Origin: Deltaproteobacteria bacterium
GTDB lineage: Bacteria; CG2-30-53-67
DNA length: 61,869 nucleotides
Reading direction: 5' to 3'
NCBI GenBank assembly: GCA_013151235.1
Contig: JAADIO010000006.1
Span: forward strand, 1-61,869
Part shown: piece after piece, positions 1 through 61,869 of the stretch
How positions within the stretch are numbered: the first letter of the stretch is position 1
Layout of the letters: each line of letters opens with the position of its first letter
The notes under the pieces: model-generated
Told to the model about the DNA's origin: nothing
Database searches by the model: none
What the model saw: only the letters and a program-made list of their open reading frames with translations
Translations under genes and position numbers: made by a program

Positions 1-745
1 AGTAGTCTTCCCCGACCACCCATTTTGCGCTTTCCAGGTTCATCTTCGTCTTGTTGTCGAAATACGCGATGCCGTGCCGGCTCTCCTCATAGATCTCTTT
101 CTGGGGGTGGTCCGGCCCGAGATGACACCGACCGCAGGTCTCGGGCTGTCGGGCCTGGGCGGCGGAAAAGGTGTGGCGGAAGTGACAGGCCGTGCAGGAA
201 CCGCGTGATCCATCAATATTGATTCGTCCGATCCCATCGTTCGGCCAGGTATCCGTGGTCGGTTGTCCATTCTTGATCTTGATGATCGATCCGTGACACT
301 GTTTGCAGCCATTAACGAGCAGGGCGGATCTCCCCTGAAAAGCCTTGTTCCCCTCCACCACCTCGGCCAGTTCGTTGTCCAAAGATCCGAGAATCTCGGC
401 GGCCTTGGCGTGGTGGCTGTTCTCAAACTGGGTGTACTCCGTGGCATGACACCGACCGCAGTTCTTGGGGGTCACAATCACATGAATTCTGAAATTATAA
501 TGCTTAAGCGCTTCACGATCCGTGGTCTGTGCGCCATGGCACTCATAACATCCGACGTTTCCGCGAAAGTGTTTGCTGTTCCCCCACTGCTGATAAAGCC
601 CGGGGGTAGAATCCTTGTGACACTCCACACAGGCCCTGCTCTCCTTGGACAGATGTGGATAGAAAACCGGTTGCGCACCTGCTATGGAACACCACAGCAG
701 TGTGATGAGAATCCCAGCGCATAAAGTCAGTCCGTATCTCTTCAT
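1..745 (-). CDS. Octahaem hydroxylamine oxidoreductase-like cytochrome c (partial, N-terminal part)
   Basis: The gene starts at an ATG at 745 and runs off the window edge, so only about 248 residues are visible. A signal peptide is followed by six in-frame haem-binding motifs: CVECH, CYECH, CGRCH, CKQCH, CTACH and CGRCH. The text around them (TPGLYQQW, NSHHAKAAEILGSLDN, FSAAQARQPETCGRCH) matches the HAO/epsilon-HAO family of periplasmic octahaem enzymes, which interconvert hydroxylamine and nitrite or reduce nitrite. The last two haems and the residue that would carry a Tyr-haem crosslink lie outside the window, so the direction of catalysis cannot be read. It is the last visible gene of the nap operon, 31 nt after napD, which suggests use of nitrite made by NapA. 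A different octahaem nitrite-reducing family is a less likely alternative. Confidence 0.85.
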   Translation of the reverse strand, partial: MKRYGLTLCAGILITLLWCSIAGAQPVFYPHLSKESRACVECHKDSTPGLYQQWGNSKHFRGNVGCYECHGAQTTDREALKHYNFRIHVIVTPKNCGRCHATEYTQFENSHHAKAAEILGSLDNELAEVVEGNKAFQGRSALLVNGCKQCHGSIIKIKNGQPTTDTWPNDGIGRINIDGSRGSCTACHFRHTFSAAQARQPETCGRCHLGPDHPQKEIYEESRHGIAYFDNKTKMNLESAKWVVGEDY

Positions 746-776
746 TTCCCGCCTCCTTTAATCGACCGATCCCGAA

Positions 777-1130
777 TCAGTGCATTTTTCTCTTCAGATC
801 ACCATGATAGACAATCTCTTCCGCACGAACGCTATCATCCTTCAGGACGTCCGGTACGTCACCTCCTCTCTTTTTAAATTTTTCCCTGGCCCGATCCAGT
901 TCCTCCTCACTGTATGCATATGCCAGATTAACGGAGATCACATGCGGAATTCTCTCCAGTTGTAGTACCTTCCGGATCTCCTCTTCGGCATACTCTCCTT
1001 CAAGGGTCACGATGATCCGTCCCCGGGGATCATGAAAGAAGACATCACACAGTGACCCCTTCCGCAGGACCGAAATCACCTCGTCCACCCGACCTTTCTC
1101 TGCCTGAATAACAATACCGGACACATTCAT
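777..1130 (-). CDS. napD: NapD, chaperone for periplasmic nitrate reductase
   Basis: A 117-residue cytoplasmic protein beginning MNVSGIVI, the usual opening of NapD. In this family it binds the twin-arginine signal of NapA and holds it until the molybdenum cofactor is in place. The ferredoxin-like fold is suggested by the alternation of predicted strands and helices; the C-terminal 35 residues are charged and longer than in enterobacterial NapD. GGAGGG lies 4 nt before the ATG. It sits between napB and the HAO-like cytochrome gene in one minus-strand operon. The napA product in the same operon has a clear Tat signal, so the pairing is consistent. Confidence 0.88.
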   Translation of the reverse strand: MNVSGIVIQAEKGRVDEVISVLRKGSLCDVFFHDPRGRIIVTLEGEYAEEEIRKVLQLERIPHVISVNLAYAYSEEELDRAREKFKKRGGDVPDVLKDDSVRAEEIVYHGDLKRKMH

Positions 1131-1225
1131 TTTACCCTCCGCTCGTTCGGTTCAAGATCGGCGCTTTTCCCGGGGATCTCTGCGCCATACCGCCCTCGCC
1201 AATTCAGCTTTGTCCTGCATCCTCG

Positions 1226-1705
1226 CTAAAAACCGTTTTTGATGAGAGGTTTCAGTTCCGCCTGCGGAACATGACACTGGATGCAAAAATATCTTCCCTG
1301 ATAAAGTTTCCCGCCCAGATTCCTCCCGGTTCTCAAATCCACGAGGTGCGAACGGGGAACGGGCGTTGCTCCCATCCCGACCGCTACGTCCGGCATGTGG
1401 CAAGAAATGCAGAGATTTTTTCCTCTCTTGATCGGCAGCATGTCGGAAATGTCGTGAGGGATCAAAGGAGGGGCATTTTCAAAGGAACGATCGATTCTCC
1501 GACTGGTCCCCGGCGCATTGGAAGGATAGCGGACAGCAGGTACTCGTGTACCGGCATCATCCATGAGGGGCGCGTATCGATACCCCATTTTCTCATCACC
1601 TTTCGCTGCATCATGTTGAGACGCTGCATGTGCCGCCACGAAGCAAAATAGAACGATCATGCAAACTGAGGATATCCCCGTTCCATATCGTGCATACCTG
1701 TTCAT
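1226..1705 (-). CDS. napB: NapB, dihaem cytochrome c subunit of nitrate reductase
   Basis: A 159-residue exported protein with an N-terminal hydrophobic signal and two haem motifs, CISCH (about residue 99) and CIQCH (about residue 141). The block APPLIPHDISDMLPI before the first haem and CHVPQAE after the second are hallmarks of NapB. It passes electrons to NapA in the periplasm. AAGGAGG precedes the ATG, and the start codon overlaps the napH stop in an ATGA arrangement, so the two are translationally coupled. A 95-nt gap separates it from napD. Confidence 0.93.
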   Translation of the reverse strand: MNRYARYGTGISSVCMIVLFCFVAAHAASQHDAAKGDEKMGYRYAPLMDDAGTRVPAVRYPSNAPGTSRRIDRSFENAPPLIPHDISDMLPIKRGKNLCISCHMPDVAVGMGATPVPRSHLVDLRTGRNLGGKLYQGRYFCIQCHVPQAELKPLIKNGF

Positions 1706-2529
1706 GTTTTCCTCCTTTTCAAGATCTTCCGGATTCCGAAACGAAGAGCGTTTTCTTCACAAACTTCCACACACCGTCCGCAGAGCACGCACTCCCCATG
1801 GGAGATGGTGCCGCTTTGTTTCCCGACCTCACTTAAGATCTCTTTTTCCGGACAGACCGCGATACATCGGTCACAGCGGGAACAAAGATCCGCCGTGTGC
1901 CGGACCTGAATTAGTCTGTTACGACCGATCAGAGAATAAAATCCTCCCAGGGGGCAGAGATGTCCGCACCAGCCGTTCCGCACCGCCAGGAGATCAAAAA
2001 GAAAAATCATCCCAACGGCCATCCACCCGAAACCAATGCCGAAGATCAGTCCCCTGTGCATCATGGAAACGGGACTGATAAACTCAAAGGCTGCAACCCC
2101 CAGGAGCATTGAAAGTATTAGGGAGATCCCGATCATCCAGTAGCGTACGTTCCGACTCAACCGGATGAACCCGTCCTCGTCCTCAAAATCCATCTTCAAC
2201 CCGCGCCGGATTCCTCCCGCCGCGTCCGTGACCAGGTTCACCGGGCAGATCCAGCTACAAAAACTTCTTCCTCCTAAAAAAACATAAAAAAGAGCGACGA
2301 TAAGCGCACCCACAGCAACGGTTTGTTTCACGGAGGCGCCAGCCGCAAAAACCTGGAGCAGAGCAAAGGGATCGGTCAGCGGAATCTTTTCGAAGAGTTC
2401 CGAAAAGGTCAGGTTGCCGGTGATGATCTTCCACCCCCACCGGTTTGCCCCGATCAGGAGGACAAGCAGGGTGATTTGGCTAATTCTCCTTAGGATCAGA
2501 AACCTGTGTGTGAAGAAAAATCTACTCAT
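1702..2529 (-). CDS. napH: NapH, membrane ferredoxin-type quinol dehydrogenase subunit
   Basis: A polytopic membrane protein of about 275 residues ending in two [4Fe-4S] motifs (CSRCDRCIAVCP and CVLCGRCVEVCE). It also carries the conserved loop motifs SFCSWICP and CGHLCP of the NapH family. With NapG it oxidises menaquinol and feeds the periplasmic Nap enzyme, the route used where the tetrahaem NapC is absent; no napC is visible here. I chose the ATG at 2529 because GAGGG lies upstream at suitable spacing and the codon overlaps the napG stop (ATGAGTAG). An upstream in-frame start at 2547 is possible but lies inside napG. Confidence 0.93.
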   Translation of the reverse strand: MSRFFFTHRFLILRRISQITLLVLLIGANRWGWKIITGNLTFSELFEKIPLTDPFALLQVFAAGASVKQTVAVGALIVALFYVFLGGRSFCSWICPVNLVTDAAGGIRRGLKMDFEDEDGFIRLSRNVRYWMIGISLILSMLLGVAAFEFISPVSMMHRGLIFGIGFGWMAVGMIFLFDLLAVRNGWCGHLCPLGGFYSLIGRNRLIQVRHTADLCSRCDRCIAVCPEKEILSEVGKQSGTISHGECVLCGRCVEVCEENALRFGIRKILKRRKT

Positions 2530-3343
2530 ACAGAATTCCCTCATCATTCAGATAATCCTGTGCTTTGCGACGACTCCTTTCCGTTCGGATGGTGAAACGA
2601 TCCGGGATATTTAACAGACGCCGTTCATCCCGTTTGTCCCACCCTTTGATATACCTGGGATCCGCTTTTCCCATCACCCGGTCCCTCGGAAAAATCCGGA
2701 CCGACGCTTTTTGGGTGATACAGACATGTTCACACACTCCACAGCCCGTACACTGTTCACAATGCACCTTCGGTATGAGGAGGGCGTGTTCCCCAGTTCT
2801 TGCATTCCGCAGATAATCAATGGTAAGTGCCTTATCCATCAAAGGACAAGCACGGTAACACGCGTCGCACTGAATTCCCCAGTAGGCGAGGCAGGAAGAT
2901 TCATCCAGGACCGCAACCCCCATCCTGGCCCGGGCAATGTCCGGAATCTCCATGTTGCCCCGGTTCTTGGAAACCCGGTCAAGATCCAGCGCACCGGTAG
3001 GACAGACCGGGACACAGGGGATGTCGGTACACATCCGGCAAGGTGTCTCCCGGGGAACAAAATAGGGGGTACCCAGGGGTTTTTGATCCCCGGGAGCTGC
3101 CAGTCTCAGGGTGTCATAGGGACATGCTTCAACACATTTTCCGCATTTGATACATTGCTTCAGAAAGTCCTCTTCCGGTGGAGCGCCCGGGGGACGGAGA
3201 ATCAACGGATCCGCCTTATTCTCTTCCACATAGGCACCCCATGCCGTCCCGGTGATCCCGGCCATGCCCAGCGACCGGACCATCTGAAAAAGAAACTTTC
3301 TTCTCGAACTAACGGGTTTCGGTTTCTCATCCCTCTCATGCAT
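2522..3343 (-). CDS. napG: NapG, Tat-exported 4x[4Fe-4S] ferredoxin
   Basis: A 273-residue protein with a twin-arginine-type leader (SSRRKFLFQ) and four cysteine clusters, the first being CIKCGKCVEACP and the last CTGCGVCEHVC. This is the NapG architecture: a periplasmic iron-sulfur protein attached to NapH that accepts electrons from the quinol pool. GGGAGG sits 6 nt before the ATG. It lies between napA and napH, 56 nt after napA, and overlaps the napH start. The order napA-G-H-B-D resembles epsilonproteobacterial nap clusters more than the enteric napFDAGHBC order. Confidence 0.93.
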   Translation of the reverse strand: MHERDEKPKPVSSRRKFLFQMVRSLGMAGITGTAWGAYVEENKADPLILRPPGAPPEEDFLKQCIKCGKCVEACPYDTLRLAAPGDQKPLGTPYFVPRETPCRMCTDIPCVPVCPTGALDLDRVSKNRGNMEIPDIARARMGVAVLDESSCLAYWGIQCDACYRACPLMDKALTIDYLRNARTGEHALLIPKVHCEQCTGCGVCEHVCITQKASVRIFPRDRVMGKADPRYIKGWDKRDERRLLNIPDRFTIRTERSRRKAQDYLNDEGILYE

Positions 3344-3399
3344 CCCGAACCTCCCTGTCAGCAGTCAAACCGCATGGATCTTCCGGACTTCTCCCATGT

Positions 3400-6192
3400 T
3401 TAGGCCTTATAGATCCTGACGGCACACTTTTTATAATCAGTCTGTTTGGAAATCGGACAGGTTGCATCGAGTGTAACCTTGTTGATATAGACCCGTTCAT
3501 CGAACCACGGGACAAAGACAAGCCCCTTGGGCGGGCGGTTCCGCCCACGCGTTATTACTCGGGACTTGACTTTTCCCCGTCGGCTCTCCACCCAAACCAT
3601 TTCTCCATCCCGGACCCCCAGCTTTCGTGCGTCCTCCGGATGCATATAACAGAGCGCCTCAGGGACTGCTCTGTAAAGCTCCGGGACCCGCATGGTCATC
3701 GTGCCGGAGTGCCAATGCTCCAGCACGCGTCCGGTACAGAGCCAGAACGGATAGAGATCATTGGGAACTTCCGGGGGCTCCATGTAAGGCCGGAAGAAAA
3801 TCTTGGCCTTGTTCTTCAAGCTGAACTTCTCGCGAGTCCCGGGGCCTCGCAAATCTCCTTTCGGCAGTTTTTTTAAGGCGGGTCCATAAAAGGCAAAATC
3901 TCCGGTTCCTGCAGCGCGTGCATAGGGATCATACTTCGCGTTGAACCGCCACGGTGTTTCCTTCCCGTTTACAACGGGCCACCGGAGACCCCGCGCTTTC
4001 TTATGATAGTCATCGAAATATGCCAGATCGTGGCCACGCCCAGCTCCGAATTTCCGGTATTCCTCCCAGAGGTATTTCTGCAGAAAAAATCCATACCCCC
4101 GGAACGGTTTTCCATCAGTTCCTATGACATTCCGCTTGTCCCCTTCCGCCTCCGTGTTCTGGAAGCCTTTTCCGACCGGATCGGGCCAGGGATAGCTTCT
4201 GGCCTCGGAATCGGCGAAGAGAACATCAAAGAGCGTATCATCAGGTTTGTAACCCATCTTTTTCGCTTGAGCCAGCACATCCGGAAGAGTCAATTTCTCA
4301 TCGATCTTCCACGCCTTCCAGACATCTTTCAGCCGAAACCTCTTTGCGAATTCCGTGTACTGCCAGAGATCAGGCATGGCCTCTCCCACTGGAGTCACTT
4401 GCTGTCTCCAGTGTTGTGTGCGCCGATCTGCATTTCCGTAGGCACCCCACTTTTCAAAAATCATCGCGCTCGGCAGAACCAAGTCGGAGACCTTTGCTGA
4501 AATCCCGGGATAGGCATCCGAAACCACCAGGAAATTGTCCATCTCCCTGGCAGCCTTGATCCAGTGGTTGGCGTTCGCTGCATCCTGCCAGGGGTTGCAG
4601 ACATGTGCCCAGGCGAAGCGGATCTTTCCGTCCTCCAGATCACGCATCATCTTGACGAAGTGACTGCCCACCCGGGGGTTGATGGTTCCCGGGGGTAGTT
4701 TCCAGATCGATTCTGCTATTTTCCGGTGTTTGGGGTTTTTGACGACCATATCCGCAGGAAGACGATGTGCAAAGGTACCGACCTCTCTTGCTGTGCCACA
4801 TGCCGAGGGCTGTCCCGTCAGGCTGAAGGCGCCGTTTCCAGGCTGAGCCTGCTTTCCCAGAAGGAAATGGACCATGTAGGCCTGTTCGTTCACCCAAGTC
4901 CCTCGGGTATGCTGGTTCATCCCCATGGTCCAGAAGCTGACGACTTTCCGGTTTTTCTCCAGATAAAGATCCGCCAGGGCCTGAAGCTTTTCCTGAAAAA
5001 CCTTTAAAGGCTCATCGGGATTGCCCCTGGCCAGCCGCGCCGTGTACTCCAGGGTATAGGGGGCCAGCCCCTTTTTGAACTCCTCGAAGGAGATCATCCA
5101 GTGTGCCCCGGCCTTCCGGGAATGTTTCATCTTCATCATCTCCTGCGGTTGGACGCCCAGGAACTTCAGTCCTTCGACCTCATCCTCCGTTAGCTTTTTC
5201 AATCGTTGTTTTGCGGTGGTATCCAGTTCGGATTCCCGATACTTCGGGTAATGAATATCTTCCCGCATCCCGTAACCGATATCCGGGAAACCAGTGGCGA
5301 AAACCATGTAACGGTCCACAAAATCCCGGTCGATCGACTCTGGATGATGATAGACGATCTCGTGGGCGATGTAATTCCAGATGGCCAGATCCGTATTGGG
5401 TTTGAAGATGATTTCGATATCAGCCAAATCCGAACACCGCTGCGTAAAAGTACTTAGGTTCACGACCTTTACACGGTTCGGACGGCTCAATTTGCGGTCG
5501 GTCACGCGTGACCACAGGATGGGATGCATCTCCGCCATGTTGGCGCCCCACGTAACAATCGTATCGGTGAATTCAGTATCATCATAGTTCCCCGCGGGCT
5601 CATCAATCCCGAAGGTCTGGATGAATCCGGCCACCGCCGAGGCCATGCAATGACGCGCATTCGGGTCGAGATTGTTGCTCCTGAATCCGGCTTTCACGAG
5701 CTTGCTGATGGCGTATCCCTCCTCGACTGTATACTGCCCCGATCCAAAAACACCGATCCCGGTCGGCCCCAGGGTGTAATAGGCACGCCTGAATTGCCTT
5801 TCCATCTCGTCAAAGGCCCGCTTCCAGGAAACCGGACGGAACTTTCCCTTCTTATCGAATTCCCCTTTCCGGTTTACCCGAAGCAACGGCCGCGTCAACC
5901 GGTCCTGCCCATACATGATTTTGGCATTGAAATATCCCTTGATACAATTGAGACCACGGTTGACCGGGGCCTTGGGATCCCCCTTCACCGCCACAATACG
6001 GTCATTCCGGGTAGCGACCATGATTCCACATCCCGTTCCGCAGAAACGACAGACCGCCTTATCCCATCGCCAACCCGTTTCAGCGGTTCGAGCCGCAGCC
6101 TGAATGTTACGAGGAAGATTCATCCCCACGGTACCTGCTGCCGCCGCCGCTGCAGCCGCTTTGATAAAATTCCGTCTTGAAAGCAACATCAT
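3400..6192 (-). CDS. napA: NapA, periplasmic nitrate reductase catalytic subunit
   Basis: About 930 residues, close to the long epsilonproteobacterial NapA and longer than the roughly 830-residue enteric form. The Tat signal ([10 protein letters not shown]) is followed by the [4Fe-4S] motif CRFCGTGCG...NCIKGYF. The Mo-bis-MGD region includes [10 protein letters not shown], which carries the cysteine that ligates molybdenum in Nap enzymes, and a C-terminal molybdopterin dinucleotide-binding domain is present. It reduces nitrate to nitrite in the periplasm. The frame is open to a GTG at 6198, but GAGGAGGAGG lies immediately before GTG and fits the ATG at 6192 (or the adjacent 6189) better. First gene of the nap operon; a candidate operator lies about 85 nt upstream. 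Confidence 0.96.
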
Positions 6193-6275
6193 CGCCACCT
6201 CCTCCTCATTAGATCAATCCTCTATGGTTCCCCATACAACCCGTGCATCATTGTAGCCGCTATATTGTAAATCCG

Positions 6276-6302
6276 TTGTAAAAGGATGTTAAGATTTTAC
6301 AA
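6276..6302. promoter_or_regulatory. Inverted repeat upstream of napA, candidate operator
   Basis: TTGTAAAA (6276-6283) and TTTTACAA (6295-6302) form a perfect 8-bp inverted repeat with an 11-nt spacer. Extra TTGTA words occur at 6251 and 6265, giving a small cluster. It lies 84 nt upstream of napA on the minus strand and 180 nt upstream of the plus-strand ferritin operon promoter, in a 373-nt gene-free stretch (6193-6565). It does not match the FNR/DNR core (TTGAT/C-N4-A/GTCAA). The regulator is unknown. Confidence 0.45.
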
Positions 6303-6481
6303 AATGAGTGAAAAATTGCTCAGACCGGGATCCGTGACGGCACGATGCGCCGAGAGAGGCACTCTAACCGATTTAAGAGTTTTTGCGTGACAGCCATTGG
6401 CGATCAGGGAAAACTTGGCGCCTCTACTCTACCTATCGCAAGATTATTTTCTATTGCTGGATTTGGGGATTTCAGTTGGAT

Positions 6482-6510
6482 TTGACAGGATCTTTGATAT
6501 GTTGTAATTT
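6482..6510 (+). promoter_or_regulatory. Sigma-70-type promoter for the ferritin / selenoprotein operon
   Basis: A perfect -35 TTGACA (6482-6487), 17-nt spacer and -10 TAATTT (6505-6510). The predicted transcript starts near 6517 and would give a leader of about 50 nt before the ATG at 6566. All following plus-strand genes to 9467 are close-set, so this is the likely operon promoter. Confidence 0.6.
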
Positions 6511-6565
6511 GCTAAAACGTTCTCGACGTTTTTATGTTGCACGCACCCGTATCGGGAGTCCTCTT

Positions 6566-6796
6566 ATGAATCGAGAGATCCATGACCTGGAGAAAATTCT
6601 CGAGGTCTACGCTATTGCAGAGCAGCGCGAACAGGCAGCTTACAACTTCTATGTGGACGCCGCCGACAAGATCTCCGAGGAAGCTGAGAAGAAGGTTCTT
6701 CTCGATCTGGCAAAATTTGAACTGCAACATCTCAAAATGATGAAAGAACGTTTCGAATCGACACGGGAACGAATTGAGAAGCTCCGCAATAAATAA
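6566..6796 (+). CDS. Short ferritin-like (rubrerythrin-type) protein
   Basis: Seventy-six residues, all helical and charged. The helix pair contains EQREQAAYNFY and, 30 residues later, FELQHLKMM, i.e. one Glu and one ExxH, half of a rubrerythrin/ferritin di-iron site. Such half-site proteins make the metal centre by dimerising, but that is inference here. The frame is open further upstream to 6383, but the upstream part has no family-like sequence and crosses the promoter, so I start at the ATG at 6566 (CGGGAG upstream). First gene of an operon with a second ferritin-like domain (8405-9235). Iron or peroxide handling is likely. Confidence 0.75.
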   Translation: MNREIHDLEKILEVYAIAEQREQAAYNFYVDAADKISEEAEKKVLLDLAKFELQHLKMMKERFESTRERIEKLRNK

Positions 6797-6813
6797 GGAC
6801 CGAGAAACTTTTT

Positions 6814-7230
6814 ATGGCCTCCGTTAAAATCCACCCTCATCCGATTGCCGTCCATTTTTCCAACGGGCTGATCCCCGTTTCGATCTTTTTTCTTTTTCTG
6901 TTCTTTTTCACTCGTAACCCTCATATGGAGATTGTCGCCTTCTACACCCTGTGGGTGGGAACCCTCGGTTCCGCACTGGCCTTGGGGACGGGTCTTTTCG
7001 ACTGGAAGAAGCATTACCGGGGCGCCTGGGTGCCAGTATTCAAAAAAAAGCTGACGGCCGGGGTTCTTGCGATCCTGGGAGGAGCCCTCGCCTGCTTGAT
7101 CCGTTATCTCCATCCCGGCCTTCTTTTATCCCTCTCGGGCCTGTCCGTTTTTTATGTAATGCTGAACCTTTTCGTCCTCGCCTGTGTCGGCATCGCTGGA
7201 TACCTGGGCGGCAAGTTGGTCTTTCAGTAA
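6814..7230 (+). CDS. DUF2231-family membrane protein
   Basis: A 138-residue protein with four predicted transmembrane segments. It opens with IHPHPIAVHFSNGLIP, matching the HPxxVHF signature of DUF2231 membrane proteins, and ends close to the cytoplasmic side. Some family members have histidines placed as if to bind haem, but a role is not established. It starts 17 nt after the ferritin-like gene and 29 nt before the FAD oxidoreductase, so it belongs to the same operon. A membrane redox partner for that oxidoreductase is possible, not shown. Confidence 0.7.
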   Translation: MASVKIHPHPIAVHFSNGLIPVSIFFLFLFFFTRNPHMEIVAFYTLWVGTLGSALALGTGLFDWKKHYRGAWVPVFKKKLTAGVLAILGGALACLIRYLHPGLLLSLSGLSVFYVMLNLFVLACVGIAGYLGGKLVFQ

Positions 7231-7259
7231 TCCCTTCCTCTGCCGAATGGGATAAATTT

Positions 7260-8408
7260 ATGAGCCGTACTACGAAACAGATGATCCTGGTCGGAGGCGG
7301 CCATGCACATATGACCGTTATGCTTCGCCTGGATGAATACCTTTCCCGGGGGCACCAGGTTACACTGATCAATCGTTCTCCCTTCCACTACTACTCCGGC
7401 ATGGGGCCGGGGATGTTTTCCGGCATTTATCGCCCCGAGGAGATCCGCTTTCATGTAAGAAAGATGGTAGAAGACCGGGGCGGAGAGTTCATTGAGGGAG
7501 AGGTCGTTCGGGTTCATCCCCAGGCGAACAAACTCATTCTGGCCTCCGGTGACGAGGTCGGCTATGATGTTGCCTCCTTCAATACGGGAAGTTATGTGCC
7601 GTTGACTTCTCTGGAAGGCGTGACGGAAGAGATATTGACCGTCAAACCAATCCTGAATCTCCTCCGTGCGAAACAGCGAGTTTTGAATCAGCTCTCACAG
7701 GGTATTCCCCGTCTTGTCGTGGTGGGAGGAGGCGCTGCCGGTCTGGAAATCACGGGAAACCTGGAACGGCTGGTCCGGAAACAGAATGGAACCGCACAGA
7801 TTACTCTCCTGGCCGGCCGGCGGTTCCTCCCTGCCTTTCCTGAGAAGGTCCGGAGACTCGCGCTCTCCTCGTTCGTGAAACGGAAGATCTCCGTTATGGA
7901 GGGGGCACGGGTTCGTACCTTCGAGAAGGGGGAAGCAGTCCTTGAGGATGAACGCCGATTCCCCTTCGACCTGGCCATCCTGGCCCTCGGTGTTCGCCCT
8001 TCTCCACTCTTCGCCGACTCCGGTCTTGCCGTCGGTCCGGACGGCGGCCTTCTGGTCAATAATTTTCTACAGTCCACCGATTATCCGGAACTGTTCGGCG
8101 GCGGCGACTGTATCTCTCTGGCCGGCCATCCCCTCGACAAGGTCGGGGTCTTTGCCGTTCGGCAGAACCCGGTCCTTCATCACAACCTCATGGCCGCCCT
8201 CGAGGGAGGAGAGATGCAACCTTTCGTCCCGCAGAAAAACTACCTCCTGATTTTCAATCTCGGGGACGGCCGGGGGATTTTCTATAAGGGGCGAAGGATT
8301 TTTGCCGGACGCACCGCCTTCTTTCTCAAAGATTGGATCGACCGGAAGTTCGTAAAATCCTTTCAGGTTTCCGGCGAACAAAACCGTTCACTGCAAAGAG
8401 ATTTATGA
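7260..8408 (+). CDS. FAD-dependent NADH dehydrogenase / SQR-like oxidoreductase
   Basis: A 382-residue two-dinucleotide-binding-domain flavoprotein. The N-terminal FAD motif is LVGGGHAHMTV, the second Rossmann motif is VVVGGGAAGLEI, and the C-terminal FAD motif is LFGGGDCI. The start VGGGHAH and the YYSGMGPGMFSG block resemble the subfamily often fused to selenophosphate synthetase (SelD) and also NDH-2/SQR enzymes. No active-site cysteine pair is evident, so a disulfide reductase role is unlikely. The C-terminal region is hydrophobic/basic, suggesting membrane association and electron delivery to quinone. The open frame extends upstream to 6951 but that part is out-of-frame shadow of DUF2231. 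It overlaps the next gene by ATGA. Its electron acceptor is unknown. Confidence 0.75.
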   Translation: MSRTTKQMILVGGGHAHMTVMLRLDEYLSRGHQVTLINRSPFHYYSGMGPGMFSGIYRPEEIRFHVRKMVEDRGGEFIEGEVVRVHPQANKLILASGDEVGYDVASFNTGSYVPLTSLEGVTEEILTVKPILNLLRAKQRVLNQLSQGIPRLVVVGGGAAGLEITGNLERLVRKQNGTAQITLLAGRRFLPAFPEKVRRLALSSFVKRKISVMEGARVRTFEKGEAVLEDERRFPFDLAILALGVRPSPLFADSGLAVGPDGGLLVNNFLQSTDYPELFGGGDCISLAGHPLDKVGVFAVRQNPVLHHNLMAALEGGEMQPFVPQKNYLLIFNLGDGRGIFYKGRRIFAGRTAFFLKDWIDRKFVKSFQVSGEQNRSLQRDL

Positions 8409-9235
8409 TGTCCGTTTTTGATTATTTCAAGCCGGTTTCCTCCTGGACTGCAGAAGATCTGAAGTCTTTTCTTGATCGTTCCGCCCCCGGAGAACTCCAG
8501 TTGATTGATGTCCGTCAGCCTAACGAATATAAAGGGGGACACCTTCCCGGTGCAATCCTGATTCCCCTCGGAGATCTTCCCGACCGACTTAATGAACTCG
8601 ATCCTGCGAAGCCGACCCTCACCTATTGAACGGCAGGCGTGCGCAGCCGGTCGGCTGCGGGATTGCTCGAAGGGGCAGGATTTCAACAGGCCCATACCCT
8701 CACCGGGGGACTCCTCGCCTGGGATGGCCGTACTGCATCGGGTCCGCCCGAAACGGGGATGCTCATCTTCTCCGATGCCGATACGCCGCAGGCCCTGGGA
8801 CAATTGGCTATGATGCTGGAGGAAGGTTCCCGTCGATTCTATTCCTCCATGGCGGATGCGGCCTCGAATCCCTCGGTCAAGGTCCTCTTTGATGAACTGG
8901 TCCTTGCCGAGACGCACCACCAAGAGAAACTTCTGAATTTCTGCCGGCGTCTATCGGCAAAAGATCCGACCTCTCCCCTTCCGCAGTCGGACTATCCCGA
9001 TCTCATGGAGGGGGGAATCCCGCTGACGGAAGGACTGCAATGGTCGAAAGGGAAATCTGCGACGGAGATCCTTCAGTTTTCCATGGCCCTTGAGACCAAC
9101 GCCTGCGATCTCTATCTAAGGATGATCACAAGAATGAAAGAGGACCCGGAAAGCACCGCCCTTTTTGAACATCTTGCCGGGGAGGAACAGCTCCATTTGA
9201 AACGGATGGCAAAACTCCTGGAAAAGAAAAATTAA
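8405..9235 (+). CDS. Putative selenoprotein: rhodanese domain (Sec75) fused to a ferritin-like di-iron domain
   Basis: Read through an in-frame TGA at 8627-8629, the gene encodes 276 residues. Residues 1-115 are a rhodanese domain (LIDVRQPNEYKGGHLPGA; PTLTY-U-TAGVRSRSAAGLL; LTGGLLAWDG). The TGA falls exactly where the catalytic cysteine of the active-site loop belongs. Residues 130-276 are a ferritin/rubrerythrin-like four-helix domain with both Glu and both ExxH positions (LEEGSRRFY, AETHHQ, ALETNACDLY, GEEQLH). A SECIS-like hairpin starts 12 nt after the TGA. The same frame stays open and family-like on both sides, which argues against a pseudogene. Likely a selenium-based sulfurtransferase or reductase tied to iron or peroxide chemistry. 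The alternative is a nonsense mutation. Confidence 0.82.
8642..8659 (+). promoter_or_regulatory. Bacterial SECIS-like hairpin in the rhodanese gene
   Basis: CGCAGCC (8642-8648) pairs perfectly with GGCTGCG (8653-8659), leaving the tetraloop GGTC (8649-8652). Nineteen nucleotides separate the TGA from the loop. The well-known E. coli fdhF SECIS has the same apical GGUC loop about 18 nt after its UGA. Stem, loop and spacing therefore match what SelB recognises. Confidence 0.75.
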
Positions 9236-9275
9236 GGGATCGCTTTGAGCAATGGAATGTGCAGGGGTATGACTG

Positions 9276-9467
9276 ATGGAAAAGAAGCGGAAAGGTATCG
9301 ACTGCTTCCGATGCAGGCATTTTTATGTAACCTGGGACAAGAAGTTTCCCCGGGGTTGCCGGACTATGGGGTTCAAAGGGAAGGAACTTCCCTGTCGAGT
9401 GGTCCTGGAAGCCTCGGGAAGAGAGTGCCTAAAATTTGAGAAGAAGAAAAGAAAGATGTTCTCCTAA
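9276..9467 (+). CDS. Small cysteine-rich conserved-type protein
   Basis: Sixty-three residues, strongly basic, with five cysteines: CFRCRHF near the start, then RGCRTMGF, LPCRVV and ECLKF. The CxxC-H-x-C pattern suggests a small metal-binding or redox protein. I recognise the general sequence type (CFxCxHFYVTWDxxFPRGCR) from uncharacterised proteins but know no function. GGGG lies 9 nt before the ATG. It follows the selenoprotein by 40 nt and is probably the last gene of that operon. Confidence 0.6.
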   Translation: MEKKRKGIDCFRCRHFYVTWDKKFPRGCRTMGFKGKELPCRVVLEASGRECLKFEKKKRKMFS

Positions 9468-9499
9468 AAAGTCACGAAGCCCTTCGACAGGCTCAGGGC

Positions 9500-9633
9500 G
9501 AACGATGTAAGTTATTGATATTCCGTTCGTGTGGTTCGGCGAGCTTCCGAGCATGGTGAGCTTGCCGAACCACATGCTCGGTAGCCTGTCGAACCATGAG
9601 CGGGACCCGGGGAATGACTTTTTACGACATCAT
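9500..9633. repeat. Dispersed intergenic repeat, copy A (with nested palindromes)
   Basis: The unit (GAACGatGTAAGT..ATTGATATTCCGTTCGTG ... CCTGTCGAACCATGA ... GACTTTTTACGAC) recurs inverted at the right end of the window (61786-61869). Copy A carries about 50 extra bases rich in palindromes: GTGGTTCGGC (9531-9540) pairs with GCCGAACCAC (9564-9573), and CCGAGCAT with ATGCTCGG. It fills a 348-nt gene-free stretch (9468-9815). The rest of that stretch, 9634-9815, shows no gene or obvious structure. Confidence 0.6.
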
Positions 9634-9815
9634 AAAAGAGAACGGGATGAAAATTATGATTGATGGCCTCGTAAGTGGAGCGTTTCAACCTGGAGGATGA
9701 GGAACAAAGCCGCAGTTCCTGTAAATCCGCCGGGCTTTCGAGGTGAAGAGAAAATTGATAAACGACAGCCCGGCATCGGGATGAAGAGACTGCTTCAACG
9801 GCGTCACGGTGGAGA

Positions 9816-10169
9816 TCATCCATCCTTTCGGGCGGAATGATCGGGAGCAGACGATTCGGGTTTGGATTTTTCATGGAAGGCATTCGTCAGGAGGAGCCCG
9901 GTAAAAACAAACTTCGAACGTTCTTCGCCTTTGACCTGCCGGTAAAACTCACAATCGGTGCACATCTTGATATTGTCCACCGAAGTCTCGGTCAGATCTT
10001 CGTTGCAGTCCGTACCCGGCACCACCCAGCAGGCTCGACCGGCATTCTTCCCGTCGTGCACTCCGTTGAGCCGTTCCGCCTCCGCAGCAGGACAGAGCCC
10101 CAATTCTCCGACCTTCTTCCCGCCGGGTTCACGACCGCACTGGAAATATTCCCAACAGTTCTGTTTCAT
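9816..10169 (-). CDS. Small protein with two Cys-Trp motifs (two-CW type)
   Basis: About 117 residues. The N-terminal half holds KQNCWEYFQCGREPGG and RACWVVPGTDC, followed by MCTDCEFYRQV. This pattern of paired CW motifs with further cysteines is familiar from small cytoplasmic proteins and from the N-termini of some signalling proteins, where it is thought to bind a metal. The function is unknown. The C-terminal 30 residues are polar and probably disordered. Start is the ATG at 10169; a GTG six bases upstream is equally open and neither has a good ribosome-binding site. Confidence 0.6.
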   Translation of the reverse strand: MKQNCWEYFQCGREPGGKKVGELGLCPAAEAERLNGVHDGKNAGRACWVVPGTDCNEDLTETSVDNIKMCTDCEFYRQVKGEERSKFVFTGLLLTNAFHEKSKPESSAPDHSARKDG

Positions 10170-10317
10170 CGGCACGTTTGACCATCAACTCTATGCAGTC
10201 CAATCACAACACGTTTTCCACTTTACCCGCAAATAATCCTGCTGTAAAGTCCGGGACGATAGATTACGGCAATCTCCGAAAAAAAAAGAGGCGGCATTCA
10301 GGGCAACAGGGAGAGAT

Positions 10318-11268
10318 TCAGTCCACTTCCGCAGCATTGGTCATCTGATCGTAGAATTTCGTCACCTTGTTCTTTTCGTCGGAATCCATATGAGCCATGG
10401 CCGTCCGGGGATGCTGGTTCAAGACCCCCGTGACCATATAAGGGACAAAGTAGCCCCAGTCGATCTTTTCCCGCCAGGGGAGGATCTGTTTTTCAATTGC
10501 CTGAATCAGGGGACGGACCTTGAATTTCGGGTTTTTCAGAAAAGAAACGAGCAGTTCCAGGGGACAGTTCCCGGCCCCCCGTCCGATCCCATAGAGAGTA
10601 GCATCGAGGTAATTCGCCCCGGCAATAATCCCGGAGATGGTATTGGCAAAGGCAAGCTGCTGGTTGTTATGGCAATGAACCCCGATGGTTTTGCCCGGCA
10701 GCTGATCCCTGTATTTTTTTGCCAGTACATCGATATCCTCGGAATAGAAGGCACCGAAACTGTCAACAAGATAGATCACCGGTACCCGGCTTTTCGCCAG
10801 ATCGCTTAACCCTTCGTCGAGGTCCCGCAAACCGACCGTGGAGACGGCCATCAGGTTGATCGTCGTTTCGTATCCCTTGTCAATACAATGATGCGCCAGG
10901 TCAATGGCGGCATCGATCTGATGAATATAGCAGGCCACCCTCACCATATCGAGCGAACTGTCCGACTTCATGGGGATATCCGCGTGATCGATCCGTCCGA
11001 TGTCGGCCATGGCGGAGAGTTTCATCCGTTTTTCCTCTCCTCCGACCACCCGCTGCAGGTCCGGTTCGGCACAGAACTTCCAGGGACCGACTTCATCCCG
11101 GGAGAAGGCACTCTCCGAACTGAGATAACCGATCTCCATGTAATCAACGCCCGCAGCGTTCAAGGCCCGATAGACGGTGCAGACAAAATCATCGTCAAAC
11201 TGCCATTTATTCATAAGTCCGCCATCGCGAACAGTGCAATCAATTACTTTGATCTCGGACCTGTACAT
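10318..11268 (-). CDS. DRE-TIM metallolyase-like aldolase (HMGL-like)
   Basis: A 316-residue (beta/alpha)8 barrel of the HMG-CoA lyase-like family. The metal/catalytic motif DCTVRDGG lies at residue 10 and the metal ligand motif GVHCHNN at about 195; LYGIGRGAGN is the conserved C-terminal glycine loop. Relatives include 4-hydroxy-2-oxovalerate aldolases and nucleotide-sugar-linked aldolases, so the reaction is presumably aldol cleavage or condensation of a 2-oxo acid; the substrate cannot be read from sequence. It is a single gene with its own strong promoter on the minus strand. Confidence 0.75.
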   Translation of the reverse strand: MYRSEIKVIDCTVRDGGLMNKWQFDDDFVCTVYRALNAAGVDYMEIGYLSSESAFSRDEVGPWKFCAEPDLQRVVGGEEKRMKLSAMADIGRIDHADIPMKSDSSLDMVRVACYIHQIDAAIDLAHHCIDKGYETTINLMAVSTVGLRDLDEGLSDLAKSRVPVIYLVDSFGAFYSEDIDVLAKKYRDQLPGKTIGVHCHNNQQLAFANTISGIIAGANYLDATLYGIGRGAGNCPLELLVSFLKNPKFKVRPLIQAIEKQILPWREKIDWGYFVPYMVTGVLNQHPRTAMAHMDSDEKNKVTKFYDQMTNAAEVD

Positions 11269-11317
11269 TCGGTTCTCCTTCTTCCCGTAGTGAAATTTGA
11301 ATAAAATCGAATTTTGT

Positions 11318-11346
11318 ATATTATTCCTTCAAACCCTCTTTGTCAA
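11318..11346 (-). promoter_or_regulatory. Promoter of the aldolase-like gene
   Basis: On the minus strand TTGACA (11346-11341), a 17-nt spacer and TAATAT (11323-11318). It lies about 50 nt upstream of the ATG at 11268. The remaining 174 nt up to trkH hold no gene. Confidence 0.65.
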
Positions 11347-11520
11347 TAAATATTCTCAACTTGCCGGGAAGGATGACGCACTTCCATAAATCCACCCATT
11401 ATTCTTTCGGCCGGCTTTTCCATAAGCGGATCGGCAGGGGGAAAAATCGATTTCTTTCTCAAGTGATTCCACTCGTTACCCGATAAGGAAATTAGTTCCC
11501 CTGCAACATAAAGGACAAGG

Positions 11521-13071
11521 ATGAATCAGACACTTATTTCGCATCCACTGTTTCTGCGGAAACACTCGGTCGGGCTGTGGGCCAGAGAGCATCTCTTTAT
11601 TCTGAATTACCTCGGTGCCCTGCTGACCGTCATGGGGCTCCTCCTCTGCCTGGCCCTGATCCCCTACGAATGGTACCATGAAGGGACAAGGGCGGGTGTG
11701 CCGGTCAGCGCCTTCGCCCTGCCGGCGGCACTCTCCATCCTCATCGGGTTGATCGCCCAGAAAGGGATTTCCACACGTGCGCCCACCGTTCGGGATGCGA
11801 TGATCATCACCGGTCTCGGCTGGCTTGTCATCAGCCTCGTCAGCGCCGTTCCTTTCATGATCGGTCTCCACGAATCCTTCATTAACGCCTTTTTCGAGTC
11901 GGTCAGCGGCCTGACGACGACGGGGATTACCGTTTTGGAAGGACTCGATACCATGCCGAAAAGCATTCTCCTGTGGCGCTCCTTTATCCAGTGGATCGGA
12001 GGTCTGGGGATCCTGACCTTTTTCCTCGCCGTCGGATTCCGGGGAGGTTCCGCCGCAGCGAGCCTCTTCGGCGCCGAAGGGCACAAAATCAGCACATCCC
12101 GGCCCGTTCCGGGGATCTTCAATACCGTTAAAATCCTCTGGGGAATCTACATCGGGTTTACCATCGCTTCCTTTTTCTGTTATTTCTTCGGCGGGATGAA
12201 CGGCTTCGACGCCCTGAACCACTGCCTGACAACCATCTCCACAGGAGGATTCTCAACACACGATGCAAGCATTGCATATTACGGAGCCCATCACTATGCC
12301 CACGCGCGATTCTTAGAGTACGCGGCAACCTTCTTTATGCTTGCCGGCGGGATTAACTTTCTCGTCCATTACCAGGTTTTCACCGGTAACATACGGGCTC
12401 TCTACAGGAATTTCGAGATGCGCTGGTTCTGGACCCTGACCTTGGGAGCCGCGGGGCTGATCCTGATCGACCACTTCCGGCAATTTCCCCTCACGGGCAA
12501 TCCGCTGCACCAGATGGAAGGCGCATTTCGGGCCAGCCTTTTTCAGACGGCATCGATGATCTCCAGCACCGGCTATTCAACTCTCGATATCAACAACCCC
12601 TTCTTCCCGGCCCTGAGCAAACAGATCTTCCTCATTCTCATGCTCATCGGCGGCTGCGTCGGGTCGACGGCGGGGGGAATCAAAGTCCTTCGAATCGGAA
12701 TCTTAAGCCGGATGTTTAAAACGCAGCTTTCCCGGATCGCCGGCCCTTCCCGCTCCATCTCTCCGGTCGTCGTCGCGGGGAAGACCATCCCGGACAGCGA
12801 GATCCAGCGGATTGCCGCCTTGGCGTGTGCCTGGATGATTCTGATCGCCGTCGGAGCGGGGATCACCGCCTCCTTTTCCGATCTGAACGCCTGGCAGTCA
12901 CTGTCGGGGATGGCTTCGGCCGTGGGGAACATGGGGCCTTTCTATTTTTCCGTACACAAGATGGCTTCGTTGAGCGGAATCATCAAGATCACCTATATCG
13001 TCGGCATGCTGGCCGGACGGCTGGAGATTCTGCCGATCGCCGTGTTGTTTTATCGTTCCACCTGGAGATAG
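11521..13071 (+). CDS. trkH: TrkH-family potassium uptake channel subunit
   Basis: A 516-residue polytopic membrane protein with about ten to twelve hydrophobic segments. It has the four-fold filter-like repeats of the TrkH/KtrB family, including SVSGLTTTGIT, TISTGGFST, MISSTGYSTL and ASAVGNMGPF. It forms the potassium-translocating pore in the inner membrane and works with the regulatory protein encoded by the next gene, which starts 10 nt downstream. The start ATG is preceded by AAGGACAAGG. Nothing unusual in length. Confidence 0.93.
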   Translation: MNQTLISHPLFLRKHSVGLWAREHLFILNYLGALLTVMGLLLCLALIPYEWYHEGTRAGVPVSAFALPAALSILIGLIAQKGISTRAPTVRDAMIITGLGWLVISLVSAVPFMIGLHESFINAFFESVSGLTTTGITVLEGLDTMPKSILLWRSFIQWIGGLGILTFFLAVGFRGGSAAASLFGAEGHKISTSRPVPGIFNTVKILWGIYIGFTIASFFCYFFGGMNGFDALNHCLTTISTGGFSTHDASIAYYGAHHYAHARFLEYAATFFMLAGGINFLVHYQVFTGNIRALYRNFEMRWFWTLTLGAAGLILIDHFRQFPLTGNPLHQMEGAFRASLFQTASMISSTGYSTLDINNPFFPALSKQIFLILMLIGGCVGSTAGGIKVLRIGILSRMFKTQLSRIAGPSRSISPVVVAGKTIPDSEIQRIAALACAWMILIAVGAGITASFSDLNAWQSLSGMASAVGNMGPFYFSVHKMASLSGIIKITYIVGMLAGRLEILPIAVLFYRSTWR

Positions 13072-13081
13072 GAGAGACATT

Positions 13082-13804
13082 ATGTACATTGTCATCGGAG
13101 GAGGCGGGATTGCCGGAGCTGCCCTGGCCGGAGAACTGGTAAACCGGAAGCATGATGTGGTCGTCATTGACATTAACAAGGAGACCTGCGAGATGGCCTT
13201 TGCCCAAACCGGGGCCGTGACCATCATCGGCAAAGCTACGGAGATCGGAACACTGCAAGAGGCAGGGATCGAGAAGGCCGACGTAGCGATTTCCGCTCTC
13301 TACCGGGACGAAGACAATCTGACCTTCGCCCTGCTGGCACACAGCTTCAACGTACCGAATATTTACGTCAAGATGCGAAACCCGGCCTACCGGGATGCTT
13401 ACCGCGTCGCCGGCGTCACCGTCATCTGCGACATTGTTGGGATGTTCAAGAACAAGGTGATCGCCGAGTTGGAAAATCCCGACCTCAAGGTGATCACCCC
13501 CCTCGAAGAGAACGGGACAAAGCTGGTCATGTTCCGTCTCCCCGGGAGTTGGCCCTCGGAGGGGAGACTGATCTATGAGTTGGCCAAGGAGCCGGCCTTC
13601 TGCGGAGATTGTCTCTTTACCGGGATTCTCAATGAGAAACACAAGGGAATTATCGTCCCACACGGGAATGACCGTGTCTATCCCGGGGACCGAATCTTCG
13701 TGGTCGCAGGACCGAAAAGTCTGAAGGCAATCACAAAATATCTGGCCGGAATCCGGAAGAAAAAGCTGCCCCCTCCTCTCCGAACCACCCCTTTGCACGT
13801 CTGA
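13082..13804 (+). CDS. trkA: TrkA/KtrA-type nucleotide-binding regulator of potassium uptake
   Basis: A 240-residue single RCK unit: an N-terminal Rossmann NAD(H)-binding domain (IVIGGGGIAGAALA, with the acidic VIDINKE at the second strand end) and a C-terminal TrkA-C-like domain from about residue 140. It is half the length of enteric TrkA, like KtrA and many non-enteric TrkA proteins. GGAGAG precedes the ATG. It is the immediate downstream partner of trkH, and gates that channel from the cytoplasmic side in this family. Confidence 0.9.
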   Translation: MYIVIGGGGIAGAALAGELVNRKHDVVVIDINKETCEMAFAQTGAVTIIGKATEIGTLQEAGIEKADVAISALYRDEDNLTFALLAHSFNVPNIYVKMRNPAYRDAYRVAGVTVICDIVGMFKNKVIAELENPDLKVITPLEENGTKLVMFRLPGSWPSEGRLIYELAKEPAFCGDCLFTGILNEKHKGIIVPHGNDRVYPGDRIFVVAGPKSLKAITKYLAGIRKKKLPPPLRTTPLHV

Positions 13805-13974
13805 GTCGATTTTCCCGAATTTGATTTATTGATTGCTACGGATTTCAGTAAGTGCTAATATATTAAGTTACGAATTATTCGGCGGACGACAGGAACGCCG
13901 AATCCTCGGGGAGAAATTGTCTTACTTCCCGGTGTTGAGTGACATGAGATTACAATCCGACATTGAATCCGTAA

Positions 13975-15528
13975 ATGGAAAATATCGACCAGAATTCCCC
14001 GGCGGTGGGGATCGACAGATTAGCCGGACAGGCGGCGGAACAGGGATGCCGCTGGGTCCGATTCAGCGAGGACATCGTTGCCGACCTTGAGATCGTTACC
14101 CCTCTCGACCTGAAAAAGCTGCAAGAGGAAGGGTGGTTCCCATGGACCATCTCCGGGAAGACGGCCACGGTGATTACCTGCACTCCCTCCTCAGAAATGG
14201 ACCGTCTCTGCCGGAAGGTCCTCGGCGTGGATCATATCGAATTCGTGCTGGCCGACCGCGATAATCTGACCCGGATCATCGAACACAATCAGGACATCAA
14301 CCATCGGTTCTCCCCGGATGCAGGGAGGACGCCGCTTGCCCGTGTCCGGACCTATCTTGCCAATCGCCGTTCCATGCTTTCCCTCTGCCGCACACTGCTG
14401 GCCAAGAGTCGAACCCATCTGGCCGTGGTCCGAACCGGATGCGCATTCATCGCCATCGCCATCGTTTTCCTCCGCATCTTTACAAAGCTTCCGGGCAACG
14501 CCCTTCTCCCATTTCTGATCCTGGAGGTCCCCCTTCTCTCCTTCGGAATTTACATGATCCTTGCCCACATGCTGAAGTATATGCCGGCCCGGAAGGTAAA
14601 TGACCTTCTCCCTTCCTGCAAAGCAACCACCCCCACGGGAGGGAGTACGGTACTCCAGGTTTCGGATGAAGAGAAATCTCCGACCTTCCAACGCTCGGAT
14701 GTCGTCCCGGAAGCGGATACCCTCCGGCGGGACTGGACCCGGCTTTCGCCGGTGATGCGTCGCCGTTTCCTGGCATCCGACCGGACCGATTTCGCCGAAG
14801 AACGGACCACGCTTGCCTGCTTCAGGACCTGGATGGCGAACGTCCGTACCTGGCTGGCCTTCGTACGCACCGGCGGCGCCTTCGTCGGTCTCGGTTCCGG
14901 GCTGATACGGGCCTTCCCGAACAGTTCCTGGTTCTACTTTGACCTGAGCCTGGCCGGGATCGGCTTCCTGATGATCTGCGAGGGACTCTTCTGGTATTTC
15001 CGGGGCTACCATTCCGGCAAGATCAGCTTCAAATCGGTTCTCCGAATGAATGCCGGGGAAACGATCTGGGACACCTTCTTTCCGCACCGCCATGACGATT
15101 CTCCACCGAACCGTGTGGGGCTGCCTCTCGAAAAAGGGCAGGCCCCCGGAATCTGGGCAACCACCGGGCTTGCGCTTGAACGGACCGTGCTGGCGGACAG
15201 GCGCAATACCATGGCCCGGCTGCGTACAGTAATGGCACGGATGAGAACCGGTTACTCCTTCATTCGGACCGGCCGGACTTTTTTCTTTATCGGTGCTACA
15301 TTTGCCGTCTATTTTCACAAGAGCAACTTCTTCTGGTACAGCTATGAGGCTGTCATGATGCTGGGCGGTCTTCTGCTGATCGTCGACGGTCTCCTCTGGG
15401 TCCTCCCTGCGAGCAGGGTCCGCAAACAGTTGCCCTACTGCACCGCGGATGTGAATATCAACATACCGGACTACGGCATTCCCTGCTGTGACTGGAAGAA
15501 GATCGAGCTTCGTCATGATACACACTAA
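13975..15528 (+). CDS. Membrane protein with MshEN-like N-terminus and three DUF202-like modules
   Basis: A 517-residue protein. Residues 1-110 resemble the second half of an MshEN / type II secretion ATPase N-terminal domain (LKKLQEEGWFPW followed by a VITCTP strand). Three DUF202-like modules start near residues 117, 268 and 401. Each is an amphipathic heptad run beginning with Arg-Thr (RTTLACF, RTWMANV, RTWLAFV, RTGGAFV) leading into two or three membrane helices. DUF202 proteins are usually one module of about 100 residues with unknown function, so a triple array behind a ligand-binding-like domain is unusual. No ATPase domain is present. It overlaps the next gene, a two-module relative. 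No good ribosome-binding site is seen at the ATG. The function is unknown. Confidence 0.65.
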   Translation: MENIDQNSPAVGIDRLAGQAAEQGCRWVRFSEDIVADLEIVTPLDLKKLQEEGWFPWTISGKTATVITCTPSSEMDRLCRKVLGVDHIEFVLADRDNLTRIIEHNQDINHRFSPDAGRTPLARVRTYLANRRSMLSLCRTLLAKSRTHLAVVRTGCAFIAIAIVFLRIFTKLPGNALLPFLILEVPLLSFGIYMILAHMLKYMPARKVNDLLPSCKATTPTGGSTVLQVSDEEKSPTFQRSDVVPEADTLRRDWTRLSPVMRRRFLASDRTDFAEERTTLACFRTWMANVRTWLAFVRTGGAFVGLGSGLIRAFPNSSWFYFDLSLAGIGFLMICEGLFWYFRGYHSGKISFKSVLRMNAGETIWDTFFPHRHDDSPPNRVGLPLEKGQAPGIWATTGLALERTVLADRRNTMARLRTVMARMRTGYSFIRTGRTFFFIGATFAVYFHKSNFFWYSYEAVMMLGGLLLIVDGLLWVLPASRVRKQLPYCTADVNINIPDYGIPCCDWKKIELRHDTH

Positions 15529-16747
15529 TTCACAAAGCCCGTTCCAGGGTCTGGTCAAACACGGGATTCTGGATGCGAAAACCCTGGCCGAGGCACTCGG
15601 GGTCGCCGAACGTCATGGCCTGCCGCCGGCCGAGATCCTTCTACGGGAGTACGACCTTCCCCGCGCAGCGCTCCAGCAGGCCCTTGCCGATCATTACCAC
15701 TGCGGGGTCCTTGAATACGATGAACGGCTGCCGATTCCCCCCGAGCTCCTGTCCGGGCTGGAGACTGAAAAACTGCGGGAGGAAGGATGGTTTCCGGTCA
15801 TCAAAAAGGCCGACGGTACGGTAGTCGTCGCTTGCACGAATCCCGCCGACCCCGCCCTTCCAGCAGAGGTGCAGGAAATCCTCGGAACCGGGCCATTTGA
15901 ATTCAAGGTCTGCCTCCCGGACGACATCCGATGGTTCACTGAAGACTTTCTCCATGCAAAACCGGGCAAACTGGTGGGTACGGAGCGAACCGGCCTGGCC
16001 TATTGGCGTAATAACATGGCCCAGTGGCGGACTGCTCTCGCCTGCTACAGGACGGACATGGCCCGTGCCCGCACCGCCCTGGCGATCATGCGTGCCGGAC
16101 TGGGACTGATCACCATTTCCTTTGCTCTCACCCGGGCACACTACCTCGCACTCCCCGAAGCAGCGACGATTCTTATTCTGGTCCTGGGTTGCGTCCTGGC
16201 CGTCGGCGCCGTACTCCCTTATCTCGAAGTCCGCCGCAGCCGCCTCCGTCCCCCCGGCGACACGACGCTGGTCGAGGTCACCGCCACGGAAGTAAGCTTT
16301 CTGAAGAACTATCTCAACCCGGAGAAATCCCCCGTCAAAGCACCGCACCGGGAGAAAATGCTGGCCCGGATCAGTGACCGGCTTCTGGAGTACTGCACCC
16401 TGCTCTATCCGCCCCCCGGAAGTCTGGAGCGGACACACCTTGCTCGGGAGCGAAACGTTCTGGCCGCCCAACGGACCATCGCCGCCTGCAACCGGACCAT
16501 ATACGCCCGGGCACGAACCGGGTTGGCATTCATCCGGACCGGGATCTCCTTCATCAGCATCGGGATCGGTTTAATCAAATACTTCGGCCCCGGCAGAAAC
16601 ACGATCTTTGACGCCCTGCTCATCCTGATCGGCCTTCTGCTGACGATCGACGGTGCCCGCTGGTATCGTCCGGCACACCGGTCGCAAACCGTTTTCTCGG
16701 AACTCGGCAGCCGATTCCGTCTCGAAAATTTTGTCAGCCGGTCATAG
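15515..16747 (+). CDS. MshEN domain protein with two DUF202-like modules
   Basis: About 410 residues. The first 150 residues read clearly as an MshEN/GSPII_E_N domain: VKHGILDAKTLAEAL, then LLREYDLPRAALQQALADHY, IPPELLSGLETEKLREEGWFP and VVVACTNPADP. In type II/IV secretion ATPases this domain can bind c-di-GMP, but the usual leading RLG is not present here, so binding is uncertain. DUF202-like modules follow at about 157 and 305, with heptads such as RTHLARE, RNVLAAQ, RTIAACN, RTGLAFI and then membrane helices. I use the ATG at 15515, inside the end of the previous gene; an alternative GTG lies at 15488. It is co-transcribed with the previous gene and the receiver gene that follows. Confidence 0.7.
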   Translation: MIHTNSQSPFQGLVKHGILDAKTLAEALGVAERHGLPPAEILLREYDLPRAALQQALADHYHCGVLEYDERLPIPPELLSGLETEKLREEGWFPVIKKADGTVVVACTNPADPALPAEVQEILGTGPFEFKVCLPDDIRWFTEDFLHAKPGKLVGTERTGLAYWRNNMAQWRTALACYRTDMARARTALAIMRAGLGLITISFALTRAHYLALPEAATILILVLGCVLAVGAVLPYLEVRRSRLRPPGDTTLVEVTATEVSFLKNYLNPEKSPVKAPHREKMLARISDRLLEYCTLLYPPPGSLERTHLARERNVLAAQRTIAACNRTIYARARTGLAFIRTGISFISIGIGLIKYFGPGRNTIFDALLILIGLLLTIDGARWYRPAHRSQTVFSELGSRFRLENFVSRS

Positions 16748-16767
16748 AGAACCAAAACAGAGGGTAT

Positions 16768-17148
16768 ATGACAAGAACAATTCCGAAGATGATGGTCATC
16801 GATGGTCAGGCGACCCTGCGCGAGGAGATCCGTCTTGCACTGAAACGGGAAGGGTATGAGGTGGAAACCTTTCGGGGCGGGGCATCTGCGCTGAACCGGA
16901 TGAAGCGGAAGCAATTCAATGTGGTGATTACCGACCTGCGGATGCACGGGACCGACGGGATCGAGGTCCTCCGTACGGTGAAGAGTCTCTACCCGGAAAC
17001 GTCCGTCATTATCATCACCGCCTATGCCAGCCTCGGCGTGGTCACCGACGCCTTACGGGAGGGGGTCCATGATTTCTTCACCAAGCCGATACGAATCAAT
17101 GAACTGAAGGCATCGATCCTGAGGGCGCTGCCGGGACAGAATGCCTGA
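16768..17148 (+). CDS. Stand-alone receiver domain with an altered acidic pocket
   Basis: A 126-residue response-regulator receiver without an output domain. The phospho-acceptor Asp56 (VITDLRM), Thr84 (IIITAYA) and Lys106 (FTKPI) are conserved. The Mg-binding acidic pair that is normally Asp-Asp/Glu-Asp reads Asp12-Gly13 (MVIDGQ), so metal binding and phosphorylation may be weakened. It starts 20 nt after the second MshEN-DUF202 gene and most likely acts with that pair. No histidine kinase is adjacent. It could be a phosphate sink or an adaptor. Confidence 0.85.
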   Translation: MTRTIPKMMVIDGQATLREEIRLALKREGYEVETFRGGASALNRMKRKQFNVVITDLRMHGTDGIEVLRTVKSLYPETSVIIITAYASLGVVTDALREGVHDFFTKPIRINELKASILRALPGQNA

Positions 17149-17244
17149 AGGGCGAGAGATCCGAATCCCTCCTGCGAAAAACGGGCAGGCTCTTCTTTTC
17201 AAAACAAATCGACTCTCGGAAAAGATGAAAAATCGGGAGGTCTT

Positions 17245-20229
17245 ATGATAAGATCGCTAAAAGCATCATTGATGATACTGATGATCCTCATGACCTGGAA
17301 CCCTGCATCCGCCGAAGAAATTCCTTTGTACCGATTGAACGTGAGATTACTGCCCGGCATCCACACCATCGAGGGGCACGGCATCATCTCCGTGACCAGT
17401 GGGAACCGGTTCGAGATCGACCCGGCTCCTTTTTCCATGACCGGGTGGCGGCTGGACGGCAAGAAGATTGATTCCTTCGAAGCAGTCAACCGGAGACTCG
17501 CAGCGGATCCCGGCCCCCACGTCCTGGAATTCGATTACCGAAAAGTTTTCTCCGGTGAGGACGGGGAAAACGCTCTTAACCCGAAAGGGGTGATACTCCT
17601 CAGTCGGTGGTACCCGACAATTTCTCTCCGGAGCCGCTACAGGTTGACGGTAACCCTGCCCCGCTCCATGACCGCCGTCTCGGAAACGGAGTCGGTAAAA
17701 GAGAGCCTCGGCGAGAAGACCCGGACCGTCCGTTTCGTTTTCCCCCACGCCATCGGGGGGATTACCCTCGCTGCCGGTCCCTACAAGATCCGTCAAGAGC
17801 GGATCCACGGCATTACCTTGCGGGTTCTCTTCTTCGCGGAGGACGACACACTCGCCGGGCGCTACCTCGATCGGGCACGCCGTTACATCGAACTCTACGA
17901 GAAGATGCTCGGTCCATTTCCCTATCCGATTTTCTCCATCGTCGAAAACCGTTACCCCACCGGCTCTTCATTCCCGACCTACACCCTTCTCGGCGCTGCG
18001 GTCATCCGACTTCCCTTCATCCTCCAGACCTCCCTCGGACACGAGATCCTGCATCAGTGGTTCGGCAACAGCCTCTTCGTGAACAACGCTGAAGGAAACT
18101 GGTCCGAAGGATTAACGACCTACCTTGCCGATCACTGGTATAAGGCACAGGCAGGAAAGGGGGCGGCCTACCGGAAAAAGATCCTGACCGACTACCGCAA
18201 CTATGTGACCAGGAAGAATGATTTTCCTCTCAAGGATTTCCGGGAACGCACGAACCGGGCCACGCAGGCCATAGGCTACGGGAAGGGGGCCATGTTCTTT
18301 CACATGCTCCGCAGAAAGGTCGGGGACGAGAAGTTCTTTGCCGGCCTGAAGGAGACGATTGCCGCGGAGAAATTCAAACGGCTCTTATGGCATGACCTCG
18401 AAAAACATTTTTCCACCGCCGCCGGAGAAGATCTTGCCCCCTTCTTCACACAGTGGCTCGAACGGAAGGGGGTTCCGGAGTTCCGGGTGAAAAACCCGAG
18501 GCTCCTTTACCGCAACGGGGCCTACCGGCTGAGTTTCGACCTCCGCCAGGAAGGAAAACCCTGGCGGTTCAAACTTCCCGTAACGGTCGTCACACCGGAC
18601 GGCCGCAAGACTTACACATTCCCTGTCGAAGGTGCGACAGAACATTGGTCGCATACCTTCACCGAGAAACCTTCCCGGCTCATCATCGATCCGAACTACG
18701 ACGTCATGCGGAGCCTGACGAAGGAGGAGACCCCGCAGGTTCTCTCCGGATTCCTCGGACGGCCGGGCTCCCTGGTCATTCTTCCCGATGAAGATTCCGA
18801 TCTCTACAGGGATGCTGCAGACCTCTTCCGGCGAAAGGGCTTCAAGGTCATTCAGGCCAAAGAGGTCACCGAAGAAGATCTCAGGAACCACTCCGCCTTG
18901 ATCTTCTCAAGGAAAAACCGGATCTATCAGCGCCTCTTCGCCGGTACGTCACTCCCCCGAGGCGACCTGGTCCTGAAAGTGACGGCCAATCCGCTGAACA
19001 CGGAATTGACCGACGTCCTTGCAGGAGGAGATCGGCCCGGTTCCAGCCTCCCCGCCCTGAGAAAGATCTTTCACTACGGGAACGACGCCGAACTGGTCTT
19101 CCGCGACGGGCACGTCATCTCGCGTAAGGCCGGTACGGCGGAACAGGGGATCGTTGTCGACCTGGACCTTCATGTAGAGGCCGTTGAGCCGAAGAAGGAC
19201 CTCGACCTGGATGCCGTCGTCACAAAAATCCGGGATCGGCGTCTTATCTTCATCGGAGAATCGCATACCGCATACGCCCATCATGTCGTGCAGCGTGAGA
19301 TCATCCGGCGCATCTTTAAGGCCCGGAGGAAACTCATCATCGGCATGGAGATGTTTCAACGTCCCTACCAGGAATATCTCAATCAGTATATTCAGGGCAA
19401 AATCGACGAAGCGGAGATGCTCCGGAAAACGGAATACTTTTCCCGCTGGAAATATGAATATAACCTCTACCGGGACATCCTGCAGTATGCCCGGGCGAAG
19501 AAGATTCCCGTCATCGCTCTCAACCTGCGGGCGGAAATCATCCGCAAAGTCTCCCGCAAAGGGATCTCTTCTCTGACGCCCGATGAGGCCGAGGCCCTGC
19601 CGCGGGATATCGACATGACCAACCAGACCTACCGGCAATACATGCAGGAGATCTTCAAGGAACACCCCGAGGGAAAGAGTCAGGCTGCGGGCAAAACGGG
19701 GGCGCTTTTTGCTGATTTCTTCCAGTCCCAGGTCCTCTGGGATGAGACCATGGCCCACACGATTGCAGAAACCCTGCGAAAACACCCCGATACGCCGATG
19801 GTCGTCCTTGCCGGAAATGGTCACCTGCAATATTCCTGGGGGATCCCCGACCGGGTGCACCGGATCACCGGCATACGGGGAACGGTGATTTTAAACGATA
19901 TCAATGACACCATTCGAAGAGACCTGGCCGACTACATACTTTTTCCCGATCCGATGAAAACGCCGGAGAGTCCGAAACTGATGGTCATGCTGTCAAAAAA
20001 CAAAAACGGCATCGAAGTCGTAAAGATGCTGCGAAACGGTCCGGCCGACAAGGGCGGCATGCGGGAGGGAGATCTTATCTTAAAGATCGGAAAAGAAAAA
20101 ATCCGGAAGATCGACGATGTTAAAATCGCGCTCCTCGGCAAGAAAAAGGGAGAAACCATTAAGGTAAAGATCCGGAGGAAACATCTATTCCTGGGAAGGA
20201 AGGAGACCCAACTGAAGGTCCATCTTTAA
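17245..20229 (+). CDS. Exported M1-type metallopeptidase - ChaN-like - PDZ fusion
   Basis: A 994-residue protein with a signal peptide. Residues 30-480 form a gluzincin (M1-like) peptidase with the zinc motif HEILHQWFG and, 18 residues on, the ligand in SEGLTTYLAD; the typical GAMEN substrate motif is not evident. Residues about 660-890 are a ChaN/DUF399-like domain (FIGESHTAYAHH, IGMEMFQRP, VLAGNGHLQYSWGIP), a fold known from haem-binding lipoproteins. Residues 910-994 are a PDZ domain (GPADKGGMREGDLILKIG). It is probably periplasmic or surface-exposed and might link proteolysis with haem or metal capture. GGGAGG precedes the ATG. A 96-nt gap separates it from the receiver gene. Confidence 0.8.
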   Translation: MIRSLKASLMILMILMTWNPASAEEIPLYRLNVRLLPGIHTIEGHGIISVTSGNRFEIDPAPFSMTGWRLDGKKIDSFEAVNRRLAADPGPHVLEFDYRKVFSGEDGENALNPKGVILLSRWYPTISLRSRYRLTVTLPRSMTAVSETESVKESLGEKTRTVRFVFPHAIGGITLAAGPYKIRQERIHGITLRVLFFAEDDTLAGRYLDRARRYIELYEKMLGPFPYPIFSIVENRYPTGSSFPTYTLLGAAVIRLPFILQTSLGHEILHQWFGNSLFVNNAEGNWSEGLTTYLADHWYKAQAGKGAAYRKKILTDYRNYVTRKNDFPLKDFRERTNRATQAIGYGKGAMFFHMLRRKVGDEKFFAGLKETIAAEKFKRLLWHDLEKHFSTAAGEDLAPFFTQWLERKGVPEFRVKNPRLLYRNGAYRLSFDLRQEGKPWRFKLPVTVVTPDGRKTYTFPVEGATEHWSHTFTEKPSRLIIDPNYDVMRSLTKEETPQVLSGFLGRPGSLVILPDEDSDLYRDAADLFRRKGFKVIQAKEVTEEDLRNHSALIFSRKNRIYQRLFAGTSLPRGDLVLKVTANPLNTELTDVLAGGDRPGSSLPALRKIFHYGNDAELVFRDGHVISRKAGTAEQGIVVDLDLHVEAVEPKKDLDLDAVVTKIRDRRLIFIGESHTAYAHHVVQREIIRRIFKARRKLIIGMEMFQRPYQEYLNQYIQGKIDEAEMLRKTEYFSRWKYEYNLYRDILQYARAKKIPVIALNLRAEIIRKVSRKGISSLTPDEAEALPRDIDMTNQTYRQYMQEIFKEHPEGKSQAAGKTGALFADFFQSQVLWDETMAHTIAETLRKHPDTPMVVLAGNGHLQYSWGIPDRVHRITGIRGTVILNDINDTIRRDLADYILFPDPMKTPESPKLMVMLSKNKNGIEVVKMLRNGPADKGGMREGDLILKIGKEKIRKIDDVKIALLGKKKGETIKVKIRRKHLFLGRKETQLKVHL

Positions 20230-20261
20230 AGATTGGTTGGTTTTTTCGTCAAATTCCGTTA

Positions 20262-20270
20262 TGATATAAT
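20262..20270 (+). promoter_or_regulatory. Extended -10 promoter
   Basis: TGATATAAT (20262-20270) is a perfect extended -10 element (TGn plus TATAAT). No good -35 is visible, as is usual for this class. It lies 58 nt before the ATG at 20328. Confidence 0.5.
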
Positions 20271-20327
20271 TTGATCTCTTTGCACTGGGTTCTCCCCTCT
20301 TTGCCGGGCACAACACAAGGAATGTCC

Positions 20328-21011
20328 ATGGAGTTTCACATTGAAAACCTGTTGCTGATTCTCGAATCGGTTCTGCTGGTCTTCACAATCATCCTGCTGC
20401 TCTACAGCATTCGGGAAGGAAGACACCGAGATGCCCTGATCGCGGAAGTCGGCCGGGCGACACGGATACTGACTCGGCAGGAATATTTCATGAACCTCAC
20501 CGATGCCATGCTCGGGGCGAAGGAGGAGGTGATCGGGGCAATTACCGGAAGAACTCCCCAGAAAGAAGATGTCAAGAAAATTCATTCCATCGTCGCCCAC
20601 ATTGAGAAACTAGTCGAAAAAGGCGTCCACGTCGCCTACCTGATTCCTAAATTTCCCGATCGGCTCTATGTCGGATCCCATTACACCCGGGCCGGGGCGG
20701 ACGTACGATACAGCAGTTGCCTCATGGTCCAGGACCTCCGTTACACTCTAATTGATCATCATCAGATCCTCCTCGGAGTGCCGGAAGGGACCGGCAACCA
20801 GGAAGCAACCAAAAAAGGGTACAACATCCCCTCCGAAGGGTTGGCGGCCATGCTGGAAGAGAACTTCTACAACTGTTGGGAACAAAGTCCCACTTACGAA
20901 GAATATGTCCGAGAGGTCCTGCAGGAAACCGGGGCCGACCCGAAGCTGTTGGCCCGGGAATTCCAGATCGATGAAAAAGAGATCGAACGAATCTCACGGG
21001 CCGGATCTTAA
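20328..21011 (+). CDS. Membrane-anchored protein with a PLD/TrmB-C-like domain
   Basis: About 227 residues. One N-terminal transmembrane helix (LLLILESVLLVFTIILLLYS) is followed by a cytoplasmic domain. That domain (AKEEVIGAIT, KGVHVAYLIPKFPDR, AGADVRYSSC, MVQDLRYTLIDHHQILLGVP) resembles the phospholipase-D-like fold found in TrmB C-terminal domains and in some uncharacterised regulators, but it lacks the HxK catalytic motif. A sensing or binding role is more likely than an enzyme. The ATG at 20328 has AAGGA at 6-nt spacing; the open frame begins earlier, at 20271. The function is unknown. Confidence 0.6.
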   Translation: MEFHIENLLLILESVLLVFTIILLLYSIREGRHRDALIAEVGRATRILTRQEYFMNLTDAMLGAKEEVIGAITGRTPQKEDVKKIHSIVAHIEKLVEKGVHVAYLIPKFPDRLYVGSHYTRAGADVRYSSCLMVQDLRYTLIDHHQILLGVPEGTGNQEATKKGYNIPSEGLAAMLEENFYNCWEQSPTYEEYVREVLQETGADPKLLAREFQIDEKEIERISRAGS

Positions 21012-21218
21012 AGCACTCTACGGAACTAAAAAAACTTGCCCTTCTCTACCGAAACAACGAATAAGGGCGCAACCATGTGACCTGCAACCCGGTCTAAGTC
21101 TCCTCCAACCTCATCGTGGAGTCATCCGGAACGTCAGGCGCTTGGCGCTGCCGCCGGGGCTTGCCGACCTTGATTTCCTCGATCGAGAAATTTCCTCCAA
21201 ATCCGAAAAGAATTTCTA

Positions 21219-21248
21219 TTGTCACACTTTCCACAACTGTACTATGAT
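21219..21248 (+). promoter_or_regulatory. Promoter of the glycosyltransferase-TPR gene
   Basis: TTGTCA (21219-21224), 18-nt spacer, TATGAT (21243-21248). It lies about 46 nt upstream of the chosen ATG at 21294. The preceding 207 nt hold no gene I can support. Confidence 0.45.
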
Positions 21249-21293
21249 AACAAGGAGAGTCTTTCCCATCACACTGCAAAGAACGGACCGATC

Positions 21294-23159
21294 ATGTCCT
21301 CAAAAAACGATCAGGGAATTTCTCTGACGCTTGCACACTTCTCCTCGCCGCAGGTGGATCGGGCCGGTGATTATGTTTACCGGATTGCACAGCCAAACCG
21401 GGCGCTGGGCCGCCTTCCAGGGATCGAGGTAGTCGAGTTCTCCACCCTTTCCCGGCACAGGCTGCGTCTTTTGCTGGAAGCCGATGTTCTGATCATCAAC
21501 CTGGTGGGAGATCCGGACCTTCTGCCGATTATCGCTGAACGGAAGACGGCCCGGAAACTGACGATCTATGAAATCAATGATTACTTCCCCGGGTTTCAGC
21601 CCTGGAACCCGGTCTATTACTTTTTCAAAGACCCGGAAAACCGAGCGATAATTCTTCAGTTGATTGGAACGTGCGATGCCGTTCAGGTAACTTGCCGTGA
21701 ACTGGCTCGGCGCTTTGAACGGTACAACCCCAACATCTCCGTTTTCGAGAATCAGATGGAGCGGATCGGCTCTCTCAAAAAACCGGACACCCCCTTTCTC
21801 GTCGGCTGGGGAGGTTCCCACGGACATCTCGAAGATATGAAACGGATCGCTCCCCATCTGATCGGCTGGTTCCGTAAACATCCGGAGGCATGCCTTTCCA
21901 TCATGGGGTCCCGGGAGATCTTCGATCTCTTCTGCGACCTGGATGAGGGACAGAAGGCCTATACACCGCCGGGCACCCTGGACGATTTCTATCGTTTCAT
22001 CCAGACCCTCCATGTAGGGCTTGCCCCGCTTCTTCCGACGGACTACAATCTCTGCCGGTCCGATGTGAAGTTCCTTGAATACGGCGCCTTCGGAGCCGTT
22101 CCGGTCTGTGCCGACCTGGAACCGTACCATCATGTCATCGATGGAGAAACGGGTTTTCTCTTCCGTACACCGGAGGAACTCCCCCCTCTTCTGGACCGAA
22201 TCACAGAAGATCCGGATCTGCGCCGACGGGTTGCAGCCCGTGCTCACGACTACGTTCAATCGGAGCGGATGGAATCCCTTCATGCTGCGGAGCGGTTGTC
22301 CTTTTACGTGGAGGAAGGGAGGCGTCTTGATCCGGACGGACGTTCCGGTCACCGGATCGAGTGGATCGCAGAAATCCCGGAAGCCCGGCGTGAAGAGAAA
22401 TCGGGTTATATCCCTCTCGGTTTCACAACGGTGGAAAAGGATCTCTACAACGGTCTGGTTCACCAGTTTCAACATCAAAAGGTTACGGAGGCCGTAAAGT
22501 GTTTCAAAAGCGCCCGGGCCGCAGCGCCCGGCTTCTACCTGCCGAACCTCTATCTGGGAAATGCCCTGGAAGACTCCTCCCCGGAAAAGGCTGAAGCGGC
22601 CTATCGGGAGGCACTTACCTGCAATCCCTCCTCCTGTTTCACCGCCGCTCTTCTGGGCCGGGTCCGGCAAAAGCAGGGAAAGCATAACGAAGCCCTTGAA
22701 GCTTTCAGAGAATCCGCCCGAATTGCTCCACGCTATGCCCGGGCCTGGATGTCTCTTGCCCTGGCAGTGCAGTCTACGGGAGATGTATCCGCTGCACTGG
22801 CCAATCTGCAGCATTCCCTGGAGGCCAATCCCTACTATTCCCCCTCCTATACCCACCTGGGGCTCCTGCTTCTGCAGCAGAAGCGTAGAGGAGATGCCAG
22901 GAAGGCCTTTGAGTGTGCCTTGGCTCTCCACCCGGAATCGGTGGCGGACAACTTTTACCTGGGCAACATCCTGCTGGACGACGGGGAGCTGGAAGCGGCG
23001 GAACGGCTCTACCATCAGGCCCTCACTCTCCACCCGGAACTGGCCGCAGCGTATGTTAATCTCAGCCGGATCTACCACGCCCAGGGACGATCGGACGAAG
23101 CGGAAGCGGCCCGGGCGGAAGCTCTCCGGCTACAACCCGACCTGATGGGAAAAATATAA
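21294..23159 (+). CDS. Glycosyltransferase (GT4-like) fused to TPR repeats
   Basis: About 621 residues. The first 370 look like a GT-B glycosyltransferase: an acceptor-side domain with IYEINDYFPG, and a donor-side half with FLVGWGGSHGH and SDVKFLEYGAFGAVPVCAD (the E-loop region) and VIDGETGFLF. Residues about 400-620 are tandem TPR units (for example AEAAYREALTCNP, ALEAFRESARIAP, AERLYHQALTLHP). Such fusions are used for protein or polysaccharide glycosylation, the TPR part probably binding a protein partner. The frame is open to 21219, but the ATG at 21294 follows the promoter and begins the conserved part. The sugar and acceptor are unknown. Confidence 0.78.
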   Translation: MSSKNDQGISLTLAHFSSPQVDRAGDYVYRIAQPNRALGRLPGIEVVEFSTLSRHRLRLLLEADVLIINLVGDPDLLPIIAERKTARKLTIYEINDYFPGFQPWNPVYYFFKDPENRAIILQLIGTCDAVQVTCRELARRFERYNPNISVFENQMERIGSLKKPDTPFLVGWGGSHGHLEDMKRIAPHLIGWFRKHPEACLSIMGSREIFDLFCDLDEGQKAYTPPGTLDDFYRFIQTLHVGLAPLLPTDYNLCRSDVKFLEYGAFGAVPVCADLEPYHHVIDGETGFLFRTPEELPPLLDRITEDPDLRRRVAARAHDYVQSERMESLHAAERLSFYVEEGRRLDPDGRSGHRIEWIAEIPEARREEKSGYIPLGFTTVEKDLYNGLVHQFQHQKVTEAVKCFKSARAAAPGFYLPNLYLGNALEDSSPEKAEAAYREALTCNPSSCFTAALLGRVRQKQGKHNEALEAFRESARIAPRYARAWMSLALAVQSTGDVSAALANLQHSLEANPYYSPSYTHLGLLLLQQKRRGDARKAFECALALHPESVADNFYLGNILLDDGELEAAERLYHQALTLHPELAAAYVNLSRIYHAQGRSDEAEAARAEALRLQPDLMGKI

Positions 23160-23223
23160 CGATGAAGCTGTTTTACGTCGTGCACGACGTTGCCCCTTTC
23201 AAATCTGCAACCAGGATTTCAAT

Positions 23224-23252
23224 TTTACTTCCCCCGACGAATCTGATATGAT
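23224..23252 (+). promoter_or_regulatory. Promoter of ispD, predicts a leaderless transcript
   Basis: TTTACT (23224-23229), 17-nt spacer, TATGAT (23247-23252). The expected transcription start, 6-8 nt after the -10, falls at or next to the ATG at 23259, and no ribosome-binding site precedes that ATG. Confidence 0.55.
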
Positions 23253-23258
23253 TTTTTC

Positions 23259-23990
23259 ATGATTTCATCCACAGAGGGGAAGTGTATTGCCATTGTTCCC
23301 GCCGCCGGCGCCGGGACCCGGATGGGCGGACCTACGAAAAAACAGTTCCTCCGGCTGGCTGGGAAACCTATTTTGACACACACTTTGGAGAGACTGGAAA
23401 GCTGTCCGGAGATCGACGGCGTGATCCTTGTGGTCCCGTCGGAGGAGGTTCTCTTCTGTCGGGAAGAGATTGTTCAACCCTTCGGTCTGCAAAAGATCCT
23501 GTCGGTTCTCGTTGGAGGACGTGAGCGGCAGGATTCGGTCCGGACAGGCTTGCAGGCCCTGCCGGAATCAACGACGGTTGTGGTGATCCACGACGGGGTT
23601 CGCCCCTTTGCGGAAGTTCCCCTCTTCCGGCAGTGTATCGAAACCGCCCGGAAAGGCGTCGGGGCTGTCGTCGGCCTTCCCGTCGTGGAGACGATCAAAT
23701 CGGTGGGCCCCAAACGGAGGGTTCTGCAAACCGTACCCCGGGAGAGACTCTGGTCCATTCAGACCCCCCAGGCCTTTCCCGCTTCCCTGCTTCACGAAGC
23801 CTACGACCGGGCAGGCCGGGAAGGGTTTTACGGAACGGACGATGCCTCCCTCGTGGAACGGATCGGGTACCCCGTGGAAGTTCTCAGGGGCAGTGAAAGC
23901 AACATCAAAATCACCTCTCCCGGAGATCTTCTCATGGGGGAGGTCATTCTGAAGGAGAGAACAGACCATGCGCATCGGACAGGGATATGA
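23259..23990 (+). CDS. ispD: IspD, 2-C-methyl-D-erythritol 4-phosphate cytidylyltransferase
   Basis: A 243-residue nucleotidyltransferase of the MEP isoprenoid pathway that joins CTP and MEP in the cytoplasm. The nucleotide-binding motif PAAGAGTRMGGPTKKQF is near the N-terminus; VIHDGVRPF and ETIKSV are also typical of IspD. There is no Shine-Dalgarno sequence, and the promoter places the transcript start at the start codon. The gene overlaps ispF by 23 nt, the common ispDF arrangement. Confidence 0.95.
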   Translation: MISSTEGKCIAIVPAAGAGTRMGGPTKKQFLRLAGKPILTHTLERLESCPEIDGVILVVPSEEVLFCREEIVQPFGLQKILSVLVGGRERQDSVRTGLQALPESTTVVVIHDGVRPFAEVPLFRQCIETARKGVGAVVGLPVVETIKSVGPKRRVLQTVPRERLWSIQTPQAFPASLLHEAYDRAGREGFYGTDDASLVERIGYPVEVLRGSESNIKITSPGDLLMGEVILKERTDHAHRTGI

Positions 23991-24444
23991 TGCCCATCGG
24001 TTGACGGATGGCCGCAAACTGGTACTGGGAGGCGTTACCCTGCCCTTTGAGAGGGGATTGCTGGGGCACTCCGATGCGGATGTCCTGGTTCACTCCATCT
24101 GCGATGCCCTCCTGGGGGCGGCGGCAATGGGCGATCTCGGGACCCATTTTCCCGACACCGACGATGAGTACCAGGGCATCAGCAGTCTCGACCTTCTCTC
24201 CCGGGTCAACGAGATGTTGGAACGCTGCGGGTATCGAATCGGGAATATCGATGCCACGATCATCGCCGAGCGGCCCCGAATGATCGAGTTCATCCCCGCC
24301 ATGCGGGAGAATATCTCGATCACCCTCGGGATCTATCCCTCGGAGGTGAACATCAAGGCGACCACCACGGAGGGAATGGGCTATACCGGAAAAGGCGAGG
24401 GGATCGCATCCATCGCCTCGGCCCTGATTCAAAAAACGGAGTAA
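23968..24444 (+). CDS. ispF: IspF, 2-C-methyl-D-erythritol 2,4-cyclodiphosphate synthase
   Basis: A 158-residue trimeric zinc enzyme of the MEP pathway. The metal-binding motif GQGYDAHRL is at the N-terminus, followed by GHSDADVLVHSICDALLGAA and the substrate loop HFPDTDDEYQGISS; the C-terminal TTEGMGYTGKGEGI is also conserved. Length is standard. It begins inside the end of ispD, so the pair is translationally coupled. Confidence 0.96.
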   Translation: MRIGQGYDAHRLTDGRKLVLGGVTLPFERGLLGHSDADVLVHSICDALLGAAAMGDLGTHFPDTDDEYQGISSLDLLSRVNEMLERCGYRIGNIDATIIAERPRMIEFIPAMRENISITLGIYPSEVNIKATTTEGMGYTGKGEGIASIASALIQKTE

Positions 24445-24477
24445 CCTCCATCGGCAACGAAAGGAATTTTCTTTCTG

Positions 24478-25134
24478 ATGAAACAAACGTGGGAAAAAAT
24501 CAAATCCGATTTTGATGCCGTCTTCGAGATGGACCCCGCGGCGACCAGCAAACTGGAAGTCCTCCTGACTTACTCCGGTTTCCACGCCGTTCTGGCCTAT
24601 CGCTTCGCCCATTGGATCCATACCCGCCATGTCCCTTTCTTCCCCCGTGCGATCTCCCAGCTGGCCAAGTTCCTCACCGGTGTGGAGATCCATCCGGCTG
24701 CCCGGATCGGGAAACGTTTCTTTATCGACCACGGCATGGGGGTCGTGATCGGGGAAACCACGGAAATCGGCGACAACGTCACCCTCTACCAGGGAGTCAC
24801 TCTCGGCGGTACCGGGAAGGAACACAAGAAGCGACACCCCACCCTGGGCGACAACGTCGTCGTAGGGGCGGGCGCCAAAATTTTGGGGAGCATGACCCTG
24901 GGGGACAATGTCAAGGTCGGCGCCAATGCTGTCGTCCTGACGCCGGTTCCTTCAAACTCAACGGTCATCGGCGTCCCCGGCAGGATTGTGAAGGTCGAGG
25001 GGGAAAAGGTCCGAAGCAGTCTCGATCACATTCACCTGCCCGACCCGATCATGGAACGCTTCCGGAATATGGAAAAAGAAATCGGAGAACTCAAAGAGAA
25101 ATTAAAGGAGAAAGAGGCTTCTGAACAATCCTGA
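24478..25134 (+). CDS. cysE: CysE/EpsC-type serine O-acetyltransferase
   Basis: A 218-residue left-handed beta-helix acetyltransferase that makes O-acetylserine for cysteine synthesis. The hexapeptide region contains [19 protein letters not shown], the catalytic-type [10 protein letters not shown] and [16 protein letters not shown]. It is the short form lacking much of the enteric N-terminal domain. The C-terminal 40 residues are charged and probably coiled. It lies 33 nt after ispF and its last 14 nt overlap the U32 peptidase gene. Confidence 0.93.
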
Positions 25135-26344
25135 CCCCACCCTGCCGGAACTCCTTGCGCCCGCCGGAAATCTCGAAAAACTCCGTTTTGCCCTTCACTA
25201 CGGCGCCGATGCCGTTTACCTCGGCGGTGAATTCTTTAACCTCCGGGATCGGGCGGGGAATTTCACCCTTGATGAGATGGCCGAAGGGACGGACCTGGCC
25301 CACGGTCTGGGAAAAAAGGTCTATCTGGCTCTGAACGTCTTTCCCCATCATGACGATCTGGAGGCAATGGCCGTCTATCTCCCCGGGGTCGCCGCAACGG
25401 GTATCGATGCCGTCATCGTGGCGGATCCGGGGGTCTTCCGGCTTGTACAGCGGGTCCTTCCCGGAATGCCGATTCACATCAGCACTCAGGCCAACCTCAT
25501 CAACGGCGATGCCGTTGCTTTCTGGGAGGACCAGGGGGCCCGCCGTGCCGTCCTGGCCCGGGAGCTACCCCTTGATGAAATCCGCTGGATCCGTCAATCC
25601 ACAAATCTGGAATTAGAGGTTTTTGTCCACGGGGCGATGTGTATGGCCTATTCCGGACGCTGCCTTCTCTCCTCCTTTCTCACCGGCCGGGACGCCAACC
25701 GGGGTGACTGCGCCCAACCCTGCCGGTGGGAATATACCCTCCGTGAGGAGAAACGACCCGGCCAATCCTTCCCCATTATTGAAGAGGGAGAAAAAACTTA
25801 CCTCCTCAACTCAAAGGACCTGAACCTCATCCGCCGGCTGCCGGAATTGATTGCAGCCGGCGTCAACAGTTTCAAGATCGAGGGGAGGATGAAGAGCCTT
25901 TACTATGTGGCCGCCGTCACGCGAGTCTACCGCCGTGCGCTGGATAGCTACCGGAAAAATCCAGCCGCTTATTGTTTTCGGGAAGAGTGGGAGGAAGAGT
26001 TGCAGAAAGTCAGCCACCGGCCTTACACAACGGGTTTTCTTTTACCGAAAGAGGAGACACGGCGGCAATTCACAACAGGCGCCGATTATATTCAACCGTA
26101 CGATTTTGTGGGGATCGTCACGAAGATCGACGGACGGGAAGCTATGATCGAGGCCCGGAACAAGATCCGCCCCGGCGACCGAATCGAATGGATCGGTCCT
26201 GAGATGAAAATGTTCGAAACCGAAATAAAGCGTATGCAGGAGATCGACGGGACCCCCCTCTCCTGCGCACAGCCTCAGCAGACATTTGTCACCACGCCAG
26301 TGCCGCCCGTAGCCCCATTCTTCCTGCTTCGAAGAAAACGGTAA
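25121..26344 (+). CDS. U32-family peptidase-like protein (tRNA-hydroxylation type), apparent CTG start
   Basis: About 407 residues. The conserved U32 N-terminus ([28 protein letters not shown]) is present only if translation begins upstream of the first in-frame ATG at 25277. Between the upstream in-frame stop at 25103 and that block the only plausible start is CTG at 25121, with AAGGAG at 25106-25111 upstream. The family signature [16 protein letters not shown] and the [11 protein letters not shown] cysteines follow. Relatives (TrhP/YrrO, RlhA) hydroxylate tRNA or rRNA rather than cleave peptides. It is the last gene of the ispDF-cysE operon, overlapping cysE by 14 nt. Confidence 0.85.
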
Positions 26345-26352
26345 TGAATCAA

Positions 26353-26829
26353 TTATGCAAGCTTCCGGCAGAGTTCCGCCACCCGTCCCCCTAACTTGAA
26401 GCCGTTCTCCGAGGTCTCCGGATCAGGCGCCCCGACACAGGCGGTACCGTAGTGACCTGTGGCACTCATGGGATCTCCCACGAGGATCATCCCATAGATC
26501 ATCATGCACTGAAGGATGGAAAAGATCGTGGTTTCCTTTCCGCCCGAGGCATGGCCGGAGGTGGTAAAGGCGGCCCCCACCTTGTTCTCCATCTTTTTGC
26601 GGATGCCGACAAAATCATCAAAGACCTTCTTCAGTTCCCAGGCCATGACACCAAAATAGACGGGCGACCCGGCAATCACCCCGGCGGAAGCAAGAAAATC
26701 CTCTTTCGTCACCTCCTCTGCACTTTTCAACAGCGCCGTTACCCCGGCGGATTCTACGCCCCGGGCGACCTCTTCCGCCAGTTTCTTTGTATTGCCCCCT
26801 TTGGAATAGTACACGATAAGCACCTGCAT
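26353..26829 (-). CDS. Flavodoxin / WrbA-like NAD(P)H-quinone reductase family protein
   Basis: A 158-residue flavodoxin fold protein. The FMN phosphate loop is YYSKGGNTKKLA and a second flavin loop is AGSPVYFGVM; TTSGHASGGKETT is the third. It probably carries two-electron transfer with FMN in the cytoplasm. I use the ATG at 26829, preceded by AAAGGAG; an open extension to 26871 has no better site. It converges on the U32 gene, with only 8 nt between the ends. Confidence 0.85.
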   Translation of the reverse strand: MQVLIVYYSKGGNTKKLAEEVARGVESAGVTALLKSAEEVTKEDFLASAGVIAGSPVYFGVMAWELKKVFDDFVGIRKKMENKVGAAFTTSGHASGGKETTIFSILQCMMIYGMILVGDPMSATGHYGTACVGAPDPETSENGFKLGGRVAELCRKLA

Positions 26830-26904
26830 TTTTCGGGCTCCTTTCTTCAACGCCGGTCCAAGTTCTCCCAAAACCTATACGCCTGCATTTACACAAGAAA
26901 CAAC

Positions 26905-26932
26905 AAAAAACCCGGCGAACGGTTCACCGGGT
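26905..26932 (-). terminator. Rho-independent terminator of the HU/IHF gene
   Basis: On the minus strand ACCCGG pairs with CCGGGT (26932-26927 with 26915-26910), with GAAC/GTTC pairing extending inside the loop, followed by a run of six T. It lies 34 nt after the stop codon of the HU/IHF gene. Confidence 0.75.
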
Positions 26933-26965
26933 CCTGAATTGTCCTGTAGAGAGACAACAATCCTT

Positions 26966-27244
26966 TCAACTGTCTACGCGAATCTTCAGTTCTTTTCCCG
27001 CTTTAAAAAAAGGGACTCGTTTAGCCGGAACCGCCACCATCTCACCGGTCTTCGGATTTCTTCCCTCGCGGGATTGCCTCTGTCGTATCTTAAAACTGCC
27101 GAATCCCCGCAACTCCACCTTGTCCCCCCGGGCCAGGGCATCTTTGATGCTTTCAAAGATGGTATTAACAATGACTTCCGTCTGCTTCTTGGTCAATCCG
27201 TTGATGTTTTCCACAACGGTTTCGACCAACTCTGCCTTGGTCAT
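26966..27244 (-). CDS. HU/IHF-family DNA-binding protein
   Basis: A 92-residue DNA-bending protein. It has MTKAELVE at the start, the dimer core VELRGFGSFKIRQRQSREGRNP and the DNA-minor-groove arm GRNPKTGEMV. The sequence is close to IHF-beta/HU-beta types and the exact subtype cannot be set. AAGGAGG lies 5 nt before the ATG at 27244, so the open extension to 27295 is rejected. It has its own promoter and terminator. Confidence 0.92.
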   Translation of the reverse strand: MTKAELVETVVENINGLTKKQTEVIVNTIFESIKDALARGDKVELRGFGSFKIRQRQSREGRNPKTGEMVAVPAKRVPFFKAGKELKIRVDS

Positions 27245-27339
27245 CTTTTCCTCCTTACCCTCTGTAATGGAGAAACCATCATGAACCCCATGCATCTCAG
27301 TATTTCGGCATCCTGACTTGATTTCTTTTTATTAATAAT

Positions 27340-27368
27340 AACTTAGCATAGGCCCTCTTTTCTGTCAA
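27340..27368 (-). promoter_or_regulatory. Promoter of the HU/IHF gene
   Basis: On the minus strand TTGACA (27368-27363), 17-nt spacer, TAAGTT (27345-27340) preceded by TGC, an extended -10. It lies about 95 nt upstream of the start codon. Confidence 0.55.
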
Positions 27369-27401
27369 GAAAAAATAATCCCGTTTTCCCAAACAAAACG
27401 G
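27369..27401 (-). terminator. Likely terminator of the ybhB-tlpA operon
   Basis: On the minus strand CCGTTTT (27401-27395) pairs with AAAACGG (27387-27381), then GATTA and a six-T run. The hairpin lies 64 nt after tlpA and directly before the HU/IHF promoter. Confidence 0.5.
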
Positions 27402-27464
27402 CAGGTTGTATGTCACGGGATCTTGTTTTACTACAGGAAAATGATGCAACAGTACGCAGAATAG

Positions 27465-28016
27465 CTATAACTTGGGCAAGAGTTCCTGAAGATAGGCAAG
27501 GGGTTTCCCTGTTGACCACTCTTCCGGTCCGATAATTTTATTTAAGATTTTGCCTTCAGGACTGATAATAAACGTCTCCGGCACCCCCGTCGTCTGATAG
27601 AGTCTGGCCGCCTTTTGCTGATCGTCGATGAACATGGGAAAGGTATAGCCCCGGCTCTTGCGAAACCGCTCCACCACACCGGCATCGTTGTCGACACTAA
27701 CGGCCAGGATATGGAAAGGTTTCCCTTGCATCAGTTTATAAAGACGCTCAATGGACGGCATTTCCTCACGGCAGGGGGGACACCAGGTCGCCCAGAAATT
27801 CAGGAAAACCAGGCTGCCGCGGAAATCCGAGAGGGAAACCTCCTTCCCCTCAAGGTCACGGACGGTAAAATCGGGGGCCTGTATCTCCGCAGACGCAGGA
27901 CCTTTGCTGATCTGTCTCCTTTCGCCATGGCGGCCTCCCTCCTGAACCATATACGCAAGGACAAGCCCGGCAATGAAGAGCAATGGGATGATAATTTTCT
28001 TTCGAGTCAAAGCCAT
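27465..28016 (-). CDS. TlpA/ResA-like membrane-anchored thioredoxin
   Basis: A 183-residue protein with one N-terminal membrane anchor and a periplasmic AhpC/TSA-thioredoxin fold. The redox motif is WATWCPPCREE at about residue 78, and the cis-proline region is TTGVPETFII. ResA/TlpA proteins keep cytochrome c haem-binding cysteines reduced during maturation, which fits the many c-type cytochromes in this window, although the substrate is not shown. It lies 11 nt after ybhB and both are on the minus strand, one operon. Confidence 0.88.
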   Translation of the reverse strand: MALTRKKIIIPLLFIAGLVLAYMVQEGGRHGERRQISKGPASAEIQAPDFTVRDLEGKEVSLSDFRGSLVFLNFWATWCPPCREEMPSIERLYKLMQGKPFHILAVSVDNDAGVVERFRKSRGYTFPMFIDDQQKAARLYQTTGVPETFIISPEGKILNKIIGPEEWSTGKPLAYLQELLPKL

Positions 28017-28027
28017 TGGATCCGTCC

Positions 28028-28576
28028 TTATCGTAAACGTTTATAACGGCCGATCAGGACCGTTTCTCCAAGTATGTGTCCTTCCATCGCATGTAACAAC
28101 GCCGATCTGTTCGCGCCGGGAGGCAGATCGAGCCTGCTGTCCAGCGCATATAACTTGAAATAATAACGGTGCGTTCCGGCCGGCGGGCAGGGACCGCCGT
28201 AACCGACCCGTCTGAAATCGTTGATCCCCTCGCAGGTACCATCGGCAAGCTGTCCTTGTGCCGGAATCGCTTCCGGAAATCCCCTGCTTTTCGCCGGAAT
28301 ATTATAGACCACCCAGTGGACCCACATCCCGGCCGGAGCATCGGGGTCCTCACAGATCAGGGCATACGACTCGGTCCCCGGAGGCGGGGAACGCCATGAC
28401 AAAACGGGAGAGATGTTTTCTCCGTCACAGGTATACCGGGGAGGAATCATCTTTTCCTGCTGAAAAACCGGGCTGGTGATCTCAAATGCCATGGCGGCAC
28501 CTCCCCTCTCCCAAACGCCGGCGCCCGGAAAACAGAGGAGATAAAAGACCGCAAGAAAAAACCATTTTCTGTTCAT
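28028..28576 (-). CDS. YbhB/YbcL (Raf-kinase-inhibitor-like) exported protein
   Basis: A 182-residue PEBP-family protein with an N-terminal signal sequence. The conserved blocks are PPRYTCDGENISPVLSW, SYALICEDPDAP and WVHWVVYNIP, plus YGGPCPPAGTHRYYFKLYALD. The family binds small anionic or phospholipid ligands, and its bacterial role is not clear. GAGGTG precedes the ATG. It is followed by tlpA in the same direction. Confidence 0.9.
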   Translation of the reverse strand: MNRKWFFLAVFYLLCFPGAGVWERGGAAMAFEITSPVFQQEKMIPPRYTCDGENISPVLSWRSPPPGTESYALICEDPDAPAGMWVHWVVYNIPAKSRGFPEAIPAQGQLADGTCEGINDFRRVGYGGPCPPAGTHRYYFKLYALDSRLDLPPGANRSALLHAMEGHILGETVLIGRYKRLR

Positions 28577-28782
28577 TACGGCACCTCATCGCCCCTCCCC
28601 GGATTTTAACCGGTCGGGACGCTCATATATATACTTTAAATCAATCTTTCTGTCCATGAAAAATGATGGATTCTTTCCGGTCCCTTATGAATAAAAAGGC
28701 CGCTCCCTTCGTATGCCTTGATAGAGATAAGACGGGAACGCCGAAATCGTTGAGTAATGAACTATCGAAAGGAGGGGAAATT

Positions 28783-29157
28783 ATGACACGAATTACATCC
28801 ATTTTGATCATGGCGCTGTTCATCACAACCCTGGCCGTATCGCCGGCCACAGCAGGAAACAGGAGCCGGCATCGTTGGCAGGGAGTAGCGATCGGTGCCG
28901 CATCAATGTTTTTATTGAACCACCTGATCGGCGCCCCGCCCGCCTACGGCCGGCCAGCCTGCCGGACAACCGTCCGGTATGTGGAGGTCCCTCCCCCGCC
29001 GGGGCATTATGAAAAACGGTGGGTCCCACGGGAGCGTTGGGAACGGTTCTGGGTCCCCGGACACTATACACGCCGAGGCCGTTACATCGAAGGGCACTAC
29101 GAACAGGAGTCTATCGATGACGGCGGATGGGAAAGCATCTGGGTCCCGGGATACTAA
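28783..29157 (+). CDS. Small exported protein with WVPGHY repeats
   Basis: A 124-residue protein with a clear signal peptide (cleavage near TAG-N). After a glycine-rich hydrophobic segment (GAASMFLLNHLIGAPP), the C-terminal half carries imperfect repeats: GHYEKRWVPRERWERFWVPGHY, then GRYIEGHYEQE and WESIWVPGY. This resembles YXWGQ/WxPGHY-type repeat proteins of the cell envelope. The function is unknown. The ATG at 28783 follows AAGGAGGGGA, and the longer open frame from 28663 is rejected. Confidence 0.75.
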   Translation: MTRITSILIMALFITTLAVSPATAGNRSRHRWQGVAIGAASMFLLNHLIGAPPAYGRPACRTTVRYVEVPPPPGHYEKRWVPRERWERFWVPGHYTRRGRYIEGHYEQESIDDGGWESIWVPGY

Positions 29158-29197
29158 GGGGTCCTGTTCGCAAGTCCTGTGACGCACCGAGAGAGTT

Positions 29198-29279
29198 GCA
29201 GGACGGCCTCATCAAGGCGTGCGAGAAAGTACACCCCTGTGGTACGATGAGGGAGCACAACAAGAGGAGGCCGCCCTGC
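29198..29279. repeat. Inverted repeat between convergent genes
   Basis: GCAGGACGGCCTC (29198-29210) and GAGGCCGCCCTGC (29267-29279) pair with one mismatch, enclosing 56 nt. It lies between the small exported-protein gene and htrA, which converge. There is no T-run on either side, so it is not a standard terminator. It could be a structured RNA end or a remnant of a small mobile element. Confidence 0.4.
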
Positions 29280-29303
29280 GGCACTCAAATGCCGTTATCA
29301 TGA

Positions 29304-30830
29304 TTATTTTTTCTCACCTCGGACGGCAAAGTAAAGTGTGTTCGCTCCCCGTTTGACCCAGAAGAGCGAGGGCTCACCCTTCTTCTTCAAGCTCAGAGCC
29401 TTCCGATAGTCCTGAATCGTTCGGACCGGTTTCTGATTCACCTCCTGAATGATATCTCCCCGCCGGATCCCGGCCTCCGCTCCCGGACTGTATCGCTCCA
29501 CATCGACGACGACAACCCCTTCATTCGTCTGCAGATCAAAATAATCGGCCAGTTCCGGTGTGATTCCCTGGACCTTGATCCCCAGATCACCGACGCTTTC
29601 CACTGCCTGCTGCACGGTCTTTTTCTCCTGCAATTTTCCGATTTTTACGACAAGGGTCTTGCTTTTCCCTTTGCGCAGCAAAACAACCTCGACTTTTTTC
29701 CCGACGGGTGTGGAGGCAACCAGCGAAGGGAGATCCCGCATCTTGCCGATCTTTTTCCCATCGAACTTGATGATCACATCCCCTCGCTCCAATCCGGCTT
29801 TTTCCGCCGGTCCCCCTTTGACGATATTCGCAACAAGGGCACCGTCGATATTCTTCAGATTCATACTCTCGGCAAGATCGGGGGTGATGTGCTGAACCAT
29901 CACACCCAGCCATCCCCGGGTCACACTCCCCTTCTCTTTCAATTGCGGCAGGATCTTCATGGCCACATTGATGGGGATGGCAAACCCGATCCCCTGTCCA
30001 CCGGCCACGATGGCCGTGTTAATGCCGATCACCTCTCCATGGACGTTGAAAAGGGGACCCCCGCTGTTGCCGGGGTTGATGGAGGCATCGGTCTGGATAA
30101 AGTTATCATAAGGACCGGATCCGATGACACGCCCCTTGGCGCTGACGATACCGGCCGTCACGGTCTGTTCCAGGCCGAAGGGGTTGCCGATGGCCACCAC
30201 CCATTCGCCGATCTGGAGCTTGTCGGAATCCCCGATATTCACCACCGGCAGATCATCTTTATCGTCGATCTTGATCAAGGCGATATCGGTCTTCGGGTCA
30301 CGCCCGATCAATTTGGCTTTAAACTCCTTTTCATTGGAGAGCTTGACCGTAATCTCCGTCGCGTTTTCGATGACATGGTTGTTCGTCAGGATATATCCCG
30401 CCTTATCGATAATGAAACCGGAGCCTAAGCTTTTCGATTTAAACTCATGGGGCGGCTGATCCCCGAAAAATCTCCGGAAAAAATCATCGCCGAAAAAATC
30501 ATCCAGCGGGTTCCGGCCCTGCCTCATCCGGGGGTGGTTAAAGCCCCCCTGTTTCACCACCTGCGTTGTACTGATATTCACCACAGCGGGCTTTTCCTTC
30601 TTGACCAGCTCGACGAAAGAGACCATCCCCGTCGACCGGACCGGGACCGGGTGGGAGATCAGGGGCTTCACCACGGTATTCGCCAAAGGAGGGGCCGCCT
30701 TGTGAGGCTTGAAAAAATCAAAGGCCGCACCGGCAGGTTTGATCCAGCCCGGATAAGCGGAGATCAACAATCCGCACAGAAAGGACAGAACAATAGCCGC
30801 AAGGAAGGTTGTCCTTTTTTGATTACCCAT
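29304..30830 (-). CDS. htrA: HtrA/DegP-family periplasmic serine protease with two PDZ domains
   Basis: A 508-residue protein with an N-terminal signal/anchor. The trypsin-like triad is in TNNHVIENA (His), KTDIALIKI (Asp) and INPGNSGGPLF (Ser). PDZ1 lies at about 315-400 (IVKGGPAEKAGLERGDVI) and PDZ2 at about 415-505 (RYSPGAEAGIRRGDII). It degrades or holds misfolded envelope proteins. The linker after the anchor, about 85 residues, is longer than in E. coli DegP. Single gene on the minus strand. Confidence 0.94.
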   Translation of the reverse strand: MGNQKRTTFLAAIVLSFLCGLLISAYPGWIKPAGAAFDFFKPHKAAPPLANTVVKPLISHPVPVRSTGMVSFVELVKKEKPAVVNISTTQVVKQGGFNHPRMRQGRNPLDDFFGDDFFRRFFGDQPPHEFKSKSLGSGFIIDKAGYILTNNHVIENATEITVKLSNEKEFKAKLIGRDPKTDIALIKIDDKDDLPVVNIGDSDKLQIGEWVVAIGNPFGLEQTVTAGIVSAKGRVIGSGPYDNFIQTDASINPGNSGGPLFNVHGEVIGINTAIVAGGQGIGFAIPINVAMKILPQLKEKGSVTRGWLGVMVQHITPDLAESMNLKNIDGALVANIVKGGPAEKAGLERGDVIIKFDGKKIGKMRDLPSLVASTPVGKKVEVVLLRKGKSKTLVVKIGKLQEKKTVQQAVESVGDLGIKVQGITPELADYFDLQTNEGVVVVDVERYSPGAEAGIRRGDIIQEVNQKPVRTIQDYRKALSLKKKGEPSLFWVKRGANTLYFAVRGEKK

Positions 30831-30993
30831 CGTATGGTACCTCCATGAGGATGTTAAAAGATCCGGCCTGCTCCCTGCTGCAATCAGGAATGAGGATGCC
30901 GGGGATGTTATGAAACTTTATGTAGATATCGCAAAATAGATCTTTTGACAATCTTTTTTTTCAACCCGCGTGGAAGGAAAACTCGGAAGCGAA

Positions 30994-31026
30994 TAAAAAA
31001 AACTGCCCGCGAAAATTCACGGGCAG
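30994..31026 (-). terminator. Strong Rho-independent terminator of the DUF4388 gene
   Basis: On the minus strand CTGCCCGTGAA pairs with TTCGCGGGCAG (31026-31016 with 31013-31003, one G-T wobble), then a run of eight T. It lies 36 nt after the DUF4388 stop codon. Confidence 0.85.
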
Positions 31027-31061
31027 ATCCTTTTTCAGACACAAACAATTATGGATGATCC

Positions 31062-31517
31062 CTAATCGACGGCCATCCGGTCGATAATATCGGTGAGGCT
31101 GACATGGATATCATCGGAGGCAACAACCTCTTTTTCCTGGAAGGTAAAACAGACGTTCTTCCAGGTACTGAAATCCTGGATGGCCGAAAAGATCTGCTCC
31201 TTGACCATGGTCTGGATACAATAATTATCGACTTTCCCGTTTTCGACAAAGATCTTGCCGATTTTGCCGCTTTCCGGGTTGGTCCTCTGCTTATGCAGAG
31301 AGTGTTCAACATCCTGTAACGTAACCATTCCTTTCAAAACGAGGAGATCTCCGATGGCCGTTGAACTCGGCGCATCGGAATCAACGATATTGCCGTTGAG
31401 AAACCGCAGCGTCCCCTTCCCCCGTTCCGTCTCCAAAGTCAGTTCGCCTGTTTTCTGTTGCAAAGAGGTGATCAAGAGTATATCTTCCAGTGTGTATCCG
31501 TCAGCGAAATGGGCCAT
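31062..31517 (-). CDS. DUF4388 (PATAN-type) protein
   Basis: A 151-residue protein matching the DUF4388 pattern: ADGYTLEDILLITSLQQKTGELTLE, then GTLRFLNGNIVDSDAP and IGDLLVLKGMV. The domain is common in gliding or sensory deltaproteobacterial regulators, where it mediates protein contacts next to receiver domains. Here it stands alone. GGGAGGAGGGAAAG precedes the ATG. It is a single gene with its own promoter and terminator. Confidence 0.8.
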   Translation of the reverse strand: MAHFADGYTLEDILLITSLQQKTGELTLETERGKGTLRFLNGNIVDSDAPSSTAIGDLLVLKGMVTLQDVEHSLHKQRTNPESGKIGKIFVENGKVDNYCIQTMVKEQIFSAIQDFSTWKNVCFTFQEKEVVASDDIHVSLTDIIDRMAVD

Positions 31518-31553
31518 CTTTCCCTCCTCCCGTTATCCTCAATCCCTAAAATC

Positions 31554-31582
31554 ATTATTTCATCCTTTTTCGGATATGTCAA
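31554..31582 (-). promoter_or_regulatory. Promoter of the DUF4388 gene
   Basis: On the minus strand TTGACA (31582-31577), 17-nt spacer, AATAAT (31559-31554). It lies about 40 nt upstream of the ATG at 31517. Confidence 0.6.
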
Positions 31583-31679
31583 AATATTTATTTCAAAACA
31601 ATGACATAAAGAATGAAAAAATCCAATACAAGATATTGTGGTATTTGCCATGATGGAATCATCTTGTTGTATTTTTATC

Positions 31680-31709
31680 TTTACTTTGCTCCGGCTTTTA
31701 TGTTATAGA
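31680..31709 (+). promoter_or_regulatory. Promoter of smc
   Basis: TTTACT (31680-31685), 18-nt spacer, TATAGA (31704-31709) preceded by TGT, an extended -10. It lies 33 nt before the ATG, which has GGGAG as its ribosome-binding site. Confidence 0.5.
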
Positions 31710-31741
31710 TCCATGCAAAATCACAGACAGGGAGACCGGCC

Positions 31742-34700
31742 ATGCGATTTAAAAGCATCGAGGTTACGGGTTTTAAATCCTTCGCGGAAAGGACGAAAGT
31801 CAATTTCCAGCGGGGGATTACCGCTATTGTCGGCCCCAACGGGTGCGGAAAGAGTAATGTTTCCGATGCAATCCGGTGGGTGCTGGGCGAACAAAGTGCC
31901 AAACAGATCCGCGGGGAGAAGATGGAGGATCTCATCTTCAGCGGCACCCGTTCCCGGGCCCCCATGGGAATGGCGGAAGTCAACCTCGTGGTCACGGATC
32001 TCGACCCGAACGCGACGAATGACTTCTCCGTCTTTGATGAGATCCAGATCACGCGGCGCTACTACCGATCCGGAGACAGCGAATACCTGATCAACCGGAT
32101 CCCCTGCCGGCTGAGCGATATCCGGGAACTCTTCATGGATACCGGAATGGGAGCCAAGGCCTATTCGATTATCAGCCAGGAGAGCATCACCTCCATCCTG
32201 AATGCAAAACCGAAGGAACGGCGGTACCTCTTTGAAGAGGCCGCCGGCATCTCCAAATACAAGGCACGAAAAGATGAAGCCCTCCGCAAACTGGAACGGA
32301 CACAGGACAACCTCTCCCGGGTCCGGGATATCATCGCGGAGGTTACCCGCCAGAGAAATTCCCTGAACCGTCAGGCGAAAAAGGCCGAACGGTACAAAAA
32401 ATACAGAAAGGAAATCCGTGAAGTGGAACTTCACCTCTCCTCTCACGATTATGCCTCCCTGCAGGAAGAGTGGAACAACCTGGAAAAACAGTTTGCGGAA
32501 AACAAGCGGCAGGAAACGGAGCTGCTGACCCTCTCCACGGCCAAGGAGACACAGATTGAAGACCTGGAGCTGGACGTACTGGACCGGGAGAAAGCGTTGG
32601 GTGTGCTGCGGGATGAGGTTCGGGAGGTTGAGTCGAAGATTACCGCTGAAGAGAACCGAATCGAAGTATTAAACGGAAATATCGCGCACCTTTTCTCCAC
32701 GACGGAAGGAGCAGAAAAAGAGATCCGTCGGTTGCAGGAAGAGATCATCGAGATAGAGAAAAACATCGCCCGCTTAGAGGACGAACGACGCGTCCTTGCC
32801 GCAAGAAACGCCGAGCAGGAAGAGACCCTCCGGGAAAAGCTGAATGCCTGTGATGCCCGCCGGGCCGTCCGTGATGAAAAGGAACAGGTCCTGGAAAACG
32901 AGAAAAACCGTCTCTTTGAATTAAAACAGCAGATCAGCGTTCTGCAAAACCGGATCGAAAACCTGATACAGCGGCAGGAGACGCTGATCGAGGAGCACCG
33001 CGGCTATGACCGGAACCGGACGGAACAGATGGAACTCCTCGCCGGGAATCGCCGGCGCCTTACCGAAAAAGAGGAGAACCTCCGGACGAAGAAAGACCGG
33101 ATGGAAGCCGTACGCAGCGAATACGATGCCATTCTCCATCACCTTGAAGAAAAGCAGGAGTCTCTATCGGTCGTCATGGAAACCGTTTCCCGACTTCGGG
33201 AACAGATCGGCCAGGAGAACTCCCGGCTGGAGACCCTGCAGGAACTTCAGGAAAACATGGAGGACTATGATGACGGGATCCGGACTCTTGTCCGGGAGAC
33301 ATCGACGGCGGAAAACACTGATCTGCCCCACTTTCACTCCTTTGTGGCGGACCTCTTCGAGTCCGATCCGAAAGTGGAAACCGCCATCGAAGCCGCAATC
33401 AGTAACCGTTATCAGAGCCTTGTGATCGATGATCTGGACGATGCCCTCCGTTCCGTCGCCCACCTGAAGAAGCATCAGATCGGCCGGGGCTCCTTCATCC
33501 CGTTACAACCGAAGCTCAGGGAACGCGCTCCCTTCGTCCCCCGGGAAGGAGCGGGGATCGTCGGCGAGGCACTTCAACTGGTTCGGTTTGCTCCTGAATA
33601 CCGCGGCGTCGCGGAGTACCTGCTGGGTGATGTCGTCGTTATGGAAAACCTGGATCAGGCGGTCTCCCTCTTCCGGACGAACGGTTTCCGCCGTACCCTG
33701 GTAACGCTGAACGGAGAGATCCTTGATCCGTCAGGTGCGATCGAAGGGGGGATCTCCCGACAGAAGGGGGGTGGTTTTATCCGTCGGAAACGGGAAATCC
33801 GGGAACTCACTCATTCCCTGGCGTCTCTGAAAACCCGGTTGCAACAGGCGGTTGAAGAACGGGACGGATTGCAGCAGGAAATTGCCGCAATCCGGCAACA
33901 AAAGGGAGAGCTTTTTGCAACCCTGGAAAAGATGGAACAAGCCGACCGGGAAGAAGAAAAAGAAATTGCCTCTCTCCATCATGAAGCGGAATATCTCGAA
34001 CGCAAGATCGAGAGTCTCGCCCGGGAGGATGAAATAAGATCCCGGGAGATTGAATCGATCCGGGAACATCTTGCTCTCCTGCGGAGCGAAGGAGAAACAT
34101 TGGAGGAGAAACAGAAACTGCTGGAATCCTCCACAGCGGCCCTGCTGCAAGAGATCGGAGAATTACGGGCCGGAATCGAAGAACAGCGGAAAACCATTAC
34201 CGAGGCACGCATCAAAATCGCAGCGGACCGGGAACGAAATGCTTCTCTGGATTCCCATGCCGAGAACAGCCGCCGGAACCTTGAAAATCTTCGGAACCTG
34301 ATCACTGCCCGTCGCCGGGAAATTGAAGAGGCTCAAAGGCGAATCGTCCAGGTCAAAGAGGAAAAGACGGCCACCGAAACGAAAATCCATCACCTCATCG
34401 ACAAACAGGAAGAAGTCCGCACCCGCCTTGCAGCGGAACAGGATCTCTTCGAAAACAGACGGGACGAATTGCACGGAGAACAGGAGGCCTTCAAGGAGTT
34501 ACGCCGCCGAACGGAAACGCTCACCCGGGACATCTATAACCTGGGTGTCCGCCGGACGGAACAGTCAATGAAAATGGAACAGTTGCACGCAAAGATTGAG
34601 GAACGATATCAGATCGACCTGGAAGAGATTTTCTCCTCTTATCAGGAAAAAGAACTCGATCGGCCCGTGGCCGCTGAACGGTTGGATGAATTAAACCGGA

Positions 34701-35332
34701 AGATCGACCAGATGGGTGCCGTCAACATCATGGCCATTGAGGAATTTAATGAGCTTCAGGAACGTTTTGATTTTCTGAGCGAACAGGAGACAGACCTGCA
34801 GGAATCGGTCAACAGCCTGATGGCCGCCATACGGAAGATCAACCGGACCTCGCGGCAACGTTTCCAGGAAGCCTTCGATGCCATCAACGAAAAATTCAAA
34901 ACGGTTTTTACAACCCTGTTTCAGGGAGGGCAGGCGGAGCTGAAACTGGATGCCGGAGAAGATGTGCTGGATGCAGGAATTGACATTATCGTACAACCTC
35001 CCGGGAAAAAGCTGCAACAACTCTCCCTTCTTTCCGGCGGAGAAAAAGCATTGACCGCCGTGGCACTCATTTTTGCAGGTTTTCTCGTTAAACCGAGCCC
35101 TTTTTGTCTGCTGGATGAGGTTGATGCTCCCATGGATGACACCAATGTCAACCGGTACACGGAGATGATCAAGGAGATGAGCGAGAAGACCCAATTCATC
35201 GTTATTACCCATAACAAAAATACGATGGAACAAGCGGACGCTCTCTACGGTATTACCATGCAGGAACCCGGGGTCTCCAAGATGGTTTCCGTCCGGTTCA
35301 ACGACGGGCACGAGGCACAGATGACTGCATAG
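31742..35332 (+). CDS. smc: SMC chromosome condensation ATPase
   Basis: A 1196-residue SMC protein, the usual length. The Walker A motif is VGPNGCGKSNV at residue 27. Two long coiled coils (about 170-500 and 670-1010) flank a hinge at about 520-640. The C-terminal ABC signature is LLSGGEKALTA and the Walker B is FCLLDEVDAPMDD. It condenses and segregates chromosomes with ScpAB, which are not in this window. Single gene, followed 58 nt later by a hybrid kinase gene. Confidence 0.97.
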   Translation: MRFKSIEVTGFKSFAERTKVNFQRGITAIVGPNGCGKSNVSDAIRWVLGEQSAKQIRGEKMEDLIFSGTRSRAPMGMAEVNLVVTDLDPNATNDFSVFDEIQITRRYYRSGDSEYLINRIPCRLSDIRELFMDTGMGAKAYSIISQESITSILNAKPKERRYLFEEAAGISKYKARKDEALRKLERTQDNLSRVRDIIAEVTRQRNSLNRQAKKAERYKKYRKEIREVELHLSSHDYASLQEEWNNLEKQFAENKRQETELLTLSTAKETQIEDLELDVLDREKALGVLRDEVREVESKITAEENRIEVLNGNIAHLFSTTEGAEKEIRRLQEEIIEIEKNIARLEDERRVLAARNAEQEETLREKLNACDARRAVRDEKEQVLENEKNRLFELKQQISVLQNRIENLIQRQETLIEEHRGYDRNRTEQMELLAGNRRRLTEKEENLRTKKDRMEAVRSEYDAILHHLEEKQESLSVVMETVSRLREQIGQENSRLETLQELQENMEDYDDGIRTLVRETSTAENTDLPHFHSFVADLFESDPKVETAIEAAISNRYQSLVIDDLDDALRSVAHLKKHQIGRGSFIPLQPKLRERAPFVPREGAGIVGEALQLVRFAPEYRGVAEYLLGDVVVMENLDQAVSLFRTNGFRRTLVTLNGEILDPSGAIEGGISRQKGGGFIRRKREIRELTHSLASLKTRLQQAVEERDGLQQEIAAIRQQKGELFATLEKMEQADREEEKEIASLHHEAEYLERKIESLAREDEIRSREIESIREHLALLRSEGETLEEKQKLLESSTAALLQEIGELRAGIEEQRKTITEARIKIAADRERNASLDSHAENSRRNLENLRNLITARRREIEEAQRRIVQVKEEKTATETKIHHLIDKQEEVRTRLAAEQDLFENRRDELHGEQEAFKELRRRTETLTRDIYNLGVRRTEQSMKMEQLHAKIEERYQIDLEEIFSSYQEKELDRPVAAERLDELNRKIDQMGAVNIMAIEEFNELQERFDFLSEQETDLQESVNSLMAAIRKINRTSRQRFQEAFDAINEKFKTVFTTLFQGGQAELKLDAGEDVLDAGIDIIVQPPGKKLQQLSLLSGGEKALTAVALIFAGFLVKPSPFCLLDEVDAPMDDTNVNRYTEMIKEMSEKTQFIVITHNKNTMEQADALYGITMQEPGVSKMVSVRFNDGHEAQMTA

Positions 35333-35390
35333 TCGTGTTTTCTGTTGGGAGGCCCGCCATCCAGAAACCCTTTGGGAACTCCATACAACC

Positions 35391-37430
35391 ATGGACTCCG
35401 GCAAGCATCTACACCGAGGCTCAAACCTTTCCGATCTTCAAAATCGTCTTTACGCCGAACAGGTAGAACAGATTGAGAAGGTCTTTCCCCTCGGACTGCT
35501 GGCAACCCTGATCAACGCCACGGTTCTCGTAGTTCTTTTCTGGGAAGTGACGTCCCACATCCGGTTACCTGTCTGGTTTTTCATGATTCTGGTCCTGACG
35601 ATCCTGCGGCACCCGAAGATCTATCAGAAACACCCGCTCCTGTCGGGGCCCTCTTCCCTCCTCTTCCGCGGCAGAATTCTAATGATCGGCGCCGGACTCT
35701 CCGGGATCCTCTGGGGGTCCACGGCGATCTTTCTCTTCCCGGAAAACTCTCTGGTACACCAGACCTTTCTCGCCTTCATTCTGGGCGGCATGGTCGCGGG
35801 TGCAGCAGGGGCCTATTCCGTCCTGATGCCGGTATTCTTCTCTTTCAGTTTCCCGGCCCTGGTCCCCTTGATCATCCGGTTTTTTATTCTCGGCGGGAAA
35901 TTCCATTTCTCCATGGGGGGAGTGCTCTTACTCTTTGCACTGATCATGTGGGGAACGGCGAAACGATACAATCAAACTTCCACGAACAATTTTGCCCTTC
36001 GTCTCCGGAACAGCGATCTCGTCACGGTCCTTGCGGAATCGAAGGACCGGGCGGAAAAGTTCAACGAGGAACTGCAACAGGAAATTCAGACGCGAAAAGT
36101 TGCGGAAGAGGAACTGAAAAAACAGGAAGAACAACTGGCCGACCTGGTGGAAGAGCGCACAGCAGAACTGGTTGAGGCTCACCGGGAACTACAAAAGGAA
36201 TTTGACGAACGGAAACGGTTGGAACTGGAACTGATCAAATCAGCCAAACTGGAATCCCTCGGTGTGCTTGCGGGCGGCATTGCACACGATTTCAATAACC
36301 TTCTGACGGGGATTCAGGGGAACATCTCTCTGGCGACTCTCGACGCAGTTCCCGGCAGTCCGCAGGAATCGACGCTGAAGGAGGCGGACAAGGCCTGCAC
36401 ACGGGCCACGTCTCTGACCCATCAATTGCTGACCTTCTCCAAAGGAGGAAACCCGGTCAAGACCACTCTCCACATCAACGAAATCATCACGGAAACGGCC
36501 GGATTCGTCCTGCGGGGCTCCAACGTGAAGTGTGTCTATCATCTGCCCGAGGATCTCTGGAATGTGGAAGCCGATGAAGGGCAGATCGGGCAGGTCATCC
36601 AGAACCTGGTGATTAACGCCGATCATGCCATGCCGAAGGGAGGGACCCTGAACGTCCGGGGGGAAAACATCCATCTCGACCAGGAGAACCCAAACGGTCT
36701 GCCGGAAGGAAACTATATCCGGATCACCTTCCGGGATGAGGGATGTGGAATCGACGGGGAGGATCTATCCCGGATCTTCGATCCCTACTTTACGACCCGG
36801 GAAGGGGGAAATGGTCTCGGCCTCAGCTCCGCCTATTCAATTCTACAGAAACATGGCGGCAGCATCACCGTGAGATCCGAACCCGGAAAAGGCGCAACCT
36901 TTGCGATCCTGCTGCCGGCTTCCATGAAGAAGGAGCTTCCAACCCAGCCGGAACGAGGGAGTTTGTCCGTCGGTTCGGGACGGATACTGGTCATGGATGA
37001 CGAAGAACTCATCCGCAAAACCTTAAGCCGGATGCTGGAAAAACTTGGATATAAAACGGACGGCGTCGGCAATGGAACGGAAGCTCTCGAATCCTACCGG
37101 AAGGCCCTGCAGGAGGGGAACCCCTACCGTGCCGTCATCATGGACCTCACCATCCCCGGCGGCATGGGCGGCAAGGAGGCCGTCCGGAAACTGCTCAAGA
37201 TCGATCCCGGAGCAAAGGTCATCGTCTCCAGTGGTTATTCACAGGATGAGATCCTCGCAGAGTATCGTCGTTACGGTTTCTCCGGGATCATGACGAAGCC
37301 TTATGAGACCCGGAAACTGTCCGGAGTGCTCGAAAGGGTTCTGCAGGACTCCTCCGCTCCGGTCACCGCCGAACCTGAAGATCATCATCGTCAGTCGCAG
37401 TCTTTCCCGGATGATCCGTATCAGTCATGA
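35391..37430 (+). CDS. Hybrid histidine kinase, membrane sensor with C-terminal receiver
   Basis: A 679-residue protein. Residues 30-190 hold about six transmembrane helices and no recognisable periplasmic sensor. A coiled coil follows, then the HisKA H-box LAGGIAHDFNNLLTG (about 300), an HATPase domain (NLVINADHAMP, DEGCGIDGEDLSRIFDPYFTT, GNGLGLSSAY) and a receiver (about 525-645) with VIMDLTIPGG and MTKPYE. The H-box type suggests auto-phosphorylation and transfer to its own receiver. No output-domain gene is adjacent, so the downstream partner is unknown. The ATG lies close after smc. Confidence 0.92.
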   Translation: MDSGKHLHRGSNLSDLQNRLYAEQVEQIEKVFPLGLLATLINATVLVVLFWEVTSHIRLPVWFFMILVLTILRHPKIYQKHPLLSGPSSLLFRGRILMIGAGLSGILWGSTAIFLFPENSLVHQTFLAFILGGMVAGAAGAYSVLMPVFFSFSFPALVPLIIRFFILGGKFHFSMGGVLLLFALIMWGTAKRYNQTSTNNFALRLRNSDLVTVLAESKDRAEKFNEELQQEIQTRKVAEEELKKQEEQLADLVEERTAELVEAHRELQKEFDERKRLELELIKSAKLESLGVLAGGIAHDFNNLLTGIQGNISLATLDAVPGSPQESTLKEADKACTRATSLTHQLLTFSKGGNPVKTTLHINEIITETAGFVLRGSNVKCVYHLPEDLWNVEADEGQIGQVIQNLVINADHAMPKGGTLNVRGENIHLDQENPNGLPEGNYIRITFRDEGCGIDGEDLSRIFDPYFTTREGGNGLGLSSAYSILQKHGGSITVRSEPGKGATFAILLPASMKKELPTQPERGSLSVGSGRILVMDDEELIRKTLSRMLEKLGYKTDGVGNGTEALESYRKALQEGNPYRAVIMDLTIPGGMGGKEAVRKLLKIDPGAKVIVSSGYSQDEILAEYRRYGFSGIMTKPYETRKLSGVLERVLQDSSAPVTAEPEDHHRQSQSFPDDPYQS

Positions 37431-37486
37431 TTGCCCCCCCCGGCTTTTCATCGGGACTCAGCCGATCAATCCCCTGGATCAAGGAA

Positions 37487-38839
37487 TCATCGGTACAACT
37501 CGGATTTCTTCGAGGCGGAAACCCGGGACGGATCGGAAAAATATTCCCGAGTACTTCGGGCAATCACGGGGCTGAGCAGGATCAGTCCCACCAGGTTGGG
37601 CCAGGCCATCAGGGCATTGCCGATATCGGAGATGGTCCAGACCAGTTCAAGCCGGACATAAGCGCCGACGGGAAGGAGAATGCAGTAAAGGACACGATAC
37701 GGCATGACGAACTTTTCGCCGAAGAGATAATCGACACAGCGGTCTCCGTAATAGGACCAGCTGATGGCCGTGGAGAAGGCGAAGAAGACGAGACCGGTTG
37801 CAACAATATAACCACCGGAACCGCCCATTCCGAGTGTAAATGCCTTTGCCGTCAAATCGGCGCCGGTCAATCCCTCTTTGTATGCGCCCGTGAGAATGAT
37901 CACCAGTCCCGTCATGGTGCAAATGACCAGGGTGTCGATAAAGGGGCCGAGCATAGCAACCAGCCCTTCCCGCACCGGCTCCCTTGTTCGGGCGGCCCCG
38001 TGGGCGATGGGCGCACTCCCCAGCCCCGCTTCGTTGGAAAAAACCCCGCGGGCGACACCGAAACGGATCGCCTGAGCCACGGCGGCACCGGCAAACCCGC
38101 CCGTGGCGGCCGTACCGGTGAAGGCTCCGGAGAAGATCTCGGCCAGGGCGGCGGGGATTCCGCCGAGATGGCGGAAGATTACAATGAGAGCACCCAGAAC
38201 ATAAAAGATCGACATGAAAGGTACCAGTCGTCCGGCGACCCGTCCGATCCGTCGAATGCCGCCGACGATCACCGCAAAGACCAACCCGCCGATGATAAGC
38301 CCCGTGACAATCTTGGGAATATGGAAGTAGGTATGAACCGGCTCCGCCACGGAATTGGCCTGGACCATGTTCCCGATCCCGAAAGAGGCGATCGTCGCGA
38401 AGAGAGCAAAGAGGATCCCCAGCCACTTCTGTCCGAGGCCCCGTTCCAGGTAGTACATGGGGCCGGCGCCGACGGTCCCGTCTTCATGGATCACCCGGTA
38501 TCGCAGCGAAAGGAGACATTCCCCGTATTTGAGCCCCATACCGAAAAGGGCCGTGATCCACATCCAGAAAATCGCCCCCGGACCGCCGAGGGCCACGGCC
38601 GTTCCGACACCGGCGATGTTGCCGGTCCCGATCGTGGCGGAAAGGGCGGCGCTCAAAGCCTGAAAATGGGTAATCTCCCCCTCATCTTCAGGATTATCAA
38701 ACTTCCCCGAGATGAGCTGACAGGCGTAGATAAATTTCCGTGTCTGAATACCCCGGACAAGGAGTGTGATAAAAATACCCGTTCCGACCAGAAGAATGAT
38801 GGTAACCGGTCCCCAGACAATCCCGCTCAACCTGGACAA
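37487..38839 (-). CDS. AGCS-family sodium:alanine/glycine symporter
   Basis: A 450-residue polytopic membrane protein of the alanine or glycine:cation symporter family. Typical blocks are ALSATIGTGNIAGVGTAVALGGPGAIFWMW, GAGPMYYLERGLG and GVFSNEAGLGSAPIAHGAA. It imports alanine or glycine with sodium. The visible start is a TTG at 38839 and no ribosome-binding site is apparent there; GGGAG lies 28 nt further upstream, so the true start may be a non-standard codon slightly upstream. It converges on the hybrid kinase gene. Confidence 0.92.
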   Translation of the reverse strand: MSRLSGIVWGPVTIILLVGTGIFITLLVRGIQTRKFIYACQLISGKFDNPEDEGEITHFQALSAALSATIGTGNIAGVGTAVALGGPGAIFWMWITALFGMGLKYGECLLSLRYRVIHEDGTVGAGPMYYLERGLGQKWLGILFALFATIASFGIGNMVQANSVAEPVHTYFHIPKIVTGLIIGGLVFAVIVGGIRRIGRVAGRLVPFMSIFYVLGALIVIFRHLGGIPAALAEIFSGAFTGTAATGGFAGAAVAQAIRFGVARGVFSNEAGLGSAPIAHGAARTREPVREGLVAMLGPFIDTLVICTMTGLVIILTGAYKEGLTGADLTAKAFTLGMGGSGGYIVATGLVFFAFSTAISWSYYGDRCVDYLFGEKFVMPYRVLYCILLPVGAYVRLELVWTISDIGNALMAWPNLVGLILLSPVIARSTREYFSDPSRVSASKKSELYR

Positions 38840-38888
38840 AAATGAATATGAAAAGATAAGACGTCTCCCTGCAATAACTTCCGATCCA

Positions 38889-39368
38889 TTACCACCGCAA
38901 GGTTGCCAGCAACCGCTTCGGCTTCAGAAGAAGGTCAAGGGCCTGGTGGACATGATGGACGACGATGTCGGCGGCCTCCACGGCCCGGCGGGAAGCGCCC
39001 TCCTCTCCGATCACGCAGATTCCCACGCGGGCATTCCGGAGCATGACCACATCGTTGTTTCCGTTTCCCAATGTCACGGTCTTATCGCAACCGACCCTTT
39101 CAACGAAAGCGGACTTCTGTTCATCTTCCCTTCCGGGTTCGAGCCTTTCAACCCGCATGCCGAAATCGGTCGGCAGATCCTTCGCTCGTCCGTGGGTATC
39201 GGCCGTCAAGACGATCAGATCCAAGCTCTCCGAAAGTCTCCGTAACCGATCCACCGTCCCCGTATCGGGAACCCCCTCCGTCCCGAGTGTCCCATTCAGG
39301 TCCATCACCACCTGCCGGATCTCCACCCTCCCGAAACCGGGGATCTCCAGCTTTAGCATTCCTTTCAT
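38889..39368 (-). CDS. HAD-family hydrolase, soluble P-type-ATPase-like
   Basis: A 159-residue single-domain HAD protein. Motif I is VVMDLNGTLG; it reads Asp-Leu-Asn-Gly-Thr, where the second Asp of the usual DxD is Asn, as in P-type ATPase-like members. Motif IV is TLGNGNNDVVML, and motif III Lys may be in ERVGCDKT. The family is described as soluble P-type ATPase-like phosphatases of unknown substrate. AAGGAGG precedes the ATG. It lies 49 nt before the symporter gene in the same direction. Confidence 0.8.
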   Translation of the reverse strand: MKGMLKLEIPGFGRVEIRQVVMDLNGTLGTEGVPDTGTVDRLRRLSESLDLIVLTADTHGRAKDLPTDFGMRVERLEPGREDEQKSAFVERVGCDKTVTLGNGNNDVVMLRNARVGICVIGEEGASRRAVEAADIVVHHVHQALDLLLKPKRLLATLRW

Positions 39369-39516
39369 GACGGTCCCTCCTTTTCCTTCGCTTTTCCCTC
39401 TACCCGGACCCGGCAGGCCTGCTCATAAAAACGGTAAGGTACTGAGGGAGTACTCTACATGATTTTTCGGTGAATGAAAAGGGTGAATGGCAGGTGTGCG
39501 GATCGGGAAAATACGA

Positions 39517-39544
39517 TTGTCATTTTTGATTTTTTTCCTAAAGT
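39517..39544 (+). promoter_or_regulatory. Possible promoter of the riboswitch transcript
   Basis: TTGTCA (39517-39522), 16-nt spacer, TAAAGT (39539-39544). A start near 39551 would put ATTCCC (39552-39557) at the 5' end, which can pair with GGGAAT at 39668-39673 to close the riboswitch. Confidence 0.4.
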
Positions 39545-39686
39545 ATTCCCGATTCCCGCCGATAAGGGGTTCAAATGCTCCTGGAGAAAGGCAAACTATC
39601 CGAAAGGGTAGGACGCAAAGCCACCTGCCGTAAGCTAAGGAAGACACGGTCGAGGGGTTGCCCGAAAGGGAATACTGAAAAGTATT
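39542..39686 (+). ncRNA. Cyclic-di-GMP-I (GEMM) riboswitch aptamer, no gene downstream
   Basis: The core reads GGCAAAC, a TATCC-GAAA-GGGTA stem-loop, then GGACGCAAAGCCAC (39590-39624), followed by the second arm with CCGT/ACGG pairing and GAGGGGTTGCCC. This is the GEMM-I consensus, including the GAAA tetraloop and the invariant GACGCAAAGCC. The position equivalent to G20 in the Vc2 structure reads G, favouring c-di-GMP over cGAMP. AGTATTCCC (39542-39550) can pair with GGGAATACT (39668-39676); the latter can instead pair with AGTATT (39681-39686), a possible switch. It lies in a 552-nt gene-free stretch (39369-39920), and the next gene downstream is on the opposite strand. Confidence 0.82.
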
Positions 39687-39690
39687 AATC

Positions 39691-39727
39691 AAAGCGTCCA
39701 CACCTTCGGGTTGGACGCTTTTTTTGT
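39691..39727 (+). terminator. Terminator following the c-di-GMP riboswitch
   Basis: AAAGCGTCCA (39691-39700) pairs with TGGACGCTTT (39712-39721), with ACC-TTCG-GGT continuing inside; seven T run through 39725. It is the likely expression platform of the riboswitch. Confidence 0.85.
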
Positions 39728-39736
39728 TGTCCTCCC

Positions 39737-39783
39737 GAGAGATGCCGTCACGAAGGGCTCGCTTGAGCCTGACGGCATCTCTC
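39737..39783 (+). other. Strong 47-nt hairpin after the riboswitch terminator
   Basis: GAGAGATGCCGTCA (39737-39750) pairs perfectly with TGACGGCATCTCTC (39770-39783), 14 bp, and GGCTC/GAGCC (39756-39760 with 39765-39769) continues inside. There is no T-run. It may be an RNA element of the read-through transcript or a repeat-derived palindrome. 39784-39920 holds nothing I recognise. Confidence 0.5.
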
Positions 39784-39920
39784 CCTCCTCATTTCTTCAG
39801 AACCAACAATTCAGACCTAATGACGAACAAATAAGATCAGGATCAGGATTCCATGATGCAGCATCGGAGGATTCGGACGGGGCGAATGAGGAAAACTACG
39901 ATGATCAGGAAAAAAATTGC

Positions 39921-41273
39921 TTATTCCGAAAGGGGGTGTTGACCCATCTTGCCGAGAATCTTTGCCGCCTCTACGACGACCCGGTTGTCATTATCCTTCA
40001 GGGCTTTCATCAGGAGAGGGTGCAGACGAGCCTGATCGCTCACACTGTGGAGAGAAAGGACGGTCCGGAGACGAACATCGGGATCCTGATCATCCAGAGA
40101 GCGGAGGATGGAATCGAGATCATCGGCGAGCGGCCCCTGATCCAGAAGGCCGAAGAAATTCATCCCGTCGATCTCACTCAGATCAAGAGAAGGTCGGGCC
40201 TGGCGAACCTTCTCCGCCAACCCTTGCCCTTCGATAGAGGCCTGCGAAAGGAGGTTGACCACCCGGTCGGGGAAATTCATCTTCCCGATCATGCTGGAAA
40301 GCCGTGTCGGTCGCCCCTCTTCGAGTTCATAAATCCCGTTGTAGATAGCTGCACCCTTCGTCATCGTCTTGATGGAACTGTTCAGCTTTTCAAACATCTC
40401 CGCCGAACTGGCCTGGAGTACACTCCGGGGTGCGTAGAGGATTACGGCGATGACCGCTGCCGTCGTATAATCATAACCGGCCGCAAACAGGTCGCCCCCC
40501 TTCCAGATCTCTTTCAGCTGTTCCATCAGAAATCCGTCGCTGATCGGACCGGAGAGATTGAAGCTCCTGGAGCCGTAGATCATCAATCCCCGGGAAGAGA
40601 AGACCTTCCGAAAATCCTCACTGTCGAAACTCCGGAGACTCCGGATCTTGTAGGCATGGTCGGCACAGTTGAATTCGTCAAAGTTTTTAACGATTCGTTC
40701 GTTCGCCCGGGTGTAGTAATCGGCGATACTCACGCCGGGGAAAAGATCGAGAATCTTCTGATTGTCGATGAGGATGACACTGTTCAGGTTCTGCCGAAGA
40801 AGGGTATTGACCGCCTGGATGGCATTGACCTTGGTCAAGCTGCTTTCGCTCTCCGACGGCAGAGTCACCATCACGGAAGTCGGCACATTCAGCGGACGGA
40901 GGATCTCCGCCAGAGTCGGCAGGTTACTTCCCGTCCCGCCGCCCATCCCGGCAACAAGGATAAAAAGATCGACCGACTCCGCAGGCCCCTTCAAGGTACT
41001 CAGGATCCGGTCCCGGTTGCTAAGCAGGCTCTCCTTGCCAAGATCCAGGTCCCGGCCGGCACCGCTGCGCCCGTTGAGACCGACATGGAGACGGTGTTCC
41101 CGCGGCACTTCCTCCAGACTTTTCAGATCGGAAAAGGAGGTATTCAGGGCACAGGCCTGATACCCTTTCCGGGCAAACTCGGCGGCCAGGTTCCCGCCGC
41201 ACTGCCCGAGTCCCACCACCCCGATCTTCAACCGTTTTCTGAAATCATGAATCTTTGTATCGGAAGGTTTCAT
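39921..41273 (-). CDS. FtsZ/tubulin-like GTPase with C-terminal HEAT-like repeats
   Basis: About 450 residues. The nucleotide-binding motif GLGQCGGN is at 21-28 and the tubulin signature GMGGGTGSN at 109-117. The T7 loop position reads SFDSEDF, with Asp217 and Asp220 spaced as the two catalytic acids of FtsZ, so GTP hydrolysis on polymerisation is plausible. Residues about 385-450 form HEAT-like helical pairs (LDSILRSLDDQDPDVRLRTV, LLMKALKDNDNRVVVEAAKIL). Standard FtsZ has an FtsA-binding tail instead, which I do not see. No division gene is nearby. Start at the ATG 41273 after GGGTGG; an upstream TTG exists at 41297. It is transcribed towards the riboswitch. Confidence 0.82.
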   Translation of the reverse strand: MKPSDTKIHDFRKRLKIGVVGLGQCGGNLAAEFARKGYQACALNTSFSDLKSLEEVPREHRLHVGLNGRSGAGRDLDLGKESLLSNRDRILSTLKGPAESVDLFILVAGMGGGTGSNLPTLAEILRPLNVPTSVMVTLPSESESSLTKVNAIQAVNTLLRQNLNSVILIDNQKILDLFPGVSIADYYTRANERIVKNFDEFNCADHAYKIRSLRSFDSEDFRKVFSSRGLMIYGSRSFNLSGPISDGFLMEQLKEIWKGGDLFAAGYDYTTAAVIAVILYAPRSVLQASSAEMFEKLNSSIKTMTKGAAIYNGIYELEEGRPTRLSSMIGKMNFPDRVVNLLSQASIEGQGLAEKVRQARPSLDLSEIDGMNFFGLLDQGPLADDLDSILRSLDDQDPDVRLRTVLSLHSVSDQARLHPLLMKALKDNDNRVVVEAAKILGKMGQHPLSE

Positions 41274-41313
41274 GCCGCCGCCCCACCCTTCTGCCAATAA
41301 TGAATTTTTCGTA

Positions 41314-41343
41314 ATCCTATCAAATCATCAAGAACTTTGTCAA
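41314..41343 (-). promoter_or_regulatory. Promoter of the FtsZ-like gene
   Basis: On the minus strand TTGACA (41343-41338), 18-nt spacer, TAGGAT (41319-41314), about 40 nt upstream of the ATG. It sits in a 309-nt divergent intergenic stretch (41274-41582) shared with the cytochrome promoter. Confidence 0.5.
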
Positions 41344-41515
41344 GAAAAGCCGCCCTTTTCCCAGTTCCTTGTTGAAATGCTCCACATTCCCACGCGGGTT
41401 GTGCCATTGCAACAGAACCCATCGCAAAAAGATGATAAGCCTATTGGATGGATCCCTCAAATCCGTACCTCCCAAAGCCGGCAAATGAAAATTTCCGGAA
41501 AAATATGTAATACAA

Positions 41516-41543
41516 TTGACATATTCTAATTCTGTGATATTGT
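41516..41543 (+). promoter_or_regulatory. Promoter of the six-haem cytochrome genes
   Basis: TTGACA (41516-41521), 16-nt spacer, TATTGT (41538-41543), 40 nt before the ATG at 41583. No sigma-54 -24/-12 element is visible here. Confidence 0.55.
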
Positions 41544-41582
41544 GAATGCCGTTAATCTCACATTGAAATGAAGGAGGAGATC

Positions 41583-42374
41583 ATGAAAAACAAAGTCAAA
41601 GGACTGTTGATTCTTGTCCTGTTTTTGTGTTGCGCTTCACTGGCCTTTGCCGAAACTTATGGTGTCAAGAAGCGGGCGCCCCGCCCGGAGGAATACGGTA
41701 ACTGCATAATCAACAACTTCTCCGAACAGAACAAGATGGCTCCGGTCGTCTTCAAACACTGGTTGCATCGGGCGAAGTATACCTGTCGTCTTTGTCATGT
41801 TGATCTTGGCTTCGCCATGCAGACAGGGGGAACCGGAATCCGGGAAAAAGATATCCGCAGGGGCCTTTACTGCGGCGTGTGCCACAATGGAAAGATCGCC
41901 TTTCGCTGGGAAGAGCGAACACCTTTCGGGAAACTGCAGAAGAACTGCGATCGATGTCACTCCTATGGAAAAGATGTAAAGTTCAAGTACGATTTTTACA
42001 AATTCACCAAAGAATGGCCGAAGGCACGATTCGGAAACCGGGTCGACTGGCTGAAGGCGGAAGAGATGGGATTGATCAAGCTGCAGGATGCCATCAAAGG
42101 AGTCACCATCAAGCGTCGTCCCCTCAAAATTCCTCTCAACACCGAGATTGAAGCAAAGGTACCCGAGATGCCGGACATCATCTTTTCTCACAAGAAGCAT
42201 GCCGTCTGGAATGGCTGTGAACTCTGCCATCCCGATATCTTCGGAATCAAGAACGGAGCCACCAAATTCACCATGCAGGATATCTTTAACGGCAAATACT
42301 GTGGAGCCTGTCATGGGAAGGTCTCGTTCATGACCCTGGACTGCCAGCTTTGTCACTCAAAATCCATTAACTGA
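41583..42374 (+). CDS. Six-haem c-type cytochrome, paralog 1
   Basis: A 263-residue exported protein with signal peptide and six haem motifs: CRLCH, CGVCH, CDRCH, CELCH, CGACH and CQLCH. The spacing gives two similar three-haem halves of the c7 type (H-rich KHWLHRAKYTCRLCH, then HKKHAVWNGCELCH), each with distal histidines upstream. Such periplasmic or surface proteins shuttle electrons between the quinol pool and terminal reductases. GAAGGAGGAGATC precedes the ATG at 41583. It is followed 38 nt later by a paralog with the same layout, and both probably belong with the kinase and respiratory genes downstream. Confidence 0.92.
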   Translation: MKNKVKGLLILVLFLCCASLAFAETYGVKKRAPRPEEYGNCIINNFSEQNKMAPVVFKHWLHRAKYTCRLCHVDLGFAMQTGGTGIREKDIRRGLYCGVCHNGKIAFRWEERTPFGKLQKNCDRCHSYGKDVKFKYDFYKFTKEWPKARFGNRVDWLKAEEMGLIKLQDAIKGVTIKRRPLKIPLNTEIEAKVPEMPDIIFSHKKHAVWNGCELCHPDIFGIKNGATKFTMQDIFNGKYCGACHGKVSFMTLDCQLCHSKSIN

Positions 42375-42412
42375 ATTCTATTCCACTTCCTGACTTCCTA
42401 AAAGGAGGAGAG

Positions 42413-43168
42413 ATGCTTCGTCCCATGATCACCGCCTGGATCCTGGCACTGCTGATCTTCCCCGTTGCGGGATGGGCGGATTCTTTCTGGAATCTGCCCC
42501 CTCTTCCCCCACCGGAAGAATATGGGAATATTCTGATCAACCGAACCTCGGAGACACACGGGCTCAAAGCAGTTACCTTCTCTCACTGGTCTCATCGGAT
42601 AAGATACACCTGTCGGGTCTGTCATACTGAACTTGCCTTTGAGATGAAGGTCAATGCAACGGAGATTACGGAAAAAGCGAACCAGCACGGAAAATACTGC
42701 GGCGCCTGCCATAACGGCAAGACTGCATTTGGTCACACAAAAAAGAACTGCAACAAATGCCACAACGGTGACCGAAGTTACGGAAAAGAAAAATTCGCAA
42801 AGCTTGCCAAATTCCCCAGAGCCAAATTCGGTAACAAGATCAACTGGGATAAAGCCGTCAACGAGAAGCTGATCAACCCCAAGCTGACGATCTGGAAGCA
42901 AGCCTACACGCCCCTTCCCTACAACAAACTCCTCAAGCTGGAAGCAAAGTGGAACATCATCCCCGATGCTTTCTTTTCCCACGAGATACACAATCGATGG
43001 CTTGACTGCTCCAACTGCCATCCCGACCCCTTTAATATCAGGGAGAAAACAACCCGGCACTTCTCCATGAAGGCAATCCTGGACGGAAGGTTCTGCGGTG
43101 TTTGCCACCGCAGAGTCTCTTTCCCGATGGATGATTGCAACCGGTGCCATCCCGGCATCAAGAAATGA
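42413..43168 (+). CDS. Six-haem c-type cytochrome, paralog 2
   Basis: A 251-residue exported protein with six haem motifs: CRVCH, CGACH, CNKCH, CSNCH, CGVCH and CNRCH. It aligns by eye with the previous gene over its whole length (EEYGNILINRTSE vs EEYGNCIINNFSE; HRIRYTCRVCH vs HRAKYTCRLCH; RAKFGNKINW vs KARFGNRVDW), so the pair arose by tandem duplication. AAGGAGGAG precedes the ATG. It likely acts in the same electron-transfer step. The stop overlaps the start region of a small lipid-exposed or exported protein gene. Confidence 0.92.
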   Translation: MLRPMITAWILALLIFPVAGWADSFWNLPPLPPPEEYGNILINRTSETHGLKAVTFSHWSHRIRYTCRVCHTELAFEMKVNATEITEKANQHGKYCGACHNGKTAFGHTKKNCNKCHNGDRSYGKEKFAKLAKFPRAKFGNKINWDKAVNEKLINPKLTIWKQAYTPLPYNKLLKLEAKWNIIPDAFFSHEIHNRWLDCSNCHPDPFNIREKTTRHFSMKAILDGRFCGVCHRRVSFPMDDCNRCHPGIKK

Positions 43169-43176
43169 GGTGGACC

Positions 43177-43491
43177 GTGCGAAAAAGCATCCTTTTGCTC
43201 CTTCTACTTTTTCTTTCACTTTCTCTCGTGATCGGGGTCCCGGCGGAAACGTGGAAATCGGAATTTGAAAAGATCTGTGCAAACGTTCCCACCGCATCGT
43301 CCCTTTCGACGGAACGAATCCGGCAACTAATCAAAGAGAGCAACCAACTGACAAAAACGGTTGAAGCGGTTCAGGATCCGCAGAAGAAAGTCTATCTCTT
43401 CCGCCTTAAAAAATGCAGGAACTTCTTTCAGTTCATCCTGAACGGCCGGACCGACAGGAACCCGGATGGTGCGAAAGCCCCACCGAAGTGA
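43177..43491 (+). CDS. Small exported protein of unknown function
   Basis: About 104 residues with a strongly hydrophobic signal sequence (SILLLLLLFLSLSLVIG), then a helical, charged domain with two cysteines (KICAN and KKCRNFF). I do not recognise a family. I favour the GTG at 43177, 6 nt after GAGG; an ATG at 43165 overlapping the previous stop is an alternative. It is the third gene of the cytochrome operon and may be an accessory or assembly factor. Confidence 0.6.
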   Translation: MRKSILLLLLLFLSLSLVIGVPAETWKSEFEKICANVPTASSLSTERIRQLIKESNQLTKTVEAVQDPQKKVYLFRLKKCRNFFQFILNGRTDRNPDGAKAPPK

Positions 43492-43645
43492 GAAAGCCCC
43501 TTTCCTTTGTTCGTCTTTCTCTGCGACCTCTGCGTCTGAGGTGAACGTTCTTCTCCTTTGACCTTCCCCCCTCCCCCCCTTTTCCGCGAAAGGGGGGCAC
43601 AAAGCTCGGGAAGCTTCGATCGATCTTCACCCTCGCCCCAACTCG

Positions 43646-43674
43646 TTGACTTTTTTCATATTTTTCGATATAAA
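43646..43674 (+). promoter_or_regulatory. Promoter of the sensor kinase gene, predicts an almost leaderless transcript
   Basis: TTGACT (43646-43651), 17-nt spacer, TATAAA (43669-43674). The expected start near 43681 is 0-2 nt from the ATG at 43683, which has no Shine-Dalgarno sequence. The upstream 150 nt (43492-43645) hold no gene. Confidence 0.65.
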
Positions 43675-43682
43675 CAGTACTT

Positions 43683-45623
43683 ATGGATTCCCAAAGGACC
43701 TTTCCCCATCTGAATATCCGGAGGAAGCTGATCGTTGCATTCCTCGGTATCGGGTTGATCCCGGTACTGATCCTTGGAAGCATCAACCTCCTGACCAACA
43801 CGCAGGCACTGAAACATCGGACAATCACGGAAATCCACGCCACTCTGACGGCGAAGGCAGAGCGAATCCGGAATGCCCTTCGACATGCCGGAAAGGATCT
43901 GCGTCTCCTCAGTCACTCCCCCTCCCTGAACACATTCCTGGAATTCTACCCGGGGAACGTCATGGGGAAGAACAACCTGAACCGGATGCTCTACAACACC
44001 CTCAAAGATTTTGCACGGAAAAACCCGATCTATCACAGCATTCAGCTTTTCAACCTGAAGGGAAAACCGATCGTTAGCGTCACCAATGACGGAAAAACCA
44101 TTCGGGCGGAAGGACCGGGTAAGACAGCCCCCGCCGGCGATACGGCTTTTTTCTGGAAAGCACTGGATCGGGATCAGGACCGGTTCGTTGTCACCCGGTC
44201 CATGACACCCGATGCAGGAGTCAAAAAAGAAAAACCGGCTCTCGTATTTTCAACGGCGATTCATGATCAGGGCCGACGCGTCAAAGGGGTTCTGGCCATC
44301 CAGCTTCTTTTGCGGGATCTGGCAAACCGGGCCCGGTCTGCTGAAAAACCGATGGGAAGTACTTATCTGATGGACCGGGAGGAAACCTTCCTGCTCCGCG
44401 TCGATAGCAGTAATGCCGAACCGGTGCGGGGAGGTTTTCCCGGTACACTGAAAAGAGAAACACTCCAGCGGATTCTCTCCGGCCGGGAGGGATTGATTAC
44501 GAACGAGAAGAACCGGATCATTTCTTACATTCCCATCCAGGTGGGTGTCGACAGTCCTGCCGATGACTGGGTCCTCGCCGTCGATGTGGCCGAACCGGTG
44601 GTTTTGGCACCGGTACACCGATTTCTTTTTCTCTCCTTGATCATGGTTATTCTCCTGACCTTAATCGGGGTCATCCTCGGTGTAACGGCATCGAACCAGT
44701 TGACCCGGCCGATTCTGGAACTTCACCAGGGAGCACAGCGACTGGCAACGGGCGATTTTTCCCATCGGATTAACGTCAACAGTAATGACGAAATCGAAGA
44801 ACTCGCTGAACAGTTCAATCGGATGGCGGAACGACTTCAGATCTCCCGGGAGCAGATGCAACGATCGAATGAGGAACTGCAGGCGGAGGTCCGGAAAAGA
44901 ACGGAACAACTGGTTCAGGCGGAAAAGATGGCTGCACTGGGGAGACTTTCTGCCGGCATCGCCCATGAAATCGGGAATCCCCTGGCCGGGATGAAAGCCA
45001 ACATTCAACTCCTGGTTGAAAAATTCGGTTCCGACAGTTCCCATCACAAATTCCTGGAACGGATCCTGCGGGAGATCAACCGGCTGGACCACTTTCTGCA
45101 AACCTTCTCCTCCTTTGCCCGGCCGGCAAAAGCACAGAGGACCGCCTGTGACATCCGGAAGATGATCCAGGATGTCATTTTCTTCGTTCGACCGGAAGGC
45201 GCAAAGCAGGGAGTGAAAATCCGGCAGATCTTCGACGAAGATCTGCCGAAGGTCATGGTCGATCATCAGCGGATGCAGCAGGTCTTCCTCAATCTTTGTC
45301 TGAATGCCTTGCAGGCGATGCCGGAAGGAGGCAAACTTACGATTCGAGCTTACGGAGGGAAAGAATTTCCGGAATCCACCGATACGGTCCAGGAGATCAT
45401 CGTCGATGTCTCCGACTCCGGAACCGGGATCCCGGCGGAACACCTCCCGAAGATCTTCGACCCCTTCTTTACAACCAAGGCACAAGGGACCGGCCTCGGC
45501 CTTTCCATCGTCCATCAAATTGTGCGCGAAAACAACGGGACGATTGAGGCGGTTTCGAACGATGATACAGGAACCACCTTTCGTATTCGACTGAAAGGGG
45601 CTGCGCAATCCATCCTTTCCTGA
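43683..45623 (+). CDS. Sensor histidine kinase (double-Cache-like, HAMP, HisKA, HATPase)
   Basis: A 646-residue membrane kinase. TM1 is at about 12-35, a periplasmic Cache-like sensor spans 40-300, TM2 is at about 310-335 and a HAMP domain follows ([22 protein letters not shown]). The H-box is [16 protein letters not shown] and the HATPase motifs are [34 protein letters not shown] and GTGLGLSI. The partner is the NtrC-type regulator 9 nt downstream. The signal may be a small organic or redox cue near the cytochromes, which is inference. Confidence 0.93.
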
Positions 45624-45632
45624 GGAGGGAAG

Positions 45633-46991
45633 ATGCCGAATCTGCTGATTGTGGAAGATGATGAATCGATGCTCGACACCCTGAGTGACGTTTTCCGGGA
45701 AAAGGGAGAAAATGTTGTCTCCGTCCCAACGGGTGACGCAGCCCTGAAGGAGTTCAGCCGGAATCAACCGGATCTGGTCCTTCTCGATATCCGTCTGCCG
45801 GACACGGACGGGCTGACACTACTGAAAAAAATGAAGGAAACAGCTCCGGACCTTCTCGTCGTGATCATGACCGCCTATCCCCAGGTACAAACCGCCATCC
45901 AGGCGATGAAGGCCGGTGCCTACGATTATATCAACAAGCCCTTTGATCTCGACGAGATGCGTCTCGTTGTGGAGAAGGCCCTGGAAACGCGCCTCCTCAA
46001 GGATGAAGTCAACCGGTTCCGAAGAGAAAAGGCCTCCACGGCAAAGGCGACGAAAATCCTAGGGGAGAGTCCCGCCACGCAACAGATGCGGACACTGCTT
46101 CGAATGGTCGCCGATACGCCGCGGACCCCGGTCCTGTTGACGGGCGAATCGGGAACCGGGAAGGAACTGGCCGCCAACGCCATTCACTATGGGAGTCACC
46201 GGGCGCAGAAAGCGCTGGTGAAGGTCAACTGCAGTGCTCTGCCCGACAACCTGCTGGAGGACGAGCTTTTCGGACACGAACGGGGGGCCTTCACCGATGC
46301 GAAAGAGACCCGGAAGGGGCTGTTTGAAATGGCAGACGGCGGGAGTCTGTTCCTGGATGAAATTGCTGAAATGTCCCCTGCCCTGCAGCCGAAACTCCTG
46401 CGAATCCTGGAAGGAGAGCCGTTTCGACGTGTGGGCGGAACTCGGGAGATCCGGTCGGACGTCCGTATTATCGCAGCCACCAATCGTGATCTTACAACCA
46501 TGGTCAAGGCCGGAAGCTTCCGCAAGGACCTTTATTATCGGCTCAAAGTCATGGAGATGCGGTTACCGACGTTAAAACAAAGGAGAGAGGATATCCCCCT
46601 GCTTGTAGAGCATTTCATTGCACTTCACAGCCGGGAGATGGGAAAGTCGGCGGTTACTCTGAGCGACCAGGCCGCACAAATGCTGATGAACTACTCCTGG
46701 CCGGGCAACGTCCGGGAACTTAAAAATGTAATAGAACGAGCCGTGATCCTGTCGAACGGAGAGACCATCGAACGCAAACATCTCCCGCTGGAACTCTGCA
46801 AAGCCGTCGCAAACGAATGTTTCGAGAACAACCCTCCCGCAGCCCTGGATCTCACACTGGAAGACCTTGAACGGGAATACATCCTCCGGATACTGAGAAA
46901 GCTCGGGGGGAACCGGACCGCTGCAGCAAAAAAACTCGGGATTTCCCGGTCCACTCTTTTGGAAAGACTCAAACGTTATAATGCCCGATAG
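45633..46991 (+). CDS. NtrC-family sigma-54-dependent response regulator
   Basis: A 452-residue regulator: receiver (LVLLDIRLPD; Asp at about 52), AAA+ domain at 140-370 (Walker A GESGTGKELAA; Walker B GGSLFLDEIAEM) and a Fis-type helix-turn-helix (GGNRTAAAKKLGISRSTLLERL). The sigma-54-contacting loop reads GAFTDA in place of GAFTGA; this variant is found in some active family members. It activates sigma-54 promoters, none of which I could place in the flanking intergenic regions. AGGAGGGAAG precedes the ATG. It is co-transcribed with the kinase. Confidence 0.94.
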   Translation: MPNLLIVEDDESMLDTLSDVFREKGENVVSVPTGDAALKEFSRNQPDLVLLDIRLPDTDGLTLLKKMKETAPDLLVVIMTAYPQVQTAIQAMKAGAYDYINKPFDLDEMRLVVEKALETRLLKDEVNRFRREKASTAKATKILGESPATQQMRTLLRMVADTPRTPVLLTGESGTGKELAANAIHYGSHRAQKALVKVNCSALPDNLLEDELFGHERGAFTDAKETRKGLFEMADGGSLFLDEIAEMSPALQPKLLRILEGEPFRRVGGTREIRSDVRIIAATNRDLTTMVKAGSFRKDLYYRLKVMEMRLPTLKQRREDIPLLVEHFIALHSREMGKSAVTLSDQAAQMLMNYSWPGNVRELKNVIERAVILSNGETIERKHLPLELCKAVANECFENNPPAALDLTLEDLEREYILRILRKLGGNRTAAAKKLGISRSTLLERLKRYNAR

Positions 46992-47110
46992 TTTCCTCTT
47001 CATCTACCGTAAACAAGCGTTGTGCCGTTTCAGACCTCCTTCCTTTTTTATAATGCTGAATGATTTCCAGAGGTCGAATCCTTTTTTCGGAAATAAAATA
47101 AAAAAAAGTC

Positions 47111-47139
47111 TTGAAATTCAGAACTCATTTCCATATAGT
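47111..47139 (+). promoter_or_regulatory. Promoter of the tetrahaem-ferredoxin-NrfD operon
   Basis: TTGAAA (47111-47116), 17-nt spacer, TATAGT (47134-47139), 51 nt before the ATG at 47191. Confidence 0.6.
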
Positions 47140-47190
47140 CATATGATAATTTTAGAATTTACATACTTCATTAAAAGCATGGGAGGTACG

Positions 47191-47754
47191 ATGATCATTC
47201 AACAGAGAACCGTCTTTCTCCTCTTTTTGTGCTTCACCGGAGCGTTTCTGATTTCTCCATCAAGGTCTTTCAGCTCCGACATGGATTCGGAAGCAGCATT
47301 AGCGCAGTCCCCTCAGGTCCAGGAACATAAGATTCCCAAGTATATTACTCCGCCGCCCCCCTTCTCGGAGGGGATCTTCCCCTGCTCCGACTGCCATAAA
47401 GACTTAAAACCGAACCCCAAACGCCGCAAACTGGAACTCATGCACACCGATATTCACCTGAAACATGCGGGCGGAGAACAATGGTGCCTGGACTGTCATG
47501 ACCTGAACAATCGCGACAAGCTGCACCTGATCAATGGGAAACTGATCGATTTCGAGGAGGTCTATTATCTCTGTGGACAATGCCACGGGACGATCTTCCG
47601 GGACTGGAAGGCCGGCGTCCATGGAAAACGGACGGGAGAATGGAATGGGAAGAAGGTCTACCGTCTTTGTACCAACTGCCACAATCCCCATCAGCCTCAC
47701 TTCAAGCCGTTAAAACCAAAACGTCCACCGGAACGGCCGAGTGATATCAAATAA
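47191..47754 (+). CDS. Tetrahaem c-type cytochrome of a CISM-type complex
   Basis: A 187-residue exported protein with signal peptide and four haem motifs: CSDCH, CLDCH, CGQCH and CTNCH. The text GIFPCSDCHKDLKPNPKRR and VHGKRTGEWNG is familiar from cytochromes that accompany ferredoxin/NrfD membrane modules. GGGAGGT sits just before the ATG at 47191. The next two genes encode the Tat-exported ferredoxin and the NrfD-type membrane subunit, so this is the periplasmic electron-carrying arm of a quinol-linked complex. Its stop lies 34 nt before the next start. Confidence 0.9.
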   Translation: MIIQQRTVFLLFLCFTGAFLISPSRSFSSDMDSEAALAQSPQVQEHKIPKYITPPPPFSEGIFPCSDCHKDLKPNPKRRKLELMHTDIHLKHAGGEQWCLDCHDLNNRDKLHLINGKLIDFEEVYYLCGQCHGTIFRDWKAGVHGKRTGEWNGKKVYRLCTNCHNPHQPHFKPLKPKRPPERPSDIK

Positions 47755-47788
47755 ACTTTTCTACTACTTGAAAATCCGGGAGATCGAT

Positions 47789-48712
47789 ATGTCTAAAAAA
47801 CAGAGAAAAAATCCGTTATCGCTCAAACTTGACCGGCGCAATTTCCTGAAAGGCTCGGCCCTCGGATTGGCTGCATCGGCCCTGCCCCTGGAGAATGCCG
47901 ATGCCTCTTTTATTGAAGCTTTTTTTCAGAAACACTTCCGGGAGATGAACAAGAAGGAAATCCAGGAGGTTCTGAACCGGTTGGAAAAGGAGTATTCCGA
48001 ACAATACAAAAAACACGTCACGGTGAAGGCAACGAAAGCCATGCCGGGCGTCCAATTCGGATACGGCCTTGATTTATCCAGATGCATCGGCTGCCGCCGT
48101 TGTGTTTACGCCTGTATCGGGGAAAACAACCAGTCCCGTGACCCACAAATTCCATGGATCCAGGTCCTGAGCTTCAGGAAGGGCGACAAATGGACGGATC
48201 TGGAAGAAGCGGACAAGTATTACAATCCTGCCACGGTCCCGGAACCGGAGCACTGGTACATGCCGGTACAGTGCCAGCAGTGCCGCCATCCTGCCTGTAC
48301 CCGGGCCTGCCCCACCCAGGCGACCTGGAAAGAACCGGATGGAATCGTCGTTGTTGATTACAACTGGTGCATCGGCTGCCGCTACTGTATGGCGGCCTGC
48401 CCCTACGGCGCTCGTCATTTCAACTGGGGAGAGCCTCACATTCCGGACGATGAGCTGAATCCGGTCACCCATTACCTGGGTAATCGTCCCCGGTACAAGG
48501 GGGTTGTGGAAAAATGCACCTTCTGTATTCAACGAACCCGTGAAGGCAGGTATCCTGCTTGCGTGGAGATCTGCCCCGTTGGTGCACGAAAATTTGGAAA
48601 TCTCCTCGATCCGTCCAGTGAGATTCGATACTGCATTGAGAACAAGCGGGTCTTTCGTCTCAAGGAAGAACTGAATACACAACCGAAGTTCTATTACTTC
48701 TACGCAACGTAA
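47789..48712 (+). CDS. Tat-exported ferredoxin-like iron-sulfur subunit (NrfC/HybA/DsrO type)
   Basis: About 307 residues. The twin-arginine signal (DRRNFLKGSALGL) is followed by four cysteine clusters: CIGCRRCVYAC, CQQCRHPACTRACP, CIGCRYCMAACPYGAR and CTFCIQRTREGRYPACVEICP. This is the pattern of periplasmic four-cluster subunits that link an NrfD-type quinone site with a cytochrome. The ATG at 47789 follows GGGAG. It lies between the tetrahaem cytochrome and the NrfD gene in one operon. Confidence 0.93.
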   Translation: MSKKQRKNPLSLKLDRRNFLKGSALGLAASALPLENADASFIEAFFQKHFREMNKKEIQEVLNRLEKEYSEQYKKHVTVKATKAMPGVQFGYGLDLSRCIGCRRCVYACIGENNQSRDPQIPWIQVLSFRKGDKWTDLEEADKYYNPATVPEPEHWYMPVQCQQCRHPACTRACPTQATWKEPDGIVVVDYNWCIGCRYCMAACPYGARHFNWGEPHIPDDELNPVTHYLGNRPRYKGVVEKCTFCIQRTREGRYPACVEICPVGARKFGNLLDPSSEIRYCIENKRVFRLKEELNTQPKFYYFYAT

Positions 48713-48731
48713 TATCGATAGGGGAGAAAAG

Positions 48732-49997
48732 ATGATTGAGATGATACGGAACTTTTTCAAGGCGATGAAGCAGATTCTGATCGGTGATCGGAACTACTAT
48801 CTATGGATTGCATTCCTGAGTTTCTTCGTGATTGCAGGGATGGCCGCCTATGCAGAGCAGATTCATGACGGTCTGATTGTCACCGCAATGCGGGATCCTG
48901 TCTCCTGGGGGTTGTACATCTCCAATTTTACATACCTCGTCGGAGTGGCGGCCGCCGCCGTTGTACTCGTCGTCCCCGCGTACATCTACAACTTCAAGGC
49001 CATCAAGGAAATTACCCTCCTGGGCGAGATGCTGGCCGTCACGGCGGTCATTCTCTGCATTCTCTTCGTTATGGTCGACATGGGACATCCGGAACGGCTC
49101 TGGCATCTTCTTCCCTTCGTGGGGGCCATGAACTTTCCCAGCTCCCTCCTGGCTTGGGATGTCATCGTTCTATCCGGCTATCTCTTCATCAATGCGACGA
49201 TTGTCCTGTATGTTCTGTACAAGCTTTCTCTCGGAAAAGAATATAACCTTCAATTCATCAAACCGTTGATCATTCTCTCTATTCCCTGGGCGGTCGGGAT
49301 CCACACCGTCACCGCATTTCTCTACAACGGTCTTCCCTCTCGCCCCTTCTGGAATGCCTCAATCCTGGCTCCGCGCTTTCTCGCCTCGGCCTTCTGCTCC
49401 GGTCCGGCCCTGATGCTGATTCTTTTTCAGATCATCCGCAAGGTCTCACGCATTGAAGTCAAGGATAAAGCCATTTTCAAAATTGCCGAACTGATCGCCT
49501 ATGCCATGTGCATTAATCTCTTTCTCGAAATTGCGGAACTCTTCAAGGAGTTTTACTCCGGGACCGTAGACGTTGCTTCGATTCAGTATCTCTATTTCGG
49601 TTTAAAAGGAAACAACGGGCTTGTTCCATGGATCTGGTGGGCAACCATTCTGAATGTCATCGCATTGATTCTATTCTTGAATCCGAAAACCCGGGAAAAT
49701 ATGCTGACACTCAACGCAGGATGCGTTTTCATCATCATCGGGATTTATATTGAGAAGGGGATGGGACTTGTCATCCCGGGATTTGTCCCCGGAACCTTAG
49801 GGGAAATATATAACTACTCCCCAACCCACATAGAAATTCTCATTACCGTAGGCATCTGGGCCTTCGGTGCTCTCCTCTATACATTGATGTTGAAATTTGC
49901 GATCCCGATCTATACGGGCCAGTTGCGTTTCAGCTCTACAAAAAAAACCGATGGCGAAAAGACCTCTTCAGTTGACCTGGAACCAATAGCAGAGTAG
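48732..49997 (+). CDS. NrfD/PsrC/DsrP-type membrane quinol-interacting subunit
   Basis: A 421-residue polytopic membrane protein with about ten transmembrane helices, longer than NrfD and close to DsrP/HmeB types. Features include DPVSWGLYISNFTYLVG, VDMGHPERLWHLL and the conserved ILAPRFLASAFCSGPALMLI. Members oxidise or reduce menaquinol and exchange electrons with the periplasmic ferredoxin subunit encoded 20 nt upstream. The tetrahaem-FeS-NrfD triple resembles DsrJOP and related CISM complexes. A strong terminator follows. The final acceptor, possibly the six-haem cytochromes or Nap, is not known. Confidence 0.92.
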   Translation: MIEMIRNFFKAMKQILIGDRNYYLWIAFLSFFVIAGMAAYAEQIHDGLIVTAMRDPVSWGLYISNFTYLVGVAAAAVVLVVPAYIYNFKAIKEITLLGEMLAVTAVILCILFVMVDMGHPERLWHLLPFVGAMNFPSSLLAWDVIVLSGYLFINATIVLYVLYKLSLGKEYNLQFIKPLIILSIPWAVGIHTVTAFLYNGLPSRPFWNASILAPRFLASAFCSGPALMLILFQIIRKVSRIEVKDKAIFKIAELIAYAMCINLFLEIAELFKEFYSGTVDVASIQYLYFGLKGNNGLVPWIWWATILNVIALILFLNPKTRENMLTLNAGCVFIIIGIYIEKGMGLVIPGFVPGTLGEIYNYSPTHIEILITVGIWAFGALLYTLMLKFAIPIYTGQLRFSSTKKTDGEKTSSVDLEPIAE

Positions 49998-50026
49998 ATG
50001 GAAAAGCTTCGCATGATCATCACACG

Positions 50027-50065
50027 AAAAAAAGCCGTCCTTCTGAAAAGGACGGCTTTTTTTCT
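50027..50065 (+). terminator. Rho-independent terminator of the CISM operon
   Basis: AAAGCCGTCCTT (50031-50042) pairs with AAGGACGGCTTT, with CTGA at the tip, followed by a long T-rich run. The A-run upstream also lets it work for the opposite strand, ending the DUF3106 operon. Confidence 0.85.
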
Positions 50066-50104
50066 TTTTGCAATCTCCGCGGGAACCACTTCCCGCCGTT
50101 GATT

Positions 50105-50551
50105 TTATTTCCCGGCCTTCTGCCGAATGCGCTCCCGGAAGATCCGCCTCTCCTCCGGAGAGAGACGCTGCCACCGGCGAAAAAGTTGCCGCAGATGCCG
50201 CCGACGCTCCGGAGGGAGCGCCCGGAATCGTTTCAGGTTTGCCAGGATCCGCCGTTTCTCCGGACCGGAAAGCTTTTGGAATTGCCGAAACCGTCTCACA
50301 AGCTTCCGCCGCTGCTCCGGTGAAAGTTTTTTAAATCGCCGGTAGTTGTTCCGAATAAACCGTTTCTCCTCGGGAGAAAGTTTCTTCCACACCCGGTAGC
50401 GTTCCCGGATGACCTTCCGTTCGGCAGGAGAGATCTGTTCCCACCGCTCCAGCAGTTCGGAAGGCCCTTTTTTTTCATCAGCATGAGCCGATATCGTCAT
50501 TATCAGAAAAACCCCCATGAGAATGACCAGTCCCAGTCTAAACTTTTTCAT
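50105..50551 (-). CDS. DUF3106-like exported protein with basic helical repeats
   Basis: About 148 residues: a signal peptide (GLVILMGVFLIMTISAHA) and then six repeats of about 20 residues of the form LSPEERRxFRxxxRxxKK. The protein is strongly basic and helical. DUF3106 proteins often accompany ECF sigma/anti-sigma pairs and resemble CpxP/Spy-like periplasmic stress sensors, though that is inference here. I start at the ATG at 50551, 6 nt after GGAGAG. The frame is open to a GTG at 50677 that overlaps the anti-sigma stop (GTGA), so a longer coupled form cannot be excluded. Confidence 0.72.
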   Translation of the reverse strand: MKKFRLGLVILMGVFLIMTISAHADEKKGPSELLERWEQISPAERKVIRERYRVWKKLSPEEKRFIRNNYRRFKKLSPEQRRKLVRRFRQFQKLSGPEKRRILANLKRFRALPPERRRHLRQLFRRWQRLSPEERRIFRERIRQKAGK

Positions 50552-50673
50552 CGATTCTCTCCATCCCGCTGTTCTTCCGGAGAAGAATGCTGAGGCAATT
50601 TTTCCGGCAGCGACGACCGCCTCCCCTCTCGTGAGGAATCCCACGGCAAGGAGTATAACAATCATGAGAAACT

Positions 50674-51108
50674 TCACAAATTCTCCACCTCTTTCAGAGA
50701 CCGGAGGAGATCGAAATCTTCCAACAGATCGAGTTTGCTGATCAGCTCATAGTTCTGAAACAACATGATGCGGTCCTGCCGTCCACGATAATAGTGGAAC
50801 CCCGCCGTTGCCACGGCAAGCAACACCATCACCGCCATGACTCCCTGCAGAAGGGGACGGGAAAAGAGGAAGGAGCGTCGAAAGGAGTTCCCAATCTTCC
50901 TTCGAACAGATCTTCGATACTCCTGCCAATATCCCTCGGGTATCTCCGGCGGATCACAACGTAGCCCATCCAGTTTGTTTTTCAACCGCCCCCAGGCGGC
51001 ACTGCATCTTTCACAGTTCTGCAGATGGCTTTCGATCCGCCTCTTTTCCGCCTCGTCCAATTCCCCGTAGTAATAAAGGGGCAACCTCTTTCCCGTCCTG
51101 CACTTCAT
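50674..51108 (-). CDS. Anti-sigma factor with zinc-binding domain
   Basis: A 144-residue membrane protein. The N-terminal cytoplasmic part has the ZAS-type motif HLQNCERC and helix YYYGELDEAEKRRIESHL. One transmembrane helix lies at about 88-108 (GVMAVMVLLAVATAGFHYY), and a short periplasmic tail follows. It holds the ECF sigma factor inactive until an envelope signal arrives. Its ATG overlaps the sigma stop (ATGA), so the two are coupled. Confidence 0.87.
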   Translation of the reverse strand: MKCRTGKRLPLYYYGELDEAEKRRIESHLQNCERCSAAWGRLKNKLDGLRCDPPEIPEGYWQEYRRSVRRKIGNSFRRSFLFSRPLLQGVMAVMVLLAVATAGFHYYRGRQDRIMLFQNYELISKLDLLEDFDLLRSLKEVENL

Positions 51109-51683
51109 TCTTTTTCCTCCAGTTCCTTCTTGACACGATGTACGGCCCGGAAGAGGTGGGCTTTCACCGTCCCCTCGGCACAGGTGAGGATCTCTGCGAT
51201 CTCCCGGATCTTCAATCCCTGAAAATGGCGTAGAACAAAAACCTCCCGCTGTTTCGACGGAAGGCCTTCCAATACCGCCAGGGCCGCCCGTCCCGTTTCG
51301 ACCGCAACAAGGCGACTTTCGGGGGTTACCTCCGTCCGGGGTTCGATCTCCTTCTCCTCATCTCCCCGGGAAAAGGAAAGAGCAGCCCGAAGCCGCTGCC
51401 TCCGGTCGTGGCGCCGGCAAAGGTTGAGAACGATCCGGTAGAGCCAGGTGGAAAACCGGCTCTCTCCCCGAAAGGTCGAGAGTTTCCGAAAGACCACGAT
51501 GAAGGCCTCCTGAGAAAGATCCTCGGCGTCCTCTACGCTGCCTGTCATACGGTAGGCCAGAGCAAAAGCATCTTTAGCATGCCGCTCGACCAGAAGAGTA
51601 AAGGCGGACTCATCACCGGACCGGCACCGATCGAGAATTGTGACATCGGGAATTTTTTCCGCCTGCGCCATGCCCACGTCCAT
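51105..51683 (-). CDS. ECF-type RNA polymerase sigma factor
   Basis: About 192 residues. Region 2 contains AYRMTGSVEDAEDLSQEAFIVVFRKLSTFRGESRFSTWLYRI split over regions 2.1-2.4, and region 4 contains LPSKQREVFVLRHFQGLKIREIAEIL with the helix-turn-helix CAEGTVKAHLFRAVHRVKKEL. It directs transcription of envelope-stress genes and is controlled by the coupled anti-sigma factor. The promoter motif at 51691-51719 places the transcript start at about 51684, so the ATG at 51683 would be leaderless. A second ATG at 51671 has GTGGG upstream. The open frame to 51797 passes through the promoter and is rejected. Confidence 0.9.
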   Translation of the reverse strand: MDVGMAQAEKIPDVTILDRCRSGDESAFTLLVERHAKDAFALAYRMTGSVEDAEDLSQEAFIVVFRKLSTFRGESRFSTWLYRIVLNLCRRHDRRQRLRAALSFSRGDEEKEIEPRTEVTPESRLVAVETGRAALAVLEGLPSKQREVFVLRHFQGLKIREIAEILTCAEGTVKAHLFRAVHRVKKELEEKE

Positions 51684-51690
51684 ATATGAA

Positions 51691-51719
51691 TTAGAGCCCC
51701 ATCGCAGGAAAAGGTTTAC
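51691..51719 (-). promoter_or_regulatory. ECF promoter of the sigma operon (autoregulation)
   Basis: On the minus strand GTAAACC (51719-51713), 16-nt spacer, CTCTAA (51696-51691). The same two boxes occur on the plus strand at 51753-51782. This resembles the RpoE-type GGAACTT/TCTGA pattern and implies that sigma drives its own operon. Confidence 0.65.
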
Positions 51720-51752
51720 AGGAAGGAGAAGAAAAAGCAACTTTTTTTTACC

Positions 51753-51782
51753 GTAAACCTTTTTGCTGCCGCAGGACTCTAA
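51753..51782 (+). promoter_or_regulatory. ECF promoter of the divergent exported-protein gene
   Basis: GTAAACC (51753-51759), 17-nt spacer, CTCTAA (51777-51782). The first 11 bases, GTAAACCTTTT, form a perfect inverted repeat with 51709-51719. The transcript would begin near 51789, giving a leader of about 30 nt. Confidence 0.65.
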
Positions 51783-51817
51783 CCTGTTAAAGAGCAACCA
51801 TTCACAAGGAGGTCACC

Positions 51818-52147
51818 ATGCAAAGAACGATCAAGCTCTCCATCAGCACATCCCTTGCAGCGCTTCTCATCACCGGGACCGCCTTTGCCGGAAGCATACA
51901 CGATCCCGGCGTCAACAAACGGCAGCGGCGTCAGCAGCACCGGATCATGAGCGGCGCCAAAAGCGGCGCCCTGACACCACGGGAGACGATCAGCCTGGAG
52001 CGGCAGCAGGTCCGGATCCGGAAAGAAGAACATCGGATGAAGTCGGACGGTGTTCTGACAAAAAAGGAACGATGCAAACTCCATCACGACCTGAACCGTT
52101 CCAACCGGGGGATCTATCGGCAAAAACATGATCATCAGCACAGATAG
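51818..52147 (+). CDS. Small exported protein, probable target of the ECF sigma factor
   Basis: A 109-residue protein with a signal peptide cleaved near AFA-G. The mature part is basic and helical: SIHDPGVNKRQRRQQHRI, then SGALTPRETISLERQQVRIRKEE and MKSDGVLTKKERCKLHHDLNRSN. I recall this general pattern from uncharacterised periplasmic proteins; it is rich in charge like Spy/CpxP-type chaperones. AAGGAGG precedes the ATG. It is divergent from the sigma operon and shares its promoter motif. Confidence 0.7.
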   Translation: MQRTIKLSISTSLAALLITGTAFAGSIHDPGVNKRQRRQQHRIMSGAKSGALTPRETISLERQQVRIRKEEHRMKSDGVLTKKERCKLHHDLNRSNRGIYRQKHDHQHR

Positions 52148-52163
52148 AAAAGGATCGAAAACC

Positions 52164-52202
52164 GTCATTCCCGAAGAGGGGCCCTCCCTTTTCGGGAATG
52201 AC
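52164..52202. other. Perfect 12-bp hairpin without T-run
   Basis: GTCATTCCCGAA (52164-52175) pairs with TTCGGGAATGAC (52191-52202) around a 15-nt loop. It follows the exported-protein gene by 17 nt. No U-run follows, so it may slow RNA decay or be Rho-assisted. The 210 nt from here to trpB2 (52203-52412) hold no other gene. Confidence 0.45.
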
Positions 52203-52412
52203 ACCCCCTCCGGCTTCACCACAAAACCACTCAAACAGGGCAATGTTCCAGTTACGATCCCTCATCGACAAGTTTGTTTGACTTTTTTCCCCTGACTTGT
52301 TAGTTTATATTTATAGTACCTTCCACGATTTATCATCCGACGCCAATGCCCGCTCTTGGAAAGTCCTTTTAGCGGCATTCGGATACAACCTTTTCTCCAG
52401 GGGAGAATGACC

Positions 52413-53768
52413 ATGGAAAAACAGATCATCCTCAAGGCAAGTGACGCCCCGAAACAGTGGTACAACGTCATCCCCGATCTCCCGGGACCGCCGACACCCG
52501 TACTCCACCCGGCTACGCTGCAACCGGTCACTCCCGACGACCTAACGCCCCTGTTCCCGATGAGTCTTATCGGACAGGAGGTCAGCTCCGAACGCTGGAT
52601 CGATATCCCCGAGGAAGTTCGGGAAATCTATACTCTCTGGCGGCCGTCACCCCTGGTTCGGGCCACCCGGCTGGAAAAGGTCCTCGATACCCCGGCTCAT
52701 ATCTACTTCAAGAACGAAAGTGTCTCCCCCGCCGGCAGTCACAAACCAAATACCGCCGTTCCCCAGGCCTACTACAACAAAATGGAGGGGACCAAACGGA
52801 TCGTCACCGAAACGGGCGCCGGGCAATGGGGCTCAGCCCTCTCCATGGCCTGCAACTTCTTTAATGTCGAACTTCAGGTCTTTATGGTCAAGGTAAGTTA
52901 CCAGCAGAAACCTTATCGCAGGTCGCTGATCCAAACCTGGGGCGCCAAGGTCTTTGCCAGTCCCTCGGACCAGACCAACTACGGCAGGCAGCTTCTTGAA
53001 AAGGACCCGGACAATCCGGGTTCTCTCGGTATCGCCATCAGCGAAGCCGTGGAGCGTGCCGCCACCGACCCCGAAGCCCATTATGCCTTGGGGAGTGTTC
53101 TGAATCACGTCTGCCTGCACCAGACCATCCTCGGCCTGGAGGCTAAAAAACAGATGGAAATCGCCGGAGAATATCCCGACGTGGTGATCGGCTGTGTGGG
53201 AGGAGGTTCCAATTTTGCGGGGATGTCTTTCCCCTTTGTCGCAGACAAAGCCGCAGGAAAGAAGGTCCGGCTCTTGGGCGCCGAACCATCAAGCTGCCCC
53301 ACCCTTACCAAAGGTCCTTATACCTTCGATTACGGCGATACGGCCCGCATGGCACCGGTGGTGAAGATGCATACTCTGGGACACGATTTTGTTCCTCCGG
53401 GGATCCATGCAGGTGGCCTTCGCTATCACGGAGATTCGCCTCTCCTCTGCCAGCTCGTCGATGCCGGGGTTATCGAGGCCAAAGCCTATCCCCAGACGGC
53501 CTGCTTCGAGGCGGCGATCACTTTTGCCCGCTCCGAAGGGATCGTCCCGGCCCCCGAGACTTCCCACGCTATCCGGGCTGCCATGGATGAAGCCTTGGAT
53601 GCAAAAAAGACGGGAGAGAAGAAGGTCATCCTCTTCAACTTTTCCGGTCACGGCCATTTCGACATGAGCGCCTATGACAACTACTTCTCCGGAAAGCTGG
53701 TCGACTTTGAATACCCGGAGGCAAAAATCAAGGCGGCCCTGGCCAACCTGCCAAAGGTGAACATGTAA
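52413..53768 (+). CDS. trpB: TrpB2-type tryptophan synthase beta chain-like protein
   Basis: A 451-residue PLP-dependent enzyme. The PLP lysine is in [12 protein letters not shown] and the phosphate-binding glycine loop is [11 protein letters not shown]. The N-terminal WYNVIPDLP and [12 protein letters not shown] are typical of the TrpB2 branch, which is longer than TrpB1 and usually lacks a partner trpA. It joins indole and serine to make tryptophan or salvages indole. I use the ATG at 52413, 7 nt after GGGGAG; an ATG at 52407 is too close to that site. No other trp gene is nearby. Confidence 0.92.
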
Positions 53769-53810
53769 TCCGGGCACAAAAGTCTCTTCAAGATATTGAT
53801 TGGGGAACCC

Positions 53811-54527
53811 ATGAAAAAAAAGAGCAAAAAACTGATCCATGAGGATCTCGAACTTCTCCGAACCCCGGGCAGGAAGGAACGGCCCGACTTTACCGCCAAA
53901 GATCCCTGGCGGGCCCTCCGGATTCTGGGAGAAGTCGTGGAAGGGTTCGACTCTCTTCACGACATCCACGGTTCCGTCTCCTTTTTCGGTTCAGCGCGAA
54001 CCCCGGAGAAAGACCCCTACTATCAGGCAGCTCGGGAGACAGCCCGGCTCATGGCGGAAAACGGATTTCCGATTATTACCGGGGGCGGTCCCGGAATCAT
54101 GGAAGCGGCCAACCGGGGCGCCCAGGAAGGAAAAGGGGTTTCCGTGGGATGCAACATCCAGCTTCCCTTCGAGCAAACGGCGAACCCCTACCAGGATATT
54201 ACTCTTGACTTCCGTTACTTCTTCGTCCGGAAGCTGATGTTCATCAAGTACTCCACCGCCTTTGTCATCTTTCCCGGCGGTTTTGGAACCCTGGATGAAC
54301 TTTTCGAAGCCCTCACCCTCGTCCAGACCGACAAAATCGAGCAATTTCCCATCGTCCTCTACAACGATGACTACTGGGAGTCCATGATCCGGTTCTTTCA
54401 CGACAAACTCCTGAAGGAAGAAAACATCTCCGGAAAGGATATGACTCTCATCAAGGTATGCAATTCCCCGCAGGAGATTGTGGATCACGTCGTCGAATAT
54501 TGCATGAAAAACCATACCTCCAGCTGA
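53811..54527 (+). CDS. LOG-family (TIGR00730-type) protein
   Basis: A 238-residue Rossmann-fold protein with the signature PGGFGTLDE and an upstream GGGPGIMEAANRGA. SVSFFGSARTP near the N-terminus is typical. LOG-family enzymes cleave cytokinin-type or other nucleoside 5'-monophosphates; in bacteria they often act as nucleotide-recycling or RNA-related hydrolases. GGGGAACCC precedes the ATG at 53811. It lies 42 nt after trpB2, same strand. Confidence 0.88.
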   Translation: MKKKSKKLIHEDLELLRTPGRKERPDFTAKDPWRALRILGEVVEGFDSLHDIHGSVSFFGSARTPEKDPYYQAARETARLMAENGFPIITGGGPGIMEAANRGAQEGKGVSVGCNIQLPFEQTANPYQDITLDFRYFFVRKLMFIKYSTAFVIFPGGFGTLDELFEALTLVQTDKIEQFPIVLYNDDYWESMIRFFHDKLLKEENISGKDMTLIKVCNSPQEIVDHVVEYCMKNHTSS

Positions 54528-54623
54528 AAAAGTCTTTTCCTCGATAGCAGTCTTTTGCCGTTTTGCCGCCTTTTCGGGTGGGATGAAACCTGTCTTATTT
54601 TTTCTTACAATATTTCCCTCCAT

Positions 54624-54652
54624 TTGCCAAAAGAACAAGTTGCGTCTATACT
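54624..54652 (+). promoter_or_regulatory. Promoter of the peroxiredoxin gene
   Basis: TTGCCA (54624-54629), 17-nt spacer, TATACT (54647-54652). The transcript would start about 55 nt before the ATG at 54713. Confidence 0.65.
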
Positions 54653-54712
54653 GGTTTCGGACCAGGGAAGAGTCATCCATCCGATAATGTAAAAAAGTAA
54701 GGAGGAAATACC

Positions 54713-55333
54713 ATGGAAGGAAGCGATTGCTGCGGATTGCAGTTAGGGCAGAACGTACCGGATTTTCAGATGGAGACCTTTGAACCGGGAAAACTCAGTT
54801 TCGGAACAACCTCATTAGACGCCCAGAAGAAGGCAGGAAAGTGGACGGTTCTCTTCTTTTACCCTGCTGATTTTACCTTCGTCTGAGCCACGGAGATGGC
54901 CGATCTGGCAGATCGGCACGAGCAGTTTCAGGAAGCAGGCACCGAGCTGATCACCGTCAGTACCGATACTCAGTTCGTTCACCTCGCCTGGCAGCGGGAT
55001 GAAAAACTCCTGGAAAAAGCAAAATTCACCATGGCGGCCGACCCTACGGGAACCGTTTCCCGGCTGTTCGGCGTCTATGATGCATCAAAGGGGCTCGCTC
55101 TGCGAGGCACCTTCATCATCAACCCCGACGGGGTTCTCCTCGCCTCGGAGATCAACTACTTCAACATCGGACGGAACGTCGATGAATTGTTACGGAAGCT
55201 GAAGGCCAACATCTACGCTTCGAAACATTCCGATGAGGCCTGCCCGGCCCGCTGGACCGAAGGGGAAAAAACGCTGAAGCCGGGGGCGGAGATGGTGGGA
55301 AAGGTTTACGAGGCCCTGCAAGAGAAACGATAA
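54713..55333 (+). CDS. Putative selenoprotein: 2-Cys peroxiredoxin (AhpC/Prx1-like) with Sec58
   Basis: Read through TGA at 54884-54886, the gene encodes 206 residues. The TGA replaces the peroxidatic cysteine in PADFTFV-U-ATEM, keeping the PxxxTxxC spacing, and the frame is open and family-like on both sides. The resolving Cys is in EACPARW near residue 178; VSTDTQFVHLAW and GTFIINPDGVLLA are typical of AhpC. A SECIS-like hairpin follows the TGA. AAGGAGGAAATACC precedes the ATG. It probably reduces hydrogen peroxide or organic peroxides. Sec at this site is known in some anaerobe peroxiredoxins. The 3' end abuts the convergent phospholipase-like gene. Confidence 0.88.
54899..54917 (+). promoter_or_regulatory. 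Bacterial SECIS-like hairpin in the peroxiredoxin gene
   Basis: GCCGATCT (54899-54906) pairs with AGATCGGC (54910-54917), eight perfect base pairs, with loop GGC (54907-54909). The first loop G lies 21 nt after the TGA. The loop GG and spacing fit a bacterial SECIS and resemble the rhodanese hairpin at 8642. Confidence 0.7.
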
Positions 55334-55335
55334 AA

Positions 55336-56214
55336 TCAGTAGAGGGGGGGCACCTGGACCGGTAATTGCCGAACCACCGCATGGTAGGTCTCTTCATTCA
55401 ACCGGCTGCGGGGTGCAATACGGCGCAGGCTTTTCCGGAGTTCACGGGCTCGCTTGAAGTTGGCTCGTCCCGTGGGATCCAGTTTGTAACATTCGGCGTC
55501 CTGCATCGAGATCAGAAGATCAAGGATGGACAGTTTGGAAAGGTGATGATACTTTTCAATATCCTCAAGTCCCAGTACCCACCGGGAACGGGCACCGATC
55601 TTCCGGACCATCCTGCGCCAATGCTTGAAGCGGTGAATCATGAGAATACTGTTGAAGATAGTCTTGTTCACTTCAAAGGAGAAAAGTGTTCGTTCAATGA
55701 TATTTCGAATCAGGGGATCATGTCTTTGCTGCACCTTCTTACTGATCCGCCCTCCTTCCTGCCAGTATTTTTGCCCCACCAGGCTGTCCGCCCGGATCTC
55801 CCAGTAGGTATGCCCCATCGGCTTTTTCGAATAAGAACGGATCATCCGGCCGGGGACAAAAAAGTTATGCGCAACCGTATCGGCGGCAAGATGGCTCAGG
55901 TAACCGAGGGCGAAAGCCTTTTGCGACAGGTCATGGGCTTCGTGTAAAATCCGGAAACCGACATTCCAGTTATGGCAGTGCTTGCGGTATTCCACATACT
56001 TCTTGCCCACGGTAATGTCGGCGCTGATACAGCCGTAGAGAAAATCATACGGAAATTCCTTCAGGATCGAGGCCACCACGGGAGAAAGGACAGAGAGATC
56101 CTTCAGAACTTCCATCCCGTAATAGATATGAGTTGCCGGCCCCCAGGCATAAGCGTACTCGGGAATCAGCAGAACAAAGAGACCAACGAAGGAAATGACA
56201 AGAAAAGAAACCAT
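55336..56214 (-). CDS. Zinc-dependent phospholipase C-like exported protein
   Basis: A 292-residue protein with an N-terminal signal sequence. Metal-ligand-like residues appear in AWGPATHIYYG (Trp/His at the mature N-terminus), KHCHNWNVG, YLSHLAADTVAHNFF and MGHTYWEIRADSL. This is the S1-P1/zinc-dependent phospholipase C fold, which needs a free N-terminal Trp after signal cleavage. It could act on phospholipids at the membrane or outside. The C-terminal 60 residues are basic. Its end is 2 nt from the peroxiredoxin stop. Confidence 0.78.
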   Translation of the reverse strand: MVSFLVISFVGLFVLLIPEYAYAWGPATHIYYGMEVLKDLSVLSPVVASILKEFPYDFLYGCISADITVGKKYVEYRKHCHNWNVGFRILHEAHDLSQKAFALGYLSHLAADTVAHNFFVPGRMIRSYSKKPMGHTYWEIRADSLVGQKYWQEGGRISKKVQQRHDPLIRNIIERTLFSFEVNKTIFNSILMIHRFKHWRRMVRKIGARSRWVLGLEDIEKYHHLSKLSILDLLISMQDAECYKLDPTGRANFKRARELRKSLRRIAPRSRLNEETYHAVVRQLPVQVPPLY

Positions 56215-56308
56215 ATATTAATCAAAATGCCCAATAAGGCCAAAAATGCCGAACTCCATCTTTTTCAGTATAGAGAAAAGCCCCTGATAAATCAAGAAAA
56301 AAACCTTC

Positions 56309-57661
56309 TCATAGAACTTTTGCCGCCAATTCCGCCAGTTCCGATCTCTCCCCTTTCATCAGGGTCACGTGACCTGCCAGAGGCACGTTTTTGAACCGTT
56401 CCACCGCATAGGTCAGGCCATTACTGGAAGAGTCGACATAGGGATTGTCGATCTGGTATGGGTCCCCGGTGAGAATGACCTTGGTGCCGTGTCCGGCCCG
56501 ACTCACCACGGTCTTGATCTCATGCGGAGTCAGGTTCTGGGCCTCATCGACAATGAGGTACTGATGATGGAGACTCCGGCCCCGGATATAGGTCAATGGT
56601 TCCATCTGCAGGAGATCCCTTTCCTGCAACTCCTTGAGATTCCACTTCAGATCTTCATCGGGACTGCCGGAAGAGCTCATCAGGAGTTCCATGTTGTCGA
56701 AGATCGGCTGCATCCAGGGACGCAGTTTCTCTTCGATATCTCCCGGCAGATAACCTAGGTCCCGGCCCATCGGAAGGACGGGACGGCAGGCAACCAGCCG
56801 CTGGTAGGCATCCTGCTCCAGGGTTTGCTCCAGCCCGGCGGCCAGGGCCAGGAGGGTCTTGCCGGTGCCGGCGATGCCGATGAGGCTCACCAATCGTACG
56901 GATGGATCCATCAGGAGTTCAAGAGCAAACTTCTGCTCCTTGTTCAGAGGACGGATCCCCCACACCCCGCCCGGATATCTTCGCAACGGTTTCAAAACGT
57001 TTTTGTCGGAATGAAACCGGGCAAGAGCGGAATGAGAAGGAGAACTCTGATCCAGAAGATGAACAAACTCGTTGGGTGACAGTCTATCCGCCTCCCAGGC
57101 AATCTCCTTTTCTCGGAACAGGGAATCGATCACCTCCGTCGTCACTTCATGACGAGCGCAACCAGTAAAGACTTCGCTGATCTCGATCTTATTTGTGGTA
57201 TAGTCCTCCGCACGGATTCCGAAAGCGTTTGCCTTGATCCGCATGTTCGTATCCTTGGTGACAAGAACCACCTCCTGTTTGTTGTCCGCCTGTTTGAGGG
57301 ACAGGGCCACGGAGAGAATCCGGTTATCCGCTTTGGAAATATGGAGTTCCGGCGGCAGCAGGTCGAATACCTTTTTCTCGACATAGACACGGAGCATCCC
57401 GCCCCCCTCGAGCTGCACCCCCTGGGAAAGCCCCTTGTGCATCCTGAGCTCATCTAATTTCCGGGAGACCATCCGGGCGTTCCGCCCCGTTTCATTGAGA
57501 TCTTTCTTGAAGTTGTCCATCTCCTCGATCACCACCACCGGAATGACCACATCGTTCTCTTGAAAGGAGAAGAGGGATGCCGGATCGTAAAGCAGAACAT
57601 TGGTATCGAGAACGTAGACCTTCCGTTCCGGGGCCGGGAGTTGATCGTCAGGTTCCGTCAT
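56309..57661 (-). CDS. phoH: PIN-PhoH fusion ATPase/ribonuclease
   Basis: A 450-residue protein: an N-terminal PIN nuclease domain (VYVLDTNVLLYDP, with acidic residues VIEEMDNFKKD and TKDTNMRIKA) and a C-terminal PhoH-type NTPase (Walker A IGIAGTGKTLLA; Walker B YLIVDEAQNLTP). The fusion (YlaK/PhoH2 type) is linked to RNA unwinding and cleavage. It is divergent from uvrA, and its promoter has a perfect -10. Confidence 0.93.
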   Translation of the reverse strand: MTEPDDQLPAPERKVYVLDTNVLLYDPASLFSFQENDVVIPVVVIEEMDNFKKDLNETGRNARMVSRKLDELRMHKGLSQGVQLEGGGMLRVYVEKKVFDLLPPELHISKADNRILSVALSLKQADNKQEVVLVTKDTNMRIKANAFGIRAEDYTTNKIEISEVFTGCARHEVTTEVIDSLFREKEIAWEADRLSPNEFVHLLDQSSPSHSALARFHSDKNVLKPLRRYPGGVWGIRPLNKEQKFALELLMDPSVRLVSLIGIAGTGKTLLALAAGLEQTLEQDAYQRLVACRPVLPMGRDLGYLPGDIEEKLRPWMQPIFDNMELLMSSSGSPDEDLKWNLKELQERDLLQMEPLTYIRGRSLHHQYLIVDEAQNLTPHEIKTVVSRAGHGTKVILTGDPYQIDNPYVDSSSNGLTYAVERFKNVPLAGHVTLMKGERSELAELAAKVL

Positions 57662-57695
57662 CGTGCGATTCCTCTTTATGTCATGACTTTATTTA

Positions 57696-57701
57696 ATTAT
57701 A
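57696..57701 (-). promoter_or_regulatory. Perfect -10 (TATAAT) of phoH
   Basis: TATAAT on the minus strand, about 35 nt upstream of the ATG at 57661. The -35 (TTTCAG, 18-nt spacer) is weak. Confidence 0.5.
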
Positions 57702-57770
57702 CCACAACCGGGAGAATTCCTGAAATGCTCTGGTCCTCACCGGATACCGTTTTTTTTTTCATCTTACGGA

Positions 57771-57799
57771 TTTACTTCGCAGAACCAGTCTGCTATTAT
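57771..57799 (+). promoter_or_regulatory. Promoter of uvrA
   Basis: TTTACT (57771-57776), 17-nt spacer, TATTAT (57794-57799), 34 nt before the ATG, which has AGGA upstream. I do not see a clear LexA box. Confidence 0.6.
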
Positions 57800-57833
57800 A
57801 AATACCTTTTCAGTTTGCTTTTCAGGAAAACGT

Positions 57834-60686
57834 ATGAAACAGAATTGTATCGAAATACGGGGTGCCCGGGAACACAATCTGAAAAATATTGATCTAACGA
57901 TCCCGCGGGATAAGCTCATCGTAATCACCGGCCTCTCCGGGTCGGGAAAATCCTCCCTCGCCTTTGACACCATCTATGCGGAAGGGCAGCGGCGATATGT
58001 GGAATCCCTGTCGGCTTATGCCCGCCAGTTCCTTGAGCAGATGGAAAAACCGGACGTAGACCTGATCGAGGGGCTGTCACCGGCCATCTCCATCGAGCAA
58101 AAGACCACCAGCCGTAATCCCCGTTCCACGGTCGCGACGGTCACGGAGATCTACGACTATCTCCGCCTCCTCTTCGCCCGGGTCGGCAAACCTCATTGCT
58201 ATAAATGCGGAAAACCGATCACCTCTCAGACCGTTTCCCAGATCGTGGACCAGATCCTCACCCTGCCGGAGAAGAGCCGGATTCAGATCCTCGCCCCTGT
58301 GGTCCGGGGCCGGAAGGGGGAATACCGGAAGGACTTCCTGCGAATGCGAAAGGACGGTTTCATCCGGGTCCGGGTCGACGGCAAGATGCACGATCTCTCC
58401 GAGGAGATCGTTCTCGATAAGAAAAAGAAACATACCATCGAAATTGTCATCGACCGGCTGGCCATCAAGCCGGAAATCAGCCGGCGGCTGGCCGACTCCA
58501 TCGAACTGGCACTGAAACATGCCGAGGGAATCGTCCTCATCGACGTCATCGGCGGAGAAGAACTCCTCTTTTCCGAACGGCTGGCCTGCATAGATTGCGG
58601 GGTCAGCTATCCCGATATCGATCCGCCCCTCTTCTCCTTCAATAGTCCCCACGGTGCCTGCGAACAGTGCGGGGGAATCGGCACCCTGATGCACCTCGAT
58701 CCGGAACGGGTCGTCCCAAACACTCACCTCTCCCTGCGGGAGGGGGCGCTGAAACCCTGGCAGCGGCGAAGTTCCTTCCATGCCCATCAGGTCATCTCCT
58801 CCCTGGCCCGCCATTATCACTTCGATATCAATACCCCCTACCGGGATCTTCCGGAGGAAATCCGGAAGGTGCTGCTCTACGGGTCCGGCAGCGAAGAGAT
58901 CCGGTTCCAGTTGGAGGGGAAAAGCGACCGTTATACCTATACCCGTCCCTTCGAGGGGATCATCAACAACCTGGAGCGACGCTATCACGAGACCGACTCC
59001 CCTTACGTCCGGGAAGAGATCGAAAGTTTCATGGGGGTCACCCCCTGTCCTGCCTGCCGGGGCACCCGCCTGAAGAAAGAGAGCCTCTCCTTCCAGGTGG
59101 GAGATCTCAATATCGCGGAAGTCACATCGATGTCGATCAAGGAGGCGGAACACTTTTTTCGTCTCCTTGAACTCCCGGCCAGGGACGCGGAGATCGCACA
59201 GCGCATCCTCAAGGAAATCCGGGAACGCCTTGGGTTTCTCAAAAGTGTCGGTCTCGATTATCTTACACTGAACCGTACCGCAGCAACCCTGTCGGGCGGA
59301 GAGGGACAGCGGATCCGACTGGCCACACAGATCGGTTCCTCCCTCGTGGGTGTCCTCTATATCCTCGATGAACCTTCCATCGGTCTCCACCAGAAAGACA
59401 ACCGACGGCTTCTTACAACCCTGATGCGCCTTCGCGACCTCGGCAACACTGTACTTGTCGTTGAACACGACGAAGAGACCATTCTCGCCTCCGACCACGT
59501 CGTCGATATGGGTCCCGGTGCCGGAGAACAGGGTGGAGAAGTCATTGCACAGGGAACCCCCGAAGAAATCATGGCATCTTCCCGCTCCCTCACCGGCCGT
59601 TACCTCTCTCGGGATCTGACCATCCCCACACCGTTACAGAGACGGACGGCCCGGCGGGGCGTCATCACCCTTGTCGGGGCGAGTGAAAACAACCTGAAGG
59701 GAATCAACGTAGAGATTCCGATCGGCCTTTTGACCTGCGTCACCGGTGTTTCCGGTTCCGGCAAGAGTACCCTCGTCATCGAGATTCTCTACAAGGCCCT
59801 GGCACAGCGCCTCTACCGGACCGGAACCAAGGCCGGCGCCGTAAAACATATCCGGGGGATCGAAAAGATCGACAAGGTCATCGACGTCGATCAGTCCCCC
59901 ATCGGCCGAACGCCCCGCTCGAATCCCGCGACCTATACCGGGGTCTTCACCGATATACGAAATCTCTTCGCCCAGGTGCCGGAGGCACGCATGCGGGGGT
60001 ACAAGGCGGGACGATTCAGTTTCAATGTAAAGGGAGGACGATGCGAGGCCTGCCAGGGGGACGGTCTGATCAAAATAGAGATGCACTTTCTCCCCGATAT
60101 TTATGTGGCATGTGACATCTGTAAAGGGAAACGCTATAATCGGGAAACCCTCGATATCCGTTACAAGGGGAAGAACATCGCCGAGGTCCTCGAGATGAGT
60201 GTTTCTCAGGCACTCCGCTTCTTCGAGCCGATTCCCGCAATCCAGCGGAAACTCCAGACCCTCTATGACGTCGGACTCGAATATATTCATCTCGGCCAGT
60301 CGGCGACCACCCTCTCCGGAGGAGAGGCACAACGGGTGAAACTATCGAAGGAGTTGTCCAAAAAAAACACAGGGAAAACCCTCTATATCCTGGACGAGCC
60401 GACAACAGGGCTCCACTTTGCCGACATCCAGAAACTGCTCGATGTTTTAAACCGGCTCGTCGATGCAGGGAATACAATCGTCATCATTGAACACAACCTC
60501 GATGTGATCAAATCGGCCGACCATATTATCGATCTCGGCCCGGAGGGCGGAGACTCAGGCGGGCGGGTCATTGCCCGGGGGACACCGGAGGAAGTGATGG
60601 AGGAGACGGGATCTTATACCGGCCAGTATCTGCGTCTCGCACTTTCCCCCCAGGGCCTTACAGGAGTTCGGTCGTCCTGTTCCTGA
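57834..60686 (+). CDS. uvrA: UvrA, excinuclease ABC subunit A
   Basis: A 950-residue nucleotide-excision-repair ATPase, of usual length. Two ABC modules have Walker [12 protein letters not shown] and [11 protein letters not shown], with signature sequences [11 protein letters not shown] and [11 protein letters not shown]. Zinc-finger cysteines are in [10 protein letters not shown]...CEQCGG and CEACQGDG...[10 protein letters not shown]. It detects bulky DNA damage and loads UvrB. Divergent from phoH. The 3' end precedes DAHP synthase by 69 nt. Confidence 0.97.
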
Positions 60687-60755
60687 AGGAGAAGCCTTAA
60701 GAAAAGGCAATGCAAAAGCCAAGAGCAGACTTGACCCCTTTTGAAGGAGTAGACC

Positions 60756-61784
60756 ATGATCATTGTCATGCAGTCGGATGCCACACCGGAACATCTCGAA
60801 AAAGTCATTCAAAAGATCGAAGAATTGGGGTACACCCCCCACGTAATTCACGGCGTCGAACGGAATGTGATCGGCGCCATCGGAGACGAACGGGAGAAGG
60901 CGCGCCTACAGGTCATTGAAACCATGTCCGGCGTCGAGGAACTCGTCCCGATCCTCAAACCCTACAAACTGGCGAGTCTGGAAGTCAAAAAAGAGAGAAC
61001 CGTCATTTCCGTACGAGGAGCGGAGATCGGGGGCCGTGAACTGATGATCATTGCCGGCCCTTGTTCGGTAGAAACACAAGAACAGATCCTGGAGACGGCC
61101 CGTGCCGTCAAAGCGGCCGGCGCCAGTGTCTTCCGGGGAGGTGCCTTCAAACCGCGCACCTCCCCCTATTCTTTCCAGGGGCTGGGGGAGGACGGGTTGA
61201 AACTCCTGGCCGCCGCCCGGGACGAGACGGGTCTCCCCATTATCACGGAAGTCCTCAACCCCCGGGACCTTGATCTCGTCGCCCGTTACACCGACATTAT
61301 CCAGGTCGGGACCCGGAACATCCAGAACTTCGCTCTTTTAAAAGAGGTCGGGCAGACCGCCAAGCCGGTCCTGCTGAAACGGGGGCTGGCCACAACCCTG
61401 AAAGAATTTCTCATGTCCGCCGAATATATCCTCTCCGAAGGCAATGAAGAGGTAATCCTCTGCGAACGGGGAATCCGGACCTTTGAAACGGCCACCCGGA
61501 ACACCCTGGACCTGAGCTGCATTCCCGTCCTCAAGCGGATGAGTCACCTGCCGATCCTCATCGACCCCAGCCATGCCGTGGGAAGCTGGCCCTATGTGCC
61601 GGCCATGGCCCGAGCGGCGGTTGCTGCCGGCGCCGACGGACTGATGATCGAGGTCCATCCCCACCCGGAAAAAGCCCTGTCCGATGGACCGCAGTCCCTG
61701 AAACCAGAACGTTTCGCGGCGTTGCTGAAAGAGTTGGTCCCCTTTGTCCAGGCTTCCGGAAAAGAAATGCCCGTCAAAGGTTGA
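60756..61784 (+). CDS. aroF: 3-deoxy-7-phosphoheptulonate (DAHP) synthase, type I-beta
   Basis: A 342-residue enzyme that starts the shikimate pathway from PEP and erythrose 4-phosphate. The N-terminal 70 residues are the ferredoxin-like regulatory domain ([18 protein letters not shown]), and the barrel carries [26 protein letters not shown] and the metal ligands in LIDPSHAVG and [15 protein letters not shown]. This is the beta subfamily common in non-enteric bacteria. GAAGGAG precedes the ATG. It may form an operon with uvrA but has no functional tie. Confidence 0.95.
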
Positions 61785-61785
61785 T

Positions 61786-61869
61786 GAAGTCGTAAAAAGT
61801 CGTTTTCCGGATTCCGTTCATGGTTCGACAGGCTCACCACGAACGGAATATCAATCACTTACACCGTTC
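61786..61869. repeat. Dispersed intergenic repeat, copy B (cut by the window end)
   Basis: Inverted relative to copy A at 9500-9633 and lacking its palindromic insert. The shared text includes GATTGATATTCCGTTCGTG, CCTGTCGAACCATGA and GACTTTTTACGAC (given in copy A orientation). The window ends within or just at the start of the unit. Confidence 0.6.

Follow-up and report, generated by a model that had tools for sequence, protein, structure and literature searches.

An apparently undescribed rhodanese-ferritin fusion with a probable catalytic selenocysteine

Introduction

Rhodaneses that carry selenocysteine (Sec) are already known, as forms 1 to 5 of a "rhodanese-like domain-containing protein" that are traced to work of 2005 (PMC9312934, PMC13188914). 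In forms 2 and 4 the Sec-containing PF00581 domain shows the motif UxxG (PMC9312934, PMC13188914), as it does in the protein described here. Both reviews name Sec rhodaneses by the rhodanese domain only, and the words "ferritin" and "rubrerythrin" are absent from them (the sequences that they list were not compared with ours). A 2008 survey of selenoproteins reported domain fusions, including Ndh-SelD, and likewise leaves ferritin and rubrerythrin unmentioned (PMC2398784). Rhodanese selenoproteins are also found in two curated families, NF041203 ("rhodanese-related (seleno)protein") and NF045694 (rhodanese/DsbD fusion-like TsoB), but our protein scores only 21.1 bits against the cut-off of 115 for the first and gives no match to the second. 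No NCBIfam model fits the fusion protein.

Rubrerythrin and COG1633-type proteins share with our protein the PF02915 domain and the ligand series E, ExxH, E, ExxH, whereas our protein lacks a rubredoxin and has a rhodanese at its N-terminus. In the persulfide dioxygenase-rhodanese fusion BpPRF, the partner of the rhodanese is a mononuclear-iron domain of the metallo-beta-lactamase fold. BpPRF (PDB 5ve3) thus also joins a rhodanese to a non-haem iron oxidative domain, and it was the second-best PDB match of our protein, over the rhodanese part; the partner in our protein is, however, a di-iron four-helix domain. No paper joining rhodanese, rubrerythrin and selenoprotein was found in our literature search, which did not extend to subscription papers or preprints. 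The Sec fusion of a rhodanese with a ferritin-like domain therefore appears to be undescribed, with the reservation made above for the listed Sec rhodanese entries.

The fusion gene and its in-frame TGA

The gene lies on the forward strand at positions 8405-9235 of the window, by which we mean the whole stretch of 61,869 nucleotides that was analysed. Translated with TGA as Sec, it encodes 276 amino acids and ends on TAA, and the TGA at 8627-8629 (forward strand) is the sole interruption of the frame. This codon specifies residue 75 in the context KPTLTY-U-TAGVRSRS, which is the catalytic position of the rhodanese active-site loop (U-T-A-G-V-R). The rhodanese domain covers residues 21-107 (8465-8725, forward strand; PF00581, 70 bits with a cut-off of 22.2), and the rubrerythrin/ferritin-like four-helix domain is encoded by 8783-9229 on the same strand (PF02915, 51.6 bits). 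A Ferritin match was also found in the C-terminal part (24.6 bits over residues 146-274). The fold, a catalytic Cys or Sec and a loop arginine, which together define a rhodanese, are all present, with residue 75 and R80 in all 68 sequences aligned; sulfur transfer activity itself is only inferred. An earlier note on this DNA had described a single frame holding a rhodanese and a ferritin-like domain, broken only by this TGA at the active-site loop, and a 7-bp hairpin with a GGTC loop 12 nt past it. Translation and the Pfam search bear out the frame and its domains, the homologues discussed below bear out the position of the TGA, and the hairpin is where the note had placed it.

Orthologues with 65, 53, and 48% identity occur in three genomes of the same family as that of the window (G001, G004, and G005, respectively), each with a single TGA at the same column; in a fourth relative (G003) the gene lies at the end of a contig and is represented by its ferritin half only. 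The fusion is also present in 104 of the 395 genomes of another, large and deltaproteobacterial phylum, that of genome G030 (E <= 1e-25), with nearly all matches covering both domains. That phylum seems to include a deltaproteobacterial metagenome-assembled genome (L040), since L040 and G327 match in contig and in gene. We compared the catalytic column in all 32 clean single-TGA members and 28 others from that phylum together with 11 genes from elsewhere. The column is TGA in all 36 single-TGA genes and TGC or TGT in all 35 others, with no third state. This answers the question that the earlier note had put to the homologues, namely whether residue 75 is Cys or TGA. That note would have given up its reading had the TGA been unique to this contig, which it is not, as 36 genes from many assemblies share the column.

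The assembly containing the window (2.62 Mb, 99% complete) belongs to a small phylum, with 8 species in the genome set sampled. The selenocysteine genes that the earlier note proposed to look for are all in this genome: selA (620 bits), selB (422.6 bits), a tRNA-Sec with anticodon TCA, i.e., tRNA-Sec(UCA) (73.3 bits), and selD (370 bits), which is itself Sec-encoded with its own in-frame TGA. The UGA of the fusion gene and its SECIS-like hairpin would thus be decoded by the genome's own SelA, SelB, tRNA-Sec, and SelD. The same codon is the ordinary stop of the adjacent genes napH, napD, and the oxidoreductase described below, so TGA is not reassigned in this genome.

Two other explanations of the TGA were considered. 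The frame could instead encode two separate proteins, a rhodanese stump cut short by the TGA and, from an internal GTG at 8639, a ferritin-like protein; this start codon does exist in the open frame after the TGA. We regard this as very improbable: the residues right after the TGA complete the rhodanese fold and show conservation at the protein level (the window protein and its relatives are 62-84% identical), and half of the compared family is a single uninterrupted frame with Cys. That the TGA is a sequencing error, the mark of a pseudogene or a reassigned codon has nothing in its favour except the bare TGA and can be virtually ruled out, because its recurrence at a single column in so many assemblies excludes the first two, dN is well below dS on either side of it in every pair yielding a value, which shows purifying selection, and TGA works as a normal stop nearby.

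The SECIS-like hairpin

A bacterial SECIS-like hairpin, CGCAGCC-GGTC-GGCTGCG, is found at 8642-8659 on the forward strand, with its loop at 8649-8652; it starts 12 nt, and its loop 19 nt, after the TGA. The GGTC loop is presumably like that of the fdhF SECIS of E. coli, a likeness that was not tested. Folding of the hairpin region as a single sequence was unexceptional (z about -0.9) and an Rfam scan around the TGA gave no match, so the hairpin in one sequence is weak evidence on its own.

Comparative tests turn it into strong evidence. Among four close genomes, the longest unchanged run of nucleotides is 14 nt of the hairpin (the next longest is 6). A row of four codons within the hairpin, each six-fold degenerate, is invariant, while just 11 of the 54 comparable codons are invariant overall. 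We also folded positions +10 to +33 against shuffles that preserve the protein and its codon usage. The mean z was -2.03 in 36 Sec genes compared with -0.51 in 34 Cys genes (p = 9e-9), and windows elsewhere gave values between -0.5 and 0. The p-value ignores kinship and is optimistic since related genes are not independent. The gene of the window has a z of -3.45 in this test. SECIS geometry was taken to mean a perfectly paired stem of 5 bp or more, a G among the first bases of the loop, and a loop 16-37 nt from the UGA; such a stem was present in 34 of the 36 Sec genes but in only three of the 34 Cys genes. The family uses two stem registers, GCAGC with GCTGC and GAGCC with GGCTC, and in one gene (L137) a double change preserves a base pair. 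Imperfect cases were also seen, with one A-G mismatch in the hairpin of G001 and an imperfect stem in L135. These comparisons show that selection acts on the hairpin over and above the encoded protein in the Sec genes, and only in those. The SelD hairpin of the same genome does not have a GGTC loop, and we therefore claim no genome-wide SECIS consensus.

Taken as a whole, the gene very probably encodes a true selenoprotein, a rhodanese with a catalytic Sec that is joined to a di-iron four-helix domain of the rubrerythrin type, although no protein-level or 75Se evidence is available.

Exchange of Sec and Cys

Mapped on a tree of the 68 proteins, the state of residue 75 (Sec or Cys) has to change 12 times, and well-supported branches force at least nine of these changes. 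The family spans deltaproteobacterial lineages and the small phylum of the window, and Sec and Cys repeatedly interchange within it. One exchange falls within a genus. In genome G480, which is 98% complete, the fusion gene is a Cys form (L124), and no selB above the cut-off, no selD, and no tRNA-Sec were detected, whereas the congener G555 has a TGA form (L122) and all three. Since G480 is a draft genome, absence is unproven, yet all three are missing together. In another case (L127 in G404), a Cys gene with TGT is sister to a Sec clade and still has an intact hairpin. This is apparently a recent change from Sec to Cys, from TGA to TGT, for which a retained hairpin would be expected.

The di-iron domain

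The residues E139, E169, H172, E230, E261, and H264 form the ligand set of a di-iron site (E, ExxH, E, ExxH) and are each conserved in 66-68 of the 68 sequences; E202, which sits within a motif of the type (M/L)EGG, is likewise kept. Apart from residue 75, no column has Cys or Sec in more than 15% of these sequences. There is accordingly no conserved resolving cysteine, and a relay from residue 75 must lead either to the iron site or to a partner outside the protein. A rubredoxin-like [Fe(SCys)4] domain, as a rubrerythrin in the strict sense would have, was not found, with no Pfam match and no other Cys column above 15%.

A structure prediction from five sequences had a mean pLDDT of 66.9. The helices of the four-helix part are in the confident region and the rhodanese half is poor. 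When the model was used for a fold search of the PDB, the only matches of note were of ferritin type, none of them at E <= 0.001. Because of the poor rhodanese half and the lack of a fold match at this threshold, we make no claim about the geometry between selenium and iron.

Neighbouring genes

The fusion gene is the last of four genes in a forward-strand string. The string begins with a short stand-alone rubrerythrin-like protein of 76 aa (6566-6796; PF02915, 25.4 bits) and a DUF2231 membrane protein (6814-7230; PF09990, 50.9 bits), both of which are kept in G001, G004, and G005. These are followed by an FAD/NAD(P) oxidoreductase (7260-8408), the TGA stop of which shares bases with the start codon (ATG) of the fusion gene. 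The oxidoreductase is closest to TIGR03169, the FAD oxidoreductase domain found fused to SelD, but here it stands alone and scores 263.8 bits. It matches TIGR03169 over full length, and proteins of this type reach 259-279 bits, which is under the curated cut-off of 310. An assignment as sulfide:quinone reductase was tried and rejected, the redox-active, catalytic Cys pair of those enzymes being missing and only one Cys (GGGDC) being near-invariant. Without that pair, the protein is no obvious source of persulfide.

Across 70 loci, the FAD oxidoreductase is the commonest neighbour of the fusion gene. It adjoins it in 23, on either side and often with less than 40 nt between them or with an overlap. 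It is missing beside two thirds of the fusion genes, however, and is therefore not obligatory as a neighbour. Other recurrent neighbours are a PF04116 fatty-acid-hydroxylase-like gene, near ten fusion genes of both Sec and Cys form (L129, L131, L140, L142, L145, L146, L148, L127, L073, and L071), and, at some loci, genes resembling hydrogenase genes.

Three further observations were made in the window. Genes for a periplasmic nitrate reductase (napA, napG, napH, and napD, with a napB-like haem protein) lie on the reverse strand at 777-6198 and diverge from the string that holds the selenoprotein gene. On the forward strand, 9276-9467 encodes a 63-aa protein with several cysteines, CFRCRHFYVTWDKKFPRGC, which is conserved in G001 and has no match in Pfam or NCBIfam. 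Two adjacent membrane-type proteins in which RT.LA..RT segments recur, and which may be DUF202-like, are encoded at 13975-16747 on the forward strand.

Possible functions

Sequence comparison establishes Sec at the catalytic position, selected readthrough of the UGA, a full set of di-iron ligands and a recurring redox neighbour. No functional assay of any member of the family was found, and what follows is inferred. We tentatively propose, while recognising that it may well be wrong, a di-iron peroxidase or oxidase that is served by a relay through a selenium persulfide. In such an enzyme, the Se or S centre of the rhodanese would take up sulfane sulfur (as a Se-S persulfide, or S-S in the Cys forms) or electrons, the source of which may be the FAD oxidoreductase together with the NAD(P)H or quinone that partners it. 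Reducing equivalents would then pass from residue 75 to the di-iron site, which would reduce H2O2 or O2. The protein could thus be a peroxidase or oxidase of anaerobes in which a rhodanese takes the place of the rubredoxin-type electron relay of rubrerythrin. The earlier note had suggested that Se-sulfur chemistry is linked to the chemistry of iron or peroxide, which remains plausible and untested.

A different reading is that the protein supplies or repairs iron-sulfur clusters, with iron held by the ferritin-like domain and sulfur for cluster assembly given by the Se-persulfide of the rhodanese. Rhodaneses are established carriers of sulfane sulfur, as ferritin-like domains are of iron, and their combination, with both centres near-invariant, would suit this role. 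We nevertheless think it unlikely, though by no means dismissed, as there is no isc/suf-type gene among the recurrent neighbour clusters characterised, and the domain has the ligand set of a rubrerythrin, with no storage cage shown.

The earlier note had also raised selenium transfer as an option. A specific form of this would be selenium supply, in which a perselenide on the rhodanese is handed to SelD, aided by the SelD-domain-like oxidoreductase. The neighbour is indeed closest to TIGR03169 ("Nterm_to_SelD"), Ndh-SelD fusions have been described (PMC2398784), and selD was present in 53 of the 60 fusion genomes tested. Selenium transfer is nonetheless disfavoured, because Cys forms are equally common in the compared set and G480, at 98% completeness, keeps the protein, in its Cys form, without detectable selB, selD, or tRNA-Sec. 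A protein that depends on Sec for its own synthesis would also be an awkward supplier of selenium, and the oxidoreductase is missing beside most fusion genes. We consider a role in selenium supply to have only a slim chance of being correct.

Significance

The fusion adds to the selenium-dependent enzymes a domain combination that occurs in roughly one in four of the genomes sampled from a large phylum. It is easily overlooked, since gene callers would split off a rhodanese stump from the ferritin-like protein. The exchanges between Sec and Cys provide natural pairs for asking what selenium contributes to sulfur-transfer chemistry, and the exchange that coincides with loss of the Sec machinery within a genus (G480 compared with G555) is a natural pair for loss of the Sec trait.

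Returning to the proposed peroxidase or oxidase, the family might represent a new class of redox enzyme, one where the selenium persulfide of a rhodanese and a di-iron centre act directly together to reduce peroxide or oxygen (or to oxidise sulfane sulfur), with Se and S swapped at least nine times; this broader claim is rather doubtful at present. A persulfide centre and a di-iron site in one protein would tie sulfane sulfur to the defence of anaerobes against oxygen and peroxide.
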